From contig NZ_LMUO01000015.1 of the NCBI RefSeq assembly GCF_009765905.1, positions 402,219-466,218 on the forward strand: a stretch of DNA of 64,000 nt, read 5' to 3'. The stretch's first letter is position 1. Each line of letters begins with the position of its first letter. The stretch is from Mucilaginibacter sp. L196. Lineage in GTDB: Bacteria; Bacteroidota; Bacteroidia; Sphingobacteriales; Sphingobacteriaceae. The notes under the pieces are model-generated. The model was not told the origin of the DNA. It was given only the letters and a program-made list of their open reading frames with translations, and made no database searches. The position numbers were made by a program, and so were the translations under genes. Shown here piece by piece: positions 1 to 64,000 of the stretch.

Positions 1-92
1 ACGTTTACGATGGTTGTATCTATCAATTCCAGCAATGATGCTGTAATTACAGTAATGGTTATGATCCATTTTTTAAATCCTGTTTCGGCCAT
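1..92 (-). CDS. MFS multidrug exporter, DHA2 (EmrB/QacA) family, N-terminal fragment
   Basis: Only the first 30 codons are in the window; the gene runs off the left edge. The peptide begins MAETGFKKWIITITV and continues into LLELIDTTIVNV, the first transmembrane helix and motif D1 typical of 14-helix drug/proton antiporters of the EmrB/QacA group in the inner membrane. The start is the ATG whose complement lies at 90-92. What it exports cannot be told from this fragment. It reads away from the HAD gene and belongs to the chromosomal flank left of the tRNA. Confidence 0.75.
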   Translation of the reverse strand, partial: MAETGFKKWIITITVITASLLELIDTTIVN

Positions 93-333
93 ATAACAAT
101 TGTTTATTAATTCCGTATTTGACGATACAAAACTAATCAAACGATTGATTAAAACATATGTTTAAAACGATAAAACAGATTATGGCTTTTTCATGACCGA
201 TGTATTAAAAACTGAAGCAATTAGCCGAACAGAAAATCATCAAAAGATATATCGTACTTTATCGACAAATAATTGATTTAAATAACTTTAAAAAGTGTGT
301 TTTTTGTAATTTTTTGATGAAAAAAGCTGCTTT

Positions 334-365
334 TTAGGGCGATAATTGATCAATTATTGCCCTAA
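334..365. repeat. 32-bp near-perfect palindrome
   Basis: The two halves (TTAGGGCGATAATTGA / TCAATTATTGCCCTAA) are complementary apart from one pair. The right arm runs directly into a second hairpin at 365-390. It lies in the 404-base gene-free stretch 93-496, in which I otherwise see only AT-rich sequence. It may be a protein-binding dyad or the first half of a double terminator. Confidence 0.5.
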
Positions 366-390
366 AAAAGGGTGATTTATCACCTTTTTT
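365..390. terminator. Rho-independent terminator, possibly bidirectional
   Basis: AAAAAAGGGTGAT, a short loop, and ATCACCTTTTTT form a stem flanked by an A-run on one side and a T-run on the other. It lies about 107 bases past the end of the HAD hydrolase gene, which reads towards it on the minus strand. Confidence 0.6.
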
Positions 391-496
391 GTGTGAAAAA
401 GTTATCTAAAAACGGCCTTTTTAGTGCTTTTAAGGCCGAAAAATGGACTAAAAGTGTATCAAATGTACCAGGTGTTTCACTTGTGCCATGGTACAG

Positions 497-1129
497 TTAC
501 ACCAGATTTTCCCGGATGAAGAATTTTTGGATAGTATCGGGCTTGGTCATCAAGAAGGTTTGGAGTCCTAATTGTTTTGCGGTTTCAAGATGCTGTGGGC
601 TATCGTCAATAAATAAGGTTTCGGATGGATTAAGGCTATTCTCGTTTAATACCTGCTCAAATATAGCGGCCTCTGGCTTACGTTTGCCGGTAAGGTGAGA
701 GTAGTAGGTCTTCTCAAAAAATTGATCGTTGTTAGGCATGCCGAATTCACTTTTTAAGTATTCATGCACATAATCGTAATGAATAGCATTGATATTGCTT
801 AGCAGGAATGTGCGGTATTGGGTTTTCAACTTTAGCAATAGTTCATGATTTCCGGCTGGTATCCCAACAAAAATGGCATTCCAGGCATCGTCGATTTGCC
901 GATCGGTAAGGTCGGGCTTTTGCGCAAGCTCTCTGATACGGTCGCGAAATGTGGCATTGCTTATCTCGCCACGCTCTAATAAATTAAATACAGGATCTTG
1001 CTGGCGATGCCCGTAAAATTCATCTGCATTGTTGATACCCAGGTTTTTCCATGCTTGCTGCACCTTGGTAAAATCGATATTGAAGATGACGTTGCCATAG
1101 TCGAAGATTATATTTTTAATATTTTGCAT
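497..1129 (-). CDS. HAD-superfamily hydrolase (HAD-IA, YihX-like phosphatase)
   Basis: A 210-residue protein, the normal size for HAD-IA phosphatases. Near the N terminus it has FDYGNVIFNID, the motif I region with the nucleophilic Asp and Gly replacing the usual second Asp, as in the YihX/glucose-1-phosphate phosphatase branch. Motif II is LLSNINAIH, a Lys lies in GKRKPEAAIF, and motif IV is LFIDDSPQHLE. It probably removes phosphate from a small sugar phosphate or nucleotide in the cytoplasm; the substrate is not predictable. I chose the ATG at 1129 (MQNIKNIIFDYG) because the upstream in-frame residues do not fit the fold. It ends upstream of the terminator at 365-390 and its 5' end is 67 bases from the tRNA gene. 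Confidence 0.85.
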   Translation of the reverse strand: MQNIKNIIFDYGNVIFNIDFTKVQQAWKNLGINNADEFYGHRQQDPVFNLLERGEISNATFRDRIRELAQKPDLTDRQIDDAWNAIFVGIPAGNHELLLKLKTQYRTFLLSNINAIHYDYVHEYLKSEFGMPNNDQFFEKTYYSHLTGKRKPEAAIFEQVLNENSLNPSETLFIDDSPQHLETAKQLGLQTFLMTKPDTIQKFFIRENLV

Positions 1130-1195
1130 AATAACTATTGGTAATTTAAGCGCAAATATGTAATATTGCGCCTCGAAAATAAACAAATATTTTCA

Positions 1196-1269
1196 GCGCC
1201 TATAGCTCAGTTGGTTAGAGTAGAAGACTCATAATCTTTTGGTCCCTGGTTCGAGCCCAGGTGGGCGCA
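1196..1269 (+). tRNA. tRNA-Met (anticodon CAT)
   Basis: A full cloverleaf can be drawn. The acceptor is GCGCCTA/TGGGCGC with discriminator A, the D arm holds AGCTCAGTTGGTTAGAG, the anticodon stem is GAAGA/TCTTT around loop CTCATAA (anticodon at 1230-1232), and the T stem is CCTGG/CCAGG. The 3' CCA is not encoded. CAT could also be an Ile2 tRNA after lysidine modification; the body looks elongator-Met-like. A tyrosine integrase starts 224 bases past its 3' end, so the gene is a likely attachment site. Confidence 0.93.
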
Positions 1270-1307
1270 CTGGAAAACAGACAGCAATGGTCCTGTTTTT
1301 CCTCGGT

Positions 1308-1345
1308 AAAAAGGCCGTTTCTGTAACGGAAACGGCCTTTTTTTA
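1308..1345 (+). terminator. Rho-independent terminator after tRNA-Met
   Basis: AAAAAGGCCGTTT and AAACGGCCTTTTT pair around a short loop and are followed by a T-run. It ends the tRNA transcript. Confidence 0.8.
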
Positions 1346-1492
1346 ATATCTTTGAGTCGGATTTTATTCCACGGCGCTGACACCGTAAAAACTACAAAAC
1401 GTCAGGACTTGCATAATTATTTGTTGAACTTCACGTAAAACCGTCACTATTCCGTCATGACGTTTTTTATGTGGCCTAAAAAAAACAAGATT

Positions 1493-2830
1493 ATGGCAAC
1501 TGTAAATGCTGTGGTTTATGACCAATTTAAAAGGGAGGATGGAACCTTCCATGTACAAATCAAAGTCTTTCACAAAGATGTCCGCCGGTTTATCGAAACC
1601 AACCAATATGTAACGGCCCGGCAACTTGATGAGAACTTAAAAATTAAGGATAAACATATCCTTAAATCGTTAGACGAGACACTAACGGATTATCGAAAGA
1701 CCATTGGCGACCTTGCTCCAAAATTGGACTTTTTTACCTGTGATGATTTAAAAGCCTATTTAATTAACAAAGACAAGGAGGTAGATTTTATTGCCTTTTG
1801 TGCGCAGCACATTGCTTCATTACGGAAAGCTAAAAGAGATGGGACCGCCGATAATCATCGGGCTGTCCGAAACAGCCTTATTGATTATTTTAAAAAGCAA
1901 AACGTATCAATTTTAGAGATTAATTCCGGAATGCTATTCGCCTACGAAAAATGGTTGCAGACCGACCGTACAATGGTGCGGGTTAACCAATTAGGTAAGG
2001 AAGTAACAACGACAGAAAAAGGTATGCAAACCGGAGGTATTTACTCTCATATGCGCGATTTGCGTACGCTCTTCAATGAGGCCAGAAAGATTTATAATAA
2101 TGAGGATATTGGCGTTGTAAAAATTAAACACTACCCGTTTAAGGTTTATAAAATTGGCGCACCGCCAAAAACAAAAAAAAGAAACATTTCAGCTGAGCAA
2201 GTCAATAAAATAAAAAAATGTGTGGTAAATCCTGAAAGCCGTGCAGAGTTGGCCAGGGATTTATTTATGCTAAGCTTTTATATGTGTGGGATGAACGCTG
2301 TGGATTTCTACAACCTTAATAGCTACGATCCGGGAAGTACCAGGTTAGAATACAATCGCTCAAAGACAAGTGGTCTTCGAGATGACGGTGCTTTTATAAG
2401 CATAAAGATTGTTTCTGAAGCAAGGCCATTGCTTGAAAAATATATAGGTAAATTACAGAATAGATACAGCACCTATAATGGATTGGATACTGCGTTGAGC
2501 AAGGGAATGCAACAATTGCGTACGATTACCGGCGCTCCAGATATTACCTTTTATTGGGCGCGGCATACCTTTGCAACTATTGCAAGAAATAAATGCCAAA
2601 TGGATAAAGATAGTATCGCAGAAGCCTTAAACCACGTAGACGGTGATCACAAAACCACGGACATTTATATCGAAAAAGACTGGAGTATCGTTGATAAAGT
2701 ACAGGCAGCAGTAATGAAGTTTTTCAGAGGATTGAATAAACCGAAACCAGCCAAGCCACAAACAACTAAAATCAAGGAATTAAGTGACCCGATAGAACAC
2801 CGTAAAACCATGCGTCTCGTAAGCGCATAA
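1493..2830 (+). CDS. Tyrosine site-specific integrase (Bacteroidetes phage-integrase-SAM type)
   Basis: A 445-residue recombinase. The N-terminal arm-binding domain (VVYDQFKREDGTFHVQIK) is followed by a SAM-like core-binding domain around residues 90-190 and a C-terminal catalytic domain. Box II reads YWARHTFAT (Arg at 357, the first His replaced by Tyr), then LNH, and the nucleophile is Tyr392 in DIYIEKDW. The usual first catalytic Arg is not visible; that place reads CGMNAVDF, as in other Bacteroidetes element integrases (IntDOT also lacks it). It lies just 3' of tRNA-Met and points away from it, the standard arrangement for tRNA-targeting islands. The start at 1493 (MATVNAVVYD) fits the family; an upstream in-frame ATG at 1457 would add 12 atypical residues. 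It probably moves the conjugative element at 33.6-59 kb, but that link is inferred. Confidence 0.9.
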   Translation: MATVNAVVYDQFKREDGTFHVQIKVFHKDVRRFIETNQYVTARQLDENLKIKDKHILKSLDETLTDYRKTIGDLAPKLDFFTCDDLKAYLINKDKEVDFIAFCAQHIASLRKAKRDGTADNHRAVRNSLIDYFKKQNVSILEINSGMLFAYEKWLQTDRTMVRVNQLGKEVTTTEKGMQTGGIYSHMRDLRTLFNEARKIYNNEDIGVVKIKHYPFKVYKIGAPPKTKKRNISAEQVNKIKKCVVNPESRAELARDLFMLSFYMCGMNAVDFYNLNSYDPGSTRLEYNRSKTSGLRDDGAFISIKIVSEARPLLEKYIGKLQNRYSTYNGLDTALSKGMQQLRTITGAPDITFYWARHTFATIARNKCQMDKDSIAEALNHVDGDHKTTDIYIEKDWSIVDKVQAAVMKFFRGLNKPKPAKPQTTKIKELSDPIEHRKTMRLVSA

Positions 2831-2841
2831 TATTACTGATT

Positions 2842-2997
2842 ATGAGAACATTCATTTTATTATGCCTTACCTGTATCATTGGTACAGGGGCATTTTTATC
2901 AGCCCTATCAGCGCAAAATAAATTACCGGCATTTTTGGTTGGCTTTGGTGTTTGGATATTGTTTCTTTACTACTTTGTCAAAAAAATAAGTAGATAG
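2842..2997 (+). CDS. Small hydrophobic membrane protein, unknown
   Basis: A 51-residue ORF 11 bases after the integrase stop: MRTFILLCLTCIIGTGAF, then a second hydrophobic stretch LVGFGVWILFLYYF and a basic tail KKISR. It would form two short transmembrane helices with the C terminus in the cytoplasm. I know no family. The close spacing suggests co-transcription with the integrase. Composition and the clear hydrophobic pattern argue that it is real, but it is short. Confidence 0.5.
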   Translation: MRTFILLCLTCIIGTGAFLSALSAQNKLPAFLVGFGVWILFLYYFVKKISR

Positions 2998-3009
2998 TTA
3001 TGGCTATTA

Positions 3010-3042
3010 AAATCTCTCCGGCAACGATTGCCGGGGAGGTTT
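3010..3042. terminator. Bidirectional terminator hairpin
   Basis: A 15-bp stem (AAATCTCTCCGGCAA / TTGCCGGGGAGGTTT, G-U pairs included) with a CGA loop, between the convergent small membrane gene and the amidase gene. The T-run is weak. Confidence 0.6.
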
Positions 3043-3082
3043 CAGCAATATCGTTGGCTATTTTAATAAACGTTTTTTTTAA

Positions 3083-3952
3083 TTACTCCTCGTCAAGGAA
3101 TATTTTGGTAATTGGCTGATAAGAATCAATACGACGATCCCTCAAAAACGGCCAGTGGGTACGATAATAATCAGACTTATCAAAATCCAATTCCTCTACA
3201 ATAACCTCTTCCTGATCGTGAGTTGTTTGATGAATAATAACACCAAACGGATTTGCGAAGAACGAACCTCCCCAGAATTTTACACCGGCTTCATCGCCTA
3301 CACGGTTAACGCTTACCACATGAATACCGTTTGCCACTGCGTGCGAACGCTGGATGATTTGCCATGCGCTGTACTGTTCAACATTGGTAGCTTCATCCTG
3401 TGTGATATCCCAGCCGATAGCAGTTGGGTAAAACAATATATCGGCGCCCATTAATGCAGTAATTCGAGCTGCTTCAGGGAACCATTGATCCCAGCATATC
3501 AGCACGCCAACACGGCCAAATTTAGTATTGAATACTTTGTAACCCAGGTCTCCTGGGGTAAAATAAAATTTTTCATAAAAGCCCGGATCATCGGGGATAT
3601 GCATTTTGCGATATTTACCCAGATAGCTACCATCAGCATCAAGCACGGCAGCGGTGTTATGATAAACACCAGCTGCGCGTTTTTCAAACAATGAAGCAAT
3701 AATCACTATGTTAAGCTCGCGAGCGACTTTTGATAACTCAGCGGTTGACGGACCGGGGATAGCTTCGGCCAGCTTAAAATTATCGTAGTTTTCTTCATCG
3801 CAAAAATAAAGGGTGGCAAAAAGTTCCTGTAAACAAACGACTTGCGCGCCTTTTCTTGCAGCTTCCCTTACTTTAGCAATTGCTTTTTGCAGGTTCTGCT
3901 GTTTATCAGCCGTACAAGTCATTTGCACTATACCCACCTTTACTTTACTCAT
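3083..3952 (-). CDS. aguB: Carbon-nitrogen hydrolase, N-carbamoylputrescine amidase type
   Basis: A 289-residue nitrilase-superfamily enzyme. The catalytic triad is visible: Glu in CLQELFATLYFC, Lys in GKYRKMHIPDDPGFYEK, and Cys in GVLICWDQWFPEAAR. The spacing and the FYFTPGD segment match AguB, which splits N-carbamoylputrescine to putrescine, CO2 and ammonia in agmatine breakdown. No agmatine deiminase gene (aguA), its usual neighbour, is in the window; instead an SDR gene ends 32 bases upstream on the same strand. I chose the start at 3952 (MSKVKVGIVQM), because the upstream extension is not family-like. A related amide substrate is possible. Confidence 0.85.
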   Translation of the reverse strand: MSKVKVGIVQMTCTADKQQNLQKAIAKVREAARKGAQVVCLQELFATLYFCDEENYDNFKLAEAIPGPSTAELSKVARELNIVIIASLFEKRAAGVYHNTAAVLDADGSYLGKYRKMHIPDDPGFYEKFYFTPGDLGYKVFNTKFGRVGVLICWDQWFPEAARITALMGADILFYPTAIGWDITQDEATNVEQYSAWQIIQRSHAVANGIHVVSVNRVGDEAGVKFWGGSFFANPFGVIIHQTTHDQEEVIVEELDFDKSDYYRTHWPFLRDRRIDSYQPITKIFLDEE

Positions 3953-3984
3953 TTCCTGATTTTGCCCAATTAAATAAGAACACA

Positions 3985-4797
3985 TTAAATAGTATCTTCC
4001 CAGCGTTTTAATTGATGATCTTTTAGGAAATCTTCGATGAATTGAGGGACAACATTTCTAAATTTACCCTCATCGGAAGGGACAATCTTAATCATGGCAT
4101 CAATCATTTCCTTTGGATCAAGCCTTCCCGAATCATTGCCAATCAAGAGATCAAGCTGGGCAGTAAGGTCCACACGTTTTGTGAAATTTTTCTCGTCATT
4201 CAACCAACGGAATGCAGTTTCGCCGACTCTTTCGTTGAATCCAGTGAAATAGCCTCCCGGATTAAACGTCTGCACCTGGATGCCAAACGGTTTAAGTTCT
4301 TGTTGAAGTGCTTCGGCAATCCCTTCGAGGGCAAACTTGGTGGTGCAATAAGGGGCGAGTCCAACAGGTGCAACTAAACCACCCATTGATGAGGTAAATA
4401 TGATTTTGGCTTTTTTATTTGCAGCGATAAATTTAGCCACAAATTGTTGGGTCAACGCCAAGGGTGCAAATACATTTGTTTCAAAATTCTTTTTCAAAAG
4501 ATCGACCGGTATTTCAGATACAGGCCCGGATTCACCGTATCCGGCATTATTGAATAAGATATCTATGTCCCAGTTAAGAGCTACTTTCACATCGTAGGAA
4601 TCAAGGATATCCAGTTTCTCCACTCTTAGATTTTTTTCAATGCCCAGTTGTTGAGCTTTATTACGAAGCGCAGTTACCTGTGGTGAGATTTGTACGCCTG
4701 CAATTACATTATATCCGGCCTGAGCAAGTCCGATAGCAGCCCCTTCCCCAAATCCAGAGCCTGCACCTGTGATTAAAATAGTTTTATAAGTTGCCAT
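3985..4797 (-). CDS. Short-chain dehydrogenase/reductase (classical SDR)
   Basis: A 270-residue NAD(P)-dependent oxidoreductase with a Rossmann fold. Visible are the cofactor motif TGAGSGFGEG, the structural NNAG motif, and the catalytic Ser-Tyr-Lys in TSSMGG followed by YCTTK. The proline-glycine stretch FNPGGYFTGF follows. The first ATG that fits is 4797 (MATYKTILITGAG). It lies between the HbpS-like gene (20 bases upstream) and aguB on the minus strand, so the three probably form an operon led by the promoter near 5377. The substrate is unknown; such SDRs often reduce ketones or aldehydes. Confidence 0.88.
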   Translation of the reverse strand: MATYKTILITGAGSGFGEGAAIGLAQAGYNVIAGVQISPQVTALRNKAQQLGIEKNLRVEKLDILDSYDVKVALNWDIDILFNNAGYGESGPVSEIPVDLLKKNFETNVFAPLALTQQFVAKFIAANKKAKIIFTSSMGGLVAPVGLAPYCTTKFALEGIAEALQQELKPFGIQVQTFNPGGYFTGFNERVGETAFRWLNDEKNFTKRVDLTAQLDLLIGNDSGRLDPKEMIDAMIKIVPSDEGKFRNVVPQFIEDFLKDHQLKRWEDTI

Positions 4798-4817
4798 TTT
4801 AGTTGACTTAAGATTAA

Positions 4818-5213
4818 TTAAGAAATAAGACATGCTTCTGAAGCGACCGCAAAATCCATGGGAACAGGGCCGCCGGATACACCCACATATCCTACAATTT
4901 CATCACCATTTTTAATAGGAATACCACCGGCAAATCCCATCAATCCGCCACTGGAAGCCTCCATTCCGTAAGCACCAATTTCAGGTTTTAAAAATTCGCC
5001 TACTTTTTCGGAGTTCATCCTAAAAAGCATAGCCGTCTTTGCTTTCTTTATGGCGATGTCTATGGAGCCAAGAAAAGCATTGTCCATACGCAGAAACGCT
5101 TTTAGATGTCCGGCTGTATCAAGTATGGCGATATTCATCGGAATACCTATTTCCTCAGCTTTTGACTTTGCTCTATCGAGCAATTTTTCTGATTGCGATA
5201 ATGTAATTTCCAT
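4818..5213 (-). CDS. HbpS/GlcG-like (heme-degrading family) protein
   Basis: A 131-residue protein of the GlcG/HbpS family: MEITLSQSEKLLDRA, then PMNIAILDTAGHLKAFLRMD and a glycine-rich end GGIPIKNGDEIVGYVGVSGG. Members are small octameric proteins; some bind heme or cobalamin, and many have no known role. There is no signal peptide, so it is cytoplasmic. The first ATG is at 5213; an upstream TTG would add 23 atypical residues. It heads the SDR-amidase operon. A dyad also found upstream of the TetR gene lies 180 bases ahead of its start. Confidence 0.82.
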   Translation of the reverse strand: MEITLSQSEKLLDRAKSKAEEIGIPMNIAILDTAGHLKAFLRMDNAFLGSIDIAIKKAKTAMLFRMNSEKVGEFLKPEIGAYGMEASSGGLMGFAGGIPIKNGDEIVGYVGVSGGPVPMDFAVASEACLIS

Positions 5214-5281
5214 TTTGTCTGTGTCTTGTGGTGAATGATATTTTTTATTGTTTTTTATTCGGTCAAACTCACTACTACTCA

Positions 5282-5314
5282 ATTGATGCCATTGTAAATT
5301 TCAAAGGCATCAAT
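5282..5314. repeat. Inverted repeat upstream of the HbpS-like gene
   Basis: ATTGATGCC and GGCATCAAT, 9-bp perfect arms with a 15-base spacer, in what should be the 5' leader of the minus-strand operon. A hairpin in the leader or a second operator are both possible. Confidence 0.45.
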
Positions 5315-5393
5315 ACAAAAATCAACGTACACTTATTTTCAATGGCGTTCGACAGCCATTAGAGCCATAAAAATATAAAAAATTCATAAAAAA

Positions 5394-5409
5394 CATACTA
5401 AGTAGTATT
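5394..5409. promoter_or_regulatory. Operator-like dyad, copy 1 of 3 (CATACTA-N2-TAGTAT)
   Basis: CATACTAAGTAGTATT has arms ATACTA/TAGTAT around two bases. The same dyad lies at 8393 and 10051. On the minus strand a -7-like TATATTTT (5377 to 5370) sits just downstream, so the dyad would overlap the -33 region of the HbpS-SDR-amidase promoter. It is inferred to be a binding site of the TetR protein at 10069. The gene-free stretch 5214-5592 holds this and the repeat at 5282-5314. Confidence 0.55.
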
Positions 5410-5592
5410 TTTTTATGAATTTGACTTTTTAGATATCCTGTTTTCCAACCAAGTCCATAACTTCCTCATTTAACGGCGGAAAAGTATCATCGAACCGCCT
5501 ATTTCAACCTTTTGCGAGGAGGCATTATGATGCAATTTTGTCTTGCTAAAACGCTAAATAAAATGAATAGCAAAATTTTAAATCTCATAATA

Positions 5593-6492
5593 ATGAAAAC
5601 AATCAAAAATCTGTTTGCAATTTTAGGCTTAGTTGCAGGCATAACCTGTTTTTCAGTTCAGGCACAAACTGTTAAAAGTTTTAATGGTAAAGACTTAAAG
5701 CTTACTTATTACAATTCAGCCGAGGCCAATTTTGGTGTTAGCTCCGTACTTGTCAGTGGCAAAACGGATGCGATCCTGTTTGACGCACAATTTACGGTAC
5801 CCGATGCGGAAAGGCTGACCGCCGAAATTAAAAAAAGTGGTAAACACCTAAAAGCGATTTTTATCAGTTATGGTGACCCCGATTTTTATTTCGGTCTTGA
5901 AGTCATAAAAAAGAGTTATCCTGATGTGCCTGTTTATTCAACAGCGCCGATCATCGAGCACATCAAAGCTACCTATAAAGGCAAATTAGCCTACTGGGGA
6001 AGCGTTTATAAAGATGCGGTACCCAAAACAGCCATTATTCCAACAGTCTATACCAAAGACGAATTGACCCTTGAAGGTAAAAAACTGGAGATCGTTAAAG
6101 TGCAAGGTGCGCCTGCCCGCAGCTTTATTTGGATTCCGTCAGAAAAAGCAGTGATCGGTGGTATCAACATATTTGGCAATGATTTTCATCTTTGGATCGC
6201 CGATGATGCTACGGAGGCTAAGCGCGCCCTTTGGATAAAAGCATTGGATCAAATAGCTGGTTATAAGCCGGTAATCGTCATTCCAGGACACTTTGGAAGC
6301 AAAGCTGAACTAAATTTAGCTTCGGTAAGTTTCACTAAGGCTTATTTGCAAACCTATAGTCAATTACTAAAATCAAATAAAACTTCACAATCATTGATTG
6401 CCGCACTTAAAGCGAAATACCCTAACCTGGCGTTTCAAAGCGCGCTGGAACTGAGCGCAAAGGTGAACACTGGCGAAATGGCGTGGAAATAA
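5593..6492 (+). CDS. Exported metallo-beta-lactamase-fold protein with altered metal site
   Basis: A 299-residue protein with signal peptide MKTIKNLFAILGLVAG ending FSVQAQT, hence periplasmic. The body has the MBL-fold order (ILFDAQFTVPDAERL, then the metal loop, then VIPGHFG), but the metal loop reads ISYGDPDFYFG where active members have HxHxDH, so both leading His residues are missing. A His is kept in PGHFG and one in NDFHLW. It may bind one metal, or be a non-catalytic binding protein. The start at 5593 is set by the signal peptide. An AraC regulator follows on the same strand after 100 bases. Confidence 0.8.
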   Translation: MKTIKNLFAILGLVAGITCFSVQAQTVKSFNGKDLKLTYYNSAEANFGVSSVLVSGKTDAILFDAQFTVPDAERLTAEIKKSGKHLKAIFISYGDPDFYFGLEVIKKSYPDVPVYSTAPIIEHIKATYKGKLAYWGSVYKDAVPKTAIIPTVYTKDELTLEGKKLEIVKVQGAPARSFIWIPSEKAVIGGINIFGNDFHLWIADDATEAKRALWIKALDQIAGYKPVIVIPGHFGSKAELNLASVSFTKAYLQTYSQLLKSNKTSQSLIAALKAKYPNLAFQSALELSAKVNTGEMAWK

Positions 6493-6592
6493 CCGGATTG
6501 GTTAAGCCTTCTTTAGAATGAATTATTTATAATGATGTAAAAAAACATCCTGCCGGTTATCTTTGATAAAAGACTGAAAGGAATCCCGATCA

Positions 6593-7468
6593 ATGCCGGC
6601 AACTATAAAAAAATATGAATTCAAGGAAGGCTTACCTCACGAATTTGAAATTCTTGATTTGGAAATGCTATTCAATTTTGCATCCGATAAATTAACCGCG
6701 CCGCACCGGACTGGTTTTTATCACATCATTTGGTTTGAAAGCGGCGAGGCTGATCATTTGGTTGATTTTAATCCGGTTCATGTTTCGGCTAATACAATTT
6801 TGTTTCTCAATAAGGACATTGTGCACCGCTTTGACCCGACAGGAAATTTTGCGGGAAAGATGATCCTATTTACTGATGGTTTTTATTGCAGAAACGAACA
6901 GGATGCAAGATTTTTAAAAAGTTCAATACTCTTTAATACCATTCATGGCACAACCCAGATCCATATTGAGGGCAAGCTTATTGAGGTGTTAAACGAGCTT
7001 ATCGGTTTGATGAACGAAGAAGCTGAAAAAGGTAAAGACTCCAGGCAGTCGGAAATTATACAAAATTTTCTGCATAATTTCCTGCTGCTTGCTGAACGTG
7101 AGCAGAATAATCAACCTGCCAACGAAACTGCCAAAGGATCGGATTATGACCTCGTATTATTATTTAAGGATTTACTTGAACATGGATTTCTGCGGCGCAG
7201 ATTGATTAGTGACTATGCCAGGGAAATGTTTGTAACGGAAAAACGGTTGAACCAGGCGACATCAAAGATATTGGGGAAAACTGCAAAAGATGTTACCGAC
7301 GACCGGATGGTTTTGGAAGCAAAGCGCTTGTTATCGCACACATCTAAAAGCGTTAAAGAAATTAGTTATGAGCTTGGCTTTGAAGAACCTACGAATTTTA
7401 TAAAGTATTTCCGGAAGCATAATGGTCTGACACCGATTGAATTCAGGGAGAAATATGCAATTGCATAA
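6593..7468 (+). CDS. AraC-family transcriptional regulator
   Basis: A 291-residue activator-type protein. The N-terminal half is a cupin-like sensor domain (HIIWFESGEADHLVDFNPVHV). The C-terminal 100 residues hold the two AraC helix-turn-helix motifs, ending with SVKEISYELGFEEPTNFIKYFRKHNGLTP written here in parts: ISYELGFEEPTNF and FRKHNGLTPIEFREK. It binds DNA in the cytoplasm, and the ligand is unknown. It follows the MBL gene and precedes an NAD(P)-binding protein gene, either of which may be its target. It is a close paralogue of the AraC gene at 12502-13383 (shared HLVDF, GFYC, GFEEPTNF). Confidence 0.9.
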   Translation: MPATIKKYEFKEGLPHEFEILDLEMLFNFASDKLTAPHRTGFYHIIWFESGEADHLVDFNPVHVSANTILFLNKDIVHRFDPTGNFAGKMILFTDGFYCRNEQDARFLKSSILFNTIHGTTQIHIEGKLIEVLNELIGLMNEEAEKGKDSRQSEIIQNFLHNFLLLAEREQNNQPANETAKGSDYDLVLLFKDLLEHGFLRRRLISDYAREMFVTEKRLNQATSKILGKTAKDVTDDRMVLEAKRLLSHTSKSVKEISYELGFEEPTNFIKYFRKHNGLTPIEFREKYAIA

Positions 7469-7642
7469 TCAAACGCTGAATGGAAATTTCCAATTGGCAG
7501 TAAAATAAAAAACTGTAAAGTTTTATGATTGGCTCTCGGCAAAGCCCCGGCCCCCAGTTGACGAGGATCGCAATACGATGATCCCCGAATGCTCCGCCGC
7601 AATTTATTAACTCAAGTTTCAATTAATAAACAATTAAAAAAA

Positions 7643-8254
7643 ATGAAAATAGCAATTATTGGTGTATCAGGAAATGTTGGCCAACGCTTATCAGCGGAAG
7701 CCCTAAATCGCGGTCACCAGGTGACCGGTATCGCAAGAAACGTAGACGTAGTTGAGGCAAAAGGCAACCTGAAACTCGTAAATGGAAATGCAGCCGATCC
7801 GGCAGCATTGGCCGAAATATTGAAAGGTCATGATGTTGTCATCAGTAGCCTTAAATTCGAAACCTCTGACCCGAACAAATTGATAGAGGCGGTGCGCCTG
7901 TCGGGTGTAAAACGTTACTTAATTGTAGGAGGTGCTTCCAGTCTTAATTTCAAACCTGGCGTAACTGTTTTAGAATCCGGCCATGTACCCGACTGGGCAA
8001 TCGAGGAAGCGAAAGCCGGTGTTCGTTTCCTGGGCATACTTAACGATGTAAATGATGTGCAATGGACATTCCTTAGCCCATCGGCGTTATTCACTGAAGG
8101 AGAGCGTACCGGCAAATTCAGGTTAGGAAAAGATGATCTGCTCATTGCAGAAAACGGAAAAAGCTCGATTTCATACGAAGATTTCGCGATAGCGCTGATT
8201 GACGAAGTGGAAACTCCTAAACACCAGCAGGCTCGGTTTACAGTTGGATACTAA
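7643..8254 (+). CDS. NAD(P)-binding (NmrA/SDR-atypical) oxidoreductase
   Basis: A 203-residue Rossmann protein beginning MKIAIIGVSGNVGQRL, the GxxGxxG cofactor loop of the atypical SDR group, with VVISSLKF and FLSPSALFTEGERTG in the order seen in YwnB/NmrA-like proteins. It has no classical YxxxK, so it is either a reductase of flavin or quinone type or an NAD(P) sensor. The start at 7643 is the ATG ahead of the cofactor motif; an in-frame upstream codon would add 18 unlike residues. It stands alone between the AraC gene and the membrane protein gene. Confidence 0.82.
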   Translation: MKIAIIGVSGNVGQRLSAEALNRGHQVTGIARNVDVVEAKGNLKLVNGNAADPAALAEILKGHDVVISSLKFETSDPNKLIEAVRLSGVKRYLIVGGASSLNFKPGVTVLESGHVPDWAIEEAKAGVRFLGILNDVNDVQWTFLSPSALFTEGERTGKFRLGKDDLLIAENGKSSISYEDFAIALIDEVETPKHQQARFTVGY

Positions 8255-8392
8255 TTTTCGGCGCTGGCCACGGAGTAAATCCTGAAATGAAAGTGCCAAA
8301 CAAATGGCACCCTAATTAACTTAGAGCAGAAACTGGTTCAAAATCGAAGTCAGTTAAATTGCAATTTAACAGAGTATACTAATAGTCAAAAG

Positions 8393-8408
8393 CATACCAC
8401 ATAGTATG
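8393..8408. promoter_or_regulatory. Operator-like dyad, copy 2 of 3
   Basis: CATACCACATAGTATG has perfect 5-bp arms CATAC/GTATG and the same layout as the dyads at 5394 and 10051. It overlaps the place of the -33 element of the promoter whose -7 box is at 8417, as expected of a repressor site. Confidence 0.6.
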
Positions 8409-8416
8409 TTTTTGGC

Positions 8417-8424
8417 TATATTTG
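8417..8424 (+). promoter_or_regulatory. Bacteroidetes -7 promoter element
   Basis: TATATTTG matches the Bacteroidetes consensus TAnnTTTG exactly. It lies 31 bases ahead of the start codon at 8455. No good -33 TTTG is seen; that place is taken by the dyad at 8393. Confidence 0.6.
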
Positions 8425-8454
8425 CTACTGACTCTTATAAACAAATAACACACG

Positions 8455-8919
8455 ATGTACTCAAATCTGTTGGCCATCCATTCTTTAATTCGCTGGATGG
8501 TAGTTGGAAGCTTATTCTTTTCCATTTTTCGGGCCTATTATGGATGGTTGCTGCAAAGGCCATTTACACGCTATGATAATTTGGTAAGGCACTGGACGGC
8601 GACAATCGCGCATATTCAGCTTATTGTCGGCCTATGGCTCTACATCATTAGCCCAATAGTGGCGTATTTTCTGGGACACATCAAAACTGCTATGCAGGAA
8701 AGGGCGATCCGGTTTTTTGGCATCGAACATATTACCATGATGTTGATCGGCATCATATTAATAACGCTCGGCTCCGCCAGGGCCAAACGAGAAACGACCG
8801 ACAAAGAAAAGTTTAAAACAATAGCCATTTGGTATACCATCGGGGCGCTTGTTATTTTAAGTTCAGTGCCCTGGTCTTTTTCACCTGTGGTTAGCCGTCC
8901 GAATTTCAGACCCTTCTAA
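8455..8919 (+). CDS. Four-helix membrane protein (cytochrome-b-like, unknown role)
   Basis: A 154-residue integral membrane protein with about four helices (SLIRWMVVGSLFFSIF, AHIQLIVGLWLYIISPIV, HITMMLIGIILITLGSA, IAIWYTIGALVILSS). Several His residues sit at helix ends (IHSLIRW, HWTATIAHIQL, IEHITMM), a pattern that has led relatives in Bacteroidetes to be called cytochrome b-like. Heme binding is not shown. It is the first gene of an operon with GAPDH (29 bases apart) under the promoter at 8417 and the dyad at 8393. Confidence 0.7.
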   Translation: MYSNLLAIHSLIRWMVVGSLFFSIFRAYYGWLLQRPFTRYDNLVRHWTATIAHIQLIVGLWLYIISPIVAYFLGHIKTAMQERAIRFFGIEHITMMLIGIILITLGSARAKRETTDKEKFKTIAIWYTIGALVILSSVPWSFSPVVSRPNFRPF

Positions 8920-8948
8920 TTAATCAATCCATATAAAAATAAATAAAT

Positions 8949-9926
8949 ATGAAAATTGCAATCAACGGCTTTGGCCGCATCGGTAGAATGACACTTCGGG
9001 CCTTACAAAATCATACCGGAGTAGAAGTTGTCGCTGTTAATGATTTAACCGATGCTGCGACGCTCGCTCATCTGCTGAAATATGATACGGCTCATGGTAA
9101 ATTCCCCGGTGAAGTTTCATCTGAAAAGGATGCTATCATTGTCAATGGAAAACGAATTGCGCTGCTAAGTGAACACGACCCACAAAAACTGCCATGGAAA
9201 GCCCTTGAAATTGACGTTGTAGTCGAATCCACCGGGAGGTTCACTGACAGGGAGACTGCCCATGCACATATTCATGCTGGCGCAAAAAGGGTGCTGATCA
9301 CTGCCCCGGCATCAGGCGGCGTAAAAACAATCGTTCAAGGTGTGAACAATGAGCTGATCGGTGATGATGTAATCTATTGTACTGCATCATGTACTACAGG
9401 GGCTATAGCGCCGGTGCTTACCGTTTTGGAAAAAGAATTCGGCATCGTTTCAGGATACATGGTTACTGTTCATGCCTTTACCGCAGACCAGAACCTACAG
9501 GATGCTCCCCACAAAGACCTGCGCAGGGCGAGAGCGGCGGCTTATTCGATCATCCCTACTTCAACCGGCGCTGCCAAAGCGATTGGCGATGTTCTGCCGG
9601 AACTTAAAGGTAAACTTGACGGCTACGCCTACCGGGTTCCCGTTATCGATGGTTCAATAGTAGATCTTTCAATTAACTTAAAGCGTGATGTTACCATTGA
9701 AGAAGTAAATACTGTACTTAAACATTATGCTGAAAATTCGCTGAAAGGAGTGTTGGAATATACCGAAGAACCGTTAGTATCTTCAGACATTCTTGGTAAT
9801 ACGCATTCTTCAATCGTAGATGGCAGCCTCACCAAAAACATTGGCAATTTTGTTAAGGTCGTTGCCTGGTATGACAATGAGGTAGGTATCTCAAACCGAA
9901 TTGCTGAATTGGTATCTCTAATATAA
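8949..9926 (+). CDS. gap: Glyceraldehyde-3-phosphate dehydrogenase, variant paralogue
   Basis: A 325-residue type I GAPDH that oxidises glyceraldehyde 3-phosphate with NAD and phosphate. It has the NAD motif INGFGRIGRM, the catalytic Cys148 in ASCTTGAIAPV, the His in TVHAFTADQ, the STGAAKAIG substrate loop, and WYDNEVGIS at the end. The usual sequence after the Cys is CTTNCLAP; here Asn is Gly and the second Cys is Ala, so this is not the ordinary housekeeping form. The 325 residues are slightly short of the usual 330-337. It is co-transcribed with the membrane gene at 8455 and followed by a TetR gene, which suggests an inducible, perhaps stress-resistant isoform. Confidence 0.92.
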   Translation: MKIAINGFGRIGRMTLRALQNHTGVEVVAVNDLTDAATLAHLLKYDTAHGKFPGEVSSEKDAIIVNGKRIALLSEHDPQKLPWKALEIDVVVESTGRFTDRETAHAHIHAGAKRVLITAPASGGVKTIVQGVNNELIGDDVIYCTASCTTGAIAPVLTVLEKEFGIVSGYMVTVHAFTADQNLQDAPHKDLRRARAAAYSIIPTSTGAAKAIGDVLPELKGKLDGYAYRVPVIDGSIVDLSINLKRDVTIEEVNTVLKHYAENSLKGVLEYTEEPLVSSDILGNTHSSIVDGSLTKNIGNFVKVVAWYDNEVGISNRIAELVSLI

Positions 9927-9940
9927 AAAGCACATAAGAC

Positions 9941-10001
9941 AGTATTGATGCTGGTTCGACGTCAATTCATGCGCTTAGTTGCCCGTTACAGCACCAATAC
10001 T
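9941..10001. repeat. 13-bp inverted repeat after gap
   Basis: AGTATTGATGCTG and CAGCACCAATACT pair along 13 bp with one G-U, around a 35-base loop. There is no T-run, so it is not a standard terminator; it may protect the mRNA end. Confidence 0.4.
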
Positions 10002-10015
10002 TATTACAGGCCCGA

Positions 10016-10047
10016 TTTGTAATAACACGCGTTCGTGTTTATGTTTG
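10016..10047 (+). promoter_or_regulatory. Promoter of the TetR gene
   Basis: TTTG at 10016-10019, a 20-base spacer and TATGTTTG at 10040-10047 match the Bacteroidetes -33/-7 consensus. The spacer holds a dyad, AACACG-N4-CGTGTT (10024-10039), that may be a second operator. Confidence 0.65.
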
Positions 10048-10050
10048 CAA

Positions 10051-10066
10051 CATACTAACTGGTAGG
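10051..10066. promoter_or_regulatory. Operator-like dyad, copy 3 of 3
   Basis: CATACTAACTGGTAGG, the weakest copy (right arm GTAGG instead of GTATG). It lies at the expected transcription start of the TetR gene, fitting autorepression. Confidence 0.5.
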
Positions 10067-10068
10067 TT

Positions 10069-10659
10069 ATGGGAAAGGCGCAGGAAACACGTTTGGATAT
10101 TTTACAAAAGGCATTCGAGTTGATCTATGCGAATGGATACAAAACGACAAGCATCGATCAAATTATAGCCACAACACAGGTTACTAAAGGTGCCTTTTTT
10201 TATAATTTCAAAACCAAAGATGAAATGGGGATTGCCATCATTAAAGAACTTATGATGCCCAGACTTACGCAGAACCTGGTTAAACCCCTGCAAACCGAAG
10301 TAAGCCCATTAGAAGCCATATACCGGCAAATGGATAACCTGCTGACTAAGAACGAATTTTTGAAACTTGAGTTCGGTTGCCCAATCGCAAACTTCACCCA
10401 CGAAATGTCACAGTGGAACGCCGATTTCAATAAAGTACTTAAGGAATTGACCGGCCAATGGACCAAAGCCATGGCGGAGATCATAGAAAATGGAAAAGAG
10501 AAAGGATTTGTACGGAAAGATGTGGATGCTAAGCAGGCAACTGTATTTATTCTCTCCGGGTACTGGGGAATACGGAACCTCGGCAAACTTGAACACACAA
10601 AATCTGTCTACAAACTTTATCTGAAAGAATTAAAAAGTTATTTAAATACCTTGCAATAA
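10069..10659 (+). CDS. TetR/AcrR-family transcriptional repressor
   Basis: A 196-residue regulator. The N-terminal helix-turn-helix is clear (TRLDILQKAFELIYANGY, TSIDQIIATTQVTKGAFFY, NFKTKDEM). The rest is the all-helical ligand domain of the kind seen in AcuR/YcdC-like members, with FGCPIANFTHEM near its middle. It lies between the GAPDH operon and a quinone oxidoreductase gene. It probably represses its own promoter (10016-10047), the GAPDH operon and the HbpS operon through the shared dyads, and releases them on binding a small, possibly electrophilic, molecule. The regulon is inferred from sites only. Confidence 0.9.
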   Translation: MGKAQETRLDILQKAFELIYANGYKTTSIDQIIATTQVTKGAFFYNFKTKDEMGIAIIKELMMPRLTQNLVKPLQTEVSPLEAIYRQMDNLLTKNEFLKLEFGCPIANFTHEMSQWNADFNKVLKELTGQWTKAMAEIIENGKEKGFVRKDVDAKQATVFILSGYWGIRNLGKLEHTKSVYKLYLKELKSYLNTLQ

Positions 10660-10756
10660 ATTCAAAATATACCAATCAGACTACGCTGGACACGAAATCC
10701 AATCCGGTAACCGTTTATCCGAATCTGGCTGTTTACACATCTTGTAACTTATTAAT

Positions 10757-11722
10757 ATGAAAGCGTTAACATTTTCCACTTTTGGCGATCCAGATGTTCT
10801 TCAATACATGGAGATCGCCCCACCTGTATTAAAGGCTGGAGAAATACTGATCGAGATGAAAGCTATCGGTCTTAACTTTTCCGATACCCAACGACGCAAG
10901 GGGAATTATCATCTATTGGGTAAACCTCCGTATATCGCCGGTTATGAAGGCGCCGGTATAGTTGCGGATAACAACGGCCACTCCGAGTTTAAACCTGGCG
11001 ACAGGGTAAGCTTTGGCGATGTGCCCTTTGCCAATGCTGAACTGGTTGCCATTCCGGTAACGCATGCCATTCCTTTACCTGCCGATATAAGCTTTGATAC
11101 CGCCGCTGCTGTACTCTTACAAGGTATGACTGCACATTACCTGGTAACAGATAGCTACCCGGTTAAGCCCGACGAAGCCGTATTATTGCATGCCGTAGCT
11201 GGTGGAGTTGGCCAGTTGCTTACACAAATATGTAAGCTGTTAGGCGCAAACGTTATAGGGCTTACATCATCCGACGTCAAAAGAACAACCGCCCTGGCAG
11301 CCGGAGCGGACACTGTTTTTTTATATCAGGAGGATTGGAAAAAACAGGTTTTGGATTATACCGGAGGTAAGGGGGTAGACGTCACCTATGATAGCGTGGC
11401 GAAGACCCTGAATGATAGCCTTGAGGTAACCCGCACACTGGGTACGGTAGTATTGTATGGCAAAGCCGGAGGATTACCGGAACCCCCACCATCTTTAGAG
11501 TTGCTGATGGATCGCTCACAAACCATTACAGGCGGTGACCTCTGGAGTTACTTGGATTCAAAAGAGGAGCGGATCAAACGATCCGGGGTATTATTTAACT
11601 GGATAACGTCGGGACAGCTGATATTGCAGACCCCCAAAGCTTTTAAACTTGCCGATGGAAAATCAGCCCATGCGTATATGGAAAGCAAGCAAAGTACCGG
11701 GAAGATCATTTTAATTCCCTGA
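10757..11722 (+). CDS. NADPH:quinone oxidoreductase-like MDR protein
   Basis: A 321-residue zinc-independent medium-chain reductase of the QOR group. It begins MKALTFSTFGDPDVLQY, has the substrate-entry segment GLNFSDTQRRKGNY, GYEGAGIV, and the cofactor motif HAVAGGVGQLLTQ. The zinc-binding Cys/His set of alcohol dehydrogenases is absent. It would reduce quinones or alpha,beta-unsaturated carbonyls with NADPH in the cytoplasm. It follows the TetR gene by 97 bases and may be a member of its stress response, though no dyad copy is seen just ahead of it. Confidence 0.88.
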   Translation: MKALTFSTFGDPDVLQYMEIAPPVLKAGEILIEMKAIGLNFSDTQRRKGNYHLLGKPPYIAGYEGAGIVADNNGHSEFKPGDRVSFGDVPFANAELVAIPVTHAIPLPADISFDTAAAVLLQGMTAHYLVTDSYPVKPDEAVLLHAVAGGVGQLLTQICKLLGANVIGLTSSDVKRTTALAAGADTVFLYQEDWKKQVLDYTGGKGVDVTYDSVAKTLNDSLEVTRTLGTVVLYGKAGGLPEPPPSLELLMDRSQTITGGDLWSYLDSKEERIKRSGVLFNWITSGQLILQTPKAFKLADGKSAHAYMESKQSTGKIILIP

Positions 11723-11769
11723 TCAATAAATTTTGGATTTCTAATGATAATAGTGCTAAATTGCGCTGA

Positions 11770-11871
11770 ATGAAATCAATGATGACAACTATCAAGTATT
11801 CCAACAAGTTTGCCGCCAGCTTGCTGATTGTCATTATTATTCTATTTGAATCCAATCCGGGATTGAGCTGA
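11770..11871 (+). CDS. Branched-chain amino acid leader peptide (attenuator)
   Basis: A 33-codon ORF, MKSMMTTIKYSNKF then AASLLIVIIILFES and NPGLS. Residues 18-25 are eight branched-chain residues in a row (LLIVIIIL). It ends 26 bases ahead of a Rho-independent terminator that precedes an IlvN-like gene. The last leader codons contain AATCCGGGA (11854-11862), which pairs over 9 bp with TCCCGGATT (11902-11910) in the 5' arm of the terminator. A ribosome stalled at the Leu/Ile/Val codons would leave this antiterminator free to form, and one that reaches the stop would cover it. This is the classical layout of ilv attenuation. Confidence 0.78.
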   Translation: MKSMMTTIKYSNKFAASLLIVIIILFESNPGLS

Positions 11872-11897
11872 TACTGTATTATTACAAACCAGATATA

Positions 11898-11929
11898 AGC
11901 CTCCCGGATTTCCGGGGGGCTTTTTTTTT
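11898..11929 (+). terminator. Attenuator terminator
   Basis: GCCTCCCGGA and TCCGGGGGGC form a 10-bp stem with a TTT loop and a run of nine T, ending six bases before the start codon at 11935. It competes with the antiterminator formed with 11854-11862. Confidence 0.85.
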
Positions 11930-11934
11930 ATACT

Positions 11935-12435
11935 ATGAAAAGAGCCAAATCAACCCAAACACCGACAGTCTTCTCCATCTATGCAGAAGATAAAAATGGC
12001 CTTGTAGGCCAATTAATGATCTTTTTCAACAGGCCGAATTATCCTGTGATTTCAGTCAATGTAGCGCGGACAGATGTTAGCGATATTGTTCTCATTACGA
12101 TAGAAGCAATCGTTCCAGATGGCGTTTTGATCCCTTTTACAGAGCGGTTAAAAAAGGTAATTGAAGTGTTTGATGTCAATATTTCCAATGAATCACTGAA
12201 AAAGATTGGGTTTTACCGGGTTAAGGTCGCAGGCGTAAAACCGGAATTTTGGTCATTGCTGACCAAATTTGGCGCTAATTTGAGCGGAGTTGGAAATGAC
12301 TTTGTTACTATCTATAAGATAGGGAATGACAAAGATTTAGAAGACTTGTATGCCGCACTTGAAGGGCCGGGGTTATTGAACTTTTGTAAAAGCGCACTTA
12401 TCAATGAAAACGTCATGCAACTGACTATAAATTAA
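11935..12435 (+). CDS. ACT-domain protein related to acetolactate synthase small subunit
   Basis: A 166-residue protein with the layout of IlvN/IlvH: an N-terminal ACT domain (TVFSIYAEDKNGLVGQLM, FFNRPNYPVISVNVARTD) and a diverged C-terminal regulatory half (IGFYRVKV to the end). The glycine of the valine-binding loop (KNGLVGQ) is kept. No catalytic subunit (ilvB) or other ilv gene is adjacent, so it is an orphan. It could modulate a remote acetolactate synthase or act as an amino-acid sensor. The leader peptide and terminator upstream show that it is controlled by branched-chain amino acid supply. Confidence 0.8.
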   Translation: MKRAKSTQTPTVFSIYAEDKNGLVGQLMIFFNRPNYPVISVNVARTDVSDIVLITIEAIVPDGVLIPFTERLKKVIEVFDVNISNESLKKIGFYRVKVAGVKPEFWSLLTKFGANLSGVGNDFVTIYKIGNDKDLEDLYAALEGPGLLNFCKSALINENVMQLTIN

Positions 12436-12501
12436 CGAACGTCTGAAATAATAACAAGTGTTTGAACTGGAAGACACTGTAAATTGTGAACCTCCGACGA
12501 A

Positions 12502-13383
12502 TTAGCCAGCAAGCGGGAATTTATCACGAAATGCAGCGGGGGTAGTACCTTCTTGTTTTTTAAAGAATTTTGTAAAGTTTGTCGGTTCTTCAAACCCGAG
12601 ATCAAATGCAATAGTCTTACTGGACACGTCAGAATAGATAAGCATCCTTTTTGCCTCAAGCATCAAACGTTCATTTATCAAAGCTTTTGTACTTCGACCG
12701 GTAGCCCTCGCAGTCAATCTGGAGAGGTACTTTTCAGTTACGGCCAATTTACACGCATAAAACTTAACATTTTGTTCTTCCCGAAAATGCTGTTCCAATA
12801 ATTCCCTAAATTCGAATATTAGGTTGCCGCCGGATTTCACCGGCCCAATTACAGGTAATTCAGGCCAGGTCACGCGCTGGGCGAGAAAAATAAAGTTTGC
12901 AAGGTAATTTCTTAGAATATCTGATTGAAATTGCTCATCCCGCAGCAAGAACTCTTTCTCCATTTCCTGCCAAAGTTCCCGGAGCTGCTCAGACATTCGA
13001 CCGACACCCTGTTGCCCGCTGGCTTTAAAATAACTGAAAAGTAGCGAATTCTGCAAAAAGGTAACGTCACCCTCGCTTTTGCAATAAAATCCTTCGGTAA
13101 ACAAAAGGATGCGGAATTTATAAGTGTCGCTATGATTAAAATATTGCACAGCGTCTTTTCTTACAAATAGCAAGGAATCTTCAACAAGATGAATTGGTTT
13201 GAAATCCACAAGATGAGTTATAGCTCCTTCGATTAGCCATAAAATACAGTAAAAAGAGGCACGGTGAGGAACCTGCAGATACTTCATTTTAAGAGCATCA
13301 TGGCTATCGATACTTAGAATCTCAAATCCTATTTTTTGAGGCCCTTCAAAAGCGATATTGGGTATCCTATTTATCTTGCTCAA
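12502..13383 (-). CDS. AraC-family transcriptional regulator
   Basis: A 293-residue paralogue of the regulator at 6593: cupin-like sensor (ILWLIEGAITHLVDFKPIHL), then the helix-turn-helix pair with LAVTEKYLSRLTARATGRS and FDLGFEEPTNFTKFFKK. No ATG is available near the N terminus; the frame opens with a TTG at 13383 (read as MSKINRIPNIAF), and an upstream stop closes off longer forms, so a TTG start is likely. It faces away from the alpha/beta hydrolase gene at 13688, across a 304-base shared upstream region, and may control it. Confidence 0.88.
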   Translation of the reverse strand: MSKINRIPNIAFEGPQKIGFEILSIDSHDALKMKYLQVPHRASFYCILWLIEGAITHLVDFKPIHLVEDSLLFVRKDAVQYFNHSDTYKFRILLFTEGFYCKSEGDVTFLQNSLLFSYFKASGQQGVGRMSEQLRELWQEMEKEFLLRDEQFQSDILRNYLANFIFLAQRVTWPELPVIGPVKSGGNLIFEFRELLEQHFREEQNVKFYACKLAVTEKYLSRLTARATGRSTKALINERLMLEAKRMLIYSDVSSKTIAFDLGFEEPTNFTKFFKKQEGTTPAAFRDKFPLAG

Positions 13384-13579
13384 TCGAATTAGTTATAAAA
13401 ACATACCGCTAAATTACACGATTTGGCCAACACATTCTTATTGACGGCCAAAAGACTTCCCATTTAAGGTAATAACACCGGGAAAACATTGGCATTTCGC
13501 TTGGGTTTGAAGAGCCACACATTTTGTAAAGTCTTTCTGGAAGCATATAGATTATACACCAATCGTTTTTCACGACCTG

Positions 13580-13636
13580 TACCTTTCCCTATCAAGGCAA
13601 AAAGTATCATCAAAAAGCGTTAATTTACCTTTCCCT
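13580..13636 (+). repeat. Direct repeat of TACCTTTCCCT
   Basis: The 11-mer occurs at 13580-13590 and 13626-13636. Each resembles a Bacteroidetes -7 box (TAnnTTTG with a changed last base). They are upstream of the hydrolase gene and may be tandem promoters or operators for the divergent AraC protein. Confidence 0.4.
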
Positions 13637-13687
13637 GCCACCCAACTGTGGCGACATTTGACTTATTAAATCATTAAAGAAAATCAA

Positions 13688-14461
13688 ATGTACTACACAG
13701 TAAACAACGTAAAACTTTACGTAAAGGACGAAGGTAAGGGAAGTCCCGCCTTGTTATTTTTGAACTTCTGGGGAGGATCAACAGAAACCTGGAATGGAGT
13801 AACAGCCAAACTAAAAGACAATTTCCGCTGCATCAACTATGATCATCGCGGCTGGGGACAGTCTGAAAAACCGGAAACGGGTTATGACATCGCTTCATTG
13901 GCTAAGGATGCACTCGCATTAATAGCATCTTTGAATCTTGACGATTATGTTATTGTAGGCCATTCAATGGGAGGCAAGGTGGCTCAATATATTGCAGCAC
14001 GGAAACCTGCTGGTTTACGCAAACTAATTTTAGTTTCACCATCCCCATCAGTTCCAACCATAATGCCTCCGGAGAGGTATGAAGGCATGAAACTCGCCTA
14101 CACCACCGTAGAGGGCATTAATGCAACCATTGACAATGTCTTTAAAGCATCCGATATCAAACCTGAAATCAGGGCCCAATTAGTGCATGATATGCAAAGC
14201 CACAATGAAAGCTCAAGAATAGGCTGGCCTACAATTGCTCTGATTGAGGATGTGTCTGCCGGAGTAGACGGGATTGAAGTCCCTACGCTGATCATTGCCG
14301 GAAAAAATGACATTGTCGATCCACCGGAAAGAATGGCGGCAGAAGTTCAAGCAATAATCGCCGGTTCTAAATTAGTAGTTGTCGAAGATGCGGGGCACCT
14401 GAGCATGCTACAACAACCTGATTGCGTTGCTGAACTCATAGGTCACTTTTCTAAAAACTAA
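13688..14461 (+). CDS. Alpha/beta-hydrolase
   Basis: A 257-residue alpha/beta-hydrolase. The oxyanion region is NFWGGSTETW, the nucleophile elbow GHSMGG (Ser), the acid lies in AGKNDIVDPPER, and the catalytic His is in EDAGHLSML. YDHRGWGQSEKP is the typical strand-4 loop. It has no signal peptide, so it is cytoplasmic. The family includes esterases, lactonases and haloperoxidases, and the substrate is not predictable. It is divergent from the AraC gene at 12502, which probably controls it. Confidence 0.87.
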   Translation: MYYTVNNVKLYVKDEGKGSPALLFLNFWGGSTETWNGVTAKLKDNFRCINYDHRGWGQSEKPETGYDIASLAKDALALIASLNLDDYVIVGHSMGGKVAQYIAARKPAGLRKLILVSPSPSVPTIMPPERYEGMKLAYTTVEGINATIDNVFKASDIKPEIRAQLVHDMQSHNESSRIGWPTIALIEDVSAGVDGIEVPTLIIAGKNDIVDPPERMAAEVQAIIAGSKLVVVEDAGHLSMLQQPDCVAELIGHFSKN

Positions 14462-14863
14462 ACATCGGCAATAATGTGGAGGCGCTTTAGGTGGGCACCG
14501 ATGATAGCAAATTGTGACAGAAGCTTCATGAATTTTAAATCAACATCGAAAATCTGGGAGGCTACCAGCAGGCCAGCTTTTCGATGTTCTCATTAGTCAC
14601 AACGCAAGAACCAACCTCCTGAGTGGTCTTGTCAGGAAAATATCGTAAAGGACATGGGAATTGCCAGGTTTTGATATATCCGTTAATCATGCCTGGGCAG
14701 ATCTATTTCTAACGGTGCAGTACCCAAAATGTTGGCCTTGCTTCGCCTTAAAGCCTTCCCTTGTACCTTCACTGCCAGCAACTTTGGCCGGGATTCGGAA
14801 TAGGAAGACTCAACAATCTCGCTTTCTCTGATGCCTTAGTAAAATTATTATCTTTATAAAGAA
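14462..14863. other. Gene-free stretch, possibly gene remains
   Basis: About 400 bases without an intact reading frame. Plus-strand frames give broken protein-like pieces (for example FDVDL-like then ENLGGYQQASFSMFSLVTTQ) interrupted by stops and frame changes, which suggests a decayed gene, but I cannot name it. Confidence 0.3.
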
Positions 14864-14879
14864 GATACAAGTAGTCAAT
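14864..14879. promoter_or_regulatory. Shared operator-like site, copy 1
   Basis: GATACAAGTAGTCAAT, identical over 16 bases to 17191-17206, with looser similarity over the next 30 bases (TAGGTA, TTTAGAC). It lies 31 bases ahead of the HxlR gene at 14911. It is inferred to bind that HxlR protein. Confidence 0.55.
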
Positions 14880-14910
14880 TTTTAATTTATAGGTATAATA
14901 TTTTAGACCA

Positions 14911-15264
14911 ATGCCAGATACGCGGAAAAACAAAGATTATAACCCCTACAATTGCCCGGTAACCCATTGTATGAATAAGATTGGCGGCAAGTGGAAGATA
15001 CTGATTATCTACGCCGTAAGTAAGAATGTTAATCGTTTCGGTAAACTTCAAAAGGTTTTGCCCTTAATGAGCAAGCAGATGTTAGTTAATCAATTAAGGG
15101 AACTGGAGGTCGACAATATTTTGGACCGGCATATCTTCGCAGAAATGCCGCCCAGGGTGGAGTATCAGCTTACGGAACGCGGGAAATCGCTGATGCCTGT
15201 TATTAAAATAATGCAGGAATGGGGTGTTAAGGATTTAGAAATGGAGTCAACGTTAACCATTTGA
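14911..15264 (+). CDS. HxlR-family winged-helix regulator
   Basis: A 117-residue protein with the HxlR signature: NCPVTHCMNKIGGKWKILII (Cys near the N terminus), the recognition helix region LMSKQMLVNQLRELEVDN, and wing MPPRVEYQLTERGKSL. Many members sense electrophiles or redox state through the conserved Cys. A 16-base site upstream is repeated ahead of the APCDD1-like gene at 17149, suggesting that it controls itself and that gene. Confidence 0.9.
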   Translation: MPDTRKNKDYNPYNCPVTHCMNKIGGKWKILIIYAVSKNVNRFGKLQKVLPLMSKQMLVNQLRELEVDNILDRHIFAEMPPRVEYQLTERGKSLMPVIKIMQEWGVKDLEMESTLTI

Positions 15265-15284
15265 TTTCGCCGCCGGGCTTAGGC

Positions 15285-16304
15285 TTACATCAATATCCCG
15301 TCTTTCGAACCTATCGGTTTCAAAGTTTCCGTTACTCCAACCATTTGTAAAATATCAATCTCGATACCACGTGTAATGTTGGTAATTGGCACATCATATA
15401 TCAAACCCTCAAATGGGTTTTCGCTGTAATCGCTATTGATTTCCATTATAAAAAAGACCCAGGATATTAAAGCTGAAAATGGTATCGTGAACCATATAAA
15501 AATTACGCCTTGTTTGCTCATTTCTCCCAATAAGCCGAGGGGCAGCAACCAGCAAAAGATTTTTACTGTTGCACTTACCATAAATGAAAACTGTAATGGA
15601 TATGGAAAATTTTTAATCCGTTCATTGTTTCCCTGGTGGACAAAGAATTGTCTAATCTGATTTTGCAATTCGGTCAGACGAAGATCGTCAATAAAAGCCT
15701 CGTCCATTAGTTCTTTAATCTTTTTAGATTGATTGTTTAACAACTGGGCGGCAGGATTTGCTGAATGAATTACCTGATTCGTTTCTTCATCACTTATATA
15801 CCTTTCTAATTCTTTCTCCAATTTATGATCAGCCTGATAGTCGTTTTGATATCGCTTTCTATATTCATTATTCAGTGTTTTCCGATGTTCCCATGGCTGA
15901 ACTTTGTGTCTTAAATAAAATTTGTGCGCATAAAGCCAGGCAATATGGCGTTTAATAAGGTCCAATTTTATCTGCTGGATTTTATTAGCAGATACACCGG
16001 AACCAGATTTAACGGCTATATAGGTATTGAGCATCGCCGCAAAGGCCCTGCTATCGTTTTCAATACCGCCATAGTTTTTCCTTGCTTCCCAAAGCCGATC
16101 ATAAGATGCATTGTTTTTAAAACCTAAATAAAATGATAGCGCCGTCCCAATAAGTGAAATTGGCAAAAACGGAATGGTAAGAAATTTGAGATCAAATACT
16201 TCATATCCCAATACAACCAAAGTGCTCCAGGCCAGGAACCAAAGGATTAATCGCTTGGTGAATATGACTAAACCGCCTATGGGATTTTTTACATCTACTA
16301 ACAT
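15285..16304 (-). CDS. Bestrophin-like anion channel (UPF0187)
   Basis: A 339-residue membrane protein of the bacterial bestrophin family: N-terminal helices (LILWFLAWSTLVVLGY, IGTALSFYLGFKNNASYDRLWEARK), the family motif NNASYDRLWEAR, later helices around FMVSATVKIFCWLLPLG and FIWFTIPFSALISWVFF, and the end SENPFEGLIYDVPI. Bacterial members form pentameric ion channels in the inner membrane. The start ATG at 16304 is clear. It converges on the HxlR gene at 14911, with 20 bases between the stops. Confidence 0.88.
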   Translation of the reverse strand: MLVDVKNPIGGLVIFTKRLILWFLAWSTLVVLGYEVFDLKFLTIPFLPISLIGTALSFYLGFKNNASYDRLWEARKNYGGIENDSRAFAAMLNTYIAVKSGSGVSANKIQQIKLDLIKRHIAWLYAHKFYLRHKVQPWEHRKTLNNEYRKRYQNDYQADHKLEKELERYISDEETNQVIHSANPAAQLLNNQSKKIKELMDEAFIDDLRLTELQNQIRQFFVHQGNNERIKNFPYPLQFSFMVSATVKIFCWLLPLGLLGEMSKQGVIFIWFTIPFSALISWVFFIMEINSDYSENPFEGLIYDVPITNITRGIEIDILQMVGVTETLKPIGSKDGILM

Positions 16305-16412
16305 GAATTTTAAATTTCAAGAGCCAAAATATGACTATTTCGCCTTGTTTACTACCATTTCGGTTTCTAAATGCAATACCAATTAGAAACCGAAGGGATT
16401 AGGGTTTATAAC

Positions 16413-16447
16413 AAAAAAGCAGGAAAGCTATTGGCCCCCCTGCTTTT
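16413..16447 (-). terminator. Terminator of the APCDD1-like gene
   Basis: AAAAGCAGG and CCTGCTTTTTT (minus strand) pair around a 15-base loop and end in a T-run, 25 bases past the stop of the gene at 16472. Confidence 0.7.
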
Positions 16448-16471
16448 CCTTTCCTCATTAGGATCAAATGT

Positions 16472-17149
16472 TTATTTCTTCCTAACCATTGGGATCTGCA
16501 AATTGTCAGGGTGATTTTCTTCTTTTTCAAAGCTGCGTCCATCGACATGTTTCGCGCCCCAAAACATCAGGTCGTGATCGATATACACCAAATCGTACTC
16601 GCCGTAAATTTGTCCGTCAGTGAGGCCAAATGGTGGAAAGACTTTCGCTAAAATATTTTGGGTCTCACCTACGACCCATTTATTAAATCCCGTACTTGCG
16701 GCATGGTTCATGGCATCAGCAAAACCTTGTATTAAAGGAGTAATTTCATAAGCCTCGTCGGCTATATAATGTATTTTTTGAGCACCCGGTGCAATTGGGT
16801 GCTCACCCTGCCATTCAGTATGTCCTTTTAACACAATTTTTACTAACGGCACTTTACCATACGGATCGGCAGTATTAATCATTTCAAGCGTAAATTTTCC
16901 GTCTGCCGAATAAGTAAAAGTCCTGGTCAGATAAAACGGCTTCGTGTTACCATTAGCATCTTTTGCAATACTTGGACGAACTTCTGGCGCAATGCTCACC
17001 CACTCACCAACACTTACTTTTTTTACTTGTTCGACTGTCATAATTCTTGAGTTTTGAGTTTTAGTTTTTTCTTGCTGCGCCGAGGCGTTGTGTATAATTC
17101 CAATGGACAATAACACCATGATTGACGCTAACTTTTTTCTTTTGAGCAT
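16472..17149 (-). CDS. Exported protein with APCDD1-like domain
   Basis: A 225-residue protein with signal peptide MLKRKKLASIMVLLSIG ending NASAQQ. The body resembles the APCDDC domain of animal APCDD1: GEWVSIAPEVRPS, FYLTRTFTYSADGKFTLE, then an acidic/aromatic spacer and a GAQKIHYIADEAYEI strand, in the order known for that domain (W-S-x-EVRP, LTR-x-F, GA). In animals the domain binds lipid-modified Wnt; bacterial members are unstudied, and a lipid or hydrophobic ligand in the periplasm is a guess. The 16-base site at 17191 is shared with the HxlR gene at 14911. Confidence 0.65.
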   Translation of the reverse strand: MLKRKKLASIMVLLSIGIIHNASAQQEKTKTQNSRIMTVEQVKKVSVGEWVSIAPEVRPSIAKDANGNTKPFYLTRTFTYSADGKFTLEMINTADPYGKVPLVKIVLKGHTEWQGEHPIAPGAQKIHYIADEAYEITPLIQGFADAMNHAASTGFNKWVVGETQNILAKVFPPFGLTDGQIYGEYDLVYIDHDLMFWGAKHVDGRSFEKEENHPDNLQIPMVRKK

Positions 17150-17190
17150 GCTATCTTTTTTTAAAATAAAGATGAGGTCTTTACCCAAAT

Positions 17191-17206
17191 GATACAAGTA
17201 GTCAAT
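17191..17206. promoter_or_regulatory. Shared operator-like site, copy 2
   Basis: GATACAAGTAGTCAAT, identical to 14864-14879. It lies 42 bases upstream of the minus-strand gene at 17149, in the opposite orientation relative to its gene compared with copy 1. Confidence 0.55.
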
Positions 17207-17346
17207 ATTTTATTAGTAGGTACATAATTTCAGACTATTGATAAATTAGTTTAAATAACAACCTTTAATTATTGAAAAAAGATTCTGAATATAATCAGGA
17301 TATTAAAATCTTGAGTCTTCTTAAAATGACAAAAGGCGGTATTAGA

Positions 17347-17703
17347 TTATGCATTACGACTATTTTTAATGTCATTCATATTCTCAGCCGCCCAGGAAGT
17401 TAACGACTGCACATGAGGCAACAAAGATCTTCCCCTTTCCGAAAGGTTATATTCCACCTTAGGGGGAACTACTGGAAATATCCTCCTTTCCACCAGACCG
17501 TCATCTTCAAGTTTCCTTAGCGTTACCGCTAACATTTTATGTGATACATCTCCCAGAATCTTTTGAATTTCTGAGAAGCGCAATTTATCACATTCGCCAA
17601 GAACGGAAATAGTAAGCAAGGACCATTTGTCCCCGATCCTGCCCAATACTGTTCTTACAGGGCATTTATCGCAGTCCGAATATTTTTTAAATTTTTCTTC
17701 CAT
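17347..17703 (-). CDS. HxlR-family winged-helix regulator
   Basis: A 118-residue HxlR protein: DCDKCPVRTVLGRIGDKWSL (Cys-x-x-Cys near the N terminus), the recognition region GDVSHKMLAVTLRKLEDDGL, and wing VPPKVEYNLSERGRSL. It is divergent from the SnoaL-like gene at 17835, and an AAGGTAACTTA site lies 21-22 bases ahead of each start. An ATG three codons upstream (17712) is possible. The two Cys residues suggest a redox or electrophile sensor. Confidence 0.88.
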   Translation of the reverse strand: MEEKFKKYSDCDKCPVRTVLGRIGDKWSLLTISVLGECDKLRFSEIQKILGDVSHKMLAVTLRKLEDDGLVERRIFPVVPPKVEYNLSERGRSLLPHVQSLTSWAAENMNDIKNSRNA

Positions 17704-17724
17704 ATAAAACATTGATTATCAACT

Positions 17725-17735
17725 AAGGTAACTTA
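17725..17735. promoter_or_regulatory. HxlR operator-like direct repeat, copy 1
   Basis: AAGGTAACTTA, 22 bases ahead of the HxlR start; the same 11-mer recurs at 17804. Confidence 0.5.
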
Positions 17736-17788
17736 TAAGTTATTGACTAACAAAACGGTGCCTTCTTGCTGGGGTGCTGTTTCGCATC

Positions 17789-17814
17789 TACCTTTACTTA
17801 CCAAAGGTAACTTA
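17789..17814 (+). promoter_or_regulatory. Promoter with HxlR operator-like repeat, copy 2
   Basis: A -7-like TACCTTTA begins at 17789, with a TTG 20 bases upstream (17766-17768). The second AAGGTAACTTA (17804-17814) sits at the expected transcription start, 21 bases ahead of the SnoaL-like start. An inverted copy, AAGTTACCTT, is at 18401. Confidence 0.5.
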
Positions 17815-17834
17815 GAAACTTAATTTAACATAAA

Positions 17835-18209
17835 ATGGACAACAAACAATTAGTATTAACGGCGATAACAGATGTATTTGTTAACCGTGACATTTCAGCT
17901 TTTGACAAATATTTCGGCCCGGATTATGTTCAGCATAATCCAATCTTCCCAAACGGGACAGATGGTGTAAAGCAATCTATTCCTTCTTTGCCCCCGGATT
18001 TCAGTTACGAACCAGGGGTGATTACCGAAAGCGGTGATATTGTGATGATCCACGGGAGGTATAAGAACTTTCTCGGTAAGACAATGATCGCTGTTGATAT
18101 TTTCAGGGTTAAAAATGGTCGTCTGATTGAGCACTGGGACGTGCTGCAAGAGGAAGTGCCTGCCGAGAAATCCGCAAATGGCAATTCAATGTTCCCAATT
18201 ACTCAATAA
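17835..18209 (+). CDS. SnoaL-like (NTF2-fold) protein
   Basis: A 124-residue protein of the SnoaL/NTF2-like group: DYVQHNPIFPNGTDGVK, a typical pocket segment with His and Asn, then FSYEPGVITESGDIV and VDIFRVKNGRLIEHWDVLQ, the C-terminal strand with catalytic-type Asp and His. Members are small cone-shaped enzymes or binding proteins of hydrophobic ligands. It is divergent from the HxlR gene and shares its operator region, so it is the likely main target. A strong terminator follows. Confidence 0.85.
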   Translation: MDNKQLVLTAITDVFVNRDISAFDKYFGPDYVQHNPIFPNGTDGVKQSIPSLPPDFSYEPGVITESGDIVMIHGRYKNFLGKTMIAVDIFRVKNGRLIEHWDVLQEEVPAEKSANGNSMFPITQ

Positions 18210-18219
18210 TTTCGACATT

Positions 18220-18251
18220 AAAAGCCCGCCGCGTGTCGCGGCGGGCTTTTA
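18220..18251 (+). terminator. Rho-independent terminator
   Basis: AAAAGCCCGCCGCG and CGCGGCGGGCTTTT form a perfect 14-bp stem with a TGT/GT loop, 10 bases after the SnoaL-like stop. Confidence 0.9.
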
Positions 18252-18400
18252 ATGTTTTTATGCAATACGGAAGAAATTAGGATAGGTATTAAGGAAAACT
18301 GTCCAATAGATGTCTTTTGGGTAAAAGCCTTATTGAATTAAAAAAAAGTTAAAATCAATAGTAAACCTAATGGCGGCAAATAGTATCACCTTTTGGCCGA

Positions 18401-18410
18401 AAGTTACCTT
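18401..18410. promoter_or_regulatory. Inverted copy of the HxlR site
   Basis: AAGTTACCTT is the reverse complement of the core AAGGTAACTT found twice near 17.8 kb. It lies 132 bases upstream of the hydrolase gene at 18542, in the 332-base gene-free stretch 18210-18541. It suggests that the hydrolase belongs to the same small regulon. Confidence 0.4.
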
Positions 18411-18541
18411 TACTCAAAAGGCCTAAATTTCCAACTTTGTTCCGTAATAATTCATATAATGTTCAGCAGGCAAACGTTGCAAGCCTAATATACAGTTACA
18501 GGCCCATGATTGATTAATTCACCTCTTAAAGTATTTATTGT

Positions 18542-19372
18542 ATGAGCAAAGAAAGCAAAATAATGTTGGAGTCTGATAATATAGAAGTAGATGGTTTATC
18601 AATCCGCTTCATAAGTCATAAAAGGAATGACGGAATTCCAATTCTTTTCACGGCACCCTGGCCGGAAAGTATTTATTCGTTTTATCGTATACTTCCGCGC
18701 TTGGCAGATACTTATTCCTACGTCGCGGTAGACTTGCCCGGATACGGTCAATCGCAAAGCCGGGAAGAAGTGATGTCGCCCGAAGCAATGGGCGATTTTA
18801 TTATAACTTTATTAAAAAAACTTGGTATCAACCGGACACATGTCGTTGCTCCTGATGTTGGCACTCCGGCGGTTTTGTTTGCCGCTGCAAAAAATCCCGA
18901 GTTGTTCGAAAGTTTAGTTCTTGGCAGTGCAGCAACAAGGGTGGATTTGGCTGGTGGTATATTAAAAGATGCGATAAACTCACCAAAGGGTGCATTCGCC
19001 GACGTTGGTGCAGAGGCAATAAAGGACTACCTGATCCATGCTGCGCAACTGACGCCGGGAGATATCATTGAAGACTTTCGGAAAGGATCTTCAGGCCGTC
19101 GGTTTGAGGAAGCCGTACAATATGTAAGGGCGTATAAAACTGACTTGCCAAAACTGGAGGTTCTGCTGGCGAAAATTGAAAGCCCGGTCCTGATTCTGGC
19201 TGGTAAAAATGATCCGATTGTTCCGCCTTCAAACGGGCAATTTTTATCAGAAAAACTTATCCGCAGTCGCTATGTATTGCTTGACGCATACCATAGAGTC
19301 TGGGAGGAAGCTTTTAGTTCATACACAGATGAGCTTGTTTCCTGGCTTGCAGGTGGATATCGCTCGATCTGA
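18542..19372 (+). CDS. Alpha/beta-hydrolase with Asp nucleophile (epoxide hydrolase/dehalogenase-like)
   Basis: A 276-residue alpha/beta-hydrolase. The elbow reads APDVGTPA, with Asp where lipases have Ser, as in epoxide hydrolases and haloalkane dehalogenases. The acid region is AGKNDPIVPPSN, and the His is in LDAYHRVWEE. It begins MSKESKIMLESDNIEV and has no signal peptide. It may open epoxides or remove halides or other groups via an ester intermediate. It is downstream of the SnoaL/HxlR pair with an inverted operator-like copy in between, pointing to joint control. Confidence 0.82.
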   Translation: MSKESKIMLESDNIEVDGLSIRFISHKRNDGIPILFTAPWPESIYSFYRILPRLADTYSYVAVDLPGYGQSQSREEVMSPEAMGDFIITLLKKLGINRTHVVAPDVGTPAVLFAAAKNPELFESLVLGSAATRVDLAGGILKDAINSPKGAFADVGAEAIKDYLIHAAQLTPGDIIEDFRKGSSGRRFEEAVQYVRAYKTDLPKLEVLLAKIESPVLILAGKNDPIVPPSNGQFLSEKLIRSRYVLLDAYHRVWEEAFSSYTDELVSWLAGGYRSI

Positions 19373-19412
19373 GTTCGTTTTTTAACACATGGTAAAGGCA
19401 AGATAGCCGTTT

Positions 19413-19448
19413 AAAGATTCCCCACAGCTTTGCTGCAGGGGAATCTTT
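19413..19448 (+). terminator. Hairpin terminator
   Basis: AAAGATTCCCC and GGGGAATCTTT pair perfectly around a partly paired CAGC/GCTG inner stem, 40 bases after the hydrolase stop; the T-run is short. Confidence 0.65.
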
Positions 19449-19640
19449 ACGTTTTACCTAATAATCTTAGGATCGTGCCGCCGACCAAGCGACGATCTTT
19501 TAATACATCAGCCTGCATTATAATGATACCGTTAACGTTGCTATGTCCGTAATAGATTAATCAATTGTCAAAATAATATTATAACCCCATTTCAAATAAT
19601 GTTCCGTATGAAGAAAACACCCTGAACCTAACCATTTATT

Positions 19641-20291
19641 ATGAAAACCAAAGAACCACTTCATACTATTAAAAATAAAGACCTCACCAAAAAGAAATTG
19701 GTATGGGCTGTTGGTGAAATTATCAAAATTGAGGGTTTTGCTTCGCTGAAAAGCGCCAGCAAAGTTGCAAGATTCGCCGGAGTAGACAGGAAGCTGATCG
19801 GCCGCTATTTTGGCGGACTCAACCAGCTGATAGAAGCTTATGTCGTTGAAAATGATTACTGGCTCTTATTTACAGACAAAATAAATGACCTGCTAAAATC
19901 GAATAATTACCCAGGAAGTAAAGAGTTAATTACCTCTATACTTCAAAATCAATACACTTTTTTTTTATCTGATAAAGATATGCAAAGATTGATTCTTTGG
20001 GAGTTAACAACAGATAGTCCGCTAATGAAAAGCATCCATAATGCAAGGGAAAGCATGGGACAAAAGTTACTCGAAACAACGGATGAACACTTTAAAGGCT
20101 CGAAAGTAAATTTTCGGGCCATTGGTGCACTACTGGTTGGAGGTATTTATTATACAGTTTTGCATACCATATATAATGGCGGTAAATTTAGCGATTTGGA
20201 TGTCACTTCTAACGAGGGCCAGGAACAAATATTAAATGCTATAGAACAAATTGTCGGATGGGCTTATAACGAAGCTGAAAAACCTGAATAA
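19641..20291 (+). CDS. TetR-like transcriptional regulator
   Basis: A 216-residue protein with a TetR-type N-terminal helix-turn-helix (KKLVWAVGEIIKIEGFASL, then ASKVARFAGVDRKLIGRYFG) and an all-helical C-terminal domain. The HTH departs somewhat from the family (RKLIGRYFGG in place of xxxxYYHF), which is common in Bacteroidetes. It stands alone, and no operator-like dyad was seen near it. Its target is unknown. Confidence 0.82.
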   Translation: MKTKEPLHTIKNKDLTKKKLVWAVGEIIKIEGFASLKSASKVARFAGVDRKLIGRYFGGLNQLIEAYVVENDYWLLFTDKINDLLKSNNYPGSKELITSILQNQYTFFLSDKDMQRLILWELTTDSPLMKSIHNARESMGQKLLETTDEHFKGSKVNFRAIGALLVGGIYYTVLHTIYNGGKFSDLDVTSNEGQEQILNAIEQIVGWAYNEAEKPE

Positions 20292-20313
20292 TTCTAATGA
20301 GCGTAGTAATTAA

Positions 20314-20583
20314 CTAAGATTGTTTTGGCAAGGTAATTTCGATACAGACCGCAAATAAAAGTTCGGCAGGATCGGCCTCTATGGCTAAAGCGATAAGAAA
20401 TAACTCATCAACACGCAACTGCGATTTTGGGTTGATCGATAATTGGCTTAATCTATAAGCACTCAATCCCGTCTTCCTGGCAACATCCGCCTTATTAATT
20501 GATTTTTTAGCTAAATAAAGTCCTAATTTTGTTAGTGTTTCCTTGTGCAAATCTGTATTTTTCTTAAAAATAAACTTGCACAA
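20314..20583 (-). CDS. XRE-type helix-turn-helix protein
   Basis: About 89 residues with an XRE-type motif: LGLYLAKKSINKADVARKTG, LSAYRLSQLSINPKSQL, then VDELFLIALAIEADPAELL. No ATG opens this frame; the TTG at 20583 is the most likely start. It is divergent from the small gene at 20687, whose promoter it may control. Confidence 0.75.
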   Translation of the reverse strand: MCKFIFKKNTDLHKETLTKLGLYLAKKSINKADVARKTGLSAYRLSQLSINPKSQLRVDELFLIALAIEADPAELLFAVCIEITLPKQS

Positions 20584-20686
20584 CTGTCGCTTATAATATA
20601 AGTTTAAATGATTGTTTATTCTCTATTTTAATAGAGAAAGTCTCTATACTTGTAATAAATTAACAGTTTTTATTAAGAAAAGTAAA

Positions 20687-20938
20687 ATGGAAGCGAAATT
20701 ACCAGATGACGAATCACCGGATTTTAGCACACTGTCCGGCATTATGGAATATTTTAACAAAGTACCTTTTGAAACTTTTAAAAAGGTATTGACGGAGTGG
20801 TTTCTAAAGGAGTTACCCGATAAGCGCCCCGACTTAATAAATCCTAATGGCAACGCTAATCTGCCGCCGTCCATTGCTAATTTAATTGATGGAGTTTTTA
20901 AGCTGGCCGAGGAAAAAGATCTATCTAAGTTAAATTAA
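20687..20938 (+). CDS. Small protein of unknown function
   Basis: An 83-residue acidic protein starting MEAKLPDDESPDFSTL, without signal peptide or membrane segment, ending in a helix KLAEEKDLSKLN. I do not recognise it. It is divergent from the XRE gene at 20314 and converges on the XRE gene at 20967, so the three may be a small regulatory module, such as a phage-repressor or toxin-antitoxin remnant. An upstream in-frame start (20612) would add 25 residues of different character. Confidence 0.6.
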   Translation: MEAKLPDDESPDFSTLSGIMEYFNKVPFETFKKVLTEWFLKELPDKRPDLINPNGNANLPPSIANLIDGVFKLAEEKDLSKLN

Positions 20939-20966
20939 TTTGTTTTCATATAGCAGGTATAGCGGT

Positions 20967-21245
20967 TTACTTGCCTTTTATTTTTTCATAAAGATCCTTA
21001 ACCTCTTCGTCTTTAAGATTACTAAAGTCATACAATTCATCTATACTTTTAAGACCCAAGACTTTTGCCAAATCTTGGACAATGTCAGCTCTTGGATTTG
21101 CTCCTTCATTTTCATAACGATTAATAAATTGCTTATCCTTATTCAATTCTGCCGCTAAACTTGCTTGGTCAATTTTCTTAATAATTCGTAATTCTTTGAT
21201 ACGTAATCCGAATTTTATTCTGAACAGCAAGGTTTCATCTTTCAT
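20967..21245 (-). CDS. XRE-family transcriptional regulator
   Basis: A 92-residue protein with a canonical XRE motif: LRIKELRIIKKIDQASLAAE, NKDKQFINRYENEGANP, then VQDLAKVLGLKSIDELYDF and a charged tail. It starts at the ATG whose complement is 21243-21245. It sits next to, and reads away from, the promoter of the candidate structured RNA at 21313, so it could regulate it. Confidence 0.85.
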   Translation of the reverse strand: MKDETLLFRIKFGLRIKELRIIKKIDQASLAAELNKDKQFINRYENEGANPRADIVQDLAKVLGLKSIDELYDFSNLKDEEVKDLYEKIKGK

Positions 21246-21286
21246 TCAGCGAAACTCTACGAGATTTAAATTTTTTGGTCAACAAA

Positions 21287-21320
21287 TTTGTTTACTTTAG
21301 ATTTTAATTTTGTATATTTG
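21287..21320 (+). promoter_or_regulatory. Bacteroidetes promoter ahead of the structured RNA
   Basis: TTTG at 21287-21290, a 22-base spacer and TATATTTG at 21313-21320, an exact TAnnTTTG match. Transcription would start near 21327. No protein gene follows for almost 500 bases. Confidence 0.65.
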
Positions 21321-21326
21321 AGTTTA

Positions 21327-21527
21327 AAGTAAGTCAGTATAAATAAGAGTCTTGCAACTCTATTCTCAGGCCGTTGATGCAAGACAGCAGATTTATACCC
21401 ATTTCTTATTTGAATGCGCTATATTAGCGTATTAAGTAAGAGTGGGTTTCTGCTGTAAATCCGTGTCAACATAAGGCCTGAGAACCAAATGGAGTAGCGG
21501 TATGCAGAAACCCACTTTTGTGTTTTT
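21327..21527 (+). ncRNA. Candidate structured RNA with two exclusive folds
   Basis: A long rod can be drawn. TTCTCAGGCC (21363) pairs with GGCCTGAGAA (21475), GTTGA with TCAAC, CAGCAGA (21385) with TCTGCTG (21449), ACCCA with TGGGT, and AATGCGCTA (21413) with TAGCGTATT (21425). This leaves a central bubble at 21378-21384 and 21456-21465, a shape like 6S RNA. A competing fold pairs GTGGGTTTCTGC (21442) with GCAGAAACCCAC (21504) over 12 bp, followed by a T-rich run, as in a terminator. GTCTTGCA (21349) can also pair with the bubble strand TGCAAGAC (21378). The exact ends are estimated from the promoter and the T-run. I cannot assign a known RNA family. Confidence 0.55.
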
Positions 21528-21701
21528 ACTCACCGACAAGACTCGTATTTCAAACGAGCATGGGCAAAATACCGCGAACAACAATCTTTTTCCTTCGAAT
21601 TCCATTTCTAAAAGTGGTGTTTGGCCATGCTTATTCCAATAATTTTTACTCAACTAAACTTCTCTTCAAAAACCTTATTAAGGCTCCGGTTTAAATTCTT
21701 G

Positions 21702-21750
21702 AAACGGCAGCCTTGGTCAGTTAATAGTTAATTAAGGCTGCCGTTTTTTT
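21702..21750 (+). terminator. Rho-independent terminator/attenuator ahead of susC
   Basis: AAACGGCAGCCTT and AAGGCTGCCGTTT form a perfect 13-bp stem followed by a T-run, 56 bases before the susC start. It either ends transcription from 21313 or attenuates susC. The rest of the gene-free stretch 21246-21805 shows no further gene that I can support. Confidence 0.8.
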
Positions 21751-21805
21751 CTCTCCGTATTCATTTACGGTAGCATATAATCACAAACTCATTAACTGAA
21801 TATAC

Positions 21806-24800
21806 ATGAAAAAAACTATACTTTTTATAGTACTGGCTACGCTTTGCTTAAATTTTCGAGCACAGGCGCAAAATACCATCCACCTTACGGGCCACATCAT
21901 TGACTCTGCGAATAATAAACCCTTGCAAGGAGCTACCATTAAGATTAAGGCTACGCAATTATCAGTTTCAACCGACGAAAACGGAAACTTTTCGATTAAC
22001 GCTGAAAAAAAGCCGGGAAAATTAATTGTCAGCTTTATAGGCTATAAACCGATTGAGGTCACTTTTTCTGTGACGAATTCTGGCCCATTTTTTATCGCCC
22101 TGGGTGGAGATTATAGCGCGCTTAAAGAAGTCAGTGTTGTTTCGACTGGCTATCAAACTATTCCAAAAGAAAGGGCTACTGGATCATTCGCTCAACCAAT
22201 AACGGAAATGTATGATGCCAGAGTATCTACTGATGTTGTCTCAAAATTAGATGGAATAACCAGCGGGTTATTCTTCAATCGAAATACAAATACTACGCAG
22301 ACAGGTCAGTTAGATATCAGTATAAGGGGGCGTAGCACAATATTCGCCAACGACCAGCCATTGATTGTAGTTGACAATTTCCCCTATAGCGGTGACATTG
22401 GTAATTTAAATCCGAATGATGTTGCAAGCATTACAGTCTTGAAGGACGCTGCCGCTGCGTCAATATGGGGAGTAAGAGCAGGCAATGGTGTCATTGTAAT
22501 TACTACGAAGAAGGGCAAATTGAATCAACCCTTAAAGGTCACTTTAAATTCAAATGTTACGGTCATCCAAAAACCTGATATAAAATACAATCCAAATTAT
22601 ACGAGCTCTTCGGACTATATTAACGTAGAGGAATTCTTGTTTAAGAATGGATATTATGATGGAAACCTGACGAACAACACAAATTATCCATTTGTCTCAC
22701 CCGTGGTTAACATTTTGGCCCAACAAAGGGCCGGAAATATATCTTCTACAGATGTGACCAATCAGATAAATAACCTAAGTAATAACAATTTATTAAATGA
22801 TATTTCCAAATATCTTTACCAAAATGCTGTTAATCAACAATATTCGGTTAACCTGAATGGTGGCGATGAAAAAACCACGTACTTCTTTTCCGCTGGTTAT
22901 GATAATAATCTTCAAAGCCCAAAAGATAACAATTATGATCGTTTAACCCTAAACTCAAATCTTGTTTTTACGCCGGTAAAAAATCTTCAATTATCTATTG
23001 GTATTAATTACATTCAATCGAATACTAAGACTGATAATACAATTTCCAATGTCCTATCGGGCAATATTTATCCTTATGCGCAGCTGGCCGATGCAAAAGG
23101 AAATCCTCAACAAGTTAATACACTGTTCCGTCCGGGTTTTATTCAGTCAGCCCAGTCTTTAGGGTACCTCGACTGGTCGTATTCTCCTTTAAAAGATCTC
23201 GGTCTTGATAATAACACTACAAAATATGGAGATATACGAATTTCACCGGGAATTAGGTACAACATATTGAAAGGGCTCAGTGTAGAGGGAAAATATCAAT
23301 ATGAACAATACACCAGCAATTACAGAGACTACGAAAGTGAGCAAACCTTTTATACAAGAAACCTTATAAACGAGTATTCCAATGTGGACAATAATGGCAA
23401 TGTAGATGGTTATAACATTCCATTAGGCGGAATATTAAATCAATCACTTACAACGGTAACAGCCTACAATATTAGAGGCCAACTTAGCTACAACCAAACC
23501 TGGCATAGGAATTCAGTCAATGCTATCGCGGGAATAGAGCAAAGTCAAACCAAAACCGATGGAAATTCTGACGGAACTTTGTACGGTTATAATGATGGTA
23601 CAGGTAACTACAGTAATGTTGATTTGCTTACAACGTTCGCGCTAAACCCGCAAACTGGTTATGCCAACATTCCTACTAATGCAGCTGAAACAGGGCTTAT
23701 TAATAGAGTTCGTTCTTATTTTGGAAATGCAGCTTATACGTATGATAATAAATATACTTTTTCAGCAAGTGGACGAATTGATGGTTCTAACTACTTTGGA
23801 GTCTCGACAAATTTAAAATCTGTACCACTTTGGTCAACAGGATTAAAGTGGGCAATTGACAAGGAACCTTTTTATCGAATTGATTGGATTCCGGTTTTAC
23901 GTTTACGAGCAACATACGGCTATAATGGAAATCTCAACCAAAATATAACCGGCATAACAACATTTATGTACAGGCCGGTAAATAGTTCATATACGGGGCT
24001 CACACAAGCGTATGTAGCTAATATCGGTGATCCGGAATTAACATGGGAGAAAGCGGGGATTGGAAATTTAGGTCTCGATTTTGCCCTAAAAAACAACATC
24101 TTAAGTGGAAGCCTCGAATATTTCAAGAAAAATGGTGAAGATATAATTGGAAACGAATCAGTCCCTCCAAGCACCGGCCTAACAACTTTTGCAGGCAACT
24201 ATGCCAGCATGAAAGGAAATGGATTTGATATTCAGCTTACTTCCAAAAATATTGATAAAGGGGTAAAATGGTTTACTACATTATTGTTTAGTCACGCGAC
24301 CGATAAAGTGACCCAATATAACGCCCCTATTATTCCTTCTGCATTAACAACAGCGGATGGTGCAGGTGGTTCAACTTATCCAGTCATCGGCTACCCTGTA
24401 TACGGCGAATGGAGTTACCGTTGGGCTGGCTTAGATCCCACCAACGGTGACCCGCAGGGCTATATTAACGGAAAAATCAGTAAAGATTATTCCTCTTTAA
24501 CCAACCCCGTTTCCCAAAGTGACTTGGTATACAGCGGCCCGGCAAGACCTCAGTATTACGGGGGAGTTAATAACAGAATTAAATATAAAAACTTATCCCT
24601 TGATTTTAATTTAAGCTATAAGTTCGATTATTATTTCAGAAGAAGTTCACTTAATTATTCAACCTTATTTAACAGTTGGTTAGGCGGAAACAAAGAATTC
24701 GCACAAAGATGGCAAAAACCAGGGGATGAAAAAGTGACCAACGTTCCTTCGATGGTTTATCCGGACTACCCAAGCCGGGATCAGTTCTATCAATATTCCA

Positions 24801-25030
24801 CGGCGACAGTTGAAAAAGGTGATAACATTAGACTACAAGATATAAGCCTAAGTTATTCCTTCACTAAGAAACAATATAGACAATTACCGTTTGACAACGT
24901 CCAGATTTTTGTTTATGCCAATAACCTTGGGATCATCTGGCGGGCGAATAAATTAGGTCTCGACCCTGATAATCCAACAGGATACCCATCACCAAGATCT
25001 ATTTCGTTCGGTTTTAAAACAAACTTTTAA
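21806..25030 (+). CDS. SusC/RagA-family TonB-dependent outer-membrane transporter
   Basis: A 1074-residue receptor, normal for SusC. Signal peptide MKKTILFIVLATLCLNFRAQ; carboxypeptidase-like regulatory domain (residues 25-105: HLTGHIIDSANNKPLQGATI); TonB-box/plug region with the SusC signature DISIRGRSTIFANDQPLIVV and LKDAAAASIWGVRAGNGVIV; then a 22-strand barrel ending SPRSISFGFKTNF. It imports a large ligand across the outer membrane together with the SusD-like lipoprotein that follows after 16 bases. No glycoside hydrolase or FecI/FecR genes are nearby, so the ligand may be a peptide or another non-glycan compound. There is no STN domain. Confidence 0.93.
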   Translation: MKKTILFIVLATLCLNFRAQAQNTIHLTGHIIDSANNKPLQGATIKIKATQLSVSTDENGNFSINAEKKPGKLIVSFIGYKPIEVTFSVTNSGPFFIALGGDYSALKEVSVVSTGYQTIPKERATGSFAQPITEMYDARVSTDVVSKLDGITSGLFFNRNTNTTQTGQLDISIRGRSTIFANDQPLIVVDNFPYSGDIGNLNPNDVASITVLKDAAAASIWGVRAGNGVIVITTKKGKLNQPLKVTLNSNVTVIQKPDIKYNPNYTSSSDYINVEEFLFKNGYYDGNLTNNTNYPFVSPVVNILAQQRAGNISSTDVTNQINNLSNNNLLNDISKYLYQNAVNQQYSVNLNGGDEKTTYFFSAGYDNNLQSPKDNNYDRLTLNSNLVFTPVKNLQLSIGINYIQSNTKTDNTISNVLSGNIYPYAQLADAKGNPQQVNTLFRPGFIQSAQSLGYLDWSYSPLKDLGLDNNTTKYGDIRISPGIRYNILKGLSVEGKYQYEQYTSNYRDYESEQTFYTRNLINEYSNVDNNGNVDGYNIPLGGILNQSLTTVTAYNIRGQLSYNQTWHRNSVNAIAGIEQSQTKTDGNSDGTLYGYNDGTGNYSNVDLLTTFALNPQTGYANIPTNAAETGLINRVRSYFGNAAYTYDNKYTFSASGRIDGSNYFGVSTNLKSVPLWSTGLKWAIDKEPFYRIDWIPVLRLRATYGYNGNLNQNITGITTFMYRPVNSSYTGLTQAYVANIGDPELTWEKAGIGNLGLDFALKNNILSGSLEYFKKNGEDIIGNESVPPSTGLTTFAGNYASMKGNGFDIQLTSKNIDKGVKWFTTLLFSHATDKVTQYNAPIIPSALTTADGAGGSTYPVIGYPVYGEWSYRWAGLDPTNGDPQGYINGKISKDYSSLTNPVSQSDLVYSGPARPQYYGGVNNRIKYKNLSLDFNLSYKFDYYFRRSSLNYSTLFNSWLGGNKEFAQRWQKPGDEKVTNVPSMVYPDYPSRDQFYQYSTATVEKGDNIRLQDISLSYSFTKKQYRQLPFDNVQIFVYANNLGIIWRANKLGLDPDNPTGYPSPRSISFGFKTNF

Positions 25031-25046
25031 TCAAAAATTCATCATT

Positions 25047-26444
25047 ATGAAATCTATATATAACAGGTATTTACACAATTTTATACCGGTAGTATTTTCA
25101 ATCGTCGCTCTATTGCAAGTCTCTTGTAAAAAGTCGTGGTTGGATGCCAAACCAAATAAAGCTTTGGTAGTTCCGTCGTCCATAGCCGATTACCAGGCAA
25201 TACTGGATAATAATACCGGAAACAGTTTATTTAATTTTGGTGCCCCAAGTTTGCCAGAAATCGGAGCGGGTGATTTTTATTTGCGTTATACATCCTGGCA
25301 ATCATTAAGTAATACTCAGGAAAGAAATGCTTATATATGGAATGCTGATATATATGCAGGTGAAACTGGATTTGATTGGAACAATGCCTACAAAAGAATT
25401 TTAAACGAAAATATAGTTTTAGATGGTATAAAGAATGTTCCTTTACAACCAGGAGATCAAGCCAGCTGGAATAATGTTAAGGGTACTGCATTATTTTATC
25501 GTGCTTTCGACTTTTGGTGTCTTGCCCAGGAATACGCAAAACCTTATGATTCTAATACAGCTTCAACCGACCTGGGAATTCCAATTAGAACAAGTTCTGA
25601 TATAAACGTAAGGTCTGTACGGGCCACAGTTTTGGCGACTTATAATCAAATCGTGAATGATTTAACAGGTGCCAAACCGCTGCTTCCTGATTCCGCTTTG
25701 TATCCCACAAGACCAGGAAAAGCAGCTGTATATGGATTACTTGCACGTGTGTTTTTGTCAGAAAGTAATTATTCTAATGCTGCATTGTATGCAGATTCTT
25801 GCTTGAGACTATCCAACCAGCTGCTTGACTTTAATACTTTATCAACATCTGCATCTACTCCCATTAAACGATTTAATGTAGAAGTCATTTATCATCACAA
25901 TTTAAGTTCTTATTCGGCATTCAATAATTCGTCGCCAAATCTGATCATTGATTCAAATCTTTATAATTCTTATAAACCGAATGATCTCAGGAAACAGATA
26001 TATTTTAAAATGGTAGCTGGTTTTCCAACATGGAAATCGACTTATACAGGAACATCATATTTTTTTGGAGGACTGGCGACTGATGAAATTTATCTGATAA
26101 GAGCAGAGTGTTTCGCGAGACAAAATAATACAACAGCTGCAATGAAAGGTTTAAACCAGCTCCTTGCTGCAAGGTCGGTAACAGGAACGTTTACTCCAAG
26201 TACCGCCGCCAGTGCGGACGATGCACTTTCACAAATTTTAACCGAAAGAAGGAAGGAGCTTGTTTTTCGAGGATTGCGATGGTCAGATTTGAAACGCATT
26301 AATAAGGAAACATCATTCGCAAAAACTTTAACAAGGATTTTGAACGGACAAACCTATTCGTTACAGCCAAATAGTAATCTATATGTCTTTCCAATCCCAC
26401 CTGCAGAAATTCAGCTGAGCGGAATTCAGCAAAATCCAAGGTAA
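25047..26444 (+). CDS. SusD/RagB-family surface lipoprotein
   Basis: A 465-residue protein. The lipobox is in FSIVALLQVSCKKSW (Cys at about residue 27), followed by TPR-rich SusD structure, including FYRAFDFWCLAQEYAKPYD and the C-terminal LTERRKELVFRGLRWSDLKR, which is a family hallmark. It caps the SusC transporter at the cell surface and binds the ligand. It is slightly short for SusD (usually 480-560). It is in an operon with susC (16 bases) and the TlpA-like gene (43 bases). Confidence 0.93.
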   Translation: MKSIYNRYLHNFIPVVFSIVALLQVSCKKSWLDAKPNKALVVPSSIADYQAILDNNTGNSLFNFGAPSLPEIGAGDFYLRYTSWQSLSNTQERNAYIWNADIYAGETGFDWNNAYKRILNENIVLDGIKNVPLQPGDQASWNNVKGTALFYRAFDFWCLAQEYAKPYDSNTASTDLGIPIRTSSDINVRSVRATVLATYNQIVNDLTGAKPLLPDSALYPTRPGKAAVYGLLARVFLSESNYSNAALYADSCLRLSNQLLDFNTLSTSASTPIKRFNVEVIYHHNLSSYSAFNNSSPNLIIDSNLYNSYKPNDLRKQIYFKMVAGFPTWKSTYTGTSYFFGGLATDEIYLIRAECFARQNNTTAAMKGLNQLLAARSVTGTFTPSTAASADDALSQILTERRKELVFRGLRWSDLKRINKETSFAKTLTRILNGQTYSLQPNSNLYVFPIPPAEIQLSGIQQNPR

Positions 26445-26487
26445 CACTCACATATATCAAATCCTTATTTTCTTAAATTCTAAAATC

Positions 26488-27861
26488 ATGAAAGCCATTT
26501 ATAAGTTTTTCCTTTTCACATTGTTTAACAGCATTCTGGCAGTTAACGCTCAAAATACAACACTTACAACGGGTATGGAGGTTCCCGAAATTACTTTTTC
26601 CCAAACGATTAATTTTGGAACATCAACGACAAGCAAATTGTCGGACTTCAGAGGCAAAATGGTGATTTTAGACTTTTGGGCGACTTGGTGCAGCCCTTGT
26701 ATCGCAGCTATTCCTAAAATTGACGCTATTCAAAATAAATTCAATGATTCTGTAGTCTTTCTCCCGGTAACTTATCAGGATAGAAAAATCGTTAAGCCCT
26801 TTCTGGAAAGACTATACCGAGACGAGAAAATACAAATGAAAAGTATAATAGAGGATACTGTTATTGGAAAAATGTTTCCTCATACCAGTATTCCATTTTT
26901 TGTTTGGATAAATCAAAAAGGCGAAATAATTGCGACTACTGATGCTTCTAAAATAACGTCAGAAAATATTCATGCAGCACTAAAAAACGGTTTTAACGCG
27001 AGTAACAAACCGTTGCGAAAATATCGTTTTATAAATGATCATCAATCAATTTTCCCAACCACTATAGCTTACACGGAGAAGTCCGGTGGTAATAATGATT
27101 TGATAGATGTAATAGACCCTAAAGATGTCCTGTATCAATCTACACTAACCAGGTACAATTCAAACTTAGCAGGCAAGACTCACTATGATTCCGCGCAATT
27201 TATTGCTATCAATACACCTATCATAAATTTTTACCGACTGTATTTCGGATGTGCTGTCTATAAAAAGTTTCCATTAATATTTTGGAGTACAGCCAGATGT
27301 AAAGTTGAAATAGCAGATTCAAGTTTATCAAACAAAATCAACACGAAAAAAAAGGGCACTGATTATCTTAATTGGGCTGAATCAAATGCCTACACCTATG
27401 AATTAAACTGGAAAAATTGCAAATCATGGGACGAAAAATTCGCTCTATTAAAAGGCGACCTTGACCGATATTTTGGTGAGCCATTAGGTATTGAAGCGGA
27501 AATTGAAAACCGGATGGTTCCAAGTGATGTTTTAGTTAGAATTTCAGGCTCCGAAACAATGAAAGAAAGTGATGACAATTCAGAAGAAGAACATGATGCA
27601 TTTTTTTACAAGCAAAAGGGCGAACCCATAAGTGCTTTAATTAATAGATTGCAAGGATATTACTGGCAAACTTCCGATAGCCCTGTATTCGACGAAAGTG
27701 GGTTAAAAGGAAAGTATAATATTGATATTGAGTGCAACATGAATGATCTGGATTTAGTTAATGCACAACTTGCCAAATATGGGCTTAAATTTATTAAAGC
27801 TGACCGAAAGGCAGAGGTTTTAGTTATTCGAAAAAAGGAAAAAAAGGATGGTGCCCAATAG
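26488..27861 (+). CDS. TlpA-like thioredoxin fused to a DUF3738-type domain
   Basis: A 457-residue exported protein: signal peptide MKAIYKFFLFTLFNSILAVN, thioredoxin-like domain (residues 30-170) with WATWCSPCIAAIP, active-site Cys68 and Cys71, and the cis-Pro loop TSIPFFVW. The C-terminal part ends SGLKGKYNIDIECN, LVNAQLAKYGLKFIKA and VLVIRKKE, which matches the order of DUF3738 (soil-associated TIGR03435-like) domains. It is probably a periplasmic thiol-disulfide reductase paired with the SusC/SusD import system. The terminator stem overlaps its stop codon. Confidence 0.88.
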   Translation: MKAIYKFFLFTLFNSILAVNAQNTTLTTGMEVPEITFSQTINFGTSTTSKLSDFRGKMVILDFWATWCSPCIAAIPKIDAIQNKFNDSVVFLPVTYQDRKIVKPFLERLYRDEKIQMKSIIEDTVIGKMFPHTSIPFFVWINQKGEIIATTDASKITSENIHAALKNGFNASNKPLRKYRFINDHQSIFPTTIAYTEKSGGNNDLIDVIDPKDVLYQSTLTRYNSNLAGKTHYDSAQFIAINTPIINFYRLYFGCAVYKKFPLIFWSTARCKVEIADSSLSNKINTKKKGTDYLNWAESNAYTYELNWKNCKSWDEKFALLKGDLDRYFGEPLGIEAEIENRMVPSDVLVRISGSETMKESDDNSEEEHDAFFYKQKGEPISALINRLQGYYWQTSDSPVFDESGLKGKYNIDIECNMNDLDLVNAQLAKYGLKFIKADRKAEVLVIRKKEKKDGAQ

Positions 27862-27877
27862 CCACCATCCTTTTTTT
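27841..27877. terminator. Bidirectional terminator
   Basis: AAAAAGGATGGTG and CACCATCCTTTTT form a stem shared by the convergent TlpA and DUF6520 genes. The left arm lies inside the last codons of the TlpA-like gene. Confidence 0.88.
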
Positions 27878-27878
27878 A

Positions 27879-28172
27879 TTAATTACCCTGATAATCGCCT
27901 GGGTTAGTGTCTACTTCCGACGCGCTTGGAGATGGGTTTGAATTTTCGGTTGGCACGGTTGATTGGGACCAATCAGCCGTACAAATATTTGTGGATTCAT
28001 CACAACCAGCAAGGTCACCACGGTATTTATAATCAGCTTTTGTATTACTGGTTGAATGAGCAATATGCGCAAATGTATAAGTCGTATTACGCTTCGCGTT
28101 AGTAAAAGAACTGAAGCCGATTGCCAAAGCACCCACTAACAGGCCCAAGGCGATTTTTTTGAAATTTTTCAT
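27879..28172 (-). CDS. DUF6520-type exported small protein
   Basis: A 97-residue protein with an N-terminal signal MKNFKKIALGLLVGALAIG and FSSFTNAKR, and a mature part of about 70 residues with two Cys in GCDESTNICTADW and a Pro/Ser/Asn-rich tail. This matches the small DUF6520 proteins of Sphingobacteria. The function is unknown. It lies directly after a MauE-like gene (4 bases) and converges on the susC-susD-tlpA operon. A disulfide across the two Cys, formed or exchanged with the MauE-like and TlpA-like proteins, is plausible but inferred. Confidence 0.78.
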   Translation of the reverse strand: MKNFKKIALGLLVGALAIGFSSFTNAKRNTTYTFAHIAHSTSNTKADYKYRGDLAGCDESTNICTADWSQSTVPTENSNPSPSASEVDTNPGDYQGN

Positions 28173-28176
28173 TTTT

Positions 28177-28647
28177 TCAAGTTTTTAAAGATGTAATTGA
28201 TTGCATGAGCCGGAGCGCTACAATGGCCATGAATATAAATGCGAGATTAAACCATGTATGTTGTCCCCAGCTTAATTTTTCGATGGCTCCTCCACAGTGG
28301 CATGGCAGCTTCTTTTCCAAAATCATCGCGCTGATAATATAGATCGTGAACGATGACATGACTGCGATAAAGCTGTAAAGCCCTATTCTGGTGCTTTTTG
28401 GTATAAGCAACAATAACGCGACGATGATTTCAATTGCAGGAACGGCATAGGAGATATATAAGGCTATGCCACTGATGAGATGTACTCTTGTCAGGCCTTT
28501 ATAGAAACGGGCGTGATCAACTATTTTTGCGTAAGCGGTATATAAGAATAATGCCATGCATACCCAACAGATAGCTGTTATTATCTTTTCTTTTGCCGGA
28601 TCTGACAGTTGAAATTTTGATTTAGCGTTTGTTATTGTACTCTCCAT
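28177..28647 (-). CDS. MauE/DoxX-like redox-associated membrane protein
   Basis: A 156-residue protein with four membrane helices (ICWVCMALFLYTAYAKIVD, GIALYISYAVPAIEIIVALLL, LYSFIAVMSSFTIYIISAMI, TWFNLAFIFMAIVALRLM) and CHCGG before the last helix, the typical MauE pattern. MauE proteins are thought to serve disulfide formation in secreted proteins (methylamine dehydrogenase). Here the partner is probably the DUF6520 protein encoded 4 bases downstream. Upstream lie a GGTAACT/AGTTACC dyad and a perfect Crp-like site. Confidence 0.82.
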   Translation of the reverse strand: MESTITNAKSKFQLSDPAKEKIITAICWVCMALFLYTAYAKIVDHARFYKGLTRVHLISGIALYISYAVPAIEIIVALLLLIPKSTRIGLYSFIAVMSSFTIYIISAMILEKKLPCHCGGAIEKLSWGQHTWFNLAFIFMAIVALRLMQSITSLKT

Positions 28648-28679
28648 AAGACTTTAGGATTGTCCATCTTTTGTTAATA

Positions 28680-28695
28680 GGTAACTTCAGTTACC
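28680..28695. promoter_or_regulatory. Inverted repeat upstream of the MauE gene
   Basis: GGTAACT-TC-AGTTACC, perfect 7-bp arms, 33 bases upstream of the MauE start. It contains the GGTAACT core of the HxlR sites near 17.8 kb, which may or may not be meaningful. Confidence 0.5.
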
Positions 28696-28923
28696 AGCAG
28701 GTGCGTAGCCCGCAATTTGATCTTTCTTCTTTGTCACGTACTCCTTTCTATTTTGTATTACCTAAATGCTATAGGCAAGGATTAATTAATAAGACAAACA
28801 GATTATTATTTTAGGGTTAGATAACGGGATAAAGCTACGAGGTGATTTTTTTTGAACGTGTGATTCAAATTGCTATTTACAAGTTGATTTCTTGCAATTT
28901 CAAATGAAAATTTCACCAGGAAG

Positions 28924-28939
28924 TGTGATTGGAATCACA
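28924..28939. promoter_or_regulatory. Crp-like binding site
   Basis: TGTGATTGGAATCACA matches the Crp consensus TGTGA-N6-TCACA exactly, with a half site TGTGATTCAAATTGCT near 28859. It lies between the Crp/Fnr gene and the MauE operon in the 317-base gap 28648-28964, on the upstream side of the MauE operon. Confidence 0.6.
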
Positions 28940-28964
28940 ATTGAAAAACGTTTTTTCTCAATTC

Positions 28965-29531
28965 TTAGTTACGACCGATGTATCGGGTAAGCGTTTCTCT
29001 GGTTAGGTGAAGGTATGAAGCAATTATCCTGGCAGGCGCTTTTTTGAAAATGTTTGGACTTTTTGTTCTAAGAGTTATATATCTCTCCTCCGGTGGTAGT
29101 GCTATCAATTTTTGTATTTCGTATTCTTCCTGCTGATAGCGTAACAGCATGTTTTTGATTAGCGTTGCAACTTCGGAGTATTTGCTATCCAATTCATGAA
29201 GTGCAACATAGCTGAGAGTGATTAAGGTAGACGCTTCCATGATCTCCGTATAAAAATAAGAAGGGACTGCGTAATAACCCTGATAGGAAAAAAACAAATC
29301 ATCGGCTTCCCAAAACCTGACTGTGTGTTCATTGCCATGGTGATCGTAATAGTAATTTCTCATTAGACCTTTTTCCAGGAAATAGATACGGTTTTCTTGC
29401 TGGCCTGCAGCATGTAGGATCTGGTGGGTTTTATAATATTCTTCTTTTAACTTTTCTTCCAAATTAGTGATTAACTCCGTCGAAAGATCGGCTTGTGCAG
29501 CAAGTGATTTTATTAGTCTTTCTGTATTCAT
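28965..29531 (-). CDS. Crp/Fnr-family transcriptional regulator
   Basis: A 188-residue protein with a cyclic-nucleotide-binding-like fold (ILHAAGQQENRIYFLEKGLM, HTVRFWEADDLFFSYQGYY) and a C-terminal winged helix ending ASYLHLTRETLTRYIGR. The cAMP-binding Arg-Ser pair is not evident, so the ligand is uncertain; many Bacteroidetes members of this kind are of unknown ligand. It is divergent from the oxoamine synthase operon (222 bases) and upstream of the MauE operon. A perfect Crp-type site lies 26 bases past its stop. Confidence 0.88.
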   Translation of the reverse strand: MNTERLIKSLAAQADLSTELITNLEEKLKEEYYKTHQILHAAGQQENRIYFLEKGLMRNYYYDHHGNEHTVRFWEADDLFFSYQGYYAVPSYFYTEIMEASTLITLSYVALHELDSKYSEVATLIKNMLLRYQQEEYEIQKLIALPPEERYITLRTKSPNIFKKAPARIIASYLHLTRETLTRYIGRN

Positions 29532-29632
29532 TTTCAGAATATTTTAGGGTTCAACTTCTTATCAATTCATTCTTTTACCTCGATAAATCGACTTTAAAAA
29601 GAAAGGTTGCAAAATTAAATGGCCAAAATCAG

Positions 29633-29706
29633 AAAAACTGGGACATCGTGAAATATTTCCCATTGGTTAAACAATTGTTAAAAAAAAGTAGCATGTCCCA
29701 GTTTTT
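29633..29706. repeat. 14-bp perfect inverted repeat upstream of the oxoamine synthase gene
   Basis: AAAAACTGGGACAT (29633-29646) and ATGTCCCAGTTTTT (29693-29706) are exact complements separated by 46 bases, which hold a further palindrome AACAATTGTT (29670-29679). The right arm is 47 bases ahead of the start at 29754. It could be paired operator half-sites or a leader hairpin. Confidence 0.65.
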
Positions 29707-29753
29707 GAATTTTATGACACCTATTTTTAACGCTACATCTATATTCTACACTT

Positions 29754-31049
29754 ATGAAAACCATTGACTTTACGACCGCGAGTTTTAAAGATTTCGAGAA
29801 TATTGCGGGACAGGACATCTATACCACGGCCAGGGAATTTGTTAAATACCTGAATTTTTTAAAAGAAAACGGGCATCTCAATTACCGGATTGAATCGCTC
29901 TCCCCGGTTGGCCCGGAAATGAATTTAATATTGCCAGGCGATAAGCATCCCACATGGTGTGTTTGCTTAGTTTCCAATGATTACCTCGGATTCAGTCAAC
30001 ATCCTTTGATTAAGGCTGCGGTGATAAAAGGCGTAGAACAATTTGGTACGGGTTCGGGCGCATCTCCAGCCATAGGTGGGCACTTTGTATATCATCAACA
30101 ACTCGAAAAGAAAATAGCTGAATTCTATAAACGAACCGATGCCATTTTATACACAACGGGTTATACAGCAAACAGTGCCACGCTGCAATGTATCCTGCAT
30201 AAGGATAATCGGGATAAAGACGCTGCAAAAAACGATTTGGCGATCCTCGATATGAATGTTCATGCCAGTGTCTATGAGGGGGTTTTAACAACAACCGTAA
30301 AAACCTTTCTACATAATGATCTGGTTATGCTGGAACAGGTGTTAAAGCATGCTCACGATAGCTACCGAACAAAAATGGTCATCATTGATGGCGTTTATAG
30401 CCAGGATGGTGATGTCGCACCCATTGATCAAATAGCTGAAGTAACGCATCGATACGGTGCCTATCTGGTTGTGGATGACGCGCATGGAATAGGTGTTGTC
30501 GGTGCTACCGGGCGGGGGGTAATTGAAATGTATAATGCCTTCGATAAAGTTGATATTATTACCGGCACATTTAGTAAAGCCCTTGGCAATATCGGTGGCT
30601 ATGTTATTGCCAGTCCGGAGATTATTACCTACCTGAAGTATCAATCAAAACAACACTTATTTTCTACAACCGCCACACCTGCGTTAATGGGAATCCTTAA
30701 AGCCATAGACCTGATTGACGAAGAACCTGAGTGGAGATCCCGCCTTTGGGAAAATATTGAATACTTAAAAAACGGTTTAATCAAGTTAGGATTTGATGTG
30801 GGGTCGACATCTTCGGCGGTAATACCAGTCAAGGTGGGCGATATCATGAAGACATTGGAAGCGGGCCGGTTACTCCTGAAATTGGGGGTTTACACCAACC
30901 CAATCATGTACCCGGCAGTTTCTAAGAAAAACGCCCGAATCAGGATGAACGTGATGGCTACGCATACTAAAGCTCATTTGGACAAAGTTTTAAATGCGTT
31001 TAGCGAAATAGATGCACAATTGCACATCTCAAGTAAATACAACAACTAA
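29754..31049 (+). CDS. Alpha-oxoamine synthase (BioF/KBL/CqsA-like PLP enzyme)
   Basis: A 431-residue fold-type I PLP enzyme. It has FGTGSGASPAIGGHFVYHQQ, the His in LDMNVHASVYEGV, DDAHGIGVVGATGRGV and the PLP Lys in TFSKALGNIGGY. The group condenses an acyl thioester with an amino acid, losing CO2 (BioF, KBL, serine palmitoyltransferase, CqsA). There is an N-terminal extension of about 60 residues. No biotin genes are nearby. It is the first gene of an operon with a GNAT acyltransferase and a membrane LuxR-type regulator, which suggests an aminoketone signal or lipid rather than biotin. Confidence 0.88.
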   Translation: MKTIDFTTASFKDFENIAGQDIYTTAREFVKYLNFLKENGHLNYRIESLSPVGPEMNLILPGDKHPTWCVCLVSNDYLGFSQHPLIKAAVIKGVEQFGTGSGASPAIGGHFVYHQQLEKKIAEFYKRTDAILYTTGYTANSATLQCILHKDNRDKDAAKNDLAILDMNVHASVYEGVLTTTVKTFLHNDLVMLEQVLKHAHDSYRTKMVIIDGVYSQDGDVAPIDQIAEVTHRYGAYLVVDDAHGIGVVGATGRGVIEMYNAFDKVDIITGTFSKALGNIGGYVIASPEIITYLKYQSKQHLFSTTATPALMGILKAIDLIDEEPEWRSRLWENIEYLKNGLIKLGFDVGSTSSAVIPVKVGDIMKTLEAGRLLLKLGVYTNPIMYPAVSKKNARIRMNVMATHTKAHLDKVLNAFSEIDAQLHISSKYNN

Positions 31050-31070
31050 TTTTCTTAATTACATCATTCT

Positions 31071-31652
31071 ATGTTAAAAGTAAATAATGCAAAAAGAGAA
31101 TTGGCTATAGAGATTTTGACCAGCGCTTTCACAGATAATAAAAGCGTCAACTATATTGTACGGCAGGATAGCCGAAGGCTGTTACGGTTTAAAGCATTGA
31201 TGGCCTATTCATTTGATATGTGTATGGAGTTTGGCGATGTGTTTTTCTCTGAAAATGGCGAGGCTTGCGCCTTAATTTTGTATCCCCATTTAAAAAAGTT
31301 CAGTTTTTACGCACTTTGGCTTGACATCAAACTGATTTTTAAAGCCATTACAATTTGGGGTATTGCCAAAACATTAAAACGCGAATCAAAAATAAAAGAC
31401 ATTCAGCCAAAAGAACCGATGGCTTATTTGTGGTTTATTGGGGTAAATTATTTATTTCAGCATGAAGGTATGGGAAGTAAACTGCTAAAAGAGGTTATTG
31501 AATTTGCACAGCAAAAGGATTTACCTGTTTTTTTGGAAACTTCCACCAATGAGAATTTACCCTGGTACAATCGCTTTGGGTTTCAGATTTACTGCGAATT
31601 GGAATTAGGTTATAAACTTTTCTTTCTCAAACGGCATTTGGACAAACACTAA
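31071..31652 (+). CDS. GNAT-family N-acyltransferase
   Basis: A 193-residue protein of the GNAT fold: AKRELAIEILTSAFTDNKSV at the N terminus, the acyl-CoA loop region FQHEGMGSKLLKEVIEFAQQ (motif A, GxGxxLL), and LETSTNENLPWYNRFGFQIY (motif B). It would transfer an acyl group from acyl-CoA to an amine, plausibly the amino-ketone made by the oxoamine synthase 21 bases upstream. The regulator gene follows after a single base. Confidence 0.85.
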   Translation: MLKVNNAKRELAIEILTSAFTDNKSVNYIVRQDSRRLLRFKALMAYSFDMCMEFGDVFFSENGEACALILYPHLKKFSFYALWLDIKLIFKAITIWGIAKTLKRESKIKDIQPKEPMAYLWFIGVNYLFQHEGMGSKLLKEVIEFAQQKDLPVFLETSTNENLPWYNRFGFQIYCELELGYKLFFLKRHLDKH

Positions 31653-31653
31653 T

Positions 31654-32580
31654 ATGCTCGTATTCGGCACCCAAATCCACATTGTAACTTTAATTTTTAT
31701 TTTGCTGGAATCTGGAATGCTCTTTTTCCAGTTTTTCTACTATTTATTCCGACCCCAGGATCTGCCCCGCAAACTGTATTTAATTTTGCTGATCTTAATG
31801 TTGTTTTACAATATTACGGGAGGGCTTTTTCCTGATCCGAAAATTAATATCCCCCTTGACATTCAGGAAATGATAGCCTATGGCAGCGGCTTTTTAATGG
31901 CTTCTTATTTTCCCTATTACTTTTATAAGACTTTCGACTTAACATCCCTGCGATGGCATGCTTTATTTGGGGTACCTCTTTTTTTAGCTTGCCCTTACCT
32001 GATTTTCTTTGTCGTTGTTTATGCCATTAACGGCAACCTGGATGTCGATATAAAATATGGAATGATCGCGCCCTTTATATACGCACTCGTTTTGCTTTAC
32101 GTGATGTTCCGGGCTATCCGTAAAAAACACAAATTTCAAAGAAACCAAAATCAATATATCGAAGAAATAGTCATGCACGCTGCTGTTACGCCATGGGCCT
32201 CATTGGCATTTTTTGGTATAGTGGAATCCAGTCAGCTAATTGAGGTGCTTTGTACGAATACCGGAATAATCGGCATTACCTTTCTTTTTATATGGCGTTC
32301 CGTTAAATCCGCAAGGGAGGAATATGAACGGCTACAAGAATTGGCAAGCCAGGGTAACGGCAGTTTGGTATTTGAGGAAATGTGCCGTTACTACAAATTG
32401 ACCAACCGCGAAATTGAAATTGTATTATTAGTCCGCCAAGGAATGACTTACAAAGAGATATCAAATCGACTTTTTATTGCCGGTAAAACAGTGGAAAACC
32501 ATGTCCAAAATATTTACGAAAAGACCAGCGTAAAAAACAAAGTGTCGCTGATCCAAAAACTCTTCCAAACCTCAAATTAA
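31654..32580 (+). CDS. Seven-helix membrane protein with LuxR-type DNA-binding domain
   Basis: A 308-residue protein. The first 230 residues form about seven membrane helices (for example IVTLIFILLESGMLFFQFF, LYLILLILMLFYNITGG, YLIFFVVVYAINGN, GIIGITFLFIWRSV). After a linker, a LuxR/GerE helix-turn-helix follows: KLTNREIEIVLLVRQGMTYK, EISNRLFIAGKTVENHVQNI, YEKTSVKNKVSL. Such a one-component receptor could sense a small hydrophobic ligand in the membrane and bind DNA directly. It is the last gene of the operon, whose product it may sense. The inverted repeat at 29633 is a candidate target. Confidence 0.87.
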   Translation: MLVFGTQIHIVTLIFILLESGMLFFQFFYYLFRPQDLPRKLYLILLILMLFYNITGGLFPDPKINIPLDIQEMIAYGSGFLMASYFPYYFYKTFDLTSLRWHALFGVPLFLACPYLIFFVVVYAINGNLDVDIKYGMIAPFIYALVLLYVMFRAIRKKHKFQRNQNQYIEEIVMHAAVTPWASLAFFGIVESSQLIEVLCTNTGIIGITFLFIWRSVKSAREEYERLQELASQGNGSLVFEEMCRYYKLTNREIEIVLLVRQGMTYKEISNRLFIAGKTVENHVQNIYEKTSVKNKVSLIQKLFQTSN

Positions 32581-32718
32581 GCTATTTATTCATTATAGTG
32601 GATTATACCTATTTTATCAAATGAGGATAATACCCTATTGTCCCAGCCTCTCCTAACTTTCAATTTTGCTCTGTAATTAATTTATTTTCAAACGAATAAT
32701 TCTTGGATTGAGGTTGAT

Positions 32719-33396
32719 ATGGAGAGATTTATAAAACAAGCGTACCCATACGCTTGGCTGGACGAAGTAGTTGAGATTACATTAAATCCCGAAAAAACGA
32801 AGGTTACAGAGTTGCAGTTTCAGCAGCTTGAAAGCATTGAAAGCAAATTTGACCAGGAATTACAAAGTGTGTTAAAAGATTTAAAAACGAGCACATTTTG
32901 CCTATTTTCCTCTAAGAAAATCAAGGCAGTCGTTACCCAATATCATGACTCGTTAATACTATTGGAAAGCCAGGCAATGCAAAACCTGGCTGCCTATCCG
33001 CAAGACCATCCTTTAGCAGCCACCGGTGAAAATATTATCTTCTACATCCAAAACATGGGAGTAGCCTTTAAAAAGAGATATGGCAAATACATTACTTCTT
33101 CCGTTTCGGAAACTGGTATAACACCAACGCAAAATACGGTCATTTCTAAATTATTATGTAAGCTTAGCGCTGATCAGATCGGCGTAATTCTCAAAGCTGC
33201 TGATGATACAAAAGTGTTATTGGCCAGTTCCCTCAGCGTGGTATTCCGTTCCATTGTGCCATTTCTATCAACCGATAAAATCAAGAATCTTTCCTGGGAC
33301 AGTATGCGCAAACGCACTTATCATATCGAGCAGGTCGACAAGGATGTCGCCATTGCAACCCTTGAAAAACTGATCTTGAAAATCAGGGAATACTGA
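32719..33396 (+). CDS. Hypothetical cytoplasmic protein
   Basis: A 225-residue protein with no signal or membrane segment, largely helical (LQFQQLESIESKFDQELQSV, LCKLSADQIGVILKAADDTK). I do not recognise a family. It starts MERFIKQAYPYAWL and ends before a clear terminator. It lies between the signalling operon and the first genes of the conjugative element and may belong to either. Confidence 0.7.
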   Translation: MERFIKQAYPYAWLDEVVEITLNPEKTKVTELQFQQLESIESKFDQELQSVLKDLKTSTFCLFSSKKIKAVVTQYHDSLILLESQAMQNLAAYPQDHPLAATGENIIFYIQNMGVAFKKRYGKYITSSVSETGITPTQNTVISKLLCKLSADQIGVILKAADDTKVLLASSLSVVFRSIVPFLSTDKIKNLSWDSMRKRTYHIEQVDKDVAIATLEKLILKIREY

Positions 33397-33422
33397 AGCA
33401 TTAACTTAACTTATCATCCATT

Positions 33423-33453
33423 AAAAGCCTCCCGTTTTGGGTGGCTTTTTTTT
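33423..33453 (+). terminator. Rho-independent terminator
   Basis: AAAAGCC-TCCC and GGGTGGCTTTTTTT form a stem-loop with a long T-run, 26 bases after the hypothetical gene. It is a natural border before the conjugative element genes. Confidence 0.85.
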
Positions 33454-33602
33454 GAGATTTTGAAAAATATTTAAAAATAATACTAAGTAATAGTCTGATA
33501 ATCAATGAGGCGCAAGGGCGCAATTTAGGGCGCAGCTAAAAGTTGCGCTTTTTGGGCATTCCAAATCCGGTGTTCTTTGCTCCCATAATCACAAAAGGGA
33601 TA

Positions 33603-33884
33603 ATGATGAAACAGGCTGAACTGACACGTATTTTTCTTGAATCTGTTACTGGTGGCACCGCTAAAGCGCTATCAGAAACAAGCATTCAAACTGCGATGGT
33701 CAGTAAAGCGGAAGCCTACCGGCTGTATGGCCGTTCACAGGTTGACCGCTGGATTTCCGAAGGCTTATTCAAGCCCTTCAAGGGCCAAATCTACATCTCA
33801 AAATCGGGGATTGACCGCGAAAAACTGGAGGCTATTGCAGCGGCCAGTAATCGCGGAACCTATCTGCCAGTTTCGGATAGATAA
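33603..33884 (+). CDS. Small MerR-like DNA-binding protein of the element
   Basis: A 93-residue protein. The second half, SKAEAYRLYGRSQVDRWISE then GLFKPFKGQIYISKSGIDRE, looks like a single helix-turn-helix of the MerR/excisionase kind (HTH_17). It is a paralogue of the protein at 34667, with the same SEAFRKYGRxxIENW-type core. Starts at 33603 or 33606 (two adjacent ATG). It may be an excisionase or a regulator of the element's replication genes. Confidence 0.7.
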   Translation: MMKQAELTRIFLESVTGGTAKALSETSIQTAMVSKAEAYRLYGRSQVDRWISEGLFKPFKGQIYISKSGIDREKLEAIAAASNRGTYLPVSDR

Positions 33885-34155
33885 ACTTTCGCCCGCTTCG
33901 ACGGGCAGGTTAACGAACGTTTTTTGACATCATGGGATGAAGCATTACCCGGCATTGAGCCGGGAATCAGGAAGCAGCTACAGCAACCCGTGCTATGCAA
34001 AAGCACAGGCGGGACTGGACAACAGCGAACCCTGGGCAGCCCGTTTGGGCATGGTCTGTACAGGCCAACGCATGTAATCCCGGATTTTTTATCAACCGGT
34101 AAAAGTGAATTGTTTGGGTTCGTTACCCATTTCCGGTTCCCACTTAGATAATAAT
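33885..34155. other. GC-rich hairpin-bearing spacer
   Basis: A 271-base gene-free stretch, more GC-rich than its surroundings, with short hairpins GCCCGCTTCGACGGGC (33892), CCCGGCATTGAGCCGGG (33948) and a GCAGCCC/GGGC pairing near 34040. A reading frame exists but is unlike any protein I know. It could be a leader RNA of the genes that follow. Confidence 0.35.
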
Positions 34156-34698
34156 ATGATGAATACAACTAACCAGCAAAACAGAGATTATCGTAAAAGA
34201 AAAGCGCCTAAACTGCCTTATTACCATGTTCAACAAACGCTTCCATTAGGCGAAACACCAGCTGTTCGCGCAAGCCTGCGAACGGAGGGATTATGGGAAT
34301 TAGTGACCGCTGACCTTCGGGAAGTTTACTATTATAGAGTAGACCAAAATAAAAAGCGTAGGGACTTTTGCGCTGTTGGCTGGCCAAACGAAAATGGTGG
34401 ATGGGAAATCAGACATCCTAATTTCACAGGTTGTCTCGGCACCAAAGGAATGACCTTTATTCCCGGCGAAACCGACAACCTTATTATTTTCGAGGACTTT
34501 ACCGCTTACCTCTACTGGCGGTATTTTCATAAGCAGTATTACCCCAACATCCTGATCCTGAATTACCCTGAATTTTTAAGCGCAGCCAAAATGAGAGCGC
34601 TCAAGTTCAACTCAGTAACGGTATGCTGTGACCAGGAACAAATAACACTCATTAAATCTTCTGGTGATGGATTTGACCCTATCAACGCAGCAGCTTAA
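34156..34698 (+). CDS. Toprim-type protein lacking the zinc finger (primase paralogue)
   Basis: A 180-residue protein that aligns with the C-terminal half of the primase-like protein at 34946: KAPKLPYYHVQQ, LREVYYYRVDQNKKRRDF, GWPNENGGWEIRHPNF, GCLGTKGMTFIPGETDN, then a toprim-like core (IIFEDFTAYLYW). The final acidic strand (VTVCCDQEQI) lacks the DxD of active toprim domains. It seems to be a duplicated, shortened and partly degenerate copy. Starts at 34156 or 34159. It overlaps the next gene by 32 bases. Confidence 0.75.
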   Translation: MMNTTNQQNRDYRKRKAPKLPYYHVQQTLPLGETPAVRASLRTEGLWELVTADLREVYYYRVDQNKKRRDFCAVGWPNENGGWEIRHPNFTGCLGTKGMTFIPGETDNLIIFEDFTAYLYWRYFHKQYYPNILILNYPEFLSAAKMRALKFNSVTVCCDQEQITLIKSSGDGFDPINAAA

Positions 34699-34942
34699 AC
34701 TTATTATCCGGGAAGCTGCCGAAATGGGCGCGATCCAGGCGCTAACCAAAGTAGGCAAACTGAAACCCTACCTTAAAAAGTCGGAAGCATTCCGAAAATA
34801 CGGGCGGGCCAATATCGAAAACTGGGCTGAAAAAGGAATACTCACCATACGCAAAGACGGAGATCATTCCGCCGTTTGGCGCATTGATCGGCTGGAAGTA
34901 GCGGCGATAGCCAAATCCATTGAACTTCTACGCTATCTGTAG
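34667..34942 (+). CDS. Small MerR-like DNA-binding protein of the element (paralogue)
   Basis: A 91-residue protein, MDLTLSTQQLKLIIREAAEM, with the core KKSEAFRKYGRANIENWAEK followed by a wing-like strand (SAVWRIDRLEVAAIA). It is a paralogue of 33603-33884. An earlier GTG would add one residue. It overlaps the toprim-like gene upstream and is followed after 3 bases by the primase-like gene, so the pair small-HTH plus toprim is present twice in a row. Confidence 0.72.
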   Translation: MDLTLSTQQLKLIIREAAEMGAIQALTKVGKLKPYLKKSEAFRKYGRANIENWAEKGILTIRKDGDHSAVWRIDRLEVAAIAKSIELLRYL

Positions 34943-34945
34943 GAT

Positions 34946-35944
34946 ATGACCCATTTACAAATTGCAAATCAAATGAATACATTAATTAACTACAATGCGC
35001 AGGAAATCAGGGAACAGGTTTCCCCGGTTGACTTTTTAGCCCGGTTGGGCTATCACCCGGCCTACAAATCCGGCAAAGAACTTTTTTATTTGAGTATGCT
35101 GCGGGAAGAACGCACACCCTCTTTTTGTGTTGATGACAAGCTCGGTGTTTGGTACGATTGGGGTGGCGCTAATCCATCGGGTATTAAAGGCGGCAACGTG
35201 ATTGACCTTGCGCTGGCTTATTGGTACCCACTCGGTTTCAGAGACGTATTGGAGAAAATAAATGAAACCTGTAATATTGAACCAGGAGCGGCACCCTCTA
35301 CAAACCGCGAAAACTTTAGGCCAAGAAAAGCTACCAAAATACCTAATTATAAAATTTCAGAAGTTAAAGACCTCGGTAATAACCCAGCCATTGCAAACTA
35401 CCTGCAATCCAGGGGCATATGGCCGGTCGCTCACCAGCATTTAAAGGAAGTATATTATTATATCGAGGACGAGAAAAAACTCCGCAAATACTTTTTTTCG
35501 GCAGGCTGGAAAAATGAAAATGGTGGTTGGGAGGTCAACAATCCTTACTTTAAAGGATGCCTCGGCCCGAAGGGATTAACCATAATTCCCGGTGACTCTG
35601 ATCGGCTGGCCTTGTTTGAAGGAATGATCGATTACCTCAGCTGGAAGTTTGAACAGCAGGATGACGGTGAAACAGTCATTTTATTAAATGGGGTAACATT
35701 TATAGAAGCGGCCATCAAACGGGCTACAGATTTTAATGATAGAACCATCTTTTTTGACAATGATGAGGCCGGTGAAGATGCAAGCCGGACTTTTGTAAAT
35801 GCCTACCCACTGACTCATAACAGCGCTCCAAATTATGCCGGTTTCAAGGATTATAATCAACGGCTGGTATCCGAACTGGATAATCTCTATCGCCTTCCCG
35901 CCACCGATACCAATAACCTGGTAAAGACCGGTCTGCGCAGGTAA
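34946..35944 (+). CDS. DNA primase-like protein (degenerate CHC2 plus toprim)
   Basis: A 332-residue protein. The N-terminal 110 residues follow the CHC2 primase zinc-finger fold (REQVSPVDFLARLGYHPAYK, RTPSFCVDDKLGVWYDWGG), but the zinc Cys/His set is not present. The toprim domain is intact: ALFEGMIDYLSW with the Glu, VILLNGV and TIFFDNDEAGEDASR with the DxD-type acidic pair. It probably makes primers during transfer or replication of the element. The AT-rich repeat region that could be a replication origin follows immediately. Confidence 0.85.
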   Translation: MTHLQIANQMNTLINYNAQEIREQVSPVDFLARLGYHPAYKSGKELFYLSMLREERTPSFCVDDKLGVWYDWGGANPSGIKGGNVIDLALAYWYPLGFRDVLEKINETCNIEPGAAPSTNRENFRPRKATKIPNYKISEVKDLGNNPAIANYLQSRGIWPVAHQHLKEVYYYIEDEKKLRKYFFSAGWKNENGGWEVNNPYFKGCLGPKGLTIIPGDSDRLALFEGMIDYLSWKFEQQDDGETVILLNGVTFIEAAIKRATDFNDRTIFFDNDEAGEDASRTFVNAYPLTHNSAPNYAGFKDYNQRLVSELDNLYRLPATDTNNLVKTGLRR

Positions 35945-36240
35945 TTCCTTTATAGCTATATATACGAATATACCAATATACAGCTAACTGGATAGACAGC
36001 AAGTTATATAAACGCTCAACTGTTTATACAGCTATAGGAATATCTCTTTAGTTATATATCCACTTAGTTATTTATTCAACTATCCGAATATTTATATAAA
36101 TAACTATTCAGCTAATCAGCTATAGGTATAAATCGCTAAACAGCTATGTGCTTATTTATATAGTCCGATAGACCTTTATTGGCATAGCTACATATACAGC
36201 TATCTGCATAGTTACCTGTTCATATATAAACATTAAAACT
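35945..36240. repeat. AT-rich region with repeated AGCTA words (possible origin)
   Basis: A 296-base gene-free stretch, strongly AT-rich. AGCTA, mostly within CAGCTATA, occurs at 35954, 35982, 36030, 36110, 36118, 36142, 36186 and 36198, together with many TATA, TAGTTAT and CAACTRT words. Spacing is irregular, so these are not classical iterons, but the place just after a primase gene suits an origin or a partition site. Confidence 0.5.
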
Positions 36241-36241
36241 T

Positions 36242-36538
36242 ATGGAAATCACCATCACCTGGACAAAAATCATTGTCGTTACACTCACTTATTTTTCCGG
36301 CCGATACCTTTATTATTCTTTTCTAAAATGGTATTCAGGTAGTTATGCGCCGTTTGACCCAACAGAATTTTATGAAACGTCCTCTTATTCGGAAGGCTGG
36401 AAGATGGGACACCTACACGGCAGTCACAAATTGCGGATCAAATGCGAAAAATACCGCAGGCAAATTGTGGAACTGAAGGAGAAGCATAGAATCTCGGATA
36501 TAAAGGTCAAATCCTTAGAAGACAAACTACTTGATTGA
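36242..36538 (+). CDS. Small membrane-anchored coiled-coil protein
   Basis: A 98-residue protein: one N-terminal membrane helix (WTKIIVVTLTYFSGRYLYYS), then a hydrophilic part and a C-terminal coiled coil (YRRQIVELKEKHRISDIKVK, SLEDKLLD). I do not recognise it. It begins two bases after the repeat region. Confidence 0.6.
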   Translation: MEITITWTKIIVVTLTYFSGRYLYYSFLKWYSGSYAPFDPTEFYETSSYSEGWKMGHLHGSHKLRIKCEKYRRQIVELKEKHRISDIKVKSLEDKLLD

Positions 36539-36583
36539 TATCCGCTAATGTTTTTCTTTTTGCAGGCCAGCTTTCCTTAACCA

Positions 36584-36714
36584 TTTAGTTTTTTAAGTAT
36601 GCAAAGGTATAGCATTTTGCCTTTTTGACCAGTCAAGGGTACATAAACCGCGATTGCATCACGGCCCTTGACAGGTCAGGCAAACGCTTTTCATACCTGC
36701 ATAAAAAAACTAAA
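36584..36714. repeat. Long imperfect inverted repeat (arms about 55 bp)
   Basis: The left arm (36584-36639) reads TTTAGTTTTTTA, GTATGCA, AGGTAT, GCATTTTGCC, TTGACC, GTCAAGGG. The right arm (36664-36714) gives the complements in reverse order: CCCTTGAC, GGTCA, GGCAAACGC, ATACC, TGCAT, AAAAAACTAAA. The centre is about 24 bases. It ends exactly at the first possible start codon of the following gene. It may be an RNA hairpin in its leader, a cruciform origin or a remnant of a small transposon. Confidence 0.7.
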
Positions 36715-36722
36715 TGTATGTT

Positions 36723-37322
36723 ATGGAAAATCTGATTTTAAGCCCTCAATCGCAAAACGTAATTACGGATTACATCAACAAAAACTGCCTTGTACCTTAT
36801 GAAAAACATCTTTTAAATGAGATGCTCGAAGCGGTAGAACAAAATAACCAAGCTAAACTGGACTGGTTTAATAGCTTTGGAAAGGATTTAAGGCACATGA
36901 CCATGAATGTTTATGCCTATCGCAAAGGGCTGGAATTTGGCTTTACGGAAATAGGTTTTGATAAAAATGGGTGGTTTGTTCAACCAAAGTTCATGGAGCG
37001 GGAGGATATTATATTAGGAAATCCCGACAGGTTCAGCGAGCACAGTATCCTTTATTTAGGCCGGGGGCAAAATCCTATCTGGACTTACACCTTGGATTAT
37101 AATTACGGTTTGGCTGGCGGCGGGTCGCATATCTCAGTATTTGATAAGCAATTTAACAGCCGTCAGGAGGCCTTAACCGCAGGCTTAAATGATCTAAAGG
37201 CTAAGATGACCGCCGTTATAGGCCATGCTGACACCACCAACTTTAAGCAAAGCGTTATCCTGTTAACCCTGAATGCGATTAAAGAGGCACAAATAAATTC
37301 GGTACAACTGGCCCTGTTTTAA
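36723..37322 (+). CDS. Element protein of unknown function
   Basis: A 199-residue hydrophilic protein: MENLILSPQSQNVITDYINK, a middle with GLEFGFTEIGFDKNGWFVQP and a glycine-rich YNYGLAGGGSHISV, ending INSVQLALF. I do not recognise a family. A further ATG at 36714 lies at the edge of the long inverted repeat. Its stop codon is inside a terminator stem. Confidence 0.7.
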   Translation: MENLILSPQSQNVITDYINKNCLVPYEKHLLNEMLEAVEQNNQAKLDWFNSFGKDLRHMTMNVYAYRKGLEFGFTEIGFDKNGWFVQPKFMEREDIILGNPDRFSEHSILYLGRGQNPIWTYTLDYNYGLAGGGSHISVFDKQFNSRQEALTAGLNDLKAKMTAVIGHADTTNFKQSVILLTLNAIKEAQINSVQLALF

Positions 37323-37335
37323 CAGGGCTTTTTTT
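37311..37335 (+). terminator. Rho-independent terminator overlapping the stop codon
   Basis: GCCCTG-TTTTAA-CAGGGC followed by seven T; the TAA of the gene at 36723 is in the loop. Confidence 0.8.
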
Positions 37336-37509
37336 GACAAAGCCTGAATATAGCCGCATATGCGTATAGCCGTTTATACAGCCCCCCGTTTGTTTTTCAA
37401 GCGGCAAGTTGTGTTTTTGTGTCACAAAAACTTACTTGCCCATTGCCGCAAAGCGCCATGGGATGGGAAAACCTGCGCAACTTGGTTTTCCTTTTAAAAA
37501 AATAAGCCG
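37336..37509. other. Candidate origin of transfer (oriT)
   Basis: The stretch between the terminator and mobC. It contains an inverted repeat, GCGGCAAGTTGTGTTTTTGTG (in two parts: GCGGCAAG, TTTTTGTG) at 37401-37421 against CACAAAAACTTACTTGCC...GCCGC at 37423-37449 (arms 16-21 bp with two mismatches). oriT sites commonly lie just upstream of the accessory protein and relaxase genes and contain such a repeat next to the nick. The nick site itself cannot be placed. Confidence 0.55.
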
Positions 37510-37929
37510 ATGGATCAACCACGCAAGCCTTTTAAAAAACCGGGGCGACCGGAATTACAGCAAGGAAAAAAGGAACGCTTCATCCGGGCGAGGCTGACCG
37601 AGGATGAATACAACAAGCTTGTTGCTTTAGAAAAGGAACTCGGTATGAATCATACCGACCTAATCCGGCACCGCCTATTAGGCAGCCAGCATAAACAATT
37701 GGTTAATGCCCGTGAAGTTTTAAATCGCCTGGACGTAATGGGCGCTGAATTAGGCCGGGCAGGAAATAACATTAACCAGCTGGCCAGGCATGCAAATATC
37801 CTGAACAAGCGGGGAAGGCTTGATGAGATGGTGGTGAAGGAGTTTAACCTGCTTTTCCGGGAATATGCCCGAATCCGTAACGATACCGAAAAATCGCTCC
37901 GGCAAATTATACGTTTAATCCGGGGCTGA
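37510..37929 (+). CDS. mobC: Relaxosome accessory protein, MobC family
   Basis: A 139-residue basic protein. The N-terminal part (RFIRARLTEDEYNKLVALEK) is a ribbon-helix-helix-like DNA-binding segment. The C-terminal part has the MobC signature LGRAGNNINQLARHANILNK. It would bind oriT and help the relaxase to open the strands. The relaxase start follows one base after its stop. The gene starts directly after the candidate oriT. Confidence 0.88.
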   Translation: MDQPRKPFKKPGRPELQQGKKERFIRARLTEDEYNKLVALEKELGMNHTDLIRHRLLGSQHKQLVNAREVLNRLDVMGAELGRAGNNINQLARHANILNKRGRLDEMVVKEFNLLFREYARIRNDTEKSLRQIIRLIRG

Positions 37930-37930
37930 T

Positions 37931-39142
37931 ATGATCGTTAAGTTTTTAAGACCTGCATCTTCTTTTAAGGGTGTCGGCTACAGTTTTGCCAAAATGCTGC
38001 TGGATAAAGGTGAATTGATGGAGGTAAAAAATTTCGGTGCATTAGCAGGACTTTCTAACCCACGCGCAGAAGATTATGTCAATTACCTGGAGGCTGTAAC
38101 CGATAAGAATAAACGTATAGTTTACCCGCAGCTGCATGTTACCATTTCAACGAAAGGCAGGGATCACACCAAATCAGAGTTAACTGCCATTTCAGAAAAA
38201 TGGTTAGAGGGAATGGGTTATGGCAGCCATCCTTATTTGATTATTTTTCATAAAGACACTCAAAATAACCACGTACACCTGGTATCCACTCGCATAGGCA
38301 GAGATGGTAAAAAGGTAAAAGATAGTTACGAAAGGGTTAAGGGCTATCAGGTATTGAATGAGGTTATGGGCCTCGATGAAAATTTGCAGGTACAAAAAGA
38401 TAAAAACCATGCTCTAACCTACAATTTCAGTTCAAGGGCGCAATTCATGATGCTGCTGGAACTAAAAGGATATACCCTGAATCTAAAAGATGGTGTTTAT
38501 CAAATTTTCAAATTCGGTAAAAAACTGGATAGCCTGCCCGTTGAAAAAGTTGATGAACGCATTGCCGATCACCAGCAAAACAAAAAGCGATTAGAGCAAT
38601 TGCGAGCTATCATTGAAAAATACCGACCTAATTTTAACCCTGCACTTTTTCCGGAAACCAGTAAACTGGCAGGAGGCGGCGAAGGAAAAACGACCGGCTA
38701 TAATTCCGAATTGGCCGGAATGCTGCAAAGAGATTTTGGCCTTCAAATCTTCTTCCATGCCAAAGACGGTAAACAACCCTATGGATATACGGTAATTGAC
38801 CATGCGAAAAAAGCCGTGTATAAAGGCGGTGACCTGATGCCATTAGCCGAGTTTATCAAACCGGCACCTGAACAAGCCAATCATACCACCATAAATAAAC
38901 CTGTTGAGAAATCCGAATTTTTTGAATCCGAAGATTTTGAACCCCCTCAAATTAATAGCGACGAATCGGAGAATTGGTATGCCGATGACATGGAAAATTA
39001 TCACACCGAATTTACAGGATTTCAAGCCCCAGGCATATACGTCCCTTCATTGCGAATTGATATATCCGATGATATTGACGACGAGCAGATCAATGGCCGG
39101 AACCGCAAAAGAAAACGCAAGGCGAGAACCAATACACGATAA
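37931..39142 (+). CDS. Relaxase (MobA/VirD2-like nuclease)
   Basis: A 403-residue relaxase. The catalytic Tyr is probably Tyr17 in GVGYSFAKMLLDKG. The metal-binding HUH-type motif is HKDTQNNHVHLVSTRIG (His107 with two further His). This enzyme nicks oriT and stays bound to the 5' end for transfer. The C-terminal third is variable and ends in a basic tail (RNRKRKRKARTNTR), which may act as part of the translocation signal. It lies one base after mobC. Confidence 0.92.
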   Translation: MIVKFLRPASSFKGVGYSFAKMLLDKGELMEVKNFGALAGLSNPRAEDYVNYLEAVTDKNKRIVYPQLHVTISTKGRDHTKSELTAISEKWLEGMGYGSHPYLIIFHKDTQNNHVHLVSTRIGRDGKKVKDSYERVKGYQVLNEVMGLDENLQVQKDKNHALTYNFSSRAQFMMLLELKGYTLNLKDGVYQIFKFGKKLDSLPVEKVDERIADHQQNKKRLEQLRAIIEKYRPNFNPALFPETSKLAGGGEGKTTGYNSELAGMLQRDFGLQIFFHAKDGKQPYGYTVIDHAKKAVYKGGDLMPLAEFIKPAPEQANHTTINKPVEKSEFFESEDFEPPQINSDESENWYADDMENYHTEFTGFQAPGIYVPSLRIDISDDIDDEQINGRNRKRKRKARTNTR

Positions 39143-39159
39143 CCCTTAAAACTTATTTT

Positions 39160-39795
39160 ATGATCATTCTTATAGGCAACCAAAAAGGTGGCGCAGGGAA
39201 AAGTACGCTCACGCTGCTGCTGGCGAATTACCTTACCACTATCCATCAGCATCCAGTTACTATATTGGACATGGATTACCAGCAATCTATCGCGGCCAAA
39301 GCAGAAAAAGCAAAAATACTGGAGAATGAACCACTTTATGACGTGGTGCCCACCGACCTGAAACAATTCCCGGATCTGCTACAGGTCATCAGCAAAAAGA
39401 AAAAGGATATCGCCATTTTAGACATGCCGGGCAAGATGGATGACGATGGCCTGATCCCTGCAATCGCCGCAGCCGACTTTATCATATGCCCTTTTGCTTA
39501 TGACGAGTTTACGGTGGACTCAACCATCCTTTTTGCCATGGTGGTGCGCCGGATCAATAACCATGCTCCAATGATCTTTATTCCTAACCGGATCAAACAA
39601 ACAGTTAAATATGAAACCCAAGCCGAGGTGGAAAAGGTGATACGTCAATTTGGCCCCATCATTCCAAGCCTTCCCGACAGGATTGACTTCCAGCGCATCA
39701 GCACTTTTCAAACCCCGTTGATCCTGTATCCGGTTGTATTGCCGACACTCAATTTTATCTATGAACAATACCTGTTTAAAAAGGAGGCCATATGA
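39160..39795 (+). CDS. traA: ParA-family ATPase (TraA of Bacteroidetes elements)
   Basis: A 211-residue P-loop ATPase with the deviant Walker A GNQKGGAGKSTLTLLLANYL, the signature Lys being present, and Walker B VTILDMDYQQS / IAILDMPGK. It may place the element or its transfer machinery in the cell. Its end (AAGGAGG then CAT) provides an unusually strong Shine-Dalgarno for the next gene, which overlaps it by 4 bases (ATGA). Confidence 0.9.
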   Translation: MIILIGNQKGGAGKSTLTLLLANYLTTIHQHPVTILDMDYQQSIAAKAEKAKILENEPLYDVVPTDLKQFPDLLQVISKKKKDIAILDMPGKMDDDGLIPAIAAADFIICPFAYDEFTVDSTILFAMVVRRINNHAPMIFIPNRIKQTVKYETQAEVEKVIRQFGPIIPSLPDRIDFQRISTFQTPLILYPVVLPTLNFIYEQYLFKKEAI

Positions 39796-40181
39796 CTAAA
39801 ATACGATCATTAGCCGACGAACTGAGGGAAAAAATGCGCCAGCAACCCGGCATCGAAGAACCCGAAACGGAAAAGCAAAGTCAACCCAACGCTAACAATC
39901 AGGATAAACCCCTCAAGAAGAAAGCCGGTAAGCCGCCACCCGAAAAACCGCCAGTAGAGCTGGAAACCTTATTTGCCGAACTGACCGCCTACGAATTAAC
40001 CGGAAATGAAAAACTATTGATCCGGTTGGATGGCCGCACGGTCTTTATGCTCAAGCAACTTAAAGTGACTAAAAGCATCGACATGAACAAATTGATCGCT
40101 TACAGCCTCGACAGCTTTTTTAAAGAGCGCCCCGAATTAATTAATTACATCAAAGCATCCCTGCAAACCATTGAATTATGA
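39792..40181 (+). CDS. Element protein, probably DNA-binding partner of ParA
   Basis: A 129-residue protein: a charged, Pro/Lys-rich N-terminal half (KKKAGKPPPEKPPV) and a C-terminal domain (KLLIRLDGRTVFMLKQLKVT, KSIDMNKLIAYSLDSFF) that looks like a ribbon-helix-helix fold. In this position elements of the family carry a small conserved protein between TraA and TraD/TraE. The start overlaps the ParA stop and has a strong AAGGAGG site. Confidence 0.7.
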   Translation: MTKIRSLADELREKMRQQPGIEEPETEKQSQPNANNQDKPLKKKAGKPPPEKPPVELETLFAELTAYELTGNEKLLIRLDGRTVFMLKQLKVTKSIDMNKLIAYSLDSFFKERPELINYIKASLQTIEL

Positions 40182-40519
40182 ACTGGAACCATTTTATACT
40201 ATTGCTCATTGGCATTTACCTGGGCTATTACGCCGTCAACATTTTAGCCGACCTATACCTGAAACAGAAAGCACCCGGCGGAGAAACTGATCAGGATATC
40301 CTGTTTTTTTCCGAAGAGTCCCAGCCCGAAATTATTGTCTATGATGACGAGCCTGAGCAGGTGGTAAACCCTGCTACGGCACTCCGACAGGGGGCAGAGG
40401 AAACTGCACCAACTTATCCTTCACCTGTATTAGAATCAACAGGTGCGGTCAGCCTAAAAGAACTGATCAAGGTCGCACAGGCAGGTCTGCTGCAATACAC
40501 CAAGGCAATACCCTATTGA
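40178..40519 (+). CDS. Small membrane-anchored element protein (TraD position)
   Basis: A 113-residue protein with one N-terminal membrane helix (FILLLIGIYLGYYAVNILA) and an acidic, disordered-looking tail. The start overlaps the previous stop (ATGA). The function is unknown; by position it corresponds to the small TraD-type gene of related elements. Confidence 0.65.
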   Translation: MNWNHFILLLIGIYLGYYAVNILADLYLKQKAPGGETDQDILFFSEESQPEIIVYDDEPEQVVNPATALRQGAEETAPTYPSPVLESTGAVSLKELIKVAQAGLLQYTKAIPY

Positions 40520-40520
40520 C

Positions 40521-40850
40521 ATGAAAAATCAATCATTGATTTTAAAGACAGCACTCGCTGTCTTTTTTTTTGCCTTCACTTTTAAGGCGTACGCCCAAGA
40601 CCCGCCCGGTATCGATGATTTTAACCAGGCAACGCAGCAACTCCACAGTGTGTATTTCAGCCTTTCAGATTTGGTACTGGTAATCGGTGCGCTAACTGGT
40701 ATCATCGGCGGTTTGCGGGTCTACACCAACTGGCAGATTAGAGGCCATCGGCACCATCATCCGATTGATGCCCAGGTTATCGGCTGGTTCGGTTCCTGCC
40801 TGTTTTTGATACTCGCAGGCATCTTCATCAAAGCCCTTTACGGGATTTAA
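40521..40850 (+). CDS. traE: TraE-family membrane protein (DUF4134), copy 1
   Basis: A 109-residue protein: signal-like helix (LKTALAVFFFAFTFKAYAQ), then two membrane helices (LSDLVLVIGALTGIIGGLRV and VIGWFGSCLFLILAGIFIKA). DUF4134/TraE resembles VirB2-type pilin precursors. It carries a His-rich loop (RGHRHHHP) that the second copy lacks. It is one base after the preceding gene. Confidence 0.87.
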   Translation: MKNQSLILKTALAVFFFAFTFKAYAQDPPGIDDFNQATQQLHSVYFSLSDLVLVIGALTGIIGGLRVYTNWQIRGHRHHHPIDAQVIGWFGSCLFLILAGIFIKALYGI

Positions 40851-40893
40851 CAATCCATCATTTTTTTATTCACCCTTTTATTTTTTAAGTTTT

Positions 40894-41208
40894 ATGACAG
40901 TAAAAAACAAGAAACTGTTAGCAGTAGCTGCGTCCGTAACTTTGGCAGCACAGGGCGCATTCGCGCAAACCGGAGGCGGTACGACTGGCATCAATGCCGC
41001 CACTTCATCCCTTACCAGTTATGTAGACCCCGTTTCGACACTTTGCCTCGCCATCGGTGCCGTAGTTGGTATTATCGGCGGCGTCCGGGTTTACATCAAG
41101 TGGAACTCAGGGGATCAGGACATCAACAAGGAAATCATGGGTTGGGGCGGATCTTGCCTTTTCCTGGTTTTGGTTTCTGTAGTCATCAAGGCCTTTTTCG
41201 GGGTATGA
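40894..41208 (+). CDS. traE: TraE-family membrane protein (DUF4134), copy 2
   Basis: A 104-residue paralogue of the preceding protein: signal peptide (AVAASVTLAAQGAFAQ), then VSTLCLAIGAVVGIIGGVRV and GWGGSCLFLVLVSVVIKAFF. It is closer to the classical TraE. Such proteins are candidate pilin-like subunits of the transfer apparatus. The next start overlaps its stop. Confidence 0.9.
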   Translation: MTVKNKKLLAVAASVTLAAQGAFAQTGGGTTGINAATSSLTSYVDPVSTLCLAIGAVVGIIGGVRVYIKWNSGDQDINKEIMGWGGSCLFLVLVSVVIKAFFGV

Positions 41209-41510
41209 TGCGCAAGTACGCAATTTATAAGGGGCTTCAAAAGCCCCTTATTTATCGAGGCTTCAAAGGCAAATTCATTGCCTGGGGAATCAGCTCGCTG
41301 GTTATTGGATTGGTTTCAGGTGGCTTAACTGGCGCACTAACCAGCATGTATTTAGGCGGTGCCGTTACTATCATCACCATTGCAGGCGGACTCTTTTACA
41401 CTTTCCAAAAACAGAAAGGGGGCCTCCACTCCAAGTCACGCCATAAAGGCGTTTTTGTTCACCCCGTCAATTTTCAATTCCATGGCATCCCATCAGAAAA
41501 ACTCCTTTGA
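41205..41510 (+). CDS. traF: TraF-family membrane protein (DUF4133)
   Basis: A 101-residue protein: basic N terminus (YAIYKGLQKPLIYRGFKGKF), two membrane helices (FIAWGISSLVIGLVSGGLTG, YLGGAVTIITIAGGLFYTF). It matches DUF4133/TraF, which corresponds to VirB3 in type IV secretion. The start at 41205 (MMRKYAIY) overlaps the TraE stop; the end overlaps the start of traG by 29 bases. Confidence 0.9.
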   Translation: MMRKYAIYKGLQKPLIYRGFKGKFIAWGISSLVIGLVSGGLTGALTSMYLGGAVTIITIAGGLFYTFQKQKGGLHSKSRHKGVFVHPVNFQFHGIPSEKLL

Positions 41511-43941
41511 ACTGCCGTATGCGGGAATAGACCATCATAACGGGTTAAGCTTGTTATATGGTTTGCGCGGCGATTATTCAGTTATTTTTAAAATTCAAAA
41601 TCCGGTACTGCAATATGCAGCCGACCCGGACGGCTACAACAGTTATCACGGGCTACTACTTAACCTGGTTAAGATTTTAGGCGAGGGTTATATTATACAG
41701 AAACAGGATGTTTTTTGCCGGAAACAATACCAAGGCAAACCCGCTGCGGAATTTTTGCAGGAGAAATATCACGAGCATTTCGAGGGACGGGAATATACCG
41801 CTATTTATACTTACATCATTATTACCCGACAGATCAAGCGCAATGCTTTTTATGTTTTCGATCACAAAGCACTTAATGAGTTTAAACAGGCGGTGCTTAA
41901 AACAAACGACTTGTTATCGGGCGCTGGCCTTCAGCCCATCTTATTAGAAGAAAAAGACATTCAACATTATGTCAAACGCATATTGGGTATGTCGTTTTCC
42001 AGTGACCTGATCACCCTTGACAATCTGCTTTCTCTTGACCAGGAACTCAAAATGGGTGGCCGCACAATTCGCAGTATCAGCCTGATCGATACCGACCTGA
42101 TAGATTTGCCGGAGCAAGTCGCTACCTATACTGAAAAGCAGGAAGGCCAAACCAAAAGTACGCTGCCGGTGGACAATTTTAGTTTCCTGCACACCGTGCC
42201 CGGTTACGATTGCATCATCTTTAACCAGGTACTGGAAATTCCGCAGCAACGGGTAACGCTGAATAAGCTGGAATTGAAACGCAAGCGCCATTCAGGCGTA
42301 CCTGACCCTGCGAATAATCTATGCGTCGAAGACATCGATCAGTTACTGGCCGATGTAGCCAGGGATAACCAGTTACTGGTAAACGCCCATTTCAATATTA
42401 TGGTTTGCGCCCAGGATGACAAAATAAGCCGGGCGGCAAATTATATCGAGGCCGCCCTGTTTCAGCAAGGAATTATCCCATCCAAAAACGCTTATAATCA
42501 AATGGAACTTTACCGCTCCGTTTTACCGGGTAACGCGGTCGAATTGCAGAAGTATGACTGGTTCCTGACCACATCCGATGCTGCCCTTTGCTTTTTTTTC
42601 AAGGAAGCCCTGCTGACCGATGACCCCTCCGATTTTTTGGTAAGGTTCACTGACCGGCAGGGCATACCAGTAGCCATTGACCCCTCAGACCTGCCCATGC
42701 GGCAAAATAGGATCAGCGCAAGAAACCGCTTTTGTTTAGGTCCCAGCGGCTCGGGTAAATCGTACTTCATCAATTCCCTGACTGAGCAATACCTCCTGTA
42801 TAACATGGACGTGGTGATCGTGGATACCGGGCATTCTTATTCAGGCTTATGCAATTATTACAACGGCAAATACATTACTTATACTGATAAAAAGCCCATT
42901 ACGATGAACCCCTTCCAGATCACGGAAGCGGAATATAATATCGAGAAAAAGGACTTTTTGGTCACCCTTATCAGCCTGTTATGGAAAGGTGCCGAGGGTA
43001 GTATTTCTTCGGTGGAAAGGGATGTGATTTCCAACGTGATCAGTGCTTATTATAGCTATGGGTTTGGAGAAGTAGATTATCCGTTTTGTTTTAATACCTT
43101 TTATGATTTTGCCCTAAGCAAAATACCACAGATCAAGCAGGAAGAACGCATTCCGTTTGATGTGGATGAGTTTCGTTATGTGTTAAAGAAGTTTTCCAAA
43201 GGCGGCGAATTTCAAAGCATACTTAACGAGGCGGCAGACCAGTCCCTGTTTACCGAGCGGTTTATAGTCTTCGAAATAGATTCTATAAAGGAAAACCGCA
43301 TTTTATTCCCCATTGTCACGCTCATTATTATGGATGTTTTCATCCAGAAAATGCGTTACCGTTCCGATCATCGCAAATGCCTGATCGTGGAGGAAGCATG
43401 GAAAGCCATTGCATCGCCATTAATGGCAGGTTATCTATTGTACTTGTACAAAACGGTTCGCAAGTTTTGGGGAGAGGCAATAGTGGTTACCCAGGAGCTC
43501 GGTGACATTTTAGGGAACGCGGTAGTAAAGGACAGTATATTAAGTAATTCAGACACTATTATGCTGCTGGATCAATCCCGGTTTAAGGACAACTACCAGG
43601 AGATCGCCAAATTGTTATCCCTGTCTGAAACAGAACAAAAGAAAATCTTCACCATCAACCAGTTGGATAACAAGGATGGCCGGGGAAAATTCAAAGAGGT
43701 CTATATCCGCAGGGGAAATACAGGCGAGGTTTATGGTGTAGAGGTATCCATCTTCCAGTATCTGACCTATACCACCGAAAAGCCGGAGAAAAGTGCGGTA
43801 GAAAAATACGTAGCGATTTTCCATGATTATCCCGCAGCATTAACCGCCTTTGTAAATGACCTGCAAACATCAGGTCTGAAGCTGGAAGCTTTTGTAAAAC
43901 AAGTGAATAAGCACGGGCCGCTAACTCAAAATGCGGCTTAA
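41482..43941 (+). CDS. traG: Conjugative transfer ATPase TraG (VirB4-like)
   Basis: An 819-residue ATPase, the usual size for TraG of these elements. The start MASHQKNSFELPYAGI at 41482 is family-like; earlier in-frame codons lie inside traF. Walker A is GPSGSGKS at residues 420-427, and Walker B is CLIVEEAWKAI (Glu637). The C-terminal part has VVTQELGDILG and DTIMLLDQS, typical of VirB4. It powers assembly of the secretion channel at the inner membrane. Confidence 0.94.
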   Translation: MASHQKNSFELPYAGIDHHNGLSLLYGLRGDYSVIFKIQNPVLQYAADPDGYNSYHGLLLNLVKILGEGYIIQKQDVFCRKQYQGKPAAEFLQEKYHEHFEGREYTAIYTYIIITRQIKRNAFYVFDHKALNEFKQAVLKTNDLLSGAGLQPILLEEKDIQHYVKRILGMSFSSDLITLDNLLSLDQELKMGGRTIRSISLIDTDLIDLPEQVATYTEKQEGQTKSTLPVDNFSFLHTVPGYDCIIFNQVLEIPQQRVTLNKLELKRKRHSGVPDPANNLCVEDIDQLLADVARDNQLLVNAHFNIMVCAQDDKISRAANYIEAALFQQGIIPSKNAYNQMELYRSVLPGNAVELQKYDWFLTTSDAALCFFFKEALLTDDPSDFLVRFTDRQGIPVAIDPSDLPMRQNRISARNRFCLGPSGSGKSYFINSLTEQYLLYNMDVVIVDTGHSYSGLCNYYNGKYITYTDKKPITMNPFQITEAEYNIEKKDFLVTLISLLWKGAEGSISSVERDVISNVISAYYSYGFGEVDYPFCFNTFYDFALSKIPQIKQEERIPFDVDEFRYVLKKFSKGGEFQSILNEAADQSLFTERFIVFEIDSIKENRILFPIVTLIIMDVFIQKMRYRSDHRKCLIVEEAWKAIASPLMAGYLLYLYKTVRKFWGEAIVVTQELGDILGNAVVKDSILSNSDTIMLLDQSRFKDNYQEIAKLLSLSETEQKKIFTINQLDNKDGRGKFKEVYIRRGNTGEVYGVEVSIFQYLTYTTEKPEKSAVEKYVAIFHDYPAALTAFVNDLQTSGLKLEAFVKQVNKHGPLTQNAA

Positions 43942-43958
43942 CCATTAAACTCAAAACT

Positions 43959-44627
43959 ATGAAATCTTTATTTTTCGTAATCATCCTTGCGGCAATTAGC
44001 GCCGCGAAAGTTTCAGCCCAGGCAGTCTACGTCGACCCAACAACAGCGGCGGCAATGGCGGTGCATTCGGGCATCATCAACGGGCAGTTGAATACTACTA
44101 CTAATAAATTAACGCTCATCCAAACCGGTCAGCTTGCCGTCACCGGCCAGTTAACCGCTGTTAATTCCTTACAAAAGGATATTTACAAAGGATTAAGTCA
44201 GGTGTCCTCCATCATGTCGAACCTATTGGCCATTAAGGATATTGCCGAGATCAGCAGCGACATTGTAACCGACGTCAATAAAGCGGCCACCCTTGCCCAA
44301 AGTGATCCGGTGTTATTGCTGTTTGCCCAACAAGGGGCTACGGAATTTAAGACCAGGGCGACCGCTCTTTCAGCCGAGGTAAGCACCTTCATATTACAAG
44401 GCGGGCAGAGCAATTTAATGGATAGCGGTGAAAGAGCAAAGCTCCTAAACCGCATAGTCAGCGAATTATCCATTATCAGGGGCGTGGCTTATGGCATGTA
44501 CCGAACGATGTATTATGCCAAAATGCGCGGTATCCTGAAATCACTGAATCCATACTCCGGGTTTATCAATATAGACCGGCAGATCGGCGATAACATCATC
44601 CAAAACTCCAAAACCCTGAAGCAATGA
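43959..44627 (+). CDS. Exported VirB5/TraI-like conjugation protein, copy 1
   Basis: A 222-residue protein with signal peptide MKSLFFVIILAAISAAKVSAQ and a mostly helical body (TGQLAVTGQLTAVNSLQKDI, IAEISSDIVTDVNKAATLAQ). It ends FINIDRQIGDNIIQNSKTLKQ in parts like the two genes that follow. The place after traG is that of TraI/VirB5-type proteins. It shares DPVLLLFAQQ with the third copy. Confidence 0.8.
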   Translation: MKSLFFVIILAAISAAKVSAQAVYVDPTTAAAMAVHSGIINGQLNTTTNKLTLIQTGQLAVTGQLTAVNSLQKDIYKGLSQVSSIMSNLLAIKDIAEISSDIVTDVNKAATLAQSDPVLLLFAQQGATEFKTRATALSAEVSTFILQGGQSNLMDSGERAKLLNRIVSELSIIRGVAYGMYRTMYYAKMRGILKSLNPYSGFINIDRQIGDNIIQNSKTLKQ

Positions 44628-45280
44628 AAAACCTGGTTTATTTAAGCCTCGGCCTGTTGCTGCTGGTAAAAATGGGTTATGCACAAACCAACGTGGAACT
44701 GATTGATCAGCTGGTTACCGAAAGCCAGTCAGAACACGACCGTCAAACAACCGCGCGAACGAACCAGGCAACCGTAACAGCCAACGAGGACGTGAACAAA
44801 TCACAAATGACCACCCTGAAAACGACCTACCGCAATATCCAAAGCCGCTTTCATACACTCGGCTTGGTGATTGATGCAGGTGAGATCGGGCTGGAAGCCG
44901 CTCCATTGGTCAACGAAATTGTCAGCCAACAAAAACTAATTATAGCGCAATGTGAGGGCAATCCCATTTTGATCCTGCTTGCTGTTAATTCTGAAGCTGA
45001 CCTTGCTGATCAGGCAACTCTTTTAACTGAATATTGCGCCGGGCTGATTTTAAGTATTGGCGACGTAAATCAAATGAAGGCCAGTGACCGCAAGATGCTT
45101 TTCAGCTATGTGGTCAGCGAATTGCGCCGCATCGACGGCGCATCGCGCGGTCTGCTAAACGCTATTATCAATTTTAACAATCAACTCCATTCCAAATCGG
45201 GCAACCCGTTCGGCAGTTTCATCAACCAGGATAAAAATCTGGTAGATGACATTATGCGGAACGCCAAAGCCCTTAAATGA
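44624..45280 (+). CDS. Exported VirB5/TraI-like conjugation protein, copy 2
   Basis: A 218-residue protein with signal peptide MKNLVYLSLGLLLLVKMGYAQ. It has the same helical layout but a more diverged middle (ILLAVNSEADLADQATLLTE) and the shared end GSFINQDKNLVDDIMRNAK. The start overlaps the previous stop (ATGA). Confidence 0.78.
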   Translation: MKNLVYLSLGLLLLVKMGYAQTNVELIDQLVTESQSEHDRQTTARTNQATVTANEDVNKSQMTTLKTTYRNIQSRFHTLGLVIDAGEIGLEAAPLVNEIVSQQKLIIAQCEGNPILILLAVNSEADLADQATLLTEYCAGLILSIGDVNQMKASDRKMLFSYVVSELRRIDGASRGLLNAIINFNNQLHSKSGNPFGSFINQDKNLVDDIMRNAKALK

Positions 45281-45286
45281 AAAATC

Positions 45287-45958
45287 ATGAAAAAACAATT
45301 ATTGATCGGCCTAATCCTGTTCGTAACAGGCGGCCTGAAAACTTTCGCACAAACCATAATTTTTGATGCCCAGCATTTTGCCATCGTTAACGAGAACGGC
45401 CTGACGAGGGAAGCCGCAGAGAATACGCACCAAAATTCACTTAGTAAAATCAAGCAGGATTTGGACAATATTAATCTTAACGTTAGTTCAGTGGTACTGG
45501 TACAGGATATGATCCACCAGTCTCTCGCTACTGTTGATGGTACACTCAAAGACGGGCTGGCCGTTAAGCAGGTCGCCGAAATCATCAGTGACATCACGAC
45601 GCAATGCACCCAGATCACAGACCTCGCCAAAGGCGATCCCTTACTCTTATTATTCGCCCAGCAAAATGCGGAGCAAATGAAAACGCGGGGCATCAACCTG
45701 GTATCCGAAGTGTCGTCCTTTATTTTAAAGGAGGGGGATAACGTATTGATGGATTATGAAAAACGCGATTTTTTATTGCGCAAGGTGATCCTTGATTTGC
45801 AGGTTATGCGGGCGCTTTCCTACAGTATTTACAAAACCATGTATTTTGCTAAACTGAATGGCGTAATCAAATCAGCCGATCCTTTCCAGGGATTTATCAA
45901 TCAGGACACCCACCTGGCCGACCAGCTATTACTCCAGTATCAATTACTAAAACAATAA
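45287..45958 (+). CDS. Exported VirB5/TraI-like conjugation protein, copy 3
   Basis: A 223-residue protein with signal peptide MKKQLLIGLILFVTGG ending TFAQ, and body motifs VKQVAEIISDITTQCTQITD, GDPLLLLFAQQNAEQMKTRG, IYKTMYFAKLNGVIKS and FINQDTHLADQLLL. It is clearly paralogous with copy 1. Three such genes in tandem are unusual, as related elements have one or two. It follows copy 2 after 6 bases. Confidence 0.8.
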   Translation: MKKQLLIGLILFVTGGLKTFAQTIIFDAQHFAIVNENGLTREAAENTHQNSLSKIKQDLDNINLNVSSVVLVQDMIHQSLATVDGTLKDGLAVKQVAEIISDITTQCTQITDLAKGDPLLLLFAQQNAEQMKTRGINLVSEVSSFILKEGDNVLMDYEKRDFLLRKVILDLQVMRALSYSIYKTMYFAKLNGVIKSADPFQGFINQDTHLADQLLLQYQLLKQ

Positions 45959-45962
45959 GCTT

Positions 45963-46751
45963 ATGATTAAAAAAACAGCCATCATAGCCATGCTATTGCT
46001 ATGCCTGGGCAAATTCACCCGTGCCCAAATGTATGTCAACGACCAATCAGTCCGTTACCAGCAGGAGCGCATGGTCTTTAAGCAATGGAATCAAAATGAT
46101 TTTACCCCGACTCACGGTTTTCTTTGGCTCAACCCACTGTATTGGTTGACCTGGGCATGGTTCCCGGACTATCATAAAACCGATCTCCGTCCGCTCGGTC
46201 CGTCCGGCCCGCAGACCCAAAGACTGGCACTTGTTGCCGCCATGCAGAACACCGACAATGCTTATAAATTACAGGCCGATACGCTGCGTAATACTGCTGT
46301 ATCTGAAGCCGTCAATTATTCAGGACTGGTATCCTCCGCCGATCCTTTGTGGCTTTTATATTACAGTAAGGAATTTAAGGATTTGCTCAACCAGCAGGAT
46401 AGCCAGTTGCTTAGCGGCGTATCATCCAAAGTGCAAAGTTACCTTGTCAGCAGCGGAACTTACAGCTGGTACCTCGAACAATCTCACAGCCTTGCCGAAA
46501 GGCTCAACACGGCGCGAACGACGACACTTGACCGGGGTTCACGGATAGTAACCTATTACCGTTTGCTGGCGGAATACCGGCGGCTGAATACCGCCTGGGC
46601 GACTAAAAAGCAGCAGGCAGGTACTTTCCTCGCGTTGAGCGAAAAGGCTAATAGTTTAAAATCGCCTGCCACAACACCCGTCACCATCCCGTCCGGTTAT
46701 AAATCAGACCAGCAGATCGCGGACGAAATATTAGCCAATTACAAACTTTAA
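45963..46751 (+). CDS. Exported conjugation protein of unknown role (TraI/DUF5045 position)
   Basis: A 262-residue protein with signal peptide MIKKTAIIAMLLLCLGKFTR. The body has an aromatic loop (HGFLWLNPLYWLTWAWFPDY) and helical segments (LLAEYRRLNTAWATKKQQAG). Small exported proteins of this type stand just upstream of traJ in Bacteroidetes elements. The domain assignment is uncertain; periplasmic placement is well supported. Confidence 0.7.
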   Translation: MIKKTAIIAMLLLCLGKFTRAQMYVNDQSVRYQQERMVFKQWNQNDFTPTHGFLWLNPLYWLTWAWFPDYHKTDLRPLGPSGPQTQRLALVAAMQNTDNAYKLQADTLRNTAVSEAVNYSGLVSSADPLWLLYYSKEFKDLLNQQDSQLLSGVSSKVQSYLVSSGTYSWYLEQSHSLAERLNTARTTTLDRGSRIVTYYRLLAEYRRLNTAWATKKQQAGTFLALSEKANSLKSPATTPVTIPSGYKSDQQIADEILANYKL

Positions 46752-46761
46752 CTCTTCATTT

Positions 46762-47853
46762 ATGCTCGGTATATTATTACAAGTCCAGCCGGTCAGCGTA
46801 TCTGATTCGTTTAAGGACACCTTCAATTTTTTGCAAGGCAACGGGGTTTATGAAGACGGTATCATGCACTTTTTGCAGGCAATGAAAGCCAGCATTTGGG
46901 GGCAGTACGATACGTTCATCGCCGATGCCCAGGCGCTTGCTGCCATTTTTATTTTTTTTTTGTCGGGAGACAAGCAATTGGAGATCATGCCACTGCTACG
47001 GCCTTTCGGATTAGTCATGGTAATCCTTTGGTGGGGAACTTTCACGAAAGTAGTGGCCTTTCCAACGGACGTCATCGAAAGCAAAACCAACGCCCTGTTT
47101 AACGGCAGTGAAACCCAGTTAAACGACCTCCGGGTGCAACGGGCGCAATTAATGGTAACGGTAGCCGACTCGCTGATGAGTATGCAGGCCCAAACCGAAG
47201 TTGCCAGCAATGAGGCCACCACCTGGTACGGGAAAGCATGGGAATCCGTCACCTCCGCCGTCAAAGACGGATTTGCCCAAATATGGAACCCGATTATTGA
47301 ATTAAGGAACCGGCTGCAGGTCGGGCTTCAGCTACTGGTCACGTCTCTGTTGGAAACATGTGCTATCTGGATATTACGAATATGTGTTTACATCATATTC
47401 TTTATACAGATCATATTTTCAACAATACTGATTATTCTCGGGCCATTTTCTGTCGCGGTCAGCATTATGCCCGCTTTTCGGGATTCGTTCACCACCTGGG
47501 TCGCCCGGTTTATATCGGTCAACCTGTACAGCGGAATAGCTTACCTCGTGCTCTATATCGCCACACAATTTCAGCAGTTTGCCATGGAAGCTGAAATTAC
47601 CCGTTTCCAGCAATTACTGGATACTTCGGCGGGAAACTCAATGGAAAAGTTAGGCTGGTTTGCCTCCAACGGTATTTTATCCTTTGGAATGGTCATAGTA
47701 ACCTTTTTGATAGGTGGCTTAACCATGTTGACAGTACCAAGCATATCCACCTGGATAGTGTCGACATCAGGTATTACCTCGGCAGCTTCTACAATGGGAC
47801 GCGGTGCTTCCAGCCTCGGTGCGACAGTTACACGTATGATCGCCAAGATTTAA
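46762..47853 (+). CDS. traJ: Conjugative transfer protein TraJ (VirB6-like)
   Basis: A 363-residue inner-membrane protein with a soluble N-terminal region and at least five helices (AAIFIFFLSGD, LLRPFGLVMVILWWGTFTKV, ILRICVYIIFFIQIIFSTIL, FISVNLYSGIAYLVLYIATQ, FGMVIVTFLIGGLTMLTVPS). This matches TraJ, the VirB6-type channel base. The C terminus is glycine- and serine-rich (TMGRGASSLGATVTR). A terminator-like hairpin follows, though the operon continues. Confidence 0.9.
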   Translation: MLGILLQVQPVSVSDSFKDTFNFLQGNGVYEDGIMHFLQAMKASIWGQYDTFIADAQALAAIFIFFLSGDKQLEIMPLLRPFGLVMVILWWGTFTKVVAFPTDVIESKTNALFNGSETQLNDLRVQRAQLMVTVADSLMSMQAQTEVASNEATTWYGKAWESVTSAVKDGFAQIWNPIIELRNRLQVGLQLLVTSLLETCAIWILRICVYIIFFIQIIFSTILIILGPFSVAVSIMPAFRDSFTTWVARFISVNLYSGIAYLVLYIATQFQQFAMEAEITRFQQLLDTSAGNSMEKLGWFASNGILSFGMVIVTFLIGGLTMLTVPSISTWIVSTSGITSAASTMGRGASSLGATVTRMIAKI

Positions 47854-47872
47854 TAACCTTTTTTTAACCATT

Positions 47873-47903
47873 AAAAAGCTGCCCCAACAAGGCGGCTTTT
47901 TTT
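47873..47903 (+). terminator. Terminator-like hairpin inside the tra operon
   Basis: AAAAAGCTGCC and GGCGGCTTTTTTT pair (one G-U) around a short loop, 20 bases after the traJ stop. It may reduce expression of the downstream genes. Confidence 0.65.
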
Positions 47904-47918
47904 ATTTCCAAGCCCATT

Positions 47919-48545
47919 ATGATTATAAAAAACATTGAATCCAAGATCAGGCTGGCTACCTTTTTATCCGCAGGAAGCTTTTTAAGCGCCCTGGCAATGG
48001 TGGGTATAGTCAGTTTTTTTGCCTATAAACAGGTAGCAATTGCCCGGAAAAGCGTGTATGTTTTGGATGCAAACAGTACCCCGGTACTGGCCAGGCAAAC
48101 GGATGTGCAGATGAATCGTGCAGCCGAATACCGCTCCGACATTATCCGGTTTCACAGCCTATTTTTTACGCTGACTCCCGATGATAAATACATCGAATAC
48201 CAAATGAAACAGGCGATGTATCTCGTCGATGAAAGCGGTGCCTTACAATATAATAACCTGAAGGAAAAAGGATTTTTCAATTCCATTTTGTCCTCAAGCG
48301 CCGTACTCACCATAACAATGGACTCGGTTTATTTAGACATGGCGCACAAATATTTCAGGTATTATGGCAAACAGAAGATTGACCGCAGAAGCAGCACCCT
48401 TACCCGTTCGCTGGTCACGGAGGGCTACCTCAAAGACCTCGACGTGCGTTCAGATAATAATCCCAACGCTGTCCTGATTACCCAATGGAAAACCCTTGAA
48501 AACAAAGACCTCGACAATGTTCAGAAAAATAACTTCCAACCGTGA
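47919..48545 (+). CDS. traK: Conjugative transfer protein TraK (VirB8-like)
   Basis: A 208-residue protein with one membrane helix near the N terminus (GSFLSALAMVGIVSFFAYKQ) and a periplasmic domain (RAAEYRSDIIRFHSLFFTLT, QMKQAMYLVDESGALQYNNL), the pattern of TraK, a VirB8-type scaffold. The next gene starts 29 bases before its stop. Confidence 0.9.
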   Translation: MIIKNIESKIRLATFLSAGSFLSALAMVGIVSFFAYKQVAIARKSVYVLDANSTPVLARQTDVQMNRAAEYRSDIIRFHSLFFTLTPDDKYIEYQMKQAMYLVDESGALQYNNLKEKGFFNSILSSSAVLTITMDSVYLDMAHKYFRYYGKQKIDRRSSTLTRSLVTEGYLKDLDVRSDNNPNAVLITQWKTLENKDLDNVQKNNFQP

Positions 48546-48948
48546 CCCCGATAAAATATTGGGGAGCGAACTGAAAAAGGAATTTGGGGTTTATTTCGAG
48601 CGCGCAGGTTCAAAAAGCCGCCAGCTATTGGAAAAATATCCCCGCCAGGTTTTTACCGCTATGGTTATCGCCATTCTATTTTCAGGCGTATTGGCTTTTA
48701 CGGTCATGCGGGAGAAGCAAAGGCCAATCCTACAGGTAAAAACATCGGTTCAAAATACAGCTTCCGGGTTTGGCCAGATCATCAGCACGGCAAGCGCATT
48801 ACAAAGTTTATGGGCTACACAGCAACAGGTTGATCTGCTGTTGAAAAAAGACACCCTTACCCATGCCGACAGCCTGACCCTGAATCAAGCGCTAATGCAA
48901 ATGGAAAGCCTGCGCGCCTTGCTTAAAAAATCCAGGCCCAATCATTAA
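48517..48948 (+). CDS. Small membrane conjugation protein (TraL position)
   Basis: A 143-residue protein: hydrophilic N terminus (MFRKITSNRDPDKILGSELK), one membrane helix (VFTAMVIAILFSGVLAFTVM) and a helical periplasmic tail. The start is the ATG at 48517, inside the traK end; an earlier TTG would add seven residues. By position and shape it is TraL-like. Confidence 0.75.
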   Translation: MFRKITSNRDPDKILGSELKKEFGVYFERAGSKSRQLLEKYPRQVFTAMVIAILFSGVLAFTVMREKQRPILQVKTSVQNTASGFGQIISTASALQSLWATQQQVDLLLKKDTLTHADSLTLNQALMQMESLRALLKKSRPNH

Positions 48949-48966
48949 TAACTAAATCATTAACTC

Positions 48967-50169
48967 ATGAAAGTAAATTTTAAAAGCCCCAGGTACGTCC
49001 TGCCGCTTATCCTGCTGCCTTTCTTCCTGCTACTTTTCTATACTTATAAAAGCAGCTTCGGCAAGCCAAAAGCGGTTGCCAAAGGAAAGGATACCCTACA
49101 GGATAACGTGGCGGATGTTTCCGACCAGGTTAAGAAAAGCACCTTATCCGACAAGCTGGATGCTTACCGCGACCAGTATAAAAAAGCGGATGGCTACACT
49201 GCTATCAACCAGTTACAGGATGACACGACGACTGCCTCGACAGCGCCAAATCTCTATAACGATGCCGAGAAAAGGAAACTTGACTCCTTGAAAAAAGCAG
49301 TTGCCGCTAAGTATAAAGGCAACAGGTCGCGGTCGTCACCTCCTAATTATTCCGGTTTTCCTGATGCATCGGCAGGTTCAACCAAGCCAGCAAAACATAA
49401 CCAATCAGATCAGGCATTGGCAGAGGCACTTAACCGAATGCGCAGCCAGCCCAGGCAAAACAGCAATAATGGCAACCCGCAGAATGCCGATCCTATGCAA
49501 TTATTCCGCCAGCAAATGGCGCTCATAGATAGCATGGACAAATCACATGACCCAGACTATAAGGCGCAGCAGAAAAAAGCTTTAGCGGAAAAGCTGGTAG
49601 CGGCAACACCACAGGAAAAAACGCTGCCGGTAACTAAAGTCAGCAATTCAACTGCTGACTTTAATACCATCATGCCGGAACAGCATGACGGACTCATCCG
49701 CGCCATTGTCGATCAGAATATTACGGGTTATGCAGGATCACGTTTGCGCATCCGGCTATTGGAAGATATGATGGCCGGACATTTCCTGGTTAAACAGGGT
49801 ACTTATCTCTATGCCGAAATATCCGGCTTTACCGGGCAAAGGGTATTATTAACCATTAAATCCATTATGGAGGACGATCAGTTGCTGCCTGTCAAATTAT
49901 CCGTTTATGATAATGACGGTTTACCCGGTCTGTATGTTCCGGCATCCGCATTCCGGGATTTTACAAAAGATCTCGGCAGTGATGCCAGCCAGGGTCTGAC
50001 CTTACAGCAATCCGCAGATAACAATAACCAAATGGTCATGAGCGTCGTTTCGCGCATGTTTGAATCGACAACCACCGCCGTAAGCAAGTTAATACGGCAG
50101 AATAAAGCCAAGCTTAAATACAATACGCTTGTCTACTTGATTGACCCCGAAACCCTTCGTAACCACTAA
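48967..50169 (+). CDS. traM: Conjugative transfer protein TraM (VirB10-like)
   Basis: A 400-residue protein: N-terminal membrane helix (VLPLILLPFFLLLFYTYKSS), a long disordered linker rich in Asn, Pro and Gln (NRMRSQPRQNSNNGNPQNAD), and a C-terminal domain (LIRAIVDQNITGYAGSRLRI, AEISGFTGQRVLLTIKSIM, GLYVPASAFRDF) as in TraM, the VirB10 equivalent that spans the periplasm. Confidence 0.92.
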   Translation: MKVNFKSPRYVLPLILLPFFLLLFYTYKSSFGKPKAVAKGKDTLQDNVADVSDQVKKSTLSDKLDAYRDQYKKADGYTAINQLQDDTTTASTAPNLYNDAEKRKLDSLKKAVAAKYKGNRSRSSPPNYSGFPDASAGSTKPAKHNQSDQALAEALNRMRSQPRQNSNNGNPQNADPMQLFRQQMALIDSMDKSHDPDYKAQQKKALAEKLVAATPQEKTLPVTKVSNSTADFNTIMPEQHDGLIRAIVDQNITGYAGSRLRIRLLEDMMAGHFLVKQGTYLYAEISGFTGQRVLLTIKSIMEDDQLLPVKLSVYDNDGLPGLYVPASAFRDFTKDLGSDASQGLTLQQSADNNNQMVMSVVSRMFESTTTAVSKLIRQNKAKLKYNTLVYLIDPETLRNH

Positions 50170-50186
50170 TAAAAACTATAACATTT

Positions 50187-51029
50187 ATGAAAAAAGTATT
50201 CTTGTTGTTAACCGCCCTGTTAGGCGCGGCAAACATTCTTTTTGCTCAAAGCCCTGGTAGAACCAATATTGATTCGCTGCCGCAAATTGAGATTAGCAGT
50301 CAGGCAGACATTCATTTTTTATCGCCTGAACCCATACAGTATGCAGACATTTCCAGCCATAGTATTATCGGCGATATGCCTGTCAAAACCTTGTTGCGTA
50401 TAAAACTGGTGCCGGATTCCTTGCGGCACCTGCAAACTGATTGCACCAGCCTCGGTGTGATCACTATCGTAGGCGAAAGCTTTATTGCGCAATATCATTT
50501 GGTATTTACCAAATCAAACGGCGAGCAGTTACCCACAGCTATTGCGATACAGCCGGAGCAATGCCGGCCGCTTGACTTTCCGGGCATAACGCTGACTACT
50601 CCTGAAATGAAATCCTATGCCATGGATATTTTACATAGGGGTAAAAAATCTGATATTCGGAAAGCAAAGGCATACGGGCTGATTGCGATCCTTAATCATG
50701 TATATACGGTTGGCGACCACGTTTTTTTAGATGTGGCTTTTCAGAACAAAACCAACCTTGCCTATGACATTGACGAGCTACGGTTTAAGATCGAGGATAA
50801 AAAGATCACCAAGGCGACCAACGTACAATCTTTAGAGATAAAACCTGAATGGCAGCTTTACCAGCAGCCCTCCTTTAAAAAGGAGTACCATAATATTTAT
50901 GTATTTAAAAAGGTCACGTTCCCGGATAATAAAATCCTGAACGTCGAACTATCTGAAAAGCAGGTGTCCGGTAGAACCTTAACGCTGCAAATCAAATATG
51001 GCGATCTGCTAAAGGCCGATAATTTATGA
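50187..51029 (+). CDS. traN: Conjugative transfer protein TraN (VirB9-like, DUF4138)
   Basis: A 280-residue exported protein (signal MKKVFLLLTALLGAANILFAQ). The body is beta-rich: DIHFLSPEPIQYADISSHSI, IIGDMPVKTLLRIKLVPDS, then YDIDELRFKIEDKKITKATN and VFKKVTFPDNKILNVELSEK, which are hallmark segments of TraN. It is the outer part of the channel with TraM. It follows traM after 17 bases. Confidence 0.92.
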   Translation: MKKVFLLLTALLGAANILFAQSPGRTNIDSLPQIEISSQADIHFLSPEPIQYADISSHSIIGDMPVKTLLRIKLVPDSLRHLQTDCTSLGVITIVGESFIAQYHLVFTKSNGEQLPTAIAIQPEQCRPLDFPGITLTTPEMKSYAMDILHRGKKSDIRKAKAYGLIAILNHVYTVGDHVFLDVAFQNKTNLAYDIDELRFKIEDKKITKATNVQSLEIKPEWQLYQQPSFKKEYHNIYVFKKVTFPDNKILNVELSEKQVSGRTLTLQIKYGDLLKADNL

Positions 51030-51083
51030 GGGTATGGAAGAACGGCGAAGCCCTCCTGACAACCTTAAAAAATCAAATTACTT

Positions 51084-53117
51084 ATGGAAGAAAGCAAAGA
51101 GCAGCAAAGCCAGCATAGGTTTTTGCAGGCCGCCATCTATTTGTCCGTAGCACTCGAAATATTTTGCTTTATCTACGGCCCCCAATTATTACAAAGCCAT
51201 GCCTACAAAGGCCTGGCTTTTTTTATTGACCGGCTGCACCGCCTGAAGATTTACCAGCAACCGCTATACAGCAAGCTTTTTACCCTGATCCTGATCTGCC
51301 TCGTATCCGTCGGCACACTTAGCAAAAAGCAGCAGGATTTTAATCCTAAAAATTCGGTCGCTTATCCTTTGGGTTCAGGTTTACTGTTGTTTTTCGGAGG
51401 CTTATGGTTTTACGGACATTCGGGTTTGCCTGTCTTTTATGGCTTAAACTGGTATGAAATTGCCTATATCGCTTTTGCATTTACGGGAACTGTTCTGATC
51501 CACACTTCAATGGATAACGTTTCCAAAATGATCAGCGCCAGGCTTGGCAAAGACCGCTGGAACGTGGAGGAAGAATCGTTTATGCAGCGCACCACGCCTT
51601 TGCTGGCGACTAATGCGATAAATATCCCGACCTTGTTTTATTTCAAAAAGAAAGTACACCGGGGTTTTTTGGTCTTAGAGAATTTATACCGCGGAATTTT
51701 GCTTTTAGGCGTTCCAGGATCGGGCAAAAGCTTTGGAATTGTGATGCCGGTGATCCGCCAAATGCTGGCTAATCAATTTACCCTTTGCGTATATGATCTG
51801 AAATTTCCGGACTTAGGTAAAGTAACCTATTATCATTACCTGCTTGCTAAACAAAATCAGAAATGCAAAGGCTACACCTTTCATGTAGTGAACCTGAACG
51901 ACCCGGAGAAAAGCAGGCGGGTTAACCCTTTTAACAAGAAGTATCTCAAAACCCTTGCTGATGCCTCCGAAAATGCCGAAGCATTAGTAGAAGCATTAAA
52001 AAAAGGCGATAAGAGCGGTGGCAGCGACCAATTTTTTACGCAAAGTGCTGTCAATTTTTTAGCGGCCTGCATTTACTTCTTTAGTAAATATGAGGACGGT
52101 AAATATTCCACTTTACCTCATGTGCTGGCTTTTTTAAACCTGCCTTACGAGGAAGTGTTTACCACGCTCTTTTCAGAGCCAGAACTGGCCTCATTACTAT
52201 CACCATTCGTAACTGCTTACCGGGCAAAAGCCTTTGAGCAGTTGGAGGGACAGGTCGGCACCTTGAAGATCTTTATTAGCCGTATGGCGACAAAAGAAAC
52301 TTTTTGGGTATTCTCCGGTGATGATTTTGACCTAAAAATAAGCGACCCTAAACATCCCGGAATTTTGGTGCTGGCCAACGACCCAAGTACCCAAAGTATC
52401 AATTCCGCCTGCTATTCTGTAGTGATGAATTGCATCTTGCGCGAAGTCAATTCTAAAGGTAATATCCCAGTCGGGATTGTGGTCGACGAAAGCCCAAGTT
52501 TATACTGCCACCGGGTAGATGTATGCGTTTCCCAGGCACGAAGTAATCGCGTATCTGTCCTTTTGGGAATGCAGGAGTTACCAATGCTCAGGCAGCAATA
52601 TGGTAAAGAAACCGCCGAAACAATTACCTCGGTCATGGGCAATGTATTGTCAGGATCAGTGCGGAATAAAGATACATTGGAATGGCTGGAGCGGTTGTTC
52701 GGCAAGGTTAAACAAACCGGCGAAAGCCTGAGTATTGACCGCAATAAAACATCGCTATCCTTAAATGAGAAACTCGAACCGCTGATCCCAGCCGGTAAAA
52801 TAGCTTCCTTAAAAGCCGGGGAAATGGTAGGGCTTTTAGCATCGGATGCGGTAGAAAAATATACCGGAAAATACGAAACTTCCGCTATCAATTGCCGCAT
52901 TAACCTCGACCTTAATGCCATAAAGGCCGAGGAAAAAGCTTATCAGGAATTACCGCTATTCTATGACTTCAAGGGAAAAAAGGACGACATACTGCGGAGC
53001 AATTACTTGAGGATCACGAATGAAGTGCAAGCCATGACCATGACCTTCCGGAAAATACCGCCACAACAACCAGCGGGTACAGCAAAAGGCACCATGAGGC
53101 CTGCTCACAAACATTGA
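51084..53117 (+). CDS. Type IV coupling protein (VirD4/TraD-like)
   Basis: A 677-residue ATPase. The N-terminal 150 residues hold several membrane helices, and a soluble ATPase domain follows. Walker A is GVPGSGKS at residues 209-216, and Walker B VGIVVDESPS (Asp468). CVYDLKFPDLGKVTYYHYL and VSVLLGMQELPMLRQQYGKE are typical of Bacteroidetes coupling proteins. It brings the relaxase-DNA complex to the channel. Its placement after traN rather than beside the relaxase differs from CTnDOT. Confidence 0.93.
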   Translation: MEESKEQQSQHRFLQAAIYLSVALEIFCFIYGPQLLQSHAYKGLAFFIDRLHRLKIYQQPLYSKLFTLILICLVSVGTLSKKQQDFNPKNSVAYPLGSGLLLFFGGLWFYGHSGLPVFYGLNWYEIAYIAFAFTGTVLIHTSMDNVSKMISARLGKDRWNVEEESFMQRTTPLLATNAINIPTLFYFKKKVHRGFLVLENLYRGILLLGVPGSGKSFGIVMPVIRQMLANQFTLCVYDLKFPDLGKVTYYHYLLAKQNQKCKGYTFHVVNLNDPEKSRRVNPFNKKYLKTLADASENAEALVEALKKGDKSGGSDQFFTQSAVNFLAACIYFFSKYEDGKYSTLPHVLAFLNLPYEEVFTTLFSEPELASLLSPFVTAYRAKAFEQLEGQVGTLKIFISRMATKETFWVFSGDDFDLKISDPKHPGILVLANDPSTQSINSACYSVVMNCILREVNSKGNIPVGIVVDESPSLYCHRVDVCVSQARSNRVSVLLGMQELPMLRQQYGKETAETITSVMGNVLSGSVRNKDTLEWLERLFGKVKQTGESLSIDRNKTSLSLNEKLEPLIPAGKIASLKAGEMVGLLASDAVEKYTGKYETSAINCRINLDLNAIKAEEKAYQELPLFYDFKGKKDDILRSNYLRITNEVQAMTMTFRKIPPQQPAGTAKGTMRPAHKH

Positions 53118-53140
53118 TTAGTTAACAAAAAATTAAGATT

Positions 53141-53566
53141 ATGTATGAACTACTTGATAAAGTGGTCATGGTTCACCCAACCCTCACTCATGACCCAGTC
53201 CACATGCAAGGCCACATGGGCACCATATACAATTTGGATGTAGAAAAAGACGAGGTGCTGGTCAAATTTAAAAATCAGATGATTGGCCTGTATAGTACGG
53301 ATGCCCTGCTAATGCTGGTGCCAGGCGCAGAAATACTTGACAAGTTACGCGCCCATCTACATGAGGAAATTGATGGACAGGATGTGATTGATATTTTAGG
53401 ATTATATCTTTTGGATGCAACCGGAGAACTGAACCACCGAAAAGAGGCCTTGAATTTAGCTATGAGCAGGTCGAATTTGATGTTTGCTACCGTGGTCAGT
53501 GTACAAGATTATATTGATGTGCATCGCGACCTCGATCCGGACTTTGAACCCGGACGGGGGCGCTAA
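53141..53566 (+). CDS. Element protein of unknown function
   Basis: A 141-residue acidic protein, MYELLDKVVMVHPTLTHDPV, with a short SH3-like beta segment (HMGTIYNLDVEKDEVLVKFK) and a helical C-terminal half. I do not recognise a family. It sits between the coupling protein gene and the peptidase gene in the same direction. Confidence 0.65.
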   Translation: MYELLDKVVMVHPTLTHDPVHMQGHMGTIYNLDVEKDEVLVKFKNQMIGLYSTDALLMLVPGAEILDKLRAHLHEEIDGQDVIDILGLYLLDATGELNHRKEALNLAMSRSNLMFATVVSVQDYIDVHRDLDPDFEPGRGR

Positions 53567-53577
53567 TTGTAGGGCTA

Positions 53578-54066
53578 ATGGTTTTGAAAAGATACACCTG
53601 CCTGATTTTTCTATTGCTTTTAACAGCAACAAAAGCATGGCCTCAAATGGATTATGACCAACAGAATTTTAGCTTACCACTAAAGAGTTTGCGCATGACC
53701 TCCCGGTTTGGCTGGCGGATACATCCCATAACCGGCAAAATTCAATTTCACCAGGGTGTTGACCTTGCCGCCCGCCACGATACAGTTTTCTGCATACTCA
53801 ATGGTATTGTCAAGATTATTGGCTACAACGCCTACATCGGAAATTATATCATCATCACCCATAGCGGCGACTTGGAGAGCATTTATGGGCATCTATCTGT
53901 AATCTCCGTTTTGCCGAACGAAGAAATAGTGGCAGGTCAGGCTATCGGGATCACCGGGTCGACAGGCAGGGTTACCGGGGAACACCTGCATTTTTCCATT
54001 AAATATCACGGCCAGGAATTATCCCCACTGGCTTTTTTATGCGGCTTGTTTGCCAGGCCGCCTTAA
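53578..54066 (+). CDS. Exported M23-family peptidoglycan peptidase
   Basis: A 162-residue protein with signal sequence (CLIFLLLLTATKAWPQ) and a short M23 (LytM) domain: RMTSRFGWRIHPITGK, HQGVDLAARHDT (zinc His and Asp), SIYGHLSV, and GEHLHFSIKYHG (HxH). It would cut cross-links in peptidoglycan to let the transfer channel pass, the role of VirB1 in other systems. Confidence 0.9.
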   Translation: MVLKRYTCLIFLLLLTATKAWPQMDYDQQNFSLPLKSLRMTSRFGWRIHPITGKIQFHQGVDLAARHDTVFCILNGIVKIIGYNAYIGNYIIITHSGDLESIYGHLSVISVLPNEEIVAGQAIGITGSTGRVTGEHLHFSIKYHGQELSPLAFLCGLFARPP

Positions 54067-54083
54067 CCCATAAATAAATCACC

Positions 54084-54260
54084 ATGAACTATGATTATCA
54101 TAACAGGCACTTGGGGTCGCTGGAAAGAAAATTACAACTGATAGCTGAGGGCCAGGAACTGGAACTGACACCCGAAGAAGCATTGATCTACGGCGTTGAC
54201 CACGCCGATGAATTTCCCGATGACGGGGACGAAAGAAAGGAGGCTGAATATGGCCGCTGA
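54084..54260 (+). CDS. Small acidic protein ahead of ArdC
   Basis: A 58-residue protein: MNYDYHNRHLGSLERKLQLI, then AEGQELELTPEEALIYGVDH and a tail ending EAEYGR. It overlaps the ArdC start by 11 bases, and its end supplies a strong AAAGGAGG ribosome site for it. No family is recognised; the regular codon pattern and overlap make it credible. Confidence 0.65.
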   Translation: MNYDYHNRHLGSLERKLQLIAEGQELELTPEEALIYGVDHADEFPDDGDERKEAEYGR

Positions 54261-55458
54261 AAAAAAGGCGCTTCATGTGGAAGTAGCTGAAAAACTGATC
54301 GAAGCTTTAAAAGCCGGAACTGCGCCCTGGCAAAAGCCCTGGAACAGCAAGGGCCTGCCAGCTTTTCAATTGCCTTACAATGCCGTCACCGGTAACCGCT
54401 ATCAGGGTATCAATACTTTATCCCTAATCATGAGCGGCAGGAGCGATCCCCGCTGGATGACCTATAAGCAAGCTGAAGATAACGGCTGGCAGGTAAGCAA
54501 AGGATCGAAATCAACTGCCATTCAGTATATTAAAATGTACGACGAACGAACCAAAAGGGACGAGCAGGGCAAAGTTGTTAAAGATGAAAAGGGAGAAACG
54601 GTTAAAGTCAGGGTCAAACTCGACCGGCCTATTATTACCAGTTTCGCCGTTTTTAATGCTGAGCAGGTCGACGGTATCCCCGAACTGGTCTTGCCTGATA
54701 TTTCTTCGCTTGGTTGGGAACCGCTACAAAGAGCAGAACAACTCATCAAAAGTTCCGGTGCCGATATTCAGCATATTCCGGGGAATCGCGCTTTTTACAG
54801 TCCCTTTAAGGATAATATTACTTTACCCCTTAAACAACAGTTCGATGAGCCGGGCAAATATTATGCGACCGCACTTCACGAACTCGGACATTGGACTGGC
54901 CATGAAAGCCGCCTTGACCGCAGCCTGTTAAACAAGTTTGGGACTAAAGATTATGCACGGGAAGAATTACGGGCGGAGATTGCGTCCCTGCTAATCGGCG
55001 ATGAATTGCGAATAGGCCATGACCCCAGCCAGCACACGGCTTACGTTGATAGCTGGATCAGTATTTTAACAGATCATCCTTTTGAAATACACAGTGCCGC
55101 AGCCGATGCAGAAAAGATATATACCTACCTGCTTGACCTCGAAAGAAAACGAAATATGGAATTAACTGCTTTTGCCGACGATAGAAAAGTGTCCAGTCAC
55201 CTTTTAACCGAAAACGATCATATCAGTTATAACGGGACGATTTTCAAGGTGAATGAAAACCTAAAAAACGGTCGCCTGAAAATGGAAGATCTCGGCAGCG
55301 GGCAGCAATTTATTTTAAGCCGGGAGGATCTGTTGTACAAAAATCTGTTAGGAGCCAAACAGCAAAAACCTGAAGTATTAACCATTGAATCTCTAAACAC
55401 GGTGAATTCTGAAATTTCAGAAATAGAGGTCAATAATAGTTATCAATTAAAACGCTAA
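54250..55458 (+). CDS. ArdC-type antirestriction protein
   Basis: A 402-residue protein. The N-terminal ssDNA-binding part (LIEALKAGTAPWQKPWNSKG, NAVTGNRYQGINTLSL, GSKSTAIQYIKMYDE) is followed by a zincin-like metallopeptidase domain with HELGHWTGHESRLDR (HExxH) and EELRAEIASLLIGDEL. ArdC proteins coat incoming single-stranded DNA and counter restriction in the recipient. The C-terminal 90 residues are an extra domain (HISYNGTIFKVNENLKNGRL). The ATG at 54250 fits; earlier in-frame codons lie in the small gene upstream. Confidence 0.92.
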   Translation: MAAEKKALHVEVAEKLIEALKAGTAPWQKPWNSKGLPAFQLPYNAVTGNRYQGINTLSLIMSGRSDPRWMTYKQAEDNGWQVSKGSKSTAIQYIKMYDERTKRDEQGKVVKDEKGETVKVRVKLDRPIITSFAVFNAEQVDGIPELVLPDISSLGWEPLQRAEQLIKSSGADIQHIPGNRAFYSPFKDNITLPLKQQFDEPGKYYATALHELGHWTGHESRLDRSLLNKFGTKDYAREELRAEIASLLIGDELRIGHDPSQHTAYVDSWISILTDHPFEIHSAAADAEKIYTYLLDLERKRNMELTAFADDRKVSSHLLTENDHISYNGTIFKVNENLKNGRLKMEDLGSGQQFILSREDLLYKNLLGAKQQKPEVLTIESLNTVNSEISEIEVNNSYQLKR

Positions 55459-55468
55459 AAATAGAATT

Positions 55469-56251
55469 ATGAAAAATCCTTTTTATGTCAATGAACTACC
55501 CAAGCAGGAAATGGAAAGCCTCAGCCTGGTAGATAAGACCGGGAATTATATCCTAAGCCCGGAAGATGTTGAAGCTTTGCTTGCCGGTCGGCGAACGAAT
55601 TTAATGAGCCTGAAAAACCTTGATGCAAGCGGCGTTCAGATCGAACAGCTTGATGCTAAATTGTCACTGGACAGAAACCCGGATGGCCAGGTAAGCTTTA
55701 AATTGCACCCTATTTATAAACAGCCACTAATTCCCCCACTACTGGACGAAGATGAAGCACAGGCATTGATTACTGGCAAAACCCTAAGTATTGACAAAAT
55801 CATTCCTGGGCCAGGGAAAAAAGAAGTTGTTTTTGAATATGACCCTGATACGAGGGAATTTATCTCTTTTGATCCCAGCCTGGTTATTGCGCCTGACAAA
55901 ATTAATGGGTACAAACTTAAAGACTGGCAAAAGGACGATTTTCAAAAAGGCTTTAATGTGCGATTGCCGGATGGAACCGAATTACAGCACCGGGCAACCG
56001 ATCCGAAAGGCATCCGCGCCGACCGCGCAGCTTTAATATTATCCGTGTTGCTTGACGGCGGAATTTCTTATTTGTTGATCAGGGGACTAAGGCATCTATT
56101 AAACAGCGATAAAAAAGAACAAGCCGACGAGCAGACACCAGCTTTCAAAAAGGCTTATGCTGAAATGGAAAAACATTTTGCCAAAAAATTCAAAAATGCC
56201 GATCAGCAAACTGAGGAAACAAGGGGTTACAACAAAACCCGCGCGCGCTAA
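55469..56251 (+). CDS. DUF4099/DUF3945-type element protein
   Basis: A 260-residue protein: NPFYVNELPKQEMESLSLVD, SPEDVEALLAGRRTNLMSLK and LPPLLDEDEAQALITGK-like segments match the DUF4099/DUF3945 proteins common in Bacteroidetes elements; DWQKDDFQKGFNVRLPDGTE follows. The function is unknown. It follows ardC by 10 bases. A second, related protein is at 57196. Confidence 0.75.
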   Translation: MKNPFYVNELPKQEMESLSLVDKTGNYILSPEDVEALLAGRRTNLMSLKNLDASGVQIEQLDAKLSLDRNPDGQVSFKLHPIYKQPLIPPLLDEDEAQALITGKTLSIDKIIPGPGKKEVVFEYDPDTREFISFDPSLVIAPDKINGYKLKDWQKDDFQKGFNVRLPDGTELQHRATDPKGIRADRAALILSVLLDGGISYLLIRGLRHLLNSDKKEQADEQTPAFKKAYAEMEKHFAKKFKNADQQTEETRGYNKTRAR

Positions 56252-56257
56252 TTAGCC

Positions 56258-56866
56258 ATGTTTGGCCTAAAGCCGGAAGTGATAAAGCTTTTCACTCCAT
56301 TTTTTCAATATACCGATGGCCGGTTAATATTTCATTATGGCAACCAAATGGTGGAAAGTTGGGCACCGGATTGGCATCGCATCCCGTCCACCTCGGAATT
56401 TTGGCTGGCAAATGCCGACCATCCAAATCTGATTAGCGACCTGTATGTCAGTTATTCAGCCGCTGAACTGGTTTGCTTTATTTCGCAGCGGGCATTTTTA
56501 TTAAAATTTCCTGAACAACTTGCTTTTGCGGCAGTAGGGTTATTACCATCTACGGCGCAAGTGGAGGCTTTAAAATCAGCTTTTCCTTTGGCGCGCTGGC
56601 ACCTGATTTTTGATGCCAACCTGATTGGCCTCATTGCAGATGCGGCAATAGCTACCTGGTTTAAGGGCCGTTCTGTTTCTTTCCAGATCATGAACGAGCA
56701 GGTAATGATTACCTACTGCAACAAGCCTTTTATTTTAGACAGCGGAGTTTTTTCACTAAGTCGATTTGAGCGGCTAACCGGATTGCGGGCAGGCATGCGA
56801 ACGCATAAGCCGCTGCGTGGCCTGTCTTCATTTATCGAATTACAACTTGCCAACTATGATACCTGA
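56258..56866 (+). CDS. Element protein with toprim-like layout, unknown
   Basis: A 202-residue protein: MFGLKPEVIKLFTPFFQYTD, YVSYSAAELVCFISQRAFLL, and ARWHLIFDANLIGLIADAAI. The central part has a loose likeness to toprim folds of related element proteins, but the acidic set is not clear. It overlaps the next gene by 11 bases. No firm family. Confidence 0.6.
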   Translation: MFGLKPEVIKLFTPFFQYTDGRLIFHYGNQMVESWAPDWHRIPSTSEFWLANADHPNLISDLYVSYSAAELVCFISQRAFLLKFPEQLAFAAVGLLPSTAQVEALKSAFPLARWHLIFDANLIGLIADAAIATWFKGRSVSFQIMNEQVMITYCNKPFILDSGVFSLSRFERLTGLRAGMRTHKPLRGLSSFIELQLANYDT

Positions 56867-57176
56867 ACAGTTTAAACAAAACGTCGACCTGGAAATCAAG
56901 GTTTACGGGCAGGATGTACAGGTCGCTTACCGCTATTATTGGCTGGATAAGCATCCCGATCCGGAACATGAACCATTAGTCAGCCACATGGAGTTTCGCT
57001 CAGAAAGCCCAATTATCAGCGAAACAGGCTATCGCTCACATTTCTTTCATACTGAAGTTTTGGAGGATACAGCATACCGGGATATAGCGGAACTGGTAAC
57101 AGAATTCGGCGAACACTTCGCGAGGGAAAATGGCTATGAACCTCCGGCCATCGGTCATCAATACAAACTTTTTTAA
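56856..57176 (+). CDS. Small element protein, unknown
   Basis: A 106-residue acidic protein, MIPEQFKQNVDLEIKVYGQD, with a beta-rich first half and YRDIAELVTEFGEHFARENG as a helix. I do not recognise it. The start at 56856 overlaps the previous gene; a longer frame from 56817 is less likely. Confidence 0.6.
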   Translation: MIPEQFKQNVDLEIKVYGQDVQVAYRYYWLDKHPDPEHEPLVSHMEFRSESPIISETGYRSHFFHTEVLEDTAYRDIAELVTEFGEHFARENGYEPPAIGHQYKLF

Positions 57177-57195
57177 TCACTAAAATTTAATTATT

Positions 57196-58068
57196 ATGGT
57201 AAAGAATGAAAAAAACCTGGAATACCTTCAAAAACTGCAAACCAGTCTTGGTTTTGGCGAAAAGCTAAATGCAGTACTGGAATCGGCTATCAGCCGCGAA
57301 TTGCCCAAATTTACCTTGGGTATTAGTAATATTCTAAGGCCCTTAGAAAGTAAGGATGTAAACGCGCCAAAAACCGATTACATTCAATATGGCCTTAACT
57401 TTAATAAGCAAAAAGATGGCGATGCCTATTTCTTAAACACTATTGATGTCACGCTGCATAAAACCGGTGAATTGGTACCGCGTGAGCAAACTTTCGACAT
57501 CGAAAGGGATCATCGCATAACTGCTTTACAGGCTTATAAATTATTATCCGGCCAATCATTTGAAAAGGATATTTACGTAAGGCCACAAGGCGCAGAGGCT
57601 GATGCAAAGAAATCCGAAAAGATCAAGGCATGGTTTAAGTTGCAGCTGGATGTTAAGGATGCATATGGTAATCACCCGCTCAAGGTATTAAGGCCAGAAT
57701 ATGGCTACCAGTTTGAAAATGGCATAACTAAGTATCCTTTAAAGGGGCTGGATAAAGAAGCTACCAAATCAGAGGGGCTTCAAGCTATGCGCAACGGTAA
57801 TTACTGGCAAACGGAACTAACCATGGGTAAAAAAACTATTCCAGTTTTGGTCGCTGCCAATCCGGTTATGAAATCTTTTGACATCTACGATAAAAACATG
57901 AAAGAGGTCAGGGATGAGGAAATATGGCCGGAAAAAGCAGCAGCGAGAAGTAATGGGGAACAAACTAAAACCACAACCGTGAAACGTCAGGAAGCCGCCG
58001 AAACTGATATCTCCAATTCTTTTGAACAGGCGGAAAGTGAGGCCAATAACGTAACAAGAGGACGATGA
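57196..58068 (+). CDS. DUF3945/DUF4099-like element protein
   Basis: A 290-residue protein: YLQKLQTSLGFGEKLNAVLE, QYGLNFNKQKDGDAYFLNTI, IERDHRITALQAYKLLSGQS, and a repeated beta unit (YWQTELTMGKKTIPVLVAAN). It resembles the DUF3945-type proteins of these elements. The C-terminal tail is charged. The next gene starts at its stop (GATGAG overlap of 4 bases). Confidence 0.72.
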   Translation: MVKNEKNLEYLQKLQTSLGFGEKLNAVLESAISRELPKFTLGISNILRPLESKDVNAPKTDYIQYGLNFNKQKDGDAYFLNTIDVTLHKTGELVPREQTFDIERDHRITALQAYKLLSGQSFEKDIYVRPQGAEADAKKSEKIKAWFKLQLDVKDAYGNHPLKVLRPEYGYQFENGITKYPLKGLDKEATKSEGLQAMRNGNYWQTELTMGKKTIPVLVAANPVMKSFDIYDKNMKEVRDEEIWPEKAAARSNGEQTKTTTVKRQEAAETDISNSFEQAESEANNVTRGR

Positions 58069-58328
58069 GCAGTCTTACTGGCCATTGTATGAATACTGTT
58101 GTGTTTGCTGGTGATAACGAACAAACAATCTTAGATCATTTCAACCAAATGGAGGAACATACACCGCCCTTTCTTTCGATCATGGTTTATGATAACGCAC
58201 TTCATTTTGACTCACGCTGGATTCCCCCAATCAGGAGCTTGAGCGAAATAGCCGAGCAATTTGATGTCAGCTATAAGATAGACTTTCGTGTACCTTATGA
58301 GGATCGCGGCACCTATACCTATACTTGA
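58065..58328 (+). CDS. Small element protein, unknown
   Basis: An 87-residue protein, MSSLTGHCMNTVVFAGDNEQ, ending VPYEDRGTYTYT. No signal or membrane segment. A start nine codons later (MNTVVFAGD) is also possible. It overlaps the following gene by 32 bases. Confidence 0.55.
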   Translation: MSSLTGHCMNTVVFAGDNEQTILDHFNQMEEHTPPFLSIMVYDNALHFDSRWIPPIRSLSEIAEQFDVSYKIDFRVPYEDRGTYTYT

Positions 58329-58566
58329 TTTACAGCAGCAGCCTTTGTCACCCCAGGCGGACCTGCTTCGGGCATTAATAAATGCAGCGGAAAATCCTGA
58401 ACAACTTGCCGAAAAGGAAACCTATCTCACACGGCATATTCTTGCTCAAAGCTTAGACCTGCACGAACTGGAGGTTTTATCTTATCTCATCGGCAAGCGG
58501 TATAATGAATTCCGGTTAACTGAAATCCAGGATCGCAATGAGGGTAACCGTAAAATAGGCCGTTAG
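58297..58566 (+). CDS. Small element protein, unknown
   Basis: An 89-residue protein, MRIAAPIPILDLQQQPLSPQ, mostly helical (LARDLHELEVLSYLIGKRYN-like end). The start at 58297 lies within the preceding gene; a GTG at 58288 would add three residues. It is the last gene before the structured spacer. Confidence 0.55.
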   Translation: MRIAAPIPILDLQQQPLSPQADLLRALINAAENPEQLAEKETYLTRHILAQSLDLHELEVLSYLIGKRYNEFRLTEIQDRNEGNRKIGR

Positions 58567-58784
58567 GCCAACTCCTTAAATTTTTTTCCCCTTGCCTTGC
58601 AGGAGTGCGGGCTAACCCTTTGCGCATACGTACCCGCTATCGCTGGAAACGCTTGCGCCGGGAACGCCCGCACACCTTCAGGCACCCGCGCCAGGACTAA
58701 GCCGCCCTTCACCAACCCCCGTTTTTCAAACGGGCTGGGCGGCTTAGACCTGGCTTTTTTCCAACCCACAAACTTTATTAAACG
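58567..58784. other. GC-rich spacer with long inverted repeats
   Basis: A 218-base stretch of higher GC than its neighbours. GTGCGGGC (58605) pairs with GCCCGCAC (58666). A larger repeat, CCAGG-AC-TAAGCCGCCC (58691-58707) pairs with GGGCGGCTTA-GA-CCTGG (58737-58753), and inside it CCCGTTT pairs with AAACGGG. Reading frames exist in both strands, but the repeats force them and they are not protein-like. It could be a structured RNA or a DNA site of the element. Confidence 0.5.
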
Positions 58785-58985
58785 ATGAAACACATTCTTG
58801 CTAAGGTCGACCGGATCAGGGCGAGTGGCACCGCTATGGTTCAGGTCCCGGAAGATTCGCCCTTTGCTATTCATAACGGCAAAATATTCAAAGTACAAAG
58901 CATGGGGACACCGGGCGTAAAATGCCGGGTGTCGCTGCTGATCAATGCACAAGTAGTCGACCTGACTTTAACTGATGTGCTATAA
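58785..58985 (+). CDS. Small element protein, unknown
   Basis: A 66-residue protein, MKHILAKVDRIRASGTAMVQ, with a beta-rich body (IHNGKIFKVQSMGTPGVKCR). I do not recognise it. The codon pattern fits its neighbours. The methylase gene follows after 32 bases. Confidence 0.55.
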   Translation: MKHILAKVDRIRASGTAMVQVPEDSPFAIHNGKIFKVQSMGTPGVKCRVSLLINAQVVDLTLTDVL

Positions 58986-59017
58986 AGTTCAATACTGACA
59001 ATTATACACCGATTTTC

Positions 59018-59851
59018 ATGAGCAATATTCTTTATAAAACACCGATTAGTTACTATGGCGGTAAACAAAATCTTGCTGAAAAGATAATTACGCTGATACC
59101 GCCGCATGTTCTTTACGGAGAACCGTTTACAGGTGGTGCCGCTGTCTTTTTTGCCAAACGGCCCGCCGAAGTAGAGGTACTTAACGATACCAATGGTGAA
59201 TTAATGAACTTTTACCGCGTCGTAAAACAAGATTATGCCATCCTGTTTGAGGAAATACGTGTTACACTTCACAGCCGCGACCTGCACCGGCAGGCAACAA
59301 TCATTTACAATAACCCGGATATGTTTAATCCGGTTAAACGTGCCTGGGCGATTTGGGTGTTAAGCATTCAAAGTTTTGGCTCTATGCTGGACGGTGGCTG
59401 GGGCTATGATAAAATTGCTAATACGGTTCCGCAAACGCTGGCTAACAAAATAGAACAGTTTACCCTGCGTATTGCCAAACGTTTACAGAACTGCCAGATC
59501 GAAAGCGCGGATGCATTGTATATCATTAAAAGCAGAGACACTGAAAAAAGCTTTTTCTATTGCGACCCGCCTTATTTCAATTCCAACATGGGACATTATG
59601 ATGGCTATTCCGAGCAGGATTTTGAGAATTTGCTGTCTTTACTGGCAAAAATAAAAGGGAAGTTTTTATTGTCGGCCTATCCGTCCAGCATATTAGCGCG
59701 GTATGTTAAGCAATACCAATGGGAGGAATATGCCATCGTGCAACCTATTGTTGTTAATGCCAAAAACCGCAAGCAGAAACTAAAAACCGAGATGCTGGTC
59801 GCTAATTACCCTTTTCATCTGGCACAGAACTATAGTCAATTATTATTCTAA
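59018..59851 (+). CDS. Dam-like adenine-specific DNA methyltransferase (D12 class)
   Basis: A 277-residue enzyme of the alpha (D12/Dam) type. The AdoMet motif is ISYYGGKQNLAEKIITLIP with the typical EPFTGGAAVFFAKRP, NDTNGELMNFYRV follows, and the catalytic motif is FYCDPPYFNS (DPPY). No restriction endonuclease gene is adjacent, so it is an orphan methylase. With ArdC it probably protects the element against restriction in new hosts. A terminator follows. Confidence 0.9.
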   Translation: MSNILYKTPISYYGGKQNLAEKIITLIPPHVLYGEPFTGGAAVFFAKRPAEVEVLNDTNGELMNFYRVVKQDYAILFEEIRVTLHSRDLHRQATIIYNNPDMFNPVKRAWAIWVLSIQSFGSMLDGGWGYDKIANTVPQTLANKIEQFTLRIAKRLQNCQIESADALYIIKSRDTEKSFFYCDPPYFNSNMGHYDGYSEQDFENLLSLLAKIKGKFLLSAYPSSILARYVKQYQWEEYAIVQPIVVNAKNRKQKLKTEMLVANYPFHLAQNYSQLLF

Positions 59852-59881
59852 GTTCAATACAAACTTCCGGTTTAGAGCGGA

Positions 59882-59916
59882 AACACCCCGATCCATCATG
59901 GGTTGGGGTGTTTTTT
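59882..59916 (+). terminator. Rho-independent terminator
   Basis: AACACCCC and GGGGTGTTTTTT pair, with an inner CCATCATGG hairpin, 30 bases after the methylase stop. Confidence 0.85.
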
Positions 59917-59976
59917 AATGGCGTTAATCCAGATATTTTAGCATGTAAATAATAACCCGCTTATCCGTTACCTGGT

Positions 59977-60219
59977 TTATACTACCACTCGGTTTTCCTC
60001 AACTTGTCTTAATAGTATTTCCAGACCTTCATCCCGGCTCATGATATTGCCCAGTTCCTTTAAGGATTGTTTATCCTCATAAATACCATTGGGATCATTC
60101 CAGGCCAGCCATTCAATGATATCATTTCTGTCCATTCCATTAACCAGTAACAGAAATTTATCCTCCGGAATTCCGGTGAGGGATTGATAAGTATAGCCAC
60201 TATTTTTCCAGAAATTCAT
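59977..60219 (-). CDS. Small acidic protein, unknown
   Basis: An 80-residue protein, MNFWKNSGYTYQSLTGIPED, with DDIIEWLAWNDPNGIYEDK-type acidic and aromatic segments and a helical end. It is divergent from the gene at 60277 with 57 bases between. A pair of small divergent genes can be an immunity or toxin-antitoxin unit, but nothing in the sequences shows this. Confidence 0.6.
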   Translation of the reverse strand: MNFWKNSGYTYQSLTGIPEDKFLLLVNGMDRNDIIEWLAWNDPNGIYEDKQSLKELGNIMSRDEGLEILLRQVEENRVVV

Positions 60220-60276
60220 ACTTAAAGTTAATAAAAAATCGTTATATTCAAGGAAGAAATTACTAAAAAAAACGAG

Positions 60277-60567
60277 ATGATTACCGAAATATCAACCATT
60301 CCAGATGTGGAAGACTTTATGAGGCAACTGGTTCAGGAAGGCACCAATGCTCATCCTGACGAAGATTTCAATAATTATGTTCATATGGAAACCGGGATAC
60401 CGGCTTATACGCATGAAGAAGCGGCGGAAAGGAACCGGTTAATGGGTAAGTGTATTACGGTTTGTGAAGCCGCCGGACAGGATGTATATAGTGTCATGCA
60501 GGAAATTTTTCTGATCGAAACAGGTCTGGATAAATATATTCCACTGCCATCCAGTATATATATTTGA
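60277..60567 (+). CDS. Small acidic protein, unknown
   Basis: A 96-residue helical, acidic protein, MITEISTIPDVEDFMRQLVQ, with NRLMGKCITVCEAAGQDVYS in the middle. It is divergent from 59977-60219. No family is recognised. It lies just upstream of the KaiC-like operon, 65 bases from its first gene. Confidence 0.6.
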   Translation: MITEISTIPDVEDFMRQLVQEGTNAHPDEDFNNYVHMETGIPAYTHEEAAERNRLMGKCITVCEAAGQDVYSVMQEIFLIETGLDKYIPLPSSIYI

Positions 60568-60632
60568 TTTGTTTATTAAAATATCTACATTTAAAGGGTC
60601 AACGCATTTTCTAACCAAGCCCTTTACAATTA

Positions 60633-61451
60633 ATGGATTTAACTCCTTATTCCCGTTCCGACGGATTTATAGCGCTTGAAAAGGCGACGGTTGCAAACGG
60701 CTTTATGGGTAAATTTGTTGTTGATTCTGAGTTGACAGATACCCATAAAACAAACTTCCTGGACCATCTGCAAGTCTTCGATATCTCCGGGATTTTGAAA
60801 ATTGAAGATTATTGTTGCGGATTTTTCAGGCAAAACAAATACTTGGGTAAAAGTGCCACCGACCCTTCAAAGCCTTTTGTCAGAATTCTACCCTATGAAA
60901 AGTTTGTTGAATGGATAAATAAGATCACCCTTCTAAATCTCGAAGCATTAATTGAAACTGTTTTCGATTCAGGTATTGACGAGAGTTTAAGAATTTTCGC
61001 CTTCGAACAGTTGATAAACGCCGATATCAAACCAAGCATCCTAAGTGATCCGGATGAATGTATTAAGTTTTTTTCAGTACCTAAACTTCCACTCTCGGTT
61101 GCACCTGAACTAAAAGAAGCATTGACAAGTCAGTGGGGTATGTGGAGTTTTCCCTTTCCCGAAGATGAAAGTGATATTTTTGCACCCTCTAAACTTAATA
61201 GTTTGGATTGCCGCGCCGGCCTTACAGAGGGGATTAATTTAGATAAGGTTGTATACACACATTCAGTACAAGAATGTAACAAAGTCAAGAAGCCAACCGT
61301 ATATGATGCAGAGTTTTATGATCAATTCATGCCCGGAGGTAAAACAGTTCCGTTAGCTGCGTGTAATACTTTGGACGGTTTTGACGAATATTTCCATGTG
61401 CCTAATAAATTTAAGCATATTTTAGATAAGTTCGCGTTAATTATTAAGTAA
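60633..61451 (+). CDS. Unknown protein, first gene of the KaiC-like ATPase operon
   Basis: A 272-residue cytoplasmic protein without a recognised domain: MDLTPYSRSDGFIALEKATV, KTNFLDHLQVFDISGILKIE, then a helical middle and a tail with FYDQFMPGGKTVPLAACNTL. No catalytic motif is visible. The next gene begins two bases after its stop, so they are co-transcribed. It is more AT-rich than the conjugation genes. Confidence 0.7.
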   Translation: MDLTPYSRSDGFIALEKATVANGFMGKFVVDSELTDTHKTNFLDHLQVFDISGILKIEDYCCGFFRQNKYLGKSATDPSKPFVRILPYEKFVEWINKITLLNLEALIETVFDSGIDESLRIFAFEQLINADIKPSILSDPDECIKFFSVPKLPLSVAPELKEALTSQWGMWSFPFPEDESDIFAPSKLNSLDCRAGLTEGINLDKVVYTHSVQECNKVKKPTVYDAEFYDQFMPGGKTVPLAACNTLDGFDEYFHVPNKFKHILDKFALIIK

Positions 61452-61453
61452 AT

Positions 61454-62473
61454 ATGCAGGATACCTTGTTAAACACCCGCGCTTTAGATCTTAAAAATCT
61501 TATTTTAAATCCAGGGGAACCCGACAGAGAAGGGTTTACTTTGCTTGATTTTCGGATTGAGAAAAACAAAAAGCTGGAACCGGGTTCAAAAAAACAAGAA
61601 GAGGAACAGAACATTGTAATATCTCTGTACAATGAACTTTTTGAATTTGCACCCCAGGATATTTCACAACTAATAAGCTATATCAATAGATCAAAGCTGG
61701 ATACGGATGATATTATTGACCAGTTATTATCTTTTCTGAATCTGCCTGATGGCAAGAATCTTAAGGTTTTTCAAAAAGCTGAACTGGTTAAATTTTTAGT
61801 TTCCAAGAAACCCGAACTTGTCGATCCTGAACTTATTAATACAGATCTTGCCGAACTACAAATATCCAGTCCTTGGTTATACGTTAGTCTTCTTTCTGAA
61901 AAATCAAAAGAAGCGGCAGTGGAGTTAATTAAATTCCTTATAGCAGATAACCGTTTTGAAAAGACAGCATTTCTCAATCTTTTTATGAAATGGCTGGGAA
62001 CTCCTGACACTTTTTTTCTTAAAAAAGTTTATAAAGAATTACTTCCGTTGATTGGCGATCTGAATTTCACCAAATTGATGAAAGCGAAATTGGGTGCTGA
62101 TATGGTTAAAGAGATTGACTCCAGAAAGGAAGAAATTACTAAGATCGTGGGTCAACTGAATCAGATAAAAAATCCCGAGTTGATTTCAAGAGCGGAAATA
62201 TACAAAGTTGTTAAAATACGAGAAGCTAATCATCCCAAAGTAAAGACAGGATCCTCAAAGATTTTAGGGCGAAAGGGGGCTTTTATCTCCGGACGCTTGA
62301 GGCGAAGATACTATGGAAAAAAATCTAAAGATTATGACAGGGAGACTATTCAAATTTTAACGAATACTATTGCTTATCCATCGAAACCCCAGGTAATTGA
62401 ATTTAAGCCGTTATTAGTAAAATCCGACGCTTATATTGGGTTTAAAAGAAATGTTTTGAGGCAAATGAAATAA
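61454..62473 (+). CDS. Unknown helical protein, second gene of the KaiC-like ATPase operon
   Basis: A 339-residue protein, almost all helical, with repeat-like segments (LISYINRSKLDTDDIIDQLL, LYVSLLSEKSKEAAVELIKF, LLPLIGDLNFTKLMKAKLGA) and a basic C-terminal region (RKGAFISGRLRRRYYGKKSK) that could touch nucleic acid. No known domain. It is one base from the ATPase gene downstream and two from the gene upstream. Confidence 0.72.
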   Translation: MQDTLLNTRALDLKNLILNPGEPDREGFTLLDFRIEKNKKLEPGSKKQEEEQNIVISLYNELFEFAPQDISQLISYINRSKLDTDDIIDQLLSFLNLPDGKNLKVFQKAELVKFLVSKKPELVDPELINTDLAELQISSPWLYVSLLSEKSKEAAVELIKFLIADNRFEKTAFLNLFMKWLGTPDTFFLKKVYKELLPLIGDLNFTKLMKAKLGADMVKEIDSRKEEITKIVGQLNQIKNPELISRAEIYKVVKIREANHPKVKTGSSKILGRKGAFISGRLRRRYYGKKSKDYDRETIQILTNTIAYPSKPQVIEFKPLLVKSDAYIGFKRNVLRQMK

Positions 62474-62474
62474 A

Positions 62475-64000
62475 ATGGTTAAACCAGAATTTAAGATGAA
62501 GGGGATATATCATTATATGTTTCCAATACTTTGGGATTGTATTTCCCAAGCTTTGGAATTATGTATAAGTTATAGTTCACCTGAAAAAAGAGATTTATTG
62601 GTTGAAACAAATCCAGAGTTAATCAAGTGCTTTGCCGATGTCTTAAAAATTACCCCCAAGGCGGATAAGCATATTGTTGAGGGATTGTATGAGTCACATC
62701 AGGATCGACAAAAACAATATCCCCGTGTTTTAAAACTTACTTTAAGGGCGTTTGATGATGCCCAGCAAATTGGTTCCAGAAAAGACAAATATTTAATCCC
62801 ATCACCTCTTTATATAATTTATCAGCTACTTACTGTTCCTGATAATTCGTTTACTGCGGCCTATTCGATTACAGCCTGCAAGTCTTTTTTATACTATATA
62901 CTAAACATCCACCCCCAAAGACATAAATCTGAATCTAATAATCCGGAATCCCGATTGTTTACAGAAAGTCAGGTAATGGACGCATTAGCAGATTTTGAGG
63001 GGTTTGATATTCAGAGCGGTCGTTGGCCAAAAGAGTTCCTTAATGTTGAAATGGACTATTCAGGTTCGGTCAAAATGCCTATTATTAAATCGTTTGTTGG
63101 TCATTTTCTCGCTGCAAAAGGGATCGCCCACTTATGGTTTCCAGATAAAGATAAAGCACTTGAGTTTTTAACTAAAGATAAAGCAAATACTTTTATTGAC
63201 AGTTTGAGAAAAAAAATCGCTCGTGTTAAATTCCGTAAGTCTGCTCATTACCGTGAATTGCCGGAATGGGGAGAAGTCATTAACCAGATATTTGGCTTTC
63301 CAATTCCTATTAAAGGAGCTGAGGTGGTTTTCTTTGGTGGGCTAAAACCAGCATCTGACGGCGGATTGGTGATAAGTGTAAGCGGAAGAGCGGGGGTTGG
63401 TAAAACTTCATTTGCTTTGGCTCTGGCGAATTCGTTTTCGCCCTTTGGCACGTCCTGTTTTTACATATCTCTTGAAGAAAATGTAGATGATATTGAAAAA
63501 AGGATATTGACAATTAAACCCCAAGTTGAAAAGGAGCTTAATTTTTTTAATGGGAAGATGAATTGGTTTTTCGGCATAGATTTTCCAGGACGAGTTGCTA
63601 TCGACGCGTTGTCGGCCGAAATAAATGCAATTGCAGATGACCTGCACACAAAAAAAAACAAATCTATAAAAGATGAGAAGGTAATCGCCTGTCCATACAT
63701 ATTTGTAATTGATAATATAAACGAGTCTGTTATTGATTTCGATAATAACTATTATCAACAAATTGAATACTTCATAGAAACCTGTAGAAAACTTAATTCT
63801 ATTATTCTGATTTTAACTCCCGAAAGCATCCCTGAAAAGCTTAAAATAGAATACCTTGTAGACATCGGAATTGAATTGAAGCACAAAGGTGTCGATATAG
63901 ACGATGATAAACCAATTCGGATTTTCAATCTGTTTAAAACAAGACATCAGTTGTCCAGGCAAGGAGCACACATTTTTCACATGACAGGCAAAGAGGGATT
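62475..64000 (+). CDS. KaiC/RadA-like RecA-fold ATPase with novel N-terminal domain (partial)
   Basis: At least 508 codons, open to the window edge, so the C terminus is missing. Residues 1-270 are a helical domain that I do not recognise. From about 275 follows a RecA-like core: FGFPIPIKGAEVVFFGG, Walker A SGRAGVGKTSFALALA (304-312), the catalytic Glu region CFYISLEENVDDIEKRI (Glu334/335), Walker B YIFVIDN (Asp413), and late in the core RIFNLFKTRHQLSRQGAHIF, the KaiC/RadA strand pair with the basic KxR finger. It has no zinc finger as in RadA. It starts one base after the previous stop. With the two upstream genes it forms a three-gene system of unknown role, located in the cargo zone of the element. 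Confidence 0.82.
   Translation, partial: MVKPEFKMKGIYHYMFPILWDCISQALELCISYSSPEKRDLLVETNPELIKCFADVLKITPKADKHIVEGLYESHQDRQKQYPRVLKLTLRAFDDAQQIGSRKDKYLIPSPLYIIYQLLTVPDNSFTAAYSITACKSFLYYILNIHPQRHKSESNNPESRLFTESQVMDALADFEGFDIQSGRWPKEFLNVEMDYSGSVKMPIIKSFVGHFLAAKGIAHLWFPDKDKALEFLTKDKANTFIDSLRKKIARVKFRKSAHYRELPEWGEVINQIFGFPIPIKGAEVVFFGGLKPASDGGLVISVSGRAGVGKTSFALALANSFSPFGTSCFYISLEENVDDIEKRILTIKPQVEKELNFFNGKMNWFFGIDFPGRVAIDALSAEINAIADDLHTKKNKSIKDEKVIACPYIFVIDNINESVIDFDNNYYQQIEYFIETCRKLNSIILILTPESIPEKLKIEYLVDIGIELKHKGVDIDDDKPIRIFNLFKTRHQLSRQGAHIFHMTGKEG

Follow-up and report, generated by a model that had tools for sequence, protein, structure and literature searches.

Is the three-gene operon that closes this stretch of Mucilaginibacter DNA, with its KaiC-like ATPase, a system in its own right, or does it belong to something larger? 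The window, the whole 64,000-nt stretch analysed (Mucilaginibacter sp. L196, genome G000, NZ_LMUO01000015.1, 402,219 to 466,218), ends inside the third gene. The genes, called A, B and C here, are as follows.

60633..61451, + strand: gene A, 272 aa, without recognised domain (open reading frame; homologues in G150, G929 and L020)
61454..62473, + strand: gene B, 339 aa, without recognised domain (open reading frame; homologues in G150, G929 and L020)
62475..64000 in the window, + strand: gene C, first 508 of 851 codons (open reading frame, PF06745, fold search, alignment)

The tight spacing on which the original prediction built holds, with 2 bases between A and B and 1 between B and C. The sequence beyond 64000, where that prediction had proposed to look for the end of the ATPase and further genes, carries C to a stop at G000:C8:467248 (65030 on extended window numbering), adds a second RecA-like domain and leads into a methylase and MZA-like operon. 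A promoter pattern of the Bacteroides type is present at 60559. The window holds no more matches to this pattern than shuffled sequence does (54 observed, 75 expected), so this one was set aside.

Protein C, 851 residues in full, consists of two RecA/KaiC-like domains behind an extra N-terminal domain. Its parts, all on the + strand, are listed here.

62475..63260, + strand: N-terminal domain, residues 1-262, unplaced; boundaries set by hand on the C alignment
residues 263-545, + strand: KaiC-like domain 1 (alignment and fold search)
63384..63410, + strand: P-loop of domain 1, GRAGVGKTS, residues 304-312; G309, K310, T311 and S312 invariant in 5/5
63705..63725, + strand: Walker B region of domain 1, VIDNINE, residues 411-417; V411, D413 and E417 invariant in 5/5
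63936..63971, + strand: K-x-R motif of domain 1, KTRHQLSRQGAH, residues 488-499; K488, T489, R490, Q492, S494, G497 and H499 invariant in 5/5
residues about 575-851, outside the window, + strand: degenerate RecA-like domain 2 (alignment and fold search)

These motifs, together with SLEE at residue 332 followed by N, bear out the KaiC-like core that had been read from the letters. The KaiC family PF06745 matches full-length C of this genome at E 8.5e-9 (35.5 bits, cut-off 26.6), and it is above cut-off and top-scoring in all five C proteins; it is the only Pfam family past its cut-off in our C, while those of L012, L020 and L021 also pass one general AAA family. The P-loop of domain 2 reads GxGSxGKAx in 5/5 (GFGSAGKAG here), with Ala at the Mg-binding Thr/Ser position, and a sequence test found neither S[CL]EE nor K.R.Q.S..G.H, both patterns of domain 1, in domain 2. 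Judged by these residues, the nucleotide site of domain 1 is intact and that of domain 2 is consistently degenerate.

For C, an AlphaFold model of moderate confidence (mean pLDDT 57, pTM 0.43) gave a Foldseek list in which the best 50 matches were all KaiC (top 2gbl, E 4.4e-18), the query being the C homologue of G150/L013. The match to the KaiC fold covers both domains (Z 17.8), and domain 2 alone matches KaiC CI with Z 16.8 and 3.4 A over 197 residues. Profile searches against the PDB gave nothing significant for domain 2, and when the profiles of the two domains were compared only the P-loop aligned, at 4% probability; domain 2 is therefore assigned by fold search and motifs. The region ahead of the ATPase core stayed as unplaced as the original prediction had left it, with no sequence relative in the PDB by profile search (best 0.37). 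The comparable model of A had a pLDDT of 39, was unusable and was discarded.

Could C simply be a RadA, DnaB or housekeeping KaiC of the ordinary sort, belonging to the element, with A and B as unrelated small genes beside it? Weak matches to DnaB_C (21.3 bits) and to sms (12.5 bits) point that way, but both lie below cut-off (27 and 403, respectively), and KNRFG, the RadA/Sms motif, is absent from 5/5 C proteins. The C profile matched 6/300 genomes of the order; four of these, at E about 1e-7, were set aside (G302, G733, G900 and G877), scoring only 28-30 bits, and G302, the one inspected, has an ordinary KaiC of 587 aa and two domains. Another candidate relative, L054, turned out to be a DnaB helicase. 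A and B accompany C in 4/5 loci. This reading is already contradicted, and we consider it very improbable.

A and B offer fewer clues. As first noted, neither has a known domain: A has no match in Pfam, PADLOC or PHROGs, B has in Pfam only a sub-threshold DUF4351 (0.17), and the family profiles of both gave nothing significant against PDB sequences, the best (0.025, histone H2B) being taken as chance. Family searches revealed no known effector domain in either; this is weak evidence because undescribed effectors would escape too. Both proteins diverge faster than C. The C-terminal part of A nevertheless keeps P221, T222, D225, F228, P234, G236, T238, P240 and L241 identical in 4/4 relatives. 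The basic tail seen in B is real here and in G929, but it is not a conserved trait: over the last 90 residues the net charge comes to +17 in both of these, -2 in G150 and +3 in L020.

A-B-C was found, in the same order, in three further loci: G929, G150 and L020. Because homologues of all three genes recur in this way, the trio is more than a chance neighbourhood. In G929 the order is Vsr-A-B-C-Dcm-MzaB-C-D-E and in G150 it is Dcm-A-B-C-MzaB-C-D-E, both co-directional. In L020 the trio lies at a prophage end, adjoining tRNA-Pro and an N6/N4 methylase that is convergent to it, and MZA is absent from the 14 kb read. In L012 (Ferruginibacter), the gene after C is of GHKL type and not MZA by PADLOC, and the 1.2 kb available upstream of C holds neither A nor B.

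In our genome the block reads A-B-C-Vsr-(IS)-Dcm-MzaB-MzaC-MzaD-MzaE, all co-directional, with a core of a GHKL ATPase (MzaB), a Z1 helicase (MzaC), a PD-(D/E)XK protein (MzaD) and an AIPR protein (MzaE). PADLOC matches for MzaB to MzaE, in order, are 2.5e-111, 1e-164, 1.6e-19 and 1.8e-86 here; 7.3e-98, 3e-156, 7.7e-16 and 7.2e-89 in G150; and 6.4e-50, 2.5e-92, 1.9e-12 and 2.7e-61 in G929. We call our system MZA-like rather than MZA proper because its four proteins all miss the NCBIfam equivalog cut-offs (442/850, 622/1500, 125/420 and 368/1050 bits). MzaA, described as a sigma factor in PMC9523054, had no PADLOC match among the nine proteins of our block that were scanned, a set that leaves out a sacsin-like and further genes. 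The product of L003:4833-5876 had looked SIR2-like by eye, and no Pfam or PADLOC family matches it. Our trio sits between the ArdC/D12 methylase end of the conjugative element and the restriction genes; the expectation that defence genes would lie near this site was borne out, and the MZA-like block and trio are probably carried together as cargo of an integrative conjugative element. The suggestion of an undescribed system held as far as a genuine, co-conserved unit goes; in the three Bacteroidota loci with all three genes, that unit does not stand alone, being joined to an MZA-like restriction operon of a known kind.

The trio is rare and the core is not tied to it. Within the order, 2/300 genomes have C at strong scores, and each of these two belongs to the 23/300 that have MzaC; in the class sample A (2/390) and C (2/395) turned up in the same two genomes as each other. 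The chance of finding MzaC in the second trio genome is 22/299, about 0.07, leaving our own genome uncounted as it was known beforehand. Twenty MZA-like loci of other genomes of the order (20 of the 21 other MzaC-bearing genomes, with G992 left out) have no A, B or C within 16-20 kb, so the trio is dispensable to the MZA core. No relatives of C were found in plasmid and phage records, genome contigs scanned with a single sequence gave no match, and an alignment scan confined to two short patterns found two loci. A viral scan with the A profile gave no match, and a scan with domain 1 gave the L020 record again plus eight weak partial matches.

A quick MzaC tree of 23 loci requires three changes for the trio, and its starred branches force three. 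Between our genome and G929, C is 50% identical, while MzaB, MzaC, MzaD and MzaE are only 30, 31, 26 and 35% identical; against the trio-free G768 the same four proteins reach 73, 68, 58 and 67%. The tree and these gene-by-gene identities indicate that the trio travels separately from the MZA core, and it enters MZA-like operons at three different points. A modular linkage of A-B-C with MZA-like systems is well supported. On this evidence we put at about even the chance that the trio is an exchangeable KaiC-type ATPase control or accessory module of MZA-like restriction systems.

A trio that moves so freely might instead be a self-standing anti-phage or anti-plasmid system with an effector hidden in A or B, inserting into MZA-like operons as defence hot spots. 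Its occurrence by tRNA-Pro and a methylase at the L020 prophage end, away from MZA, fits such a system. So does the variety of unrelated inserts found next to MzaB elsewhere: an Mrr_N/GmrSD_N protein, an AAA_15/AAA_21 protein and a third gene in L056, NOV_C proteins in L057 and L066, and a kinase/ORC-CDC6-like protein with a putAbiC protein in L059. Yet in G929 and G150 the trio lies inside, not beside, a tightly packed co-directional operon (gaps within the trio and on both flanks run from -4 to 139 bases across these two and our locus), a GHKL-type gene also follows C outside MZA in L012, and the lack of a recognised effector domain in A or B weighs slightly against it. We regard a self-standing system as possible but rather doubtful. 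Alternatively, A-B-C could restrain the MZA-like nuclease as an immunity or anti-restriction device, shielding the conjugative element or host at transfer or replication. The place of our trio, between methylase end and restriction genes, would be a plausible one for anti-restriction, and in L020 the trio is paired with a methylase alone. Restraint by the trio is not required, though, as 20 MZA-like loci do without it, and no conjugative genes were recognised by eye across 54 kb of G150; we think this reading improbable.

Among the closest known systems, MZA (MzaABCDE; PADLOC/NCBIfam) and types I and II of the putative Z1/DUF4220/Dcm defence system (Miller et al. 2022, PMC9523054) share with our block GHKL, Z1, PD-(D/E)XK, AIPR and Dcm genes; the word KaiC is absent from the main text of that paper. 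Miller type I is stated there to have 'three additional genes', unnamed in the text, and because these are left unnamed they may be A-B-C, in which case the trio would already be catalogued. The MORC/paraMORC operons (Iyer, Abhiman and Aravind 2008, PMC2292703), with GHKL, SFII helicase, RE-fold nuclease, Dcm, Vsr and AIPR genes, are like our block, but the main text contains neither KaiC nor RecA and the consulted sections describe no A, B or C. CglI/NgoAVII (PMC4267653) recalls the MZA-like core in its Z1 helicase-ATPase, nuclease, C5 methylase and ATP-driven cleavage, whereas the consulted passages describe three genes only and no GHKL, AIPR or KaiC-like ATPase. Searches of open-access papers gave no description of the trio, nor did the consulted parts of these three papers and of PMC10853773, PMC6393860, PMC5379612 and PMC12137116, and searches there for the protein names mzaB/C/E gave matches on other subjects only. 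C shares with the KaiC clock and signalling ATPases its tandem RecA-like domains and the P-loop, EE and K-x-R of domain 1. It differs in its extra N-terminal domain of ~260 residues, in a domain 2 without the Thr/Ser of the P-loop or the EE and K-x-R patterns of domain 1, and in its partners A and B, which are not identified as KaiA/KaiB.

For the control module that we favour, we infer the following mechanism. C would oligomerise into a single or double ring of the KaiC type. In it, domain 1 would bind and hydrolyse ATP with its Walker A motif, its EE pair and, from the adjacent subunit, a K-x-R finger, and domain 2 would hold nucleotide without turnover, serving as a conformational read-out. 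A and B would serve as clients or sensors, and C, through its ATP state, would govern their release or their docking on the complex of GHKL ATPase (MzaB) and helicase-nuclease. The trio would thereby act as an ATP-driven switch, licensing or restraining DNA attack by the MZA core upon sensing foreign DNA or phage activity.

More tentatively, A-B-C may be an undescribed mobile immune control module in a wider sense, built around a double-domain ATPase of KaiC type whose second ring is pseudo-active, and one that plugs into unrelated DNA-attack cores (deep separate MZA-like lineages, another GHKL system and a methylase-bearing prophage) as a shared ATP-driven sensor or timer of firing.

The cassette occurs within differing versions of an anti-phage restriction operon of a known kind and, in one case, at a prophage end, and so A-B-C is probably a unit that controls bacterial immunity and is driven by ATP. 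Since closely related cores exist with and without it (our genome and G768), the trio is a ready test object. We know of no established trigger for MZA-like restriction systems. These have a GHKL ATPase, a helicase and nucleases; a cassette with a clock-type ATPase that enters such operons at several points suggests that they gain a further layer of control, and that KaiC-type ATPases take part in bacterial immunity.

Genes A, B and C lie exactly where the original prediction had placed them, as three forward-strand open reading frames separated by 2 bases (A/B) and 1 base (B/C):

60633-61451, + strand: gene A, open reading frame
61454-62473, + strand: gene B, open reading frame
62475 onwards, open at the window end, + strand: gene C, open reading frame

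The window spans G000:C8:402219-466218; C ends past it and has 851 residues in full (the genome's own sequence beyond the window, L002 and L003). Downstream of C on the same strand are genes for Vsr, a transposase, Dcm, GHKL ATPase, Z1, DUF4420 and AIPR proteins, and a sacsin-like giant. PADLOC names four of these proteins MzaB, MzaC, MzaD and MzaE; we call this core MZA-like because all four fall below the NCBIfam equivalog cut-offs. The transposase (DDE_Tnp_1/DUF4096) sits between Vsr and Dcm within an 889-base stretch that has 14-base inverted repeats at both ends. This IS4/IS5-type element (L002:7753-8641, G000:C8:467752-468640) lies just past the window and splits Vsr from Dcm in the MZA-like operon. 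The very large gene (L002:18085 to L003:3622) starts 2 bases after MzaE; it begins with a sacsin-type domain, and its end matches NOV_C below threshold.

The following flanking genes suggest that the whole block is carried as cargo by an integrative conjugative element:

51084-53117, upstream of the trio: TraG/TraD-type coupling protein
scanned from 54226, upstream of the trio: ArdC protein
59018-59851, upstream of the trio: D12 methylase
L003:7381-8676, 21 kb beyond the window end: tyrosine integrase

The interval from the D12 methylase to gene A contains two small divergent ORFs, 59977-60219 (-) and 60277-60567 (+), neither with a Pfam match. A protein that appeared SIR2-like by eye (L003:4833-5876), encoded after the MZA-like block and before the integrase, matched neither Pfam nor PADLOC.

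Homologues of C occur at four further loci, in what is apparently a Bacteroidetes MAG (G150), a Ferruginibacter MAG (L012), a genome of the same genus as ours (G929) and a viral contig (L020). The gene order is Dcm-A-B-C-MzaB-C-D-E in G150 and Vsr-A-B-C-Dcm-MzaB-C-D-E in G929, where a coupling protein and relaxase are nearby; MzaB-E of both match PADLOC. On the viral contig, tRNA-Pro precedes A, B and C, after which come a gene for an N6/N4 methylase in convergent orientation and then genes that are phage-like by eye. With our own locus included, A-B-C is found in this order at four of five loci, an MZA-like core at three, and a DNA methylase within or adjoining the block at four. All five were found via C or its profile, so loci carrying A and B without C would be missed there. 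The A profile alone matched two of 390 genomes in the class sample, our own and G150, the same two that carry C, and it matched no viral contig. In G150, the MZA-like operon is followed by a gene for a HipA C-terminal domain protein (L007:5780-6721).

The Ferruginibacter locus is arranged differently. C is immediately 5′ of a protein that is GHKL-type by eye, has no Pfam match and matches PADLOC PDC-M33A (3.8e-19); neither A nor B occurs in the 1.2 kb upstream of C. Three genes lie 3′ of C (L012:3793-7220), encoding this protein and two others without a significant family. They are perhaps another GHKL defence system employing C.

C is rare, occurring in 2/395 genomes of the class sample, 1/395 of the phylum sample, 2/300 of the order and 1/10 of the order of G150, counts that take in our own genome or G150 themselves. 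The order count was set after dropping four weak matches; the one of these that was inspected is an ordinary KaiC. MzaC is found in 23 of the 300 order genomes, never above the curated cut-off, and both trio genomes fall within these 23. With our own genome given beforehand, the chance of MzaC in the second is 22/299 (about 0.07), so we place weight not on co-occurrence but on the finding that the trio is physically inserted in three operons. The surroundings of MzaC were inspected in 20 of the other 21 MzaC genomes and contain none of A, B and C.

The trio moves independently of the core. A quick MzaC tree built from 23 proteins (three from loci with the trio, 20 from loci lacking it; some long branches) scatters the trio loci, which require three changes. 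The closest relative of our MZA-like core is in G768, a genome without the trio (identity 73, 68, 58 and 67% for MzaB, MzaC, MzaD and MzaE). C of our genome and of G929 are 50% identical, yet their MZA-like cores are distant (26-35%). Vsr and Dcm do not discriminate lineages, as their identity is 55-70% in all compared pairs. Between our genome and G929, A (35%) and B (24%) are more diverged than C (50%).

Differing inserts beside MzaB in other MZA-like operons suggest that this site is a general slot for exchangeable accessory modules. One locus has three genes there, two of them for an Mrr_N/GmrSD_N protein and an AAA protein (L056:12064-15516). The other inserts are NOV_C proteins (L057:12188-12961 and L066:12352-13137), a pair made up of a kinase/ORC-CDC6-like and a putAbiC protein (L059:11710-16619), and a protein without an assigned family (L068:6803-7981).

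KaiC (PF06745) is the best Pfam family, over cut-off, for all five C proteins, and KaiC is also the top PDB match of a five-sequence C profile (1.6e-7); the first 262 residues gained no placement in a separate PDB profile search. An AlphaFold model of the G150 protein from a four-sequence alignment is of modest quality (pLDDT 57, pTM 0.43), but its fold searches agree with KaiC. Foldseek returned KaiC in all of the best 50 rows with this model. VIA-align placed residues 276-826 on KaiC with Z 17.8 and a large overall rmsd (17.5 Å over 359), as would be expected if the model misplaced the two domains relative to each other. Domain 2 alone (560-825) aligns with KaiC CI at Z 16.8 (3.4 Å over 197 residues) and with RAD51-type and DnaB chains at Z 16.2-16.5, a tie by VIA-align's own rule, so that it is RecA-like with no firm subfamily. 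Domain 1 retains GKTS, the EE pair, the Walker B aspartate and K-x-R in all five proteins. In domain 2 all five have GxGSxGKAx and DGLHNV, with Ala replacing Thr/Ser. From these motifs we infer that C has one working and one non-hydrolysing nucleotide site.

A and B match no Pfam family in any of four relatives of each, no PADLOC or PHROGs family (own, G929 and L020 proteins) and no NCBIfam family (own proteins), and their profiles were assigned no PDB structure. Sub-threshold matches were taken as chance: Glyco_trans_4_3 (0.0044) and DUF4806 (0.061) for A of G150, PomA (0.061) for our A and DUF4351 (0.17) for our B. The basic tail of B (+17 in our genome and in G929) is absent from G150 (-2) and L020 (+3), and is thus dispensable to the trio as such.

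We found no description of the trio in the open-access literature searched. The type I system of Miller et al. 2022 combines Z1, DUF4220 and Dcm with three further genes, unnamed in the main text (PMC9523054). It is conceivable that the trio is these three genes and so already catalogued, a serious caveat on novelty. The main text does not describe type I as carrying AIPR, in contrast to the three MZA-like trio operons here. We consider it less likely than not that the trio forms a mobile immune control module of its own.

In the Z1-type system CglI, ATP hydrolysis by the Z1 protein drives cleavage by a nuclease partner (PMC4267653), and GHKL proteins of such operons are proposed to act in DNA looping and complex rearrangement (PMC2292703). 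By analogy, the MZA-like core would be the DNA-attacking part. To it the trio adds C, an ATPase of KaiC type, and, as its partners, the fast-evolving A and B. Together they would act as a control unit in which A and B may sense or dock and C may switch with ATP. The MZA-like core would thereby be licensed or restrained, with either direction of control possible. We favor a control unit since it is consistent with the plug-in behavior of the trio.
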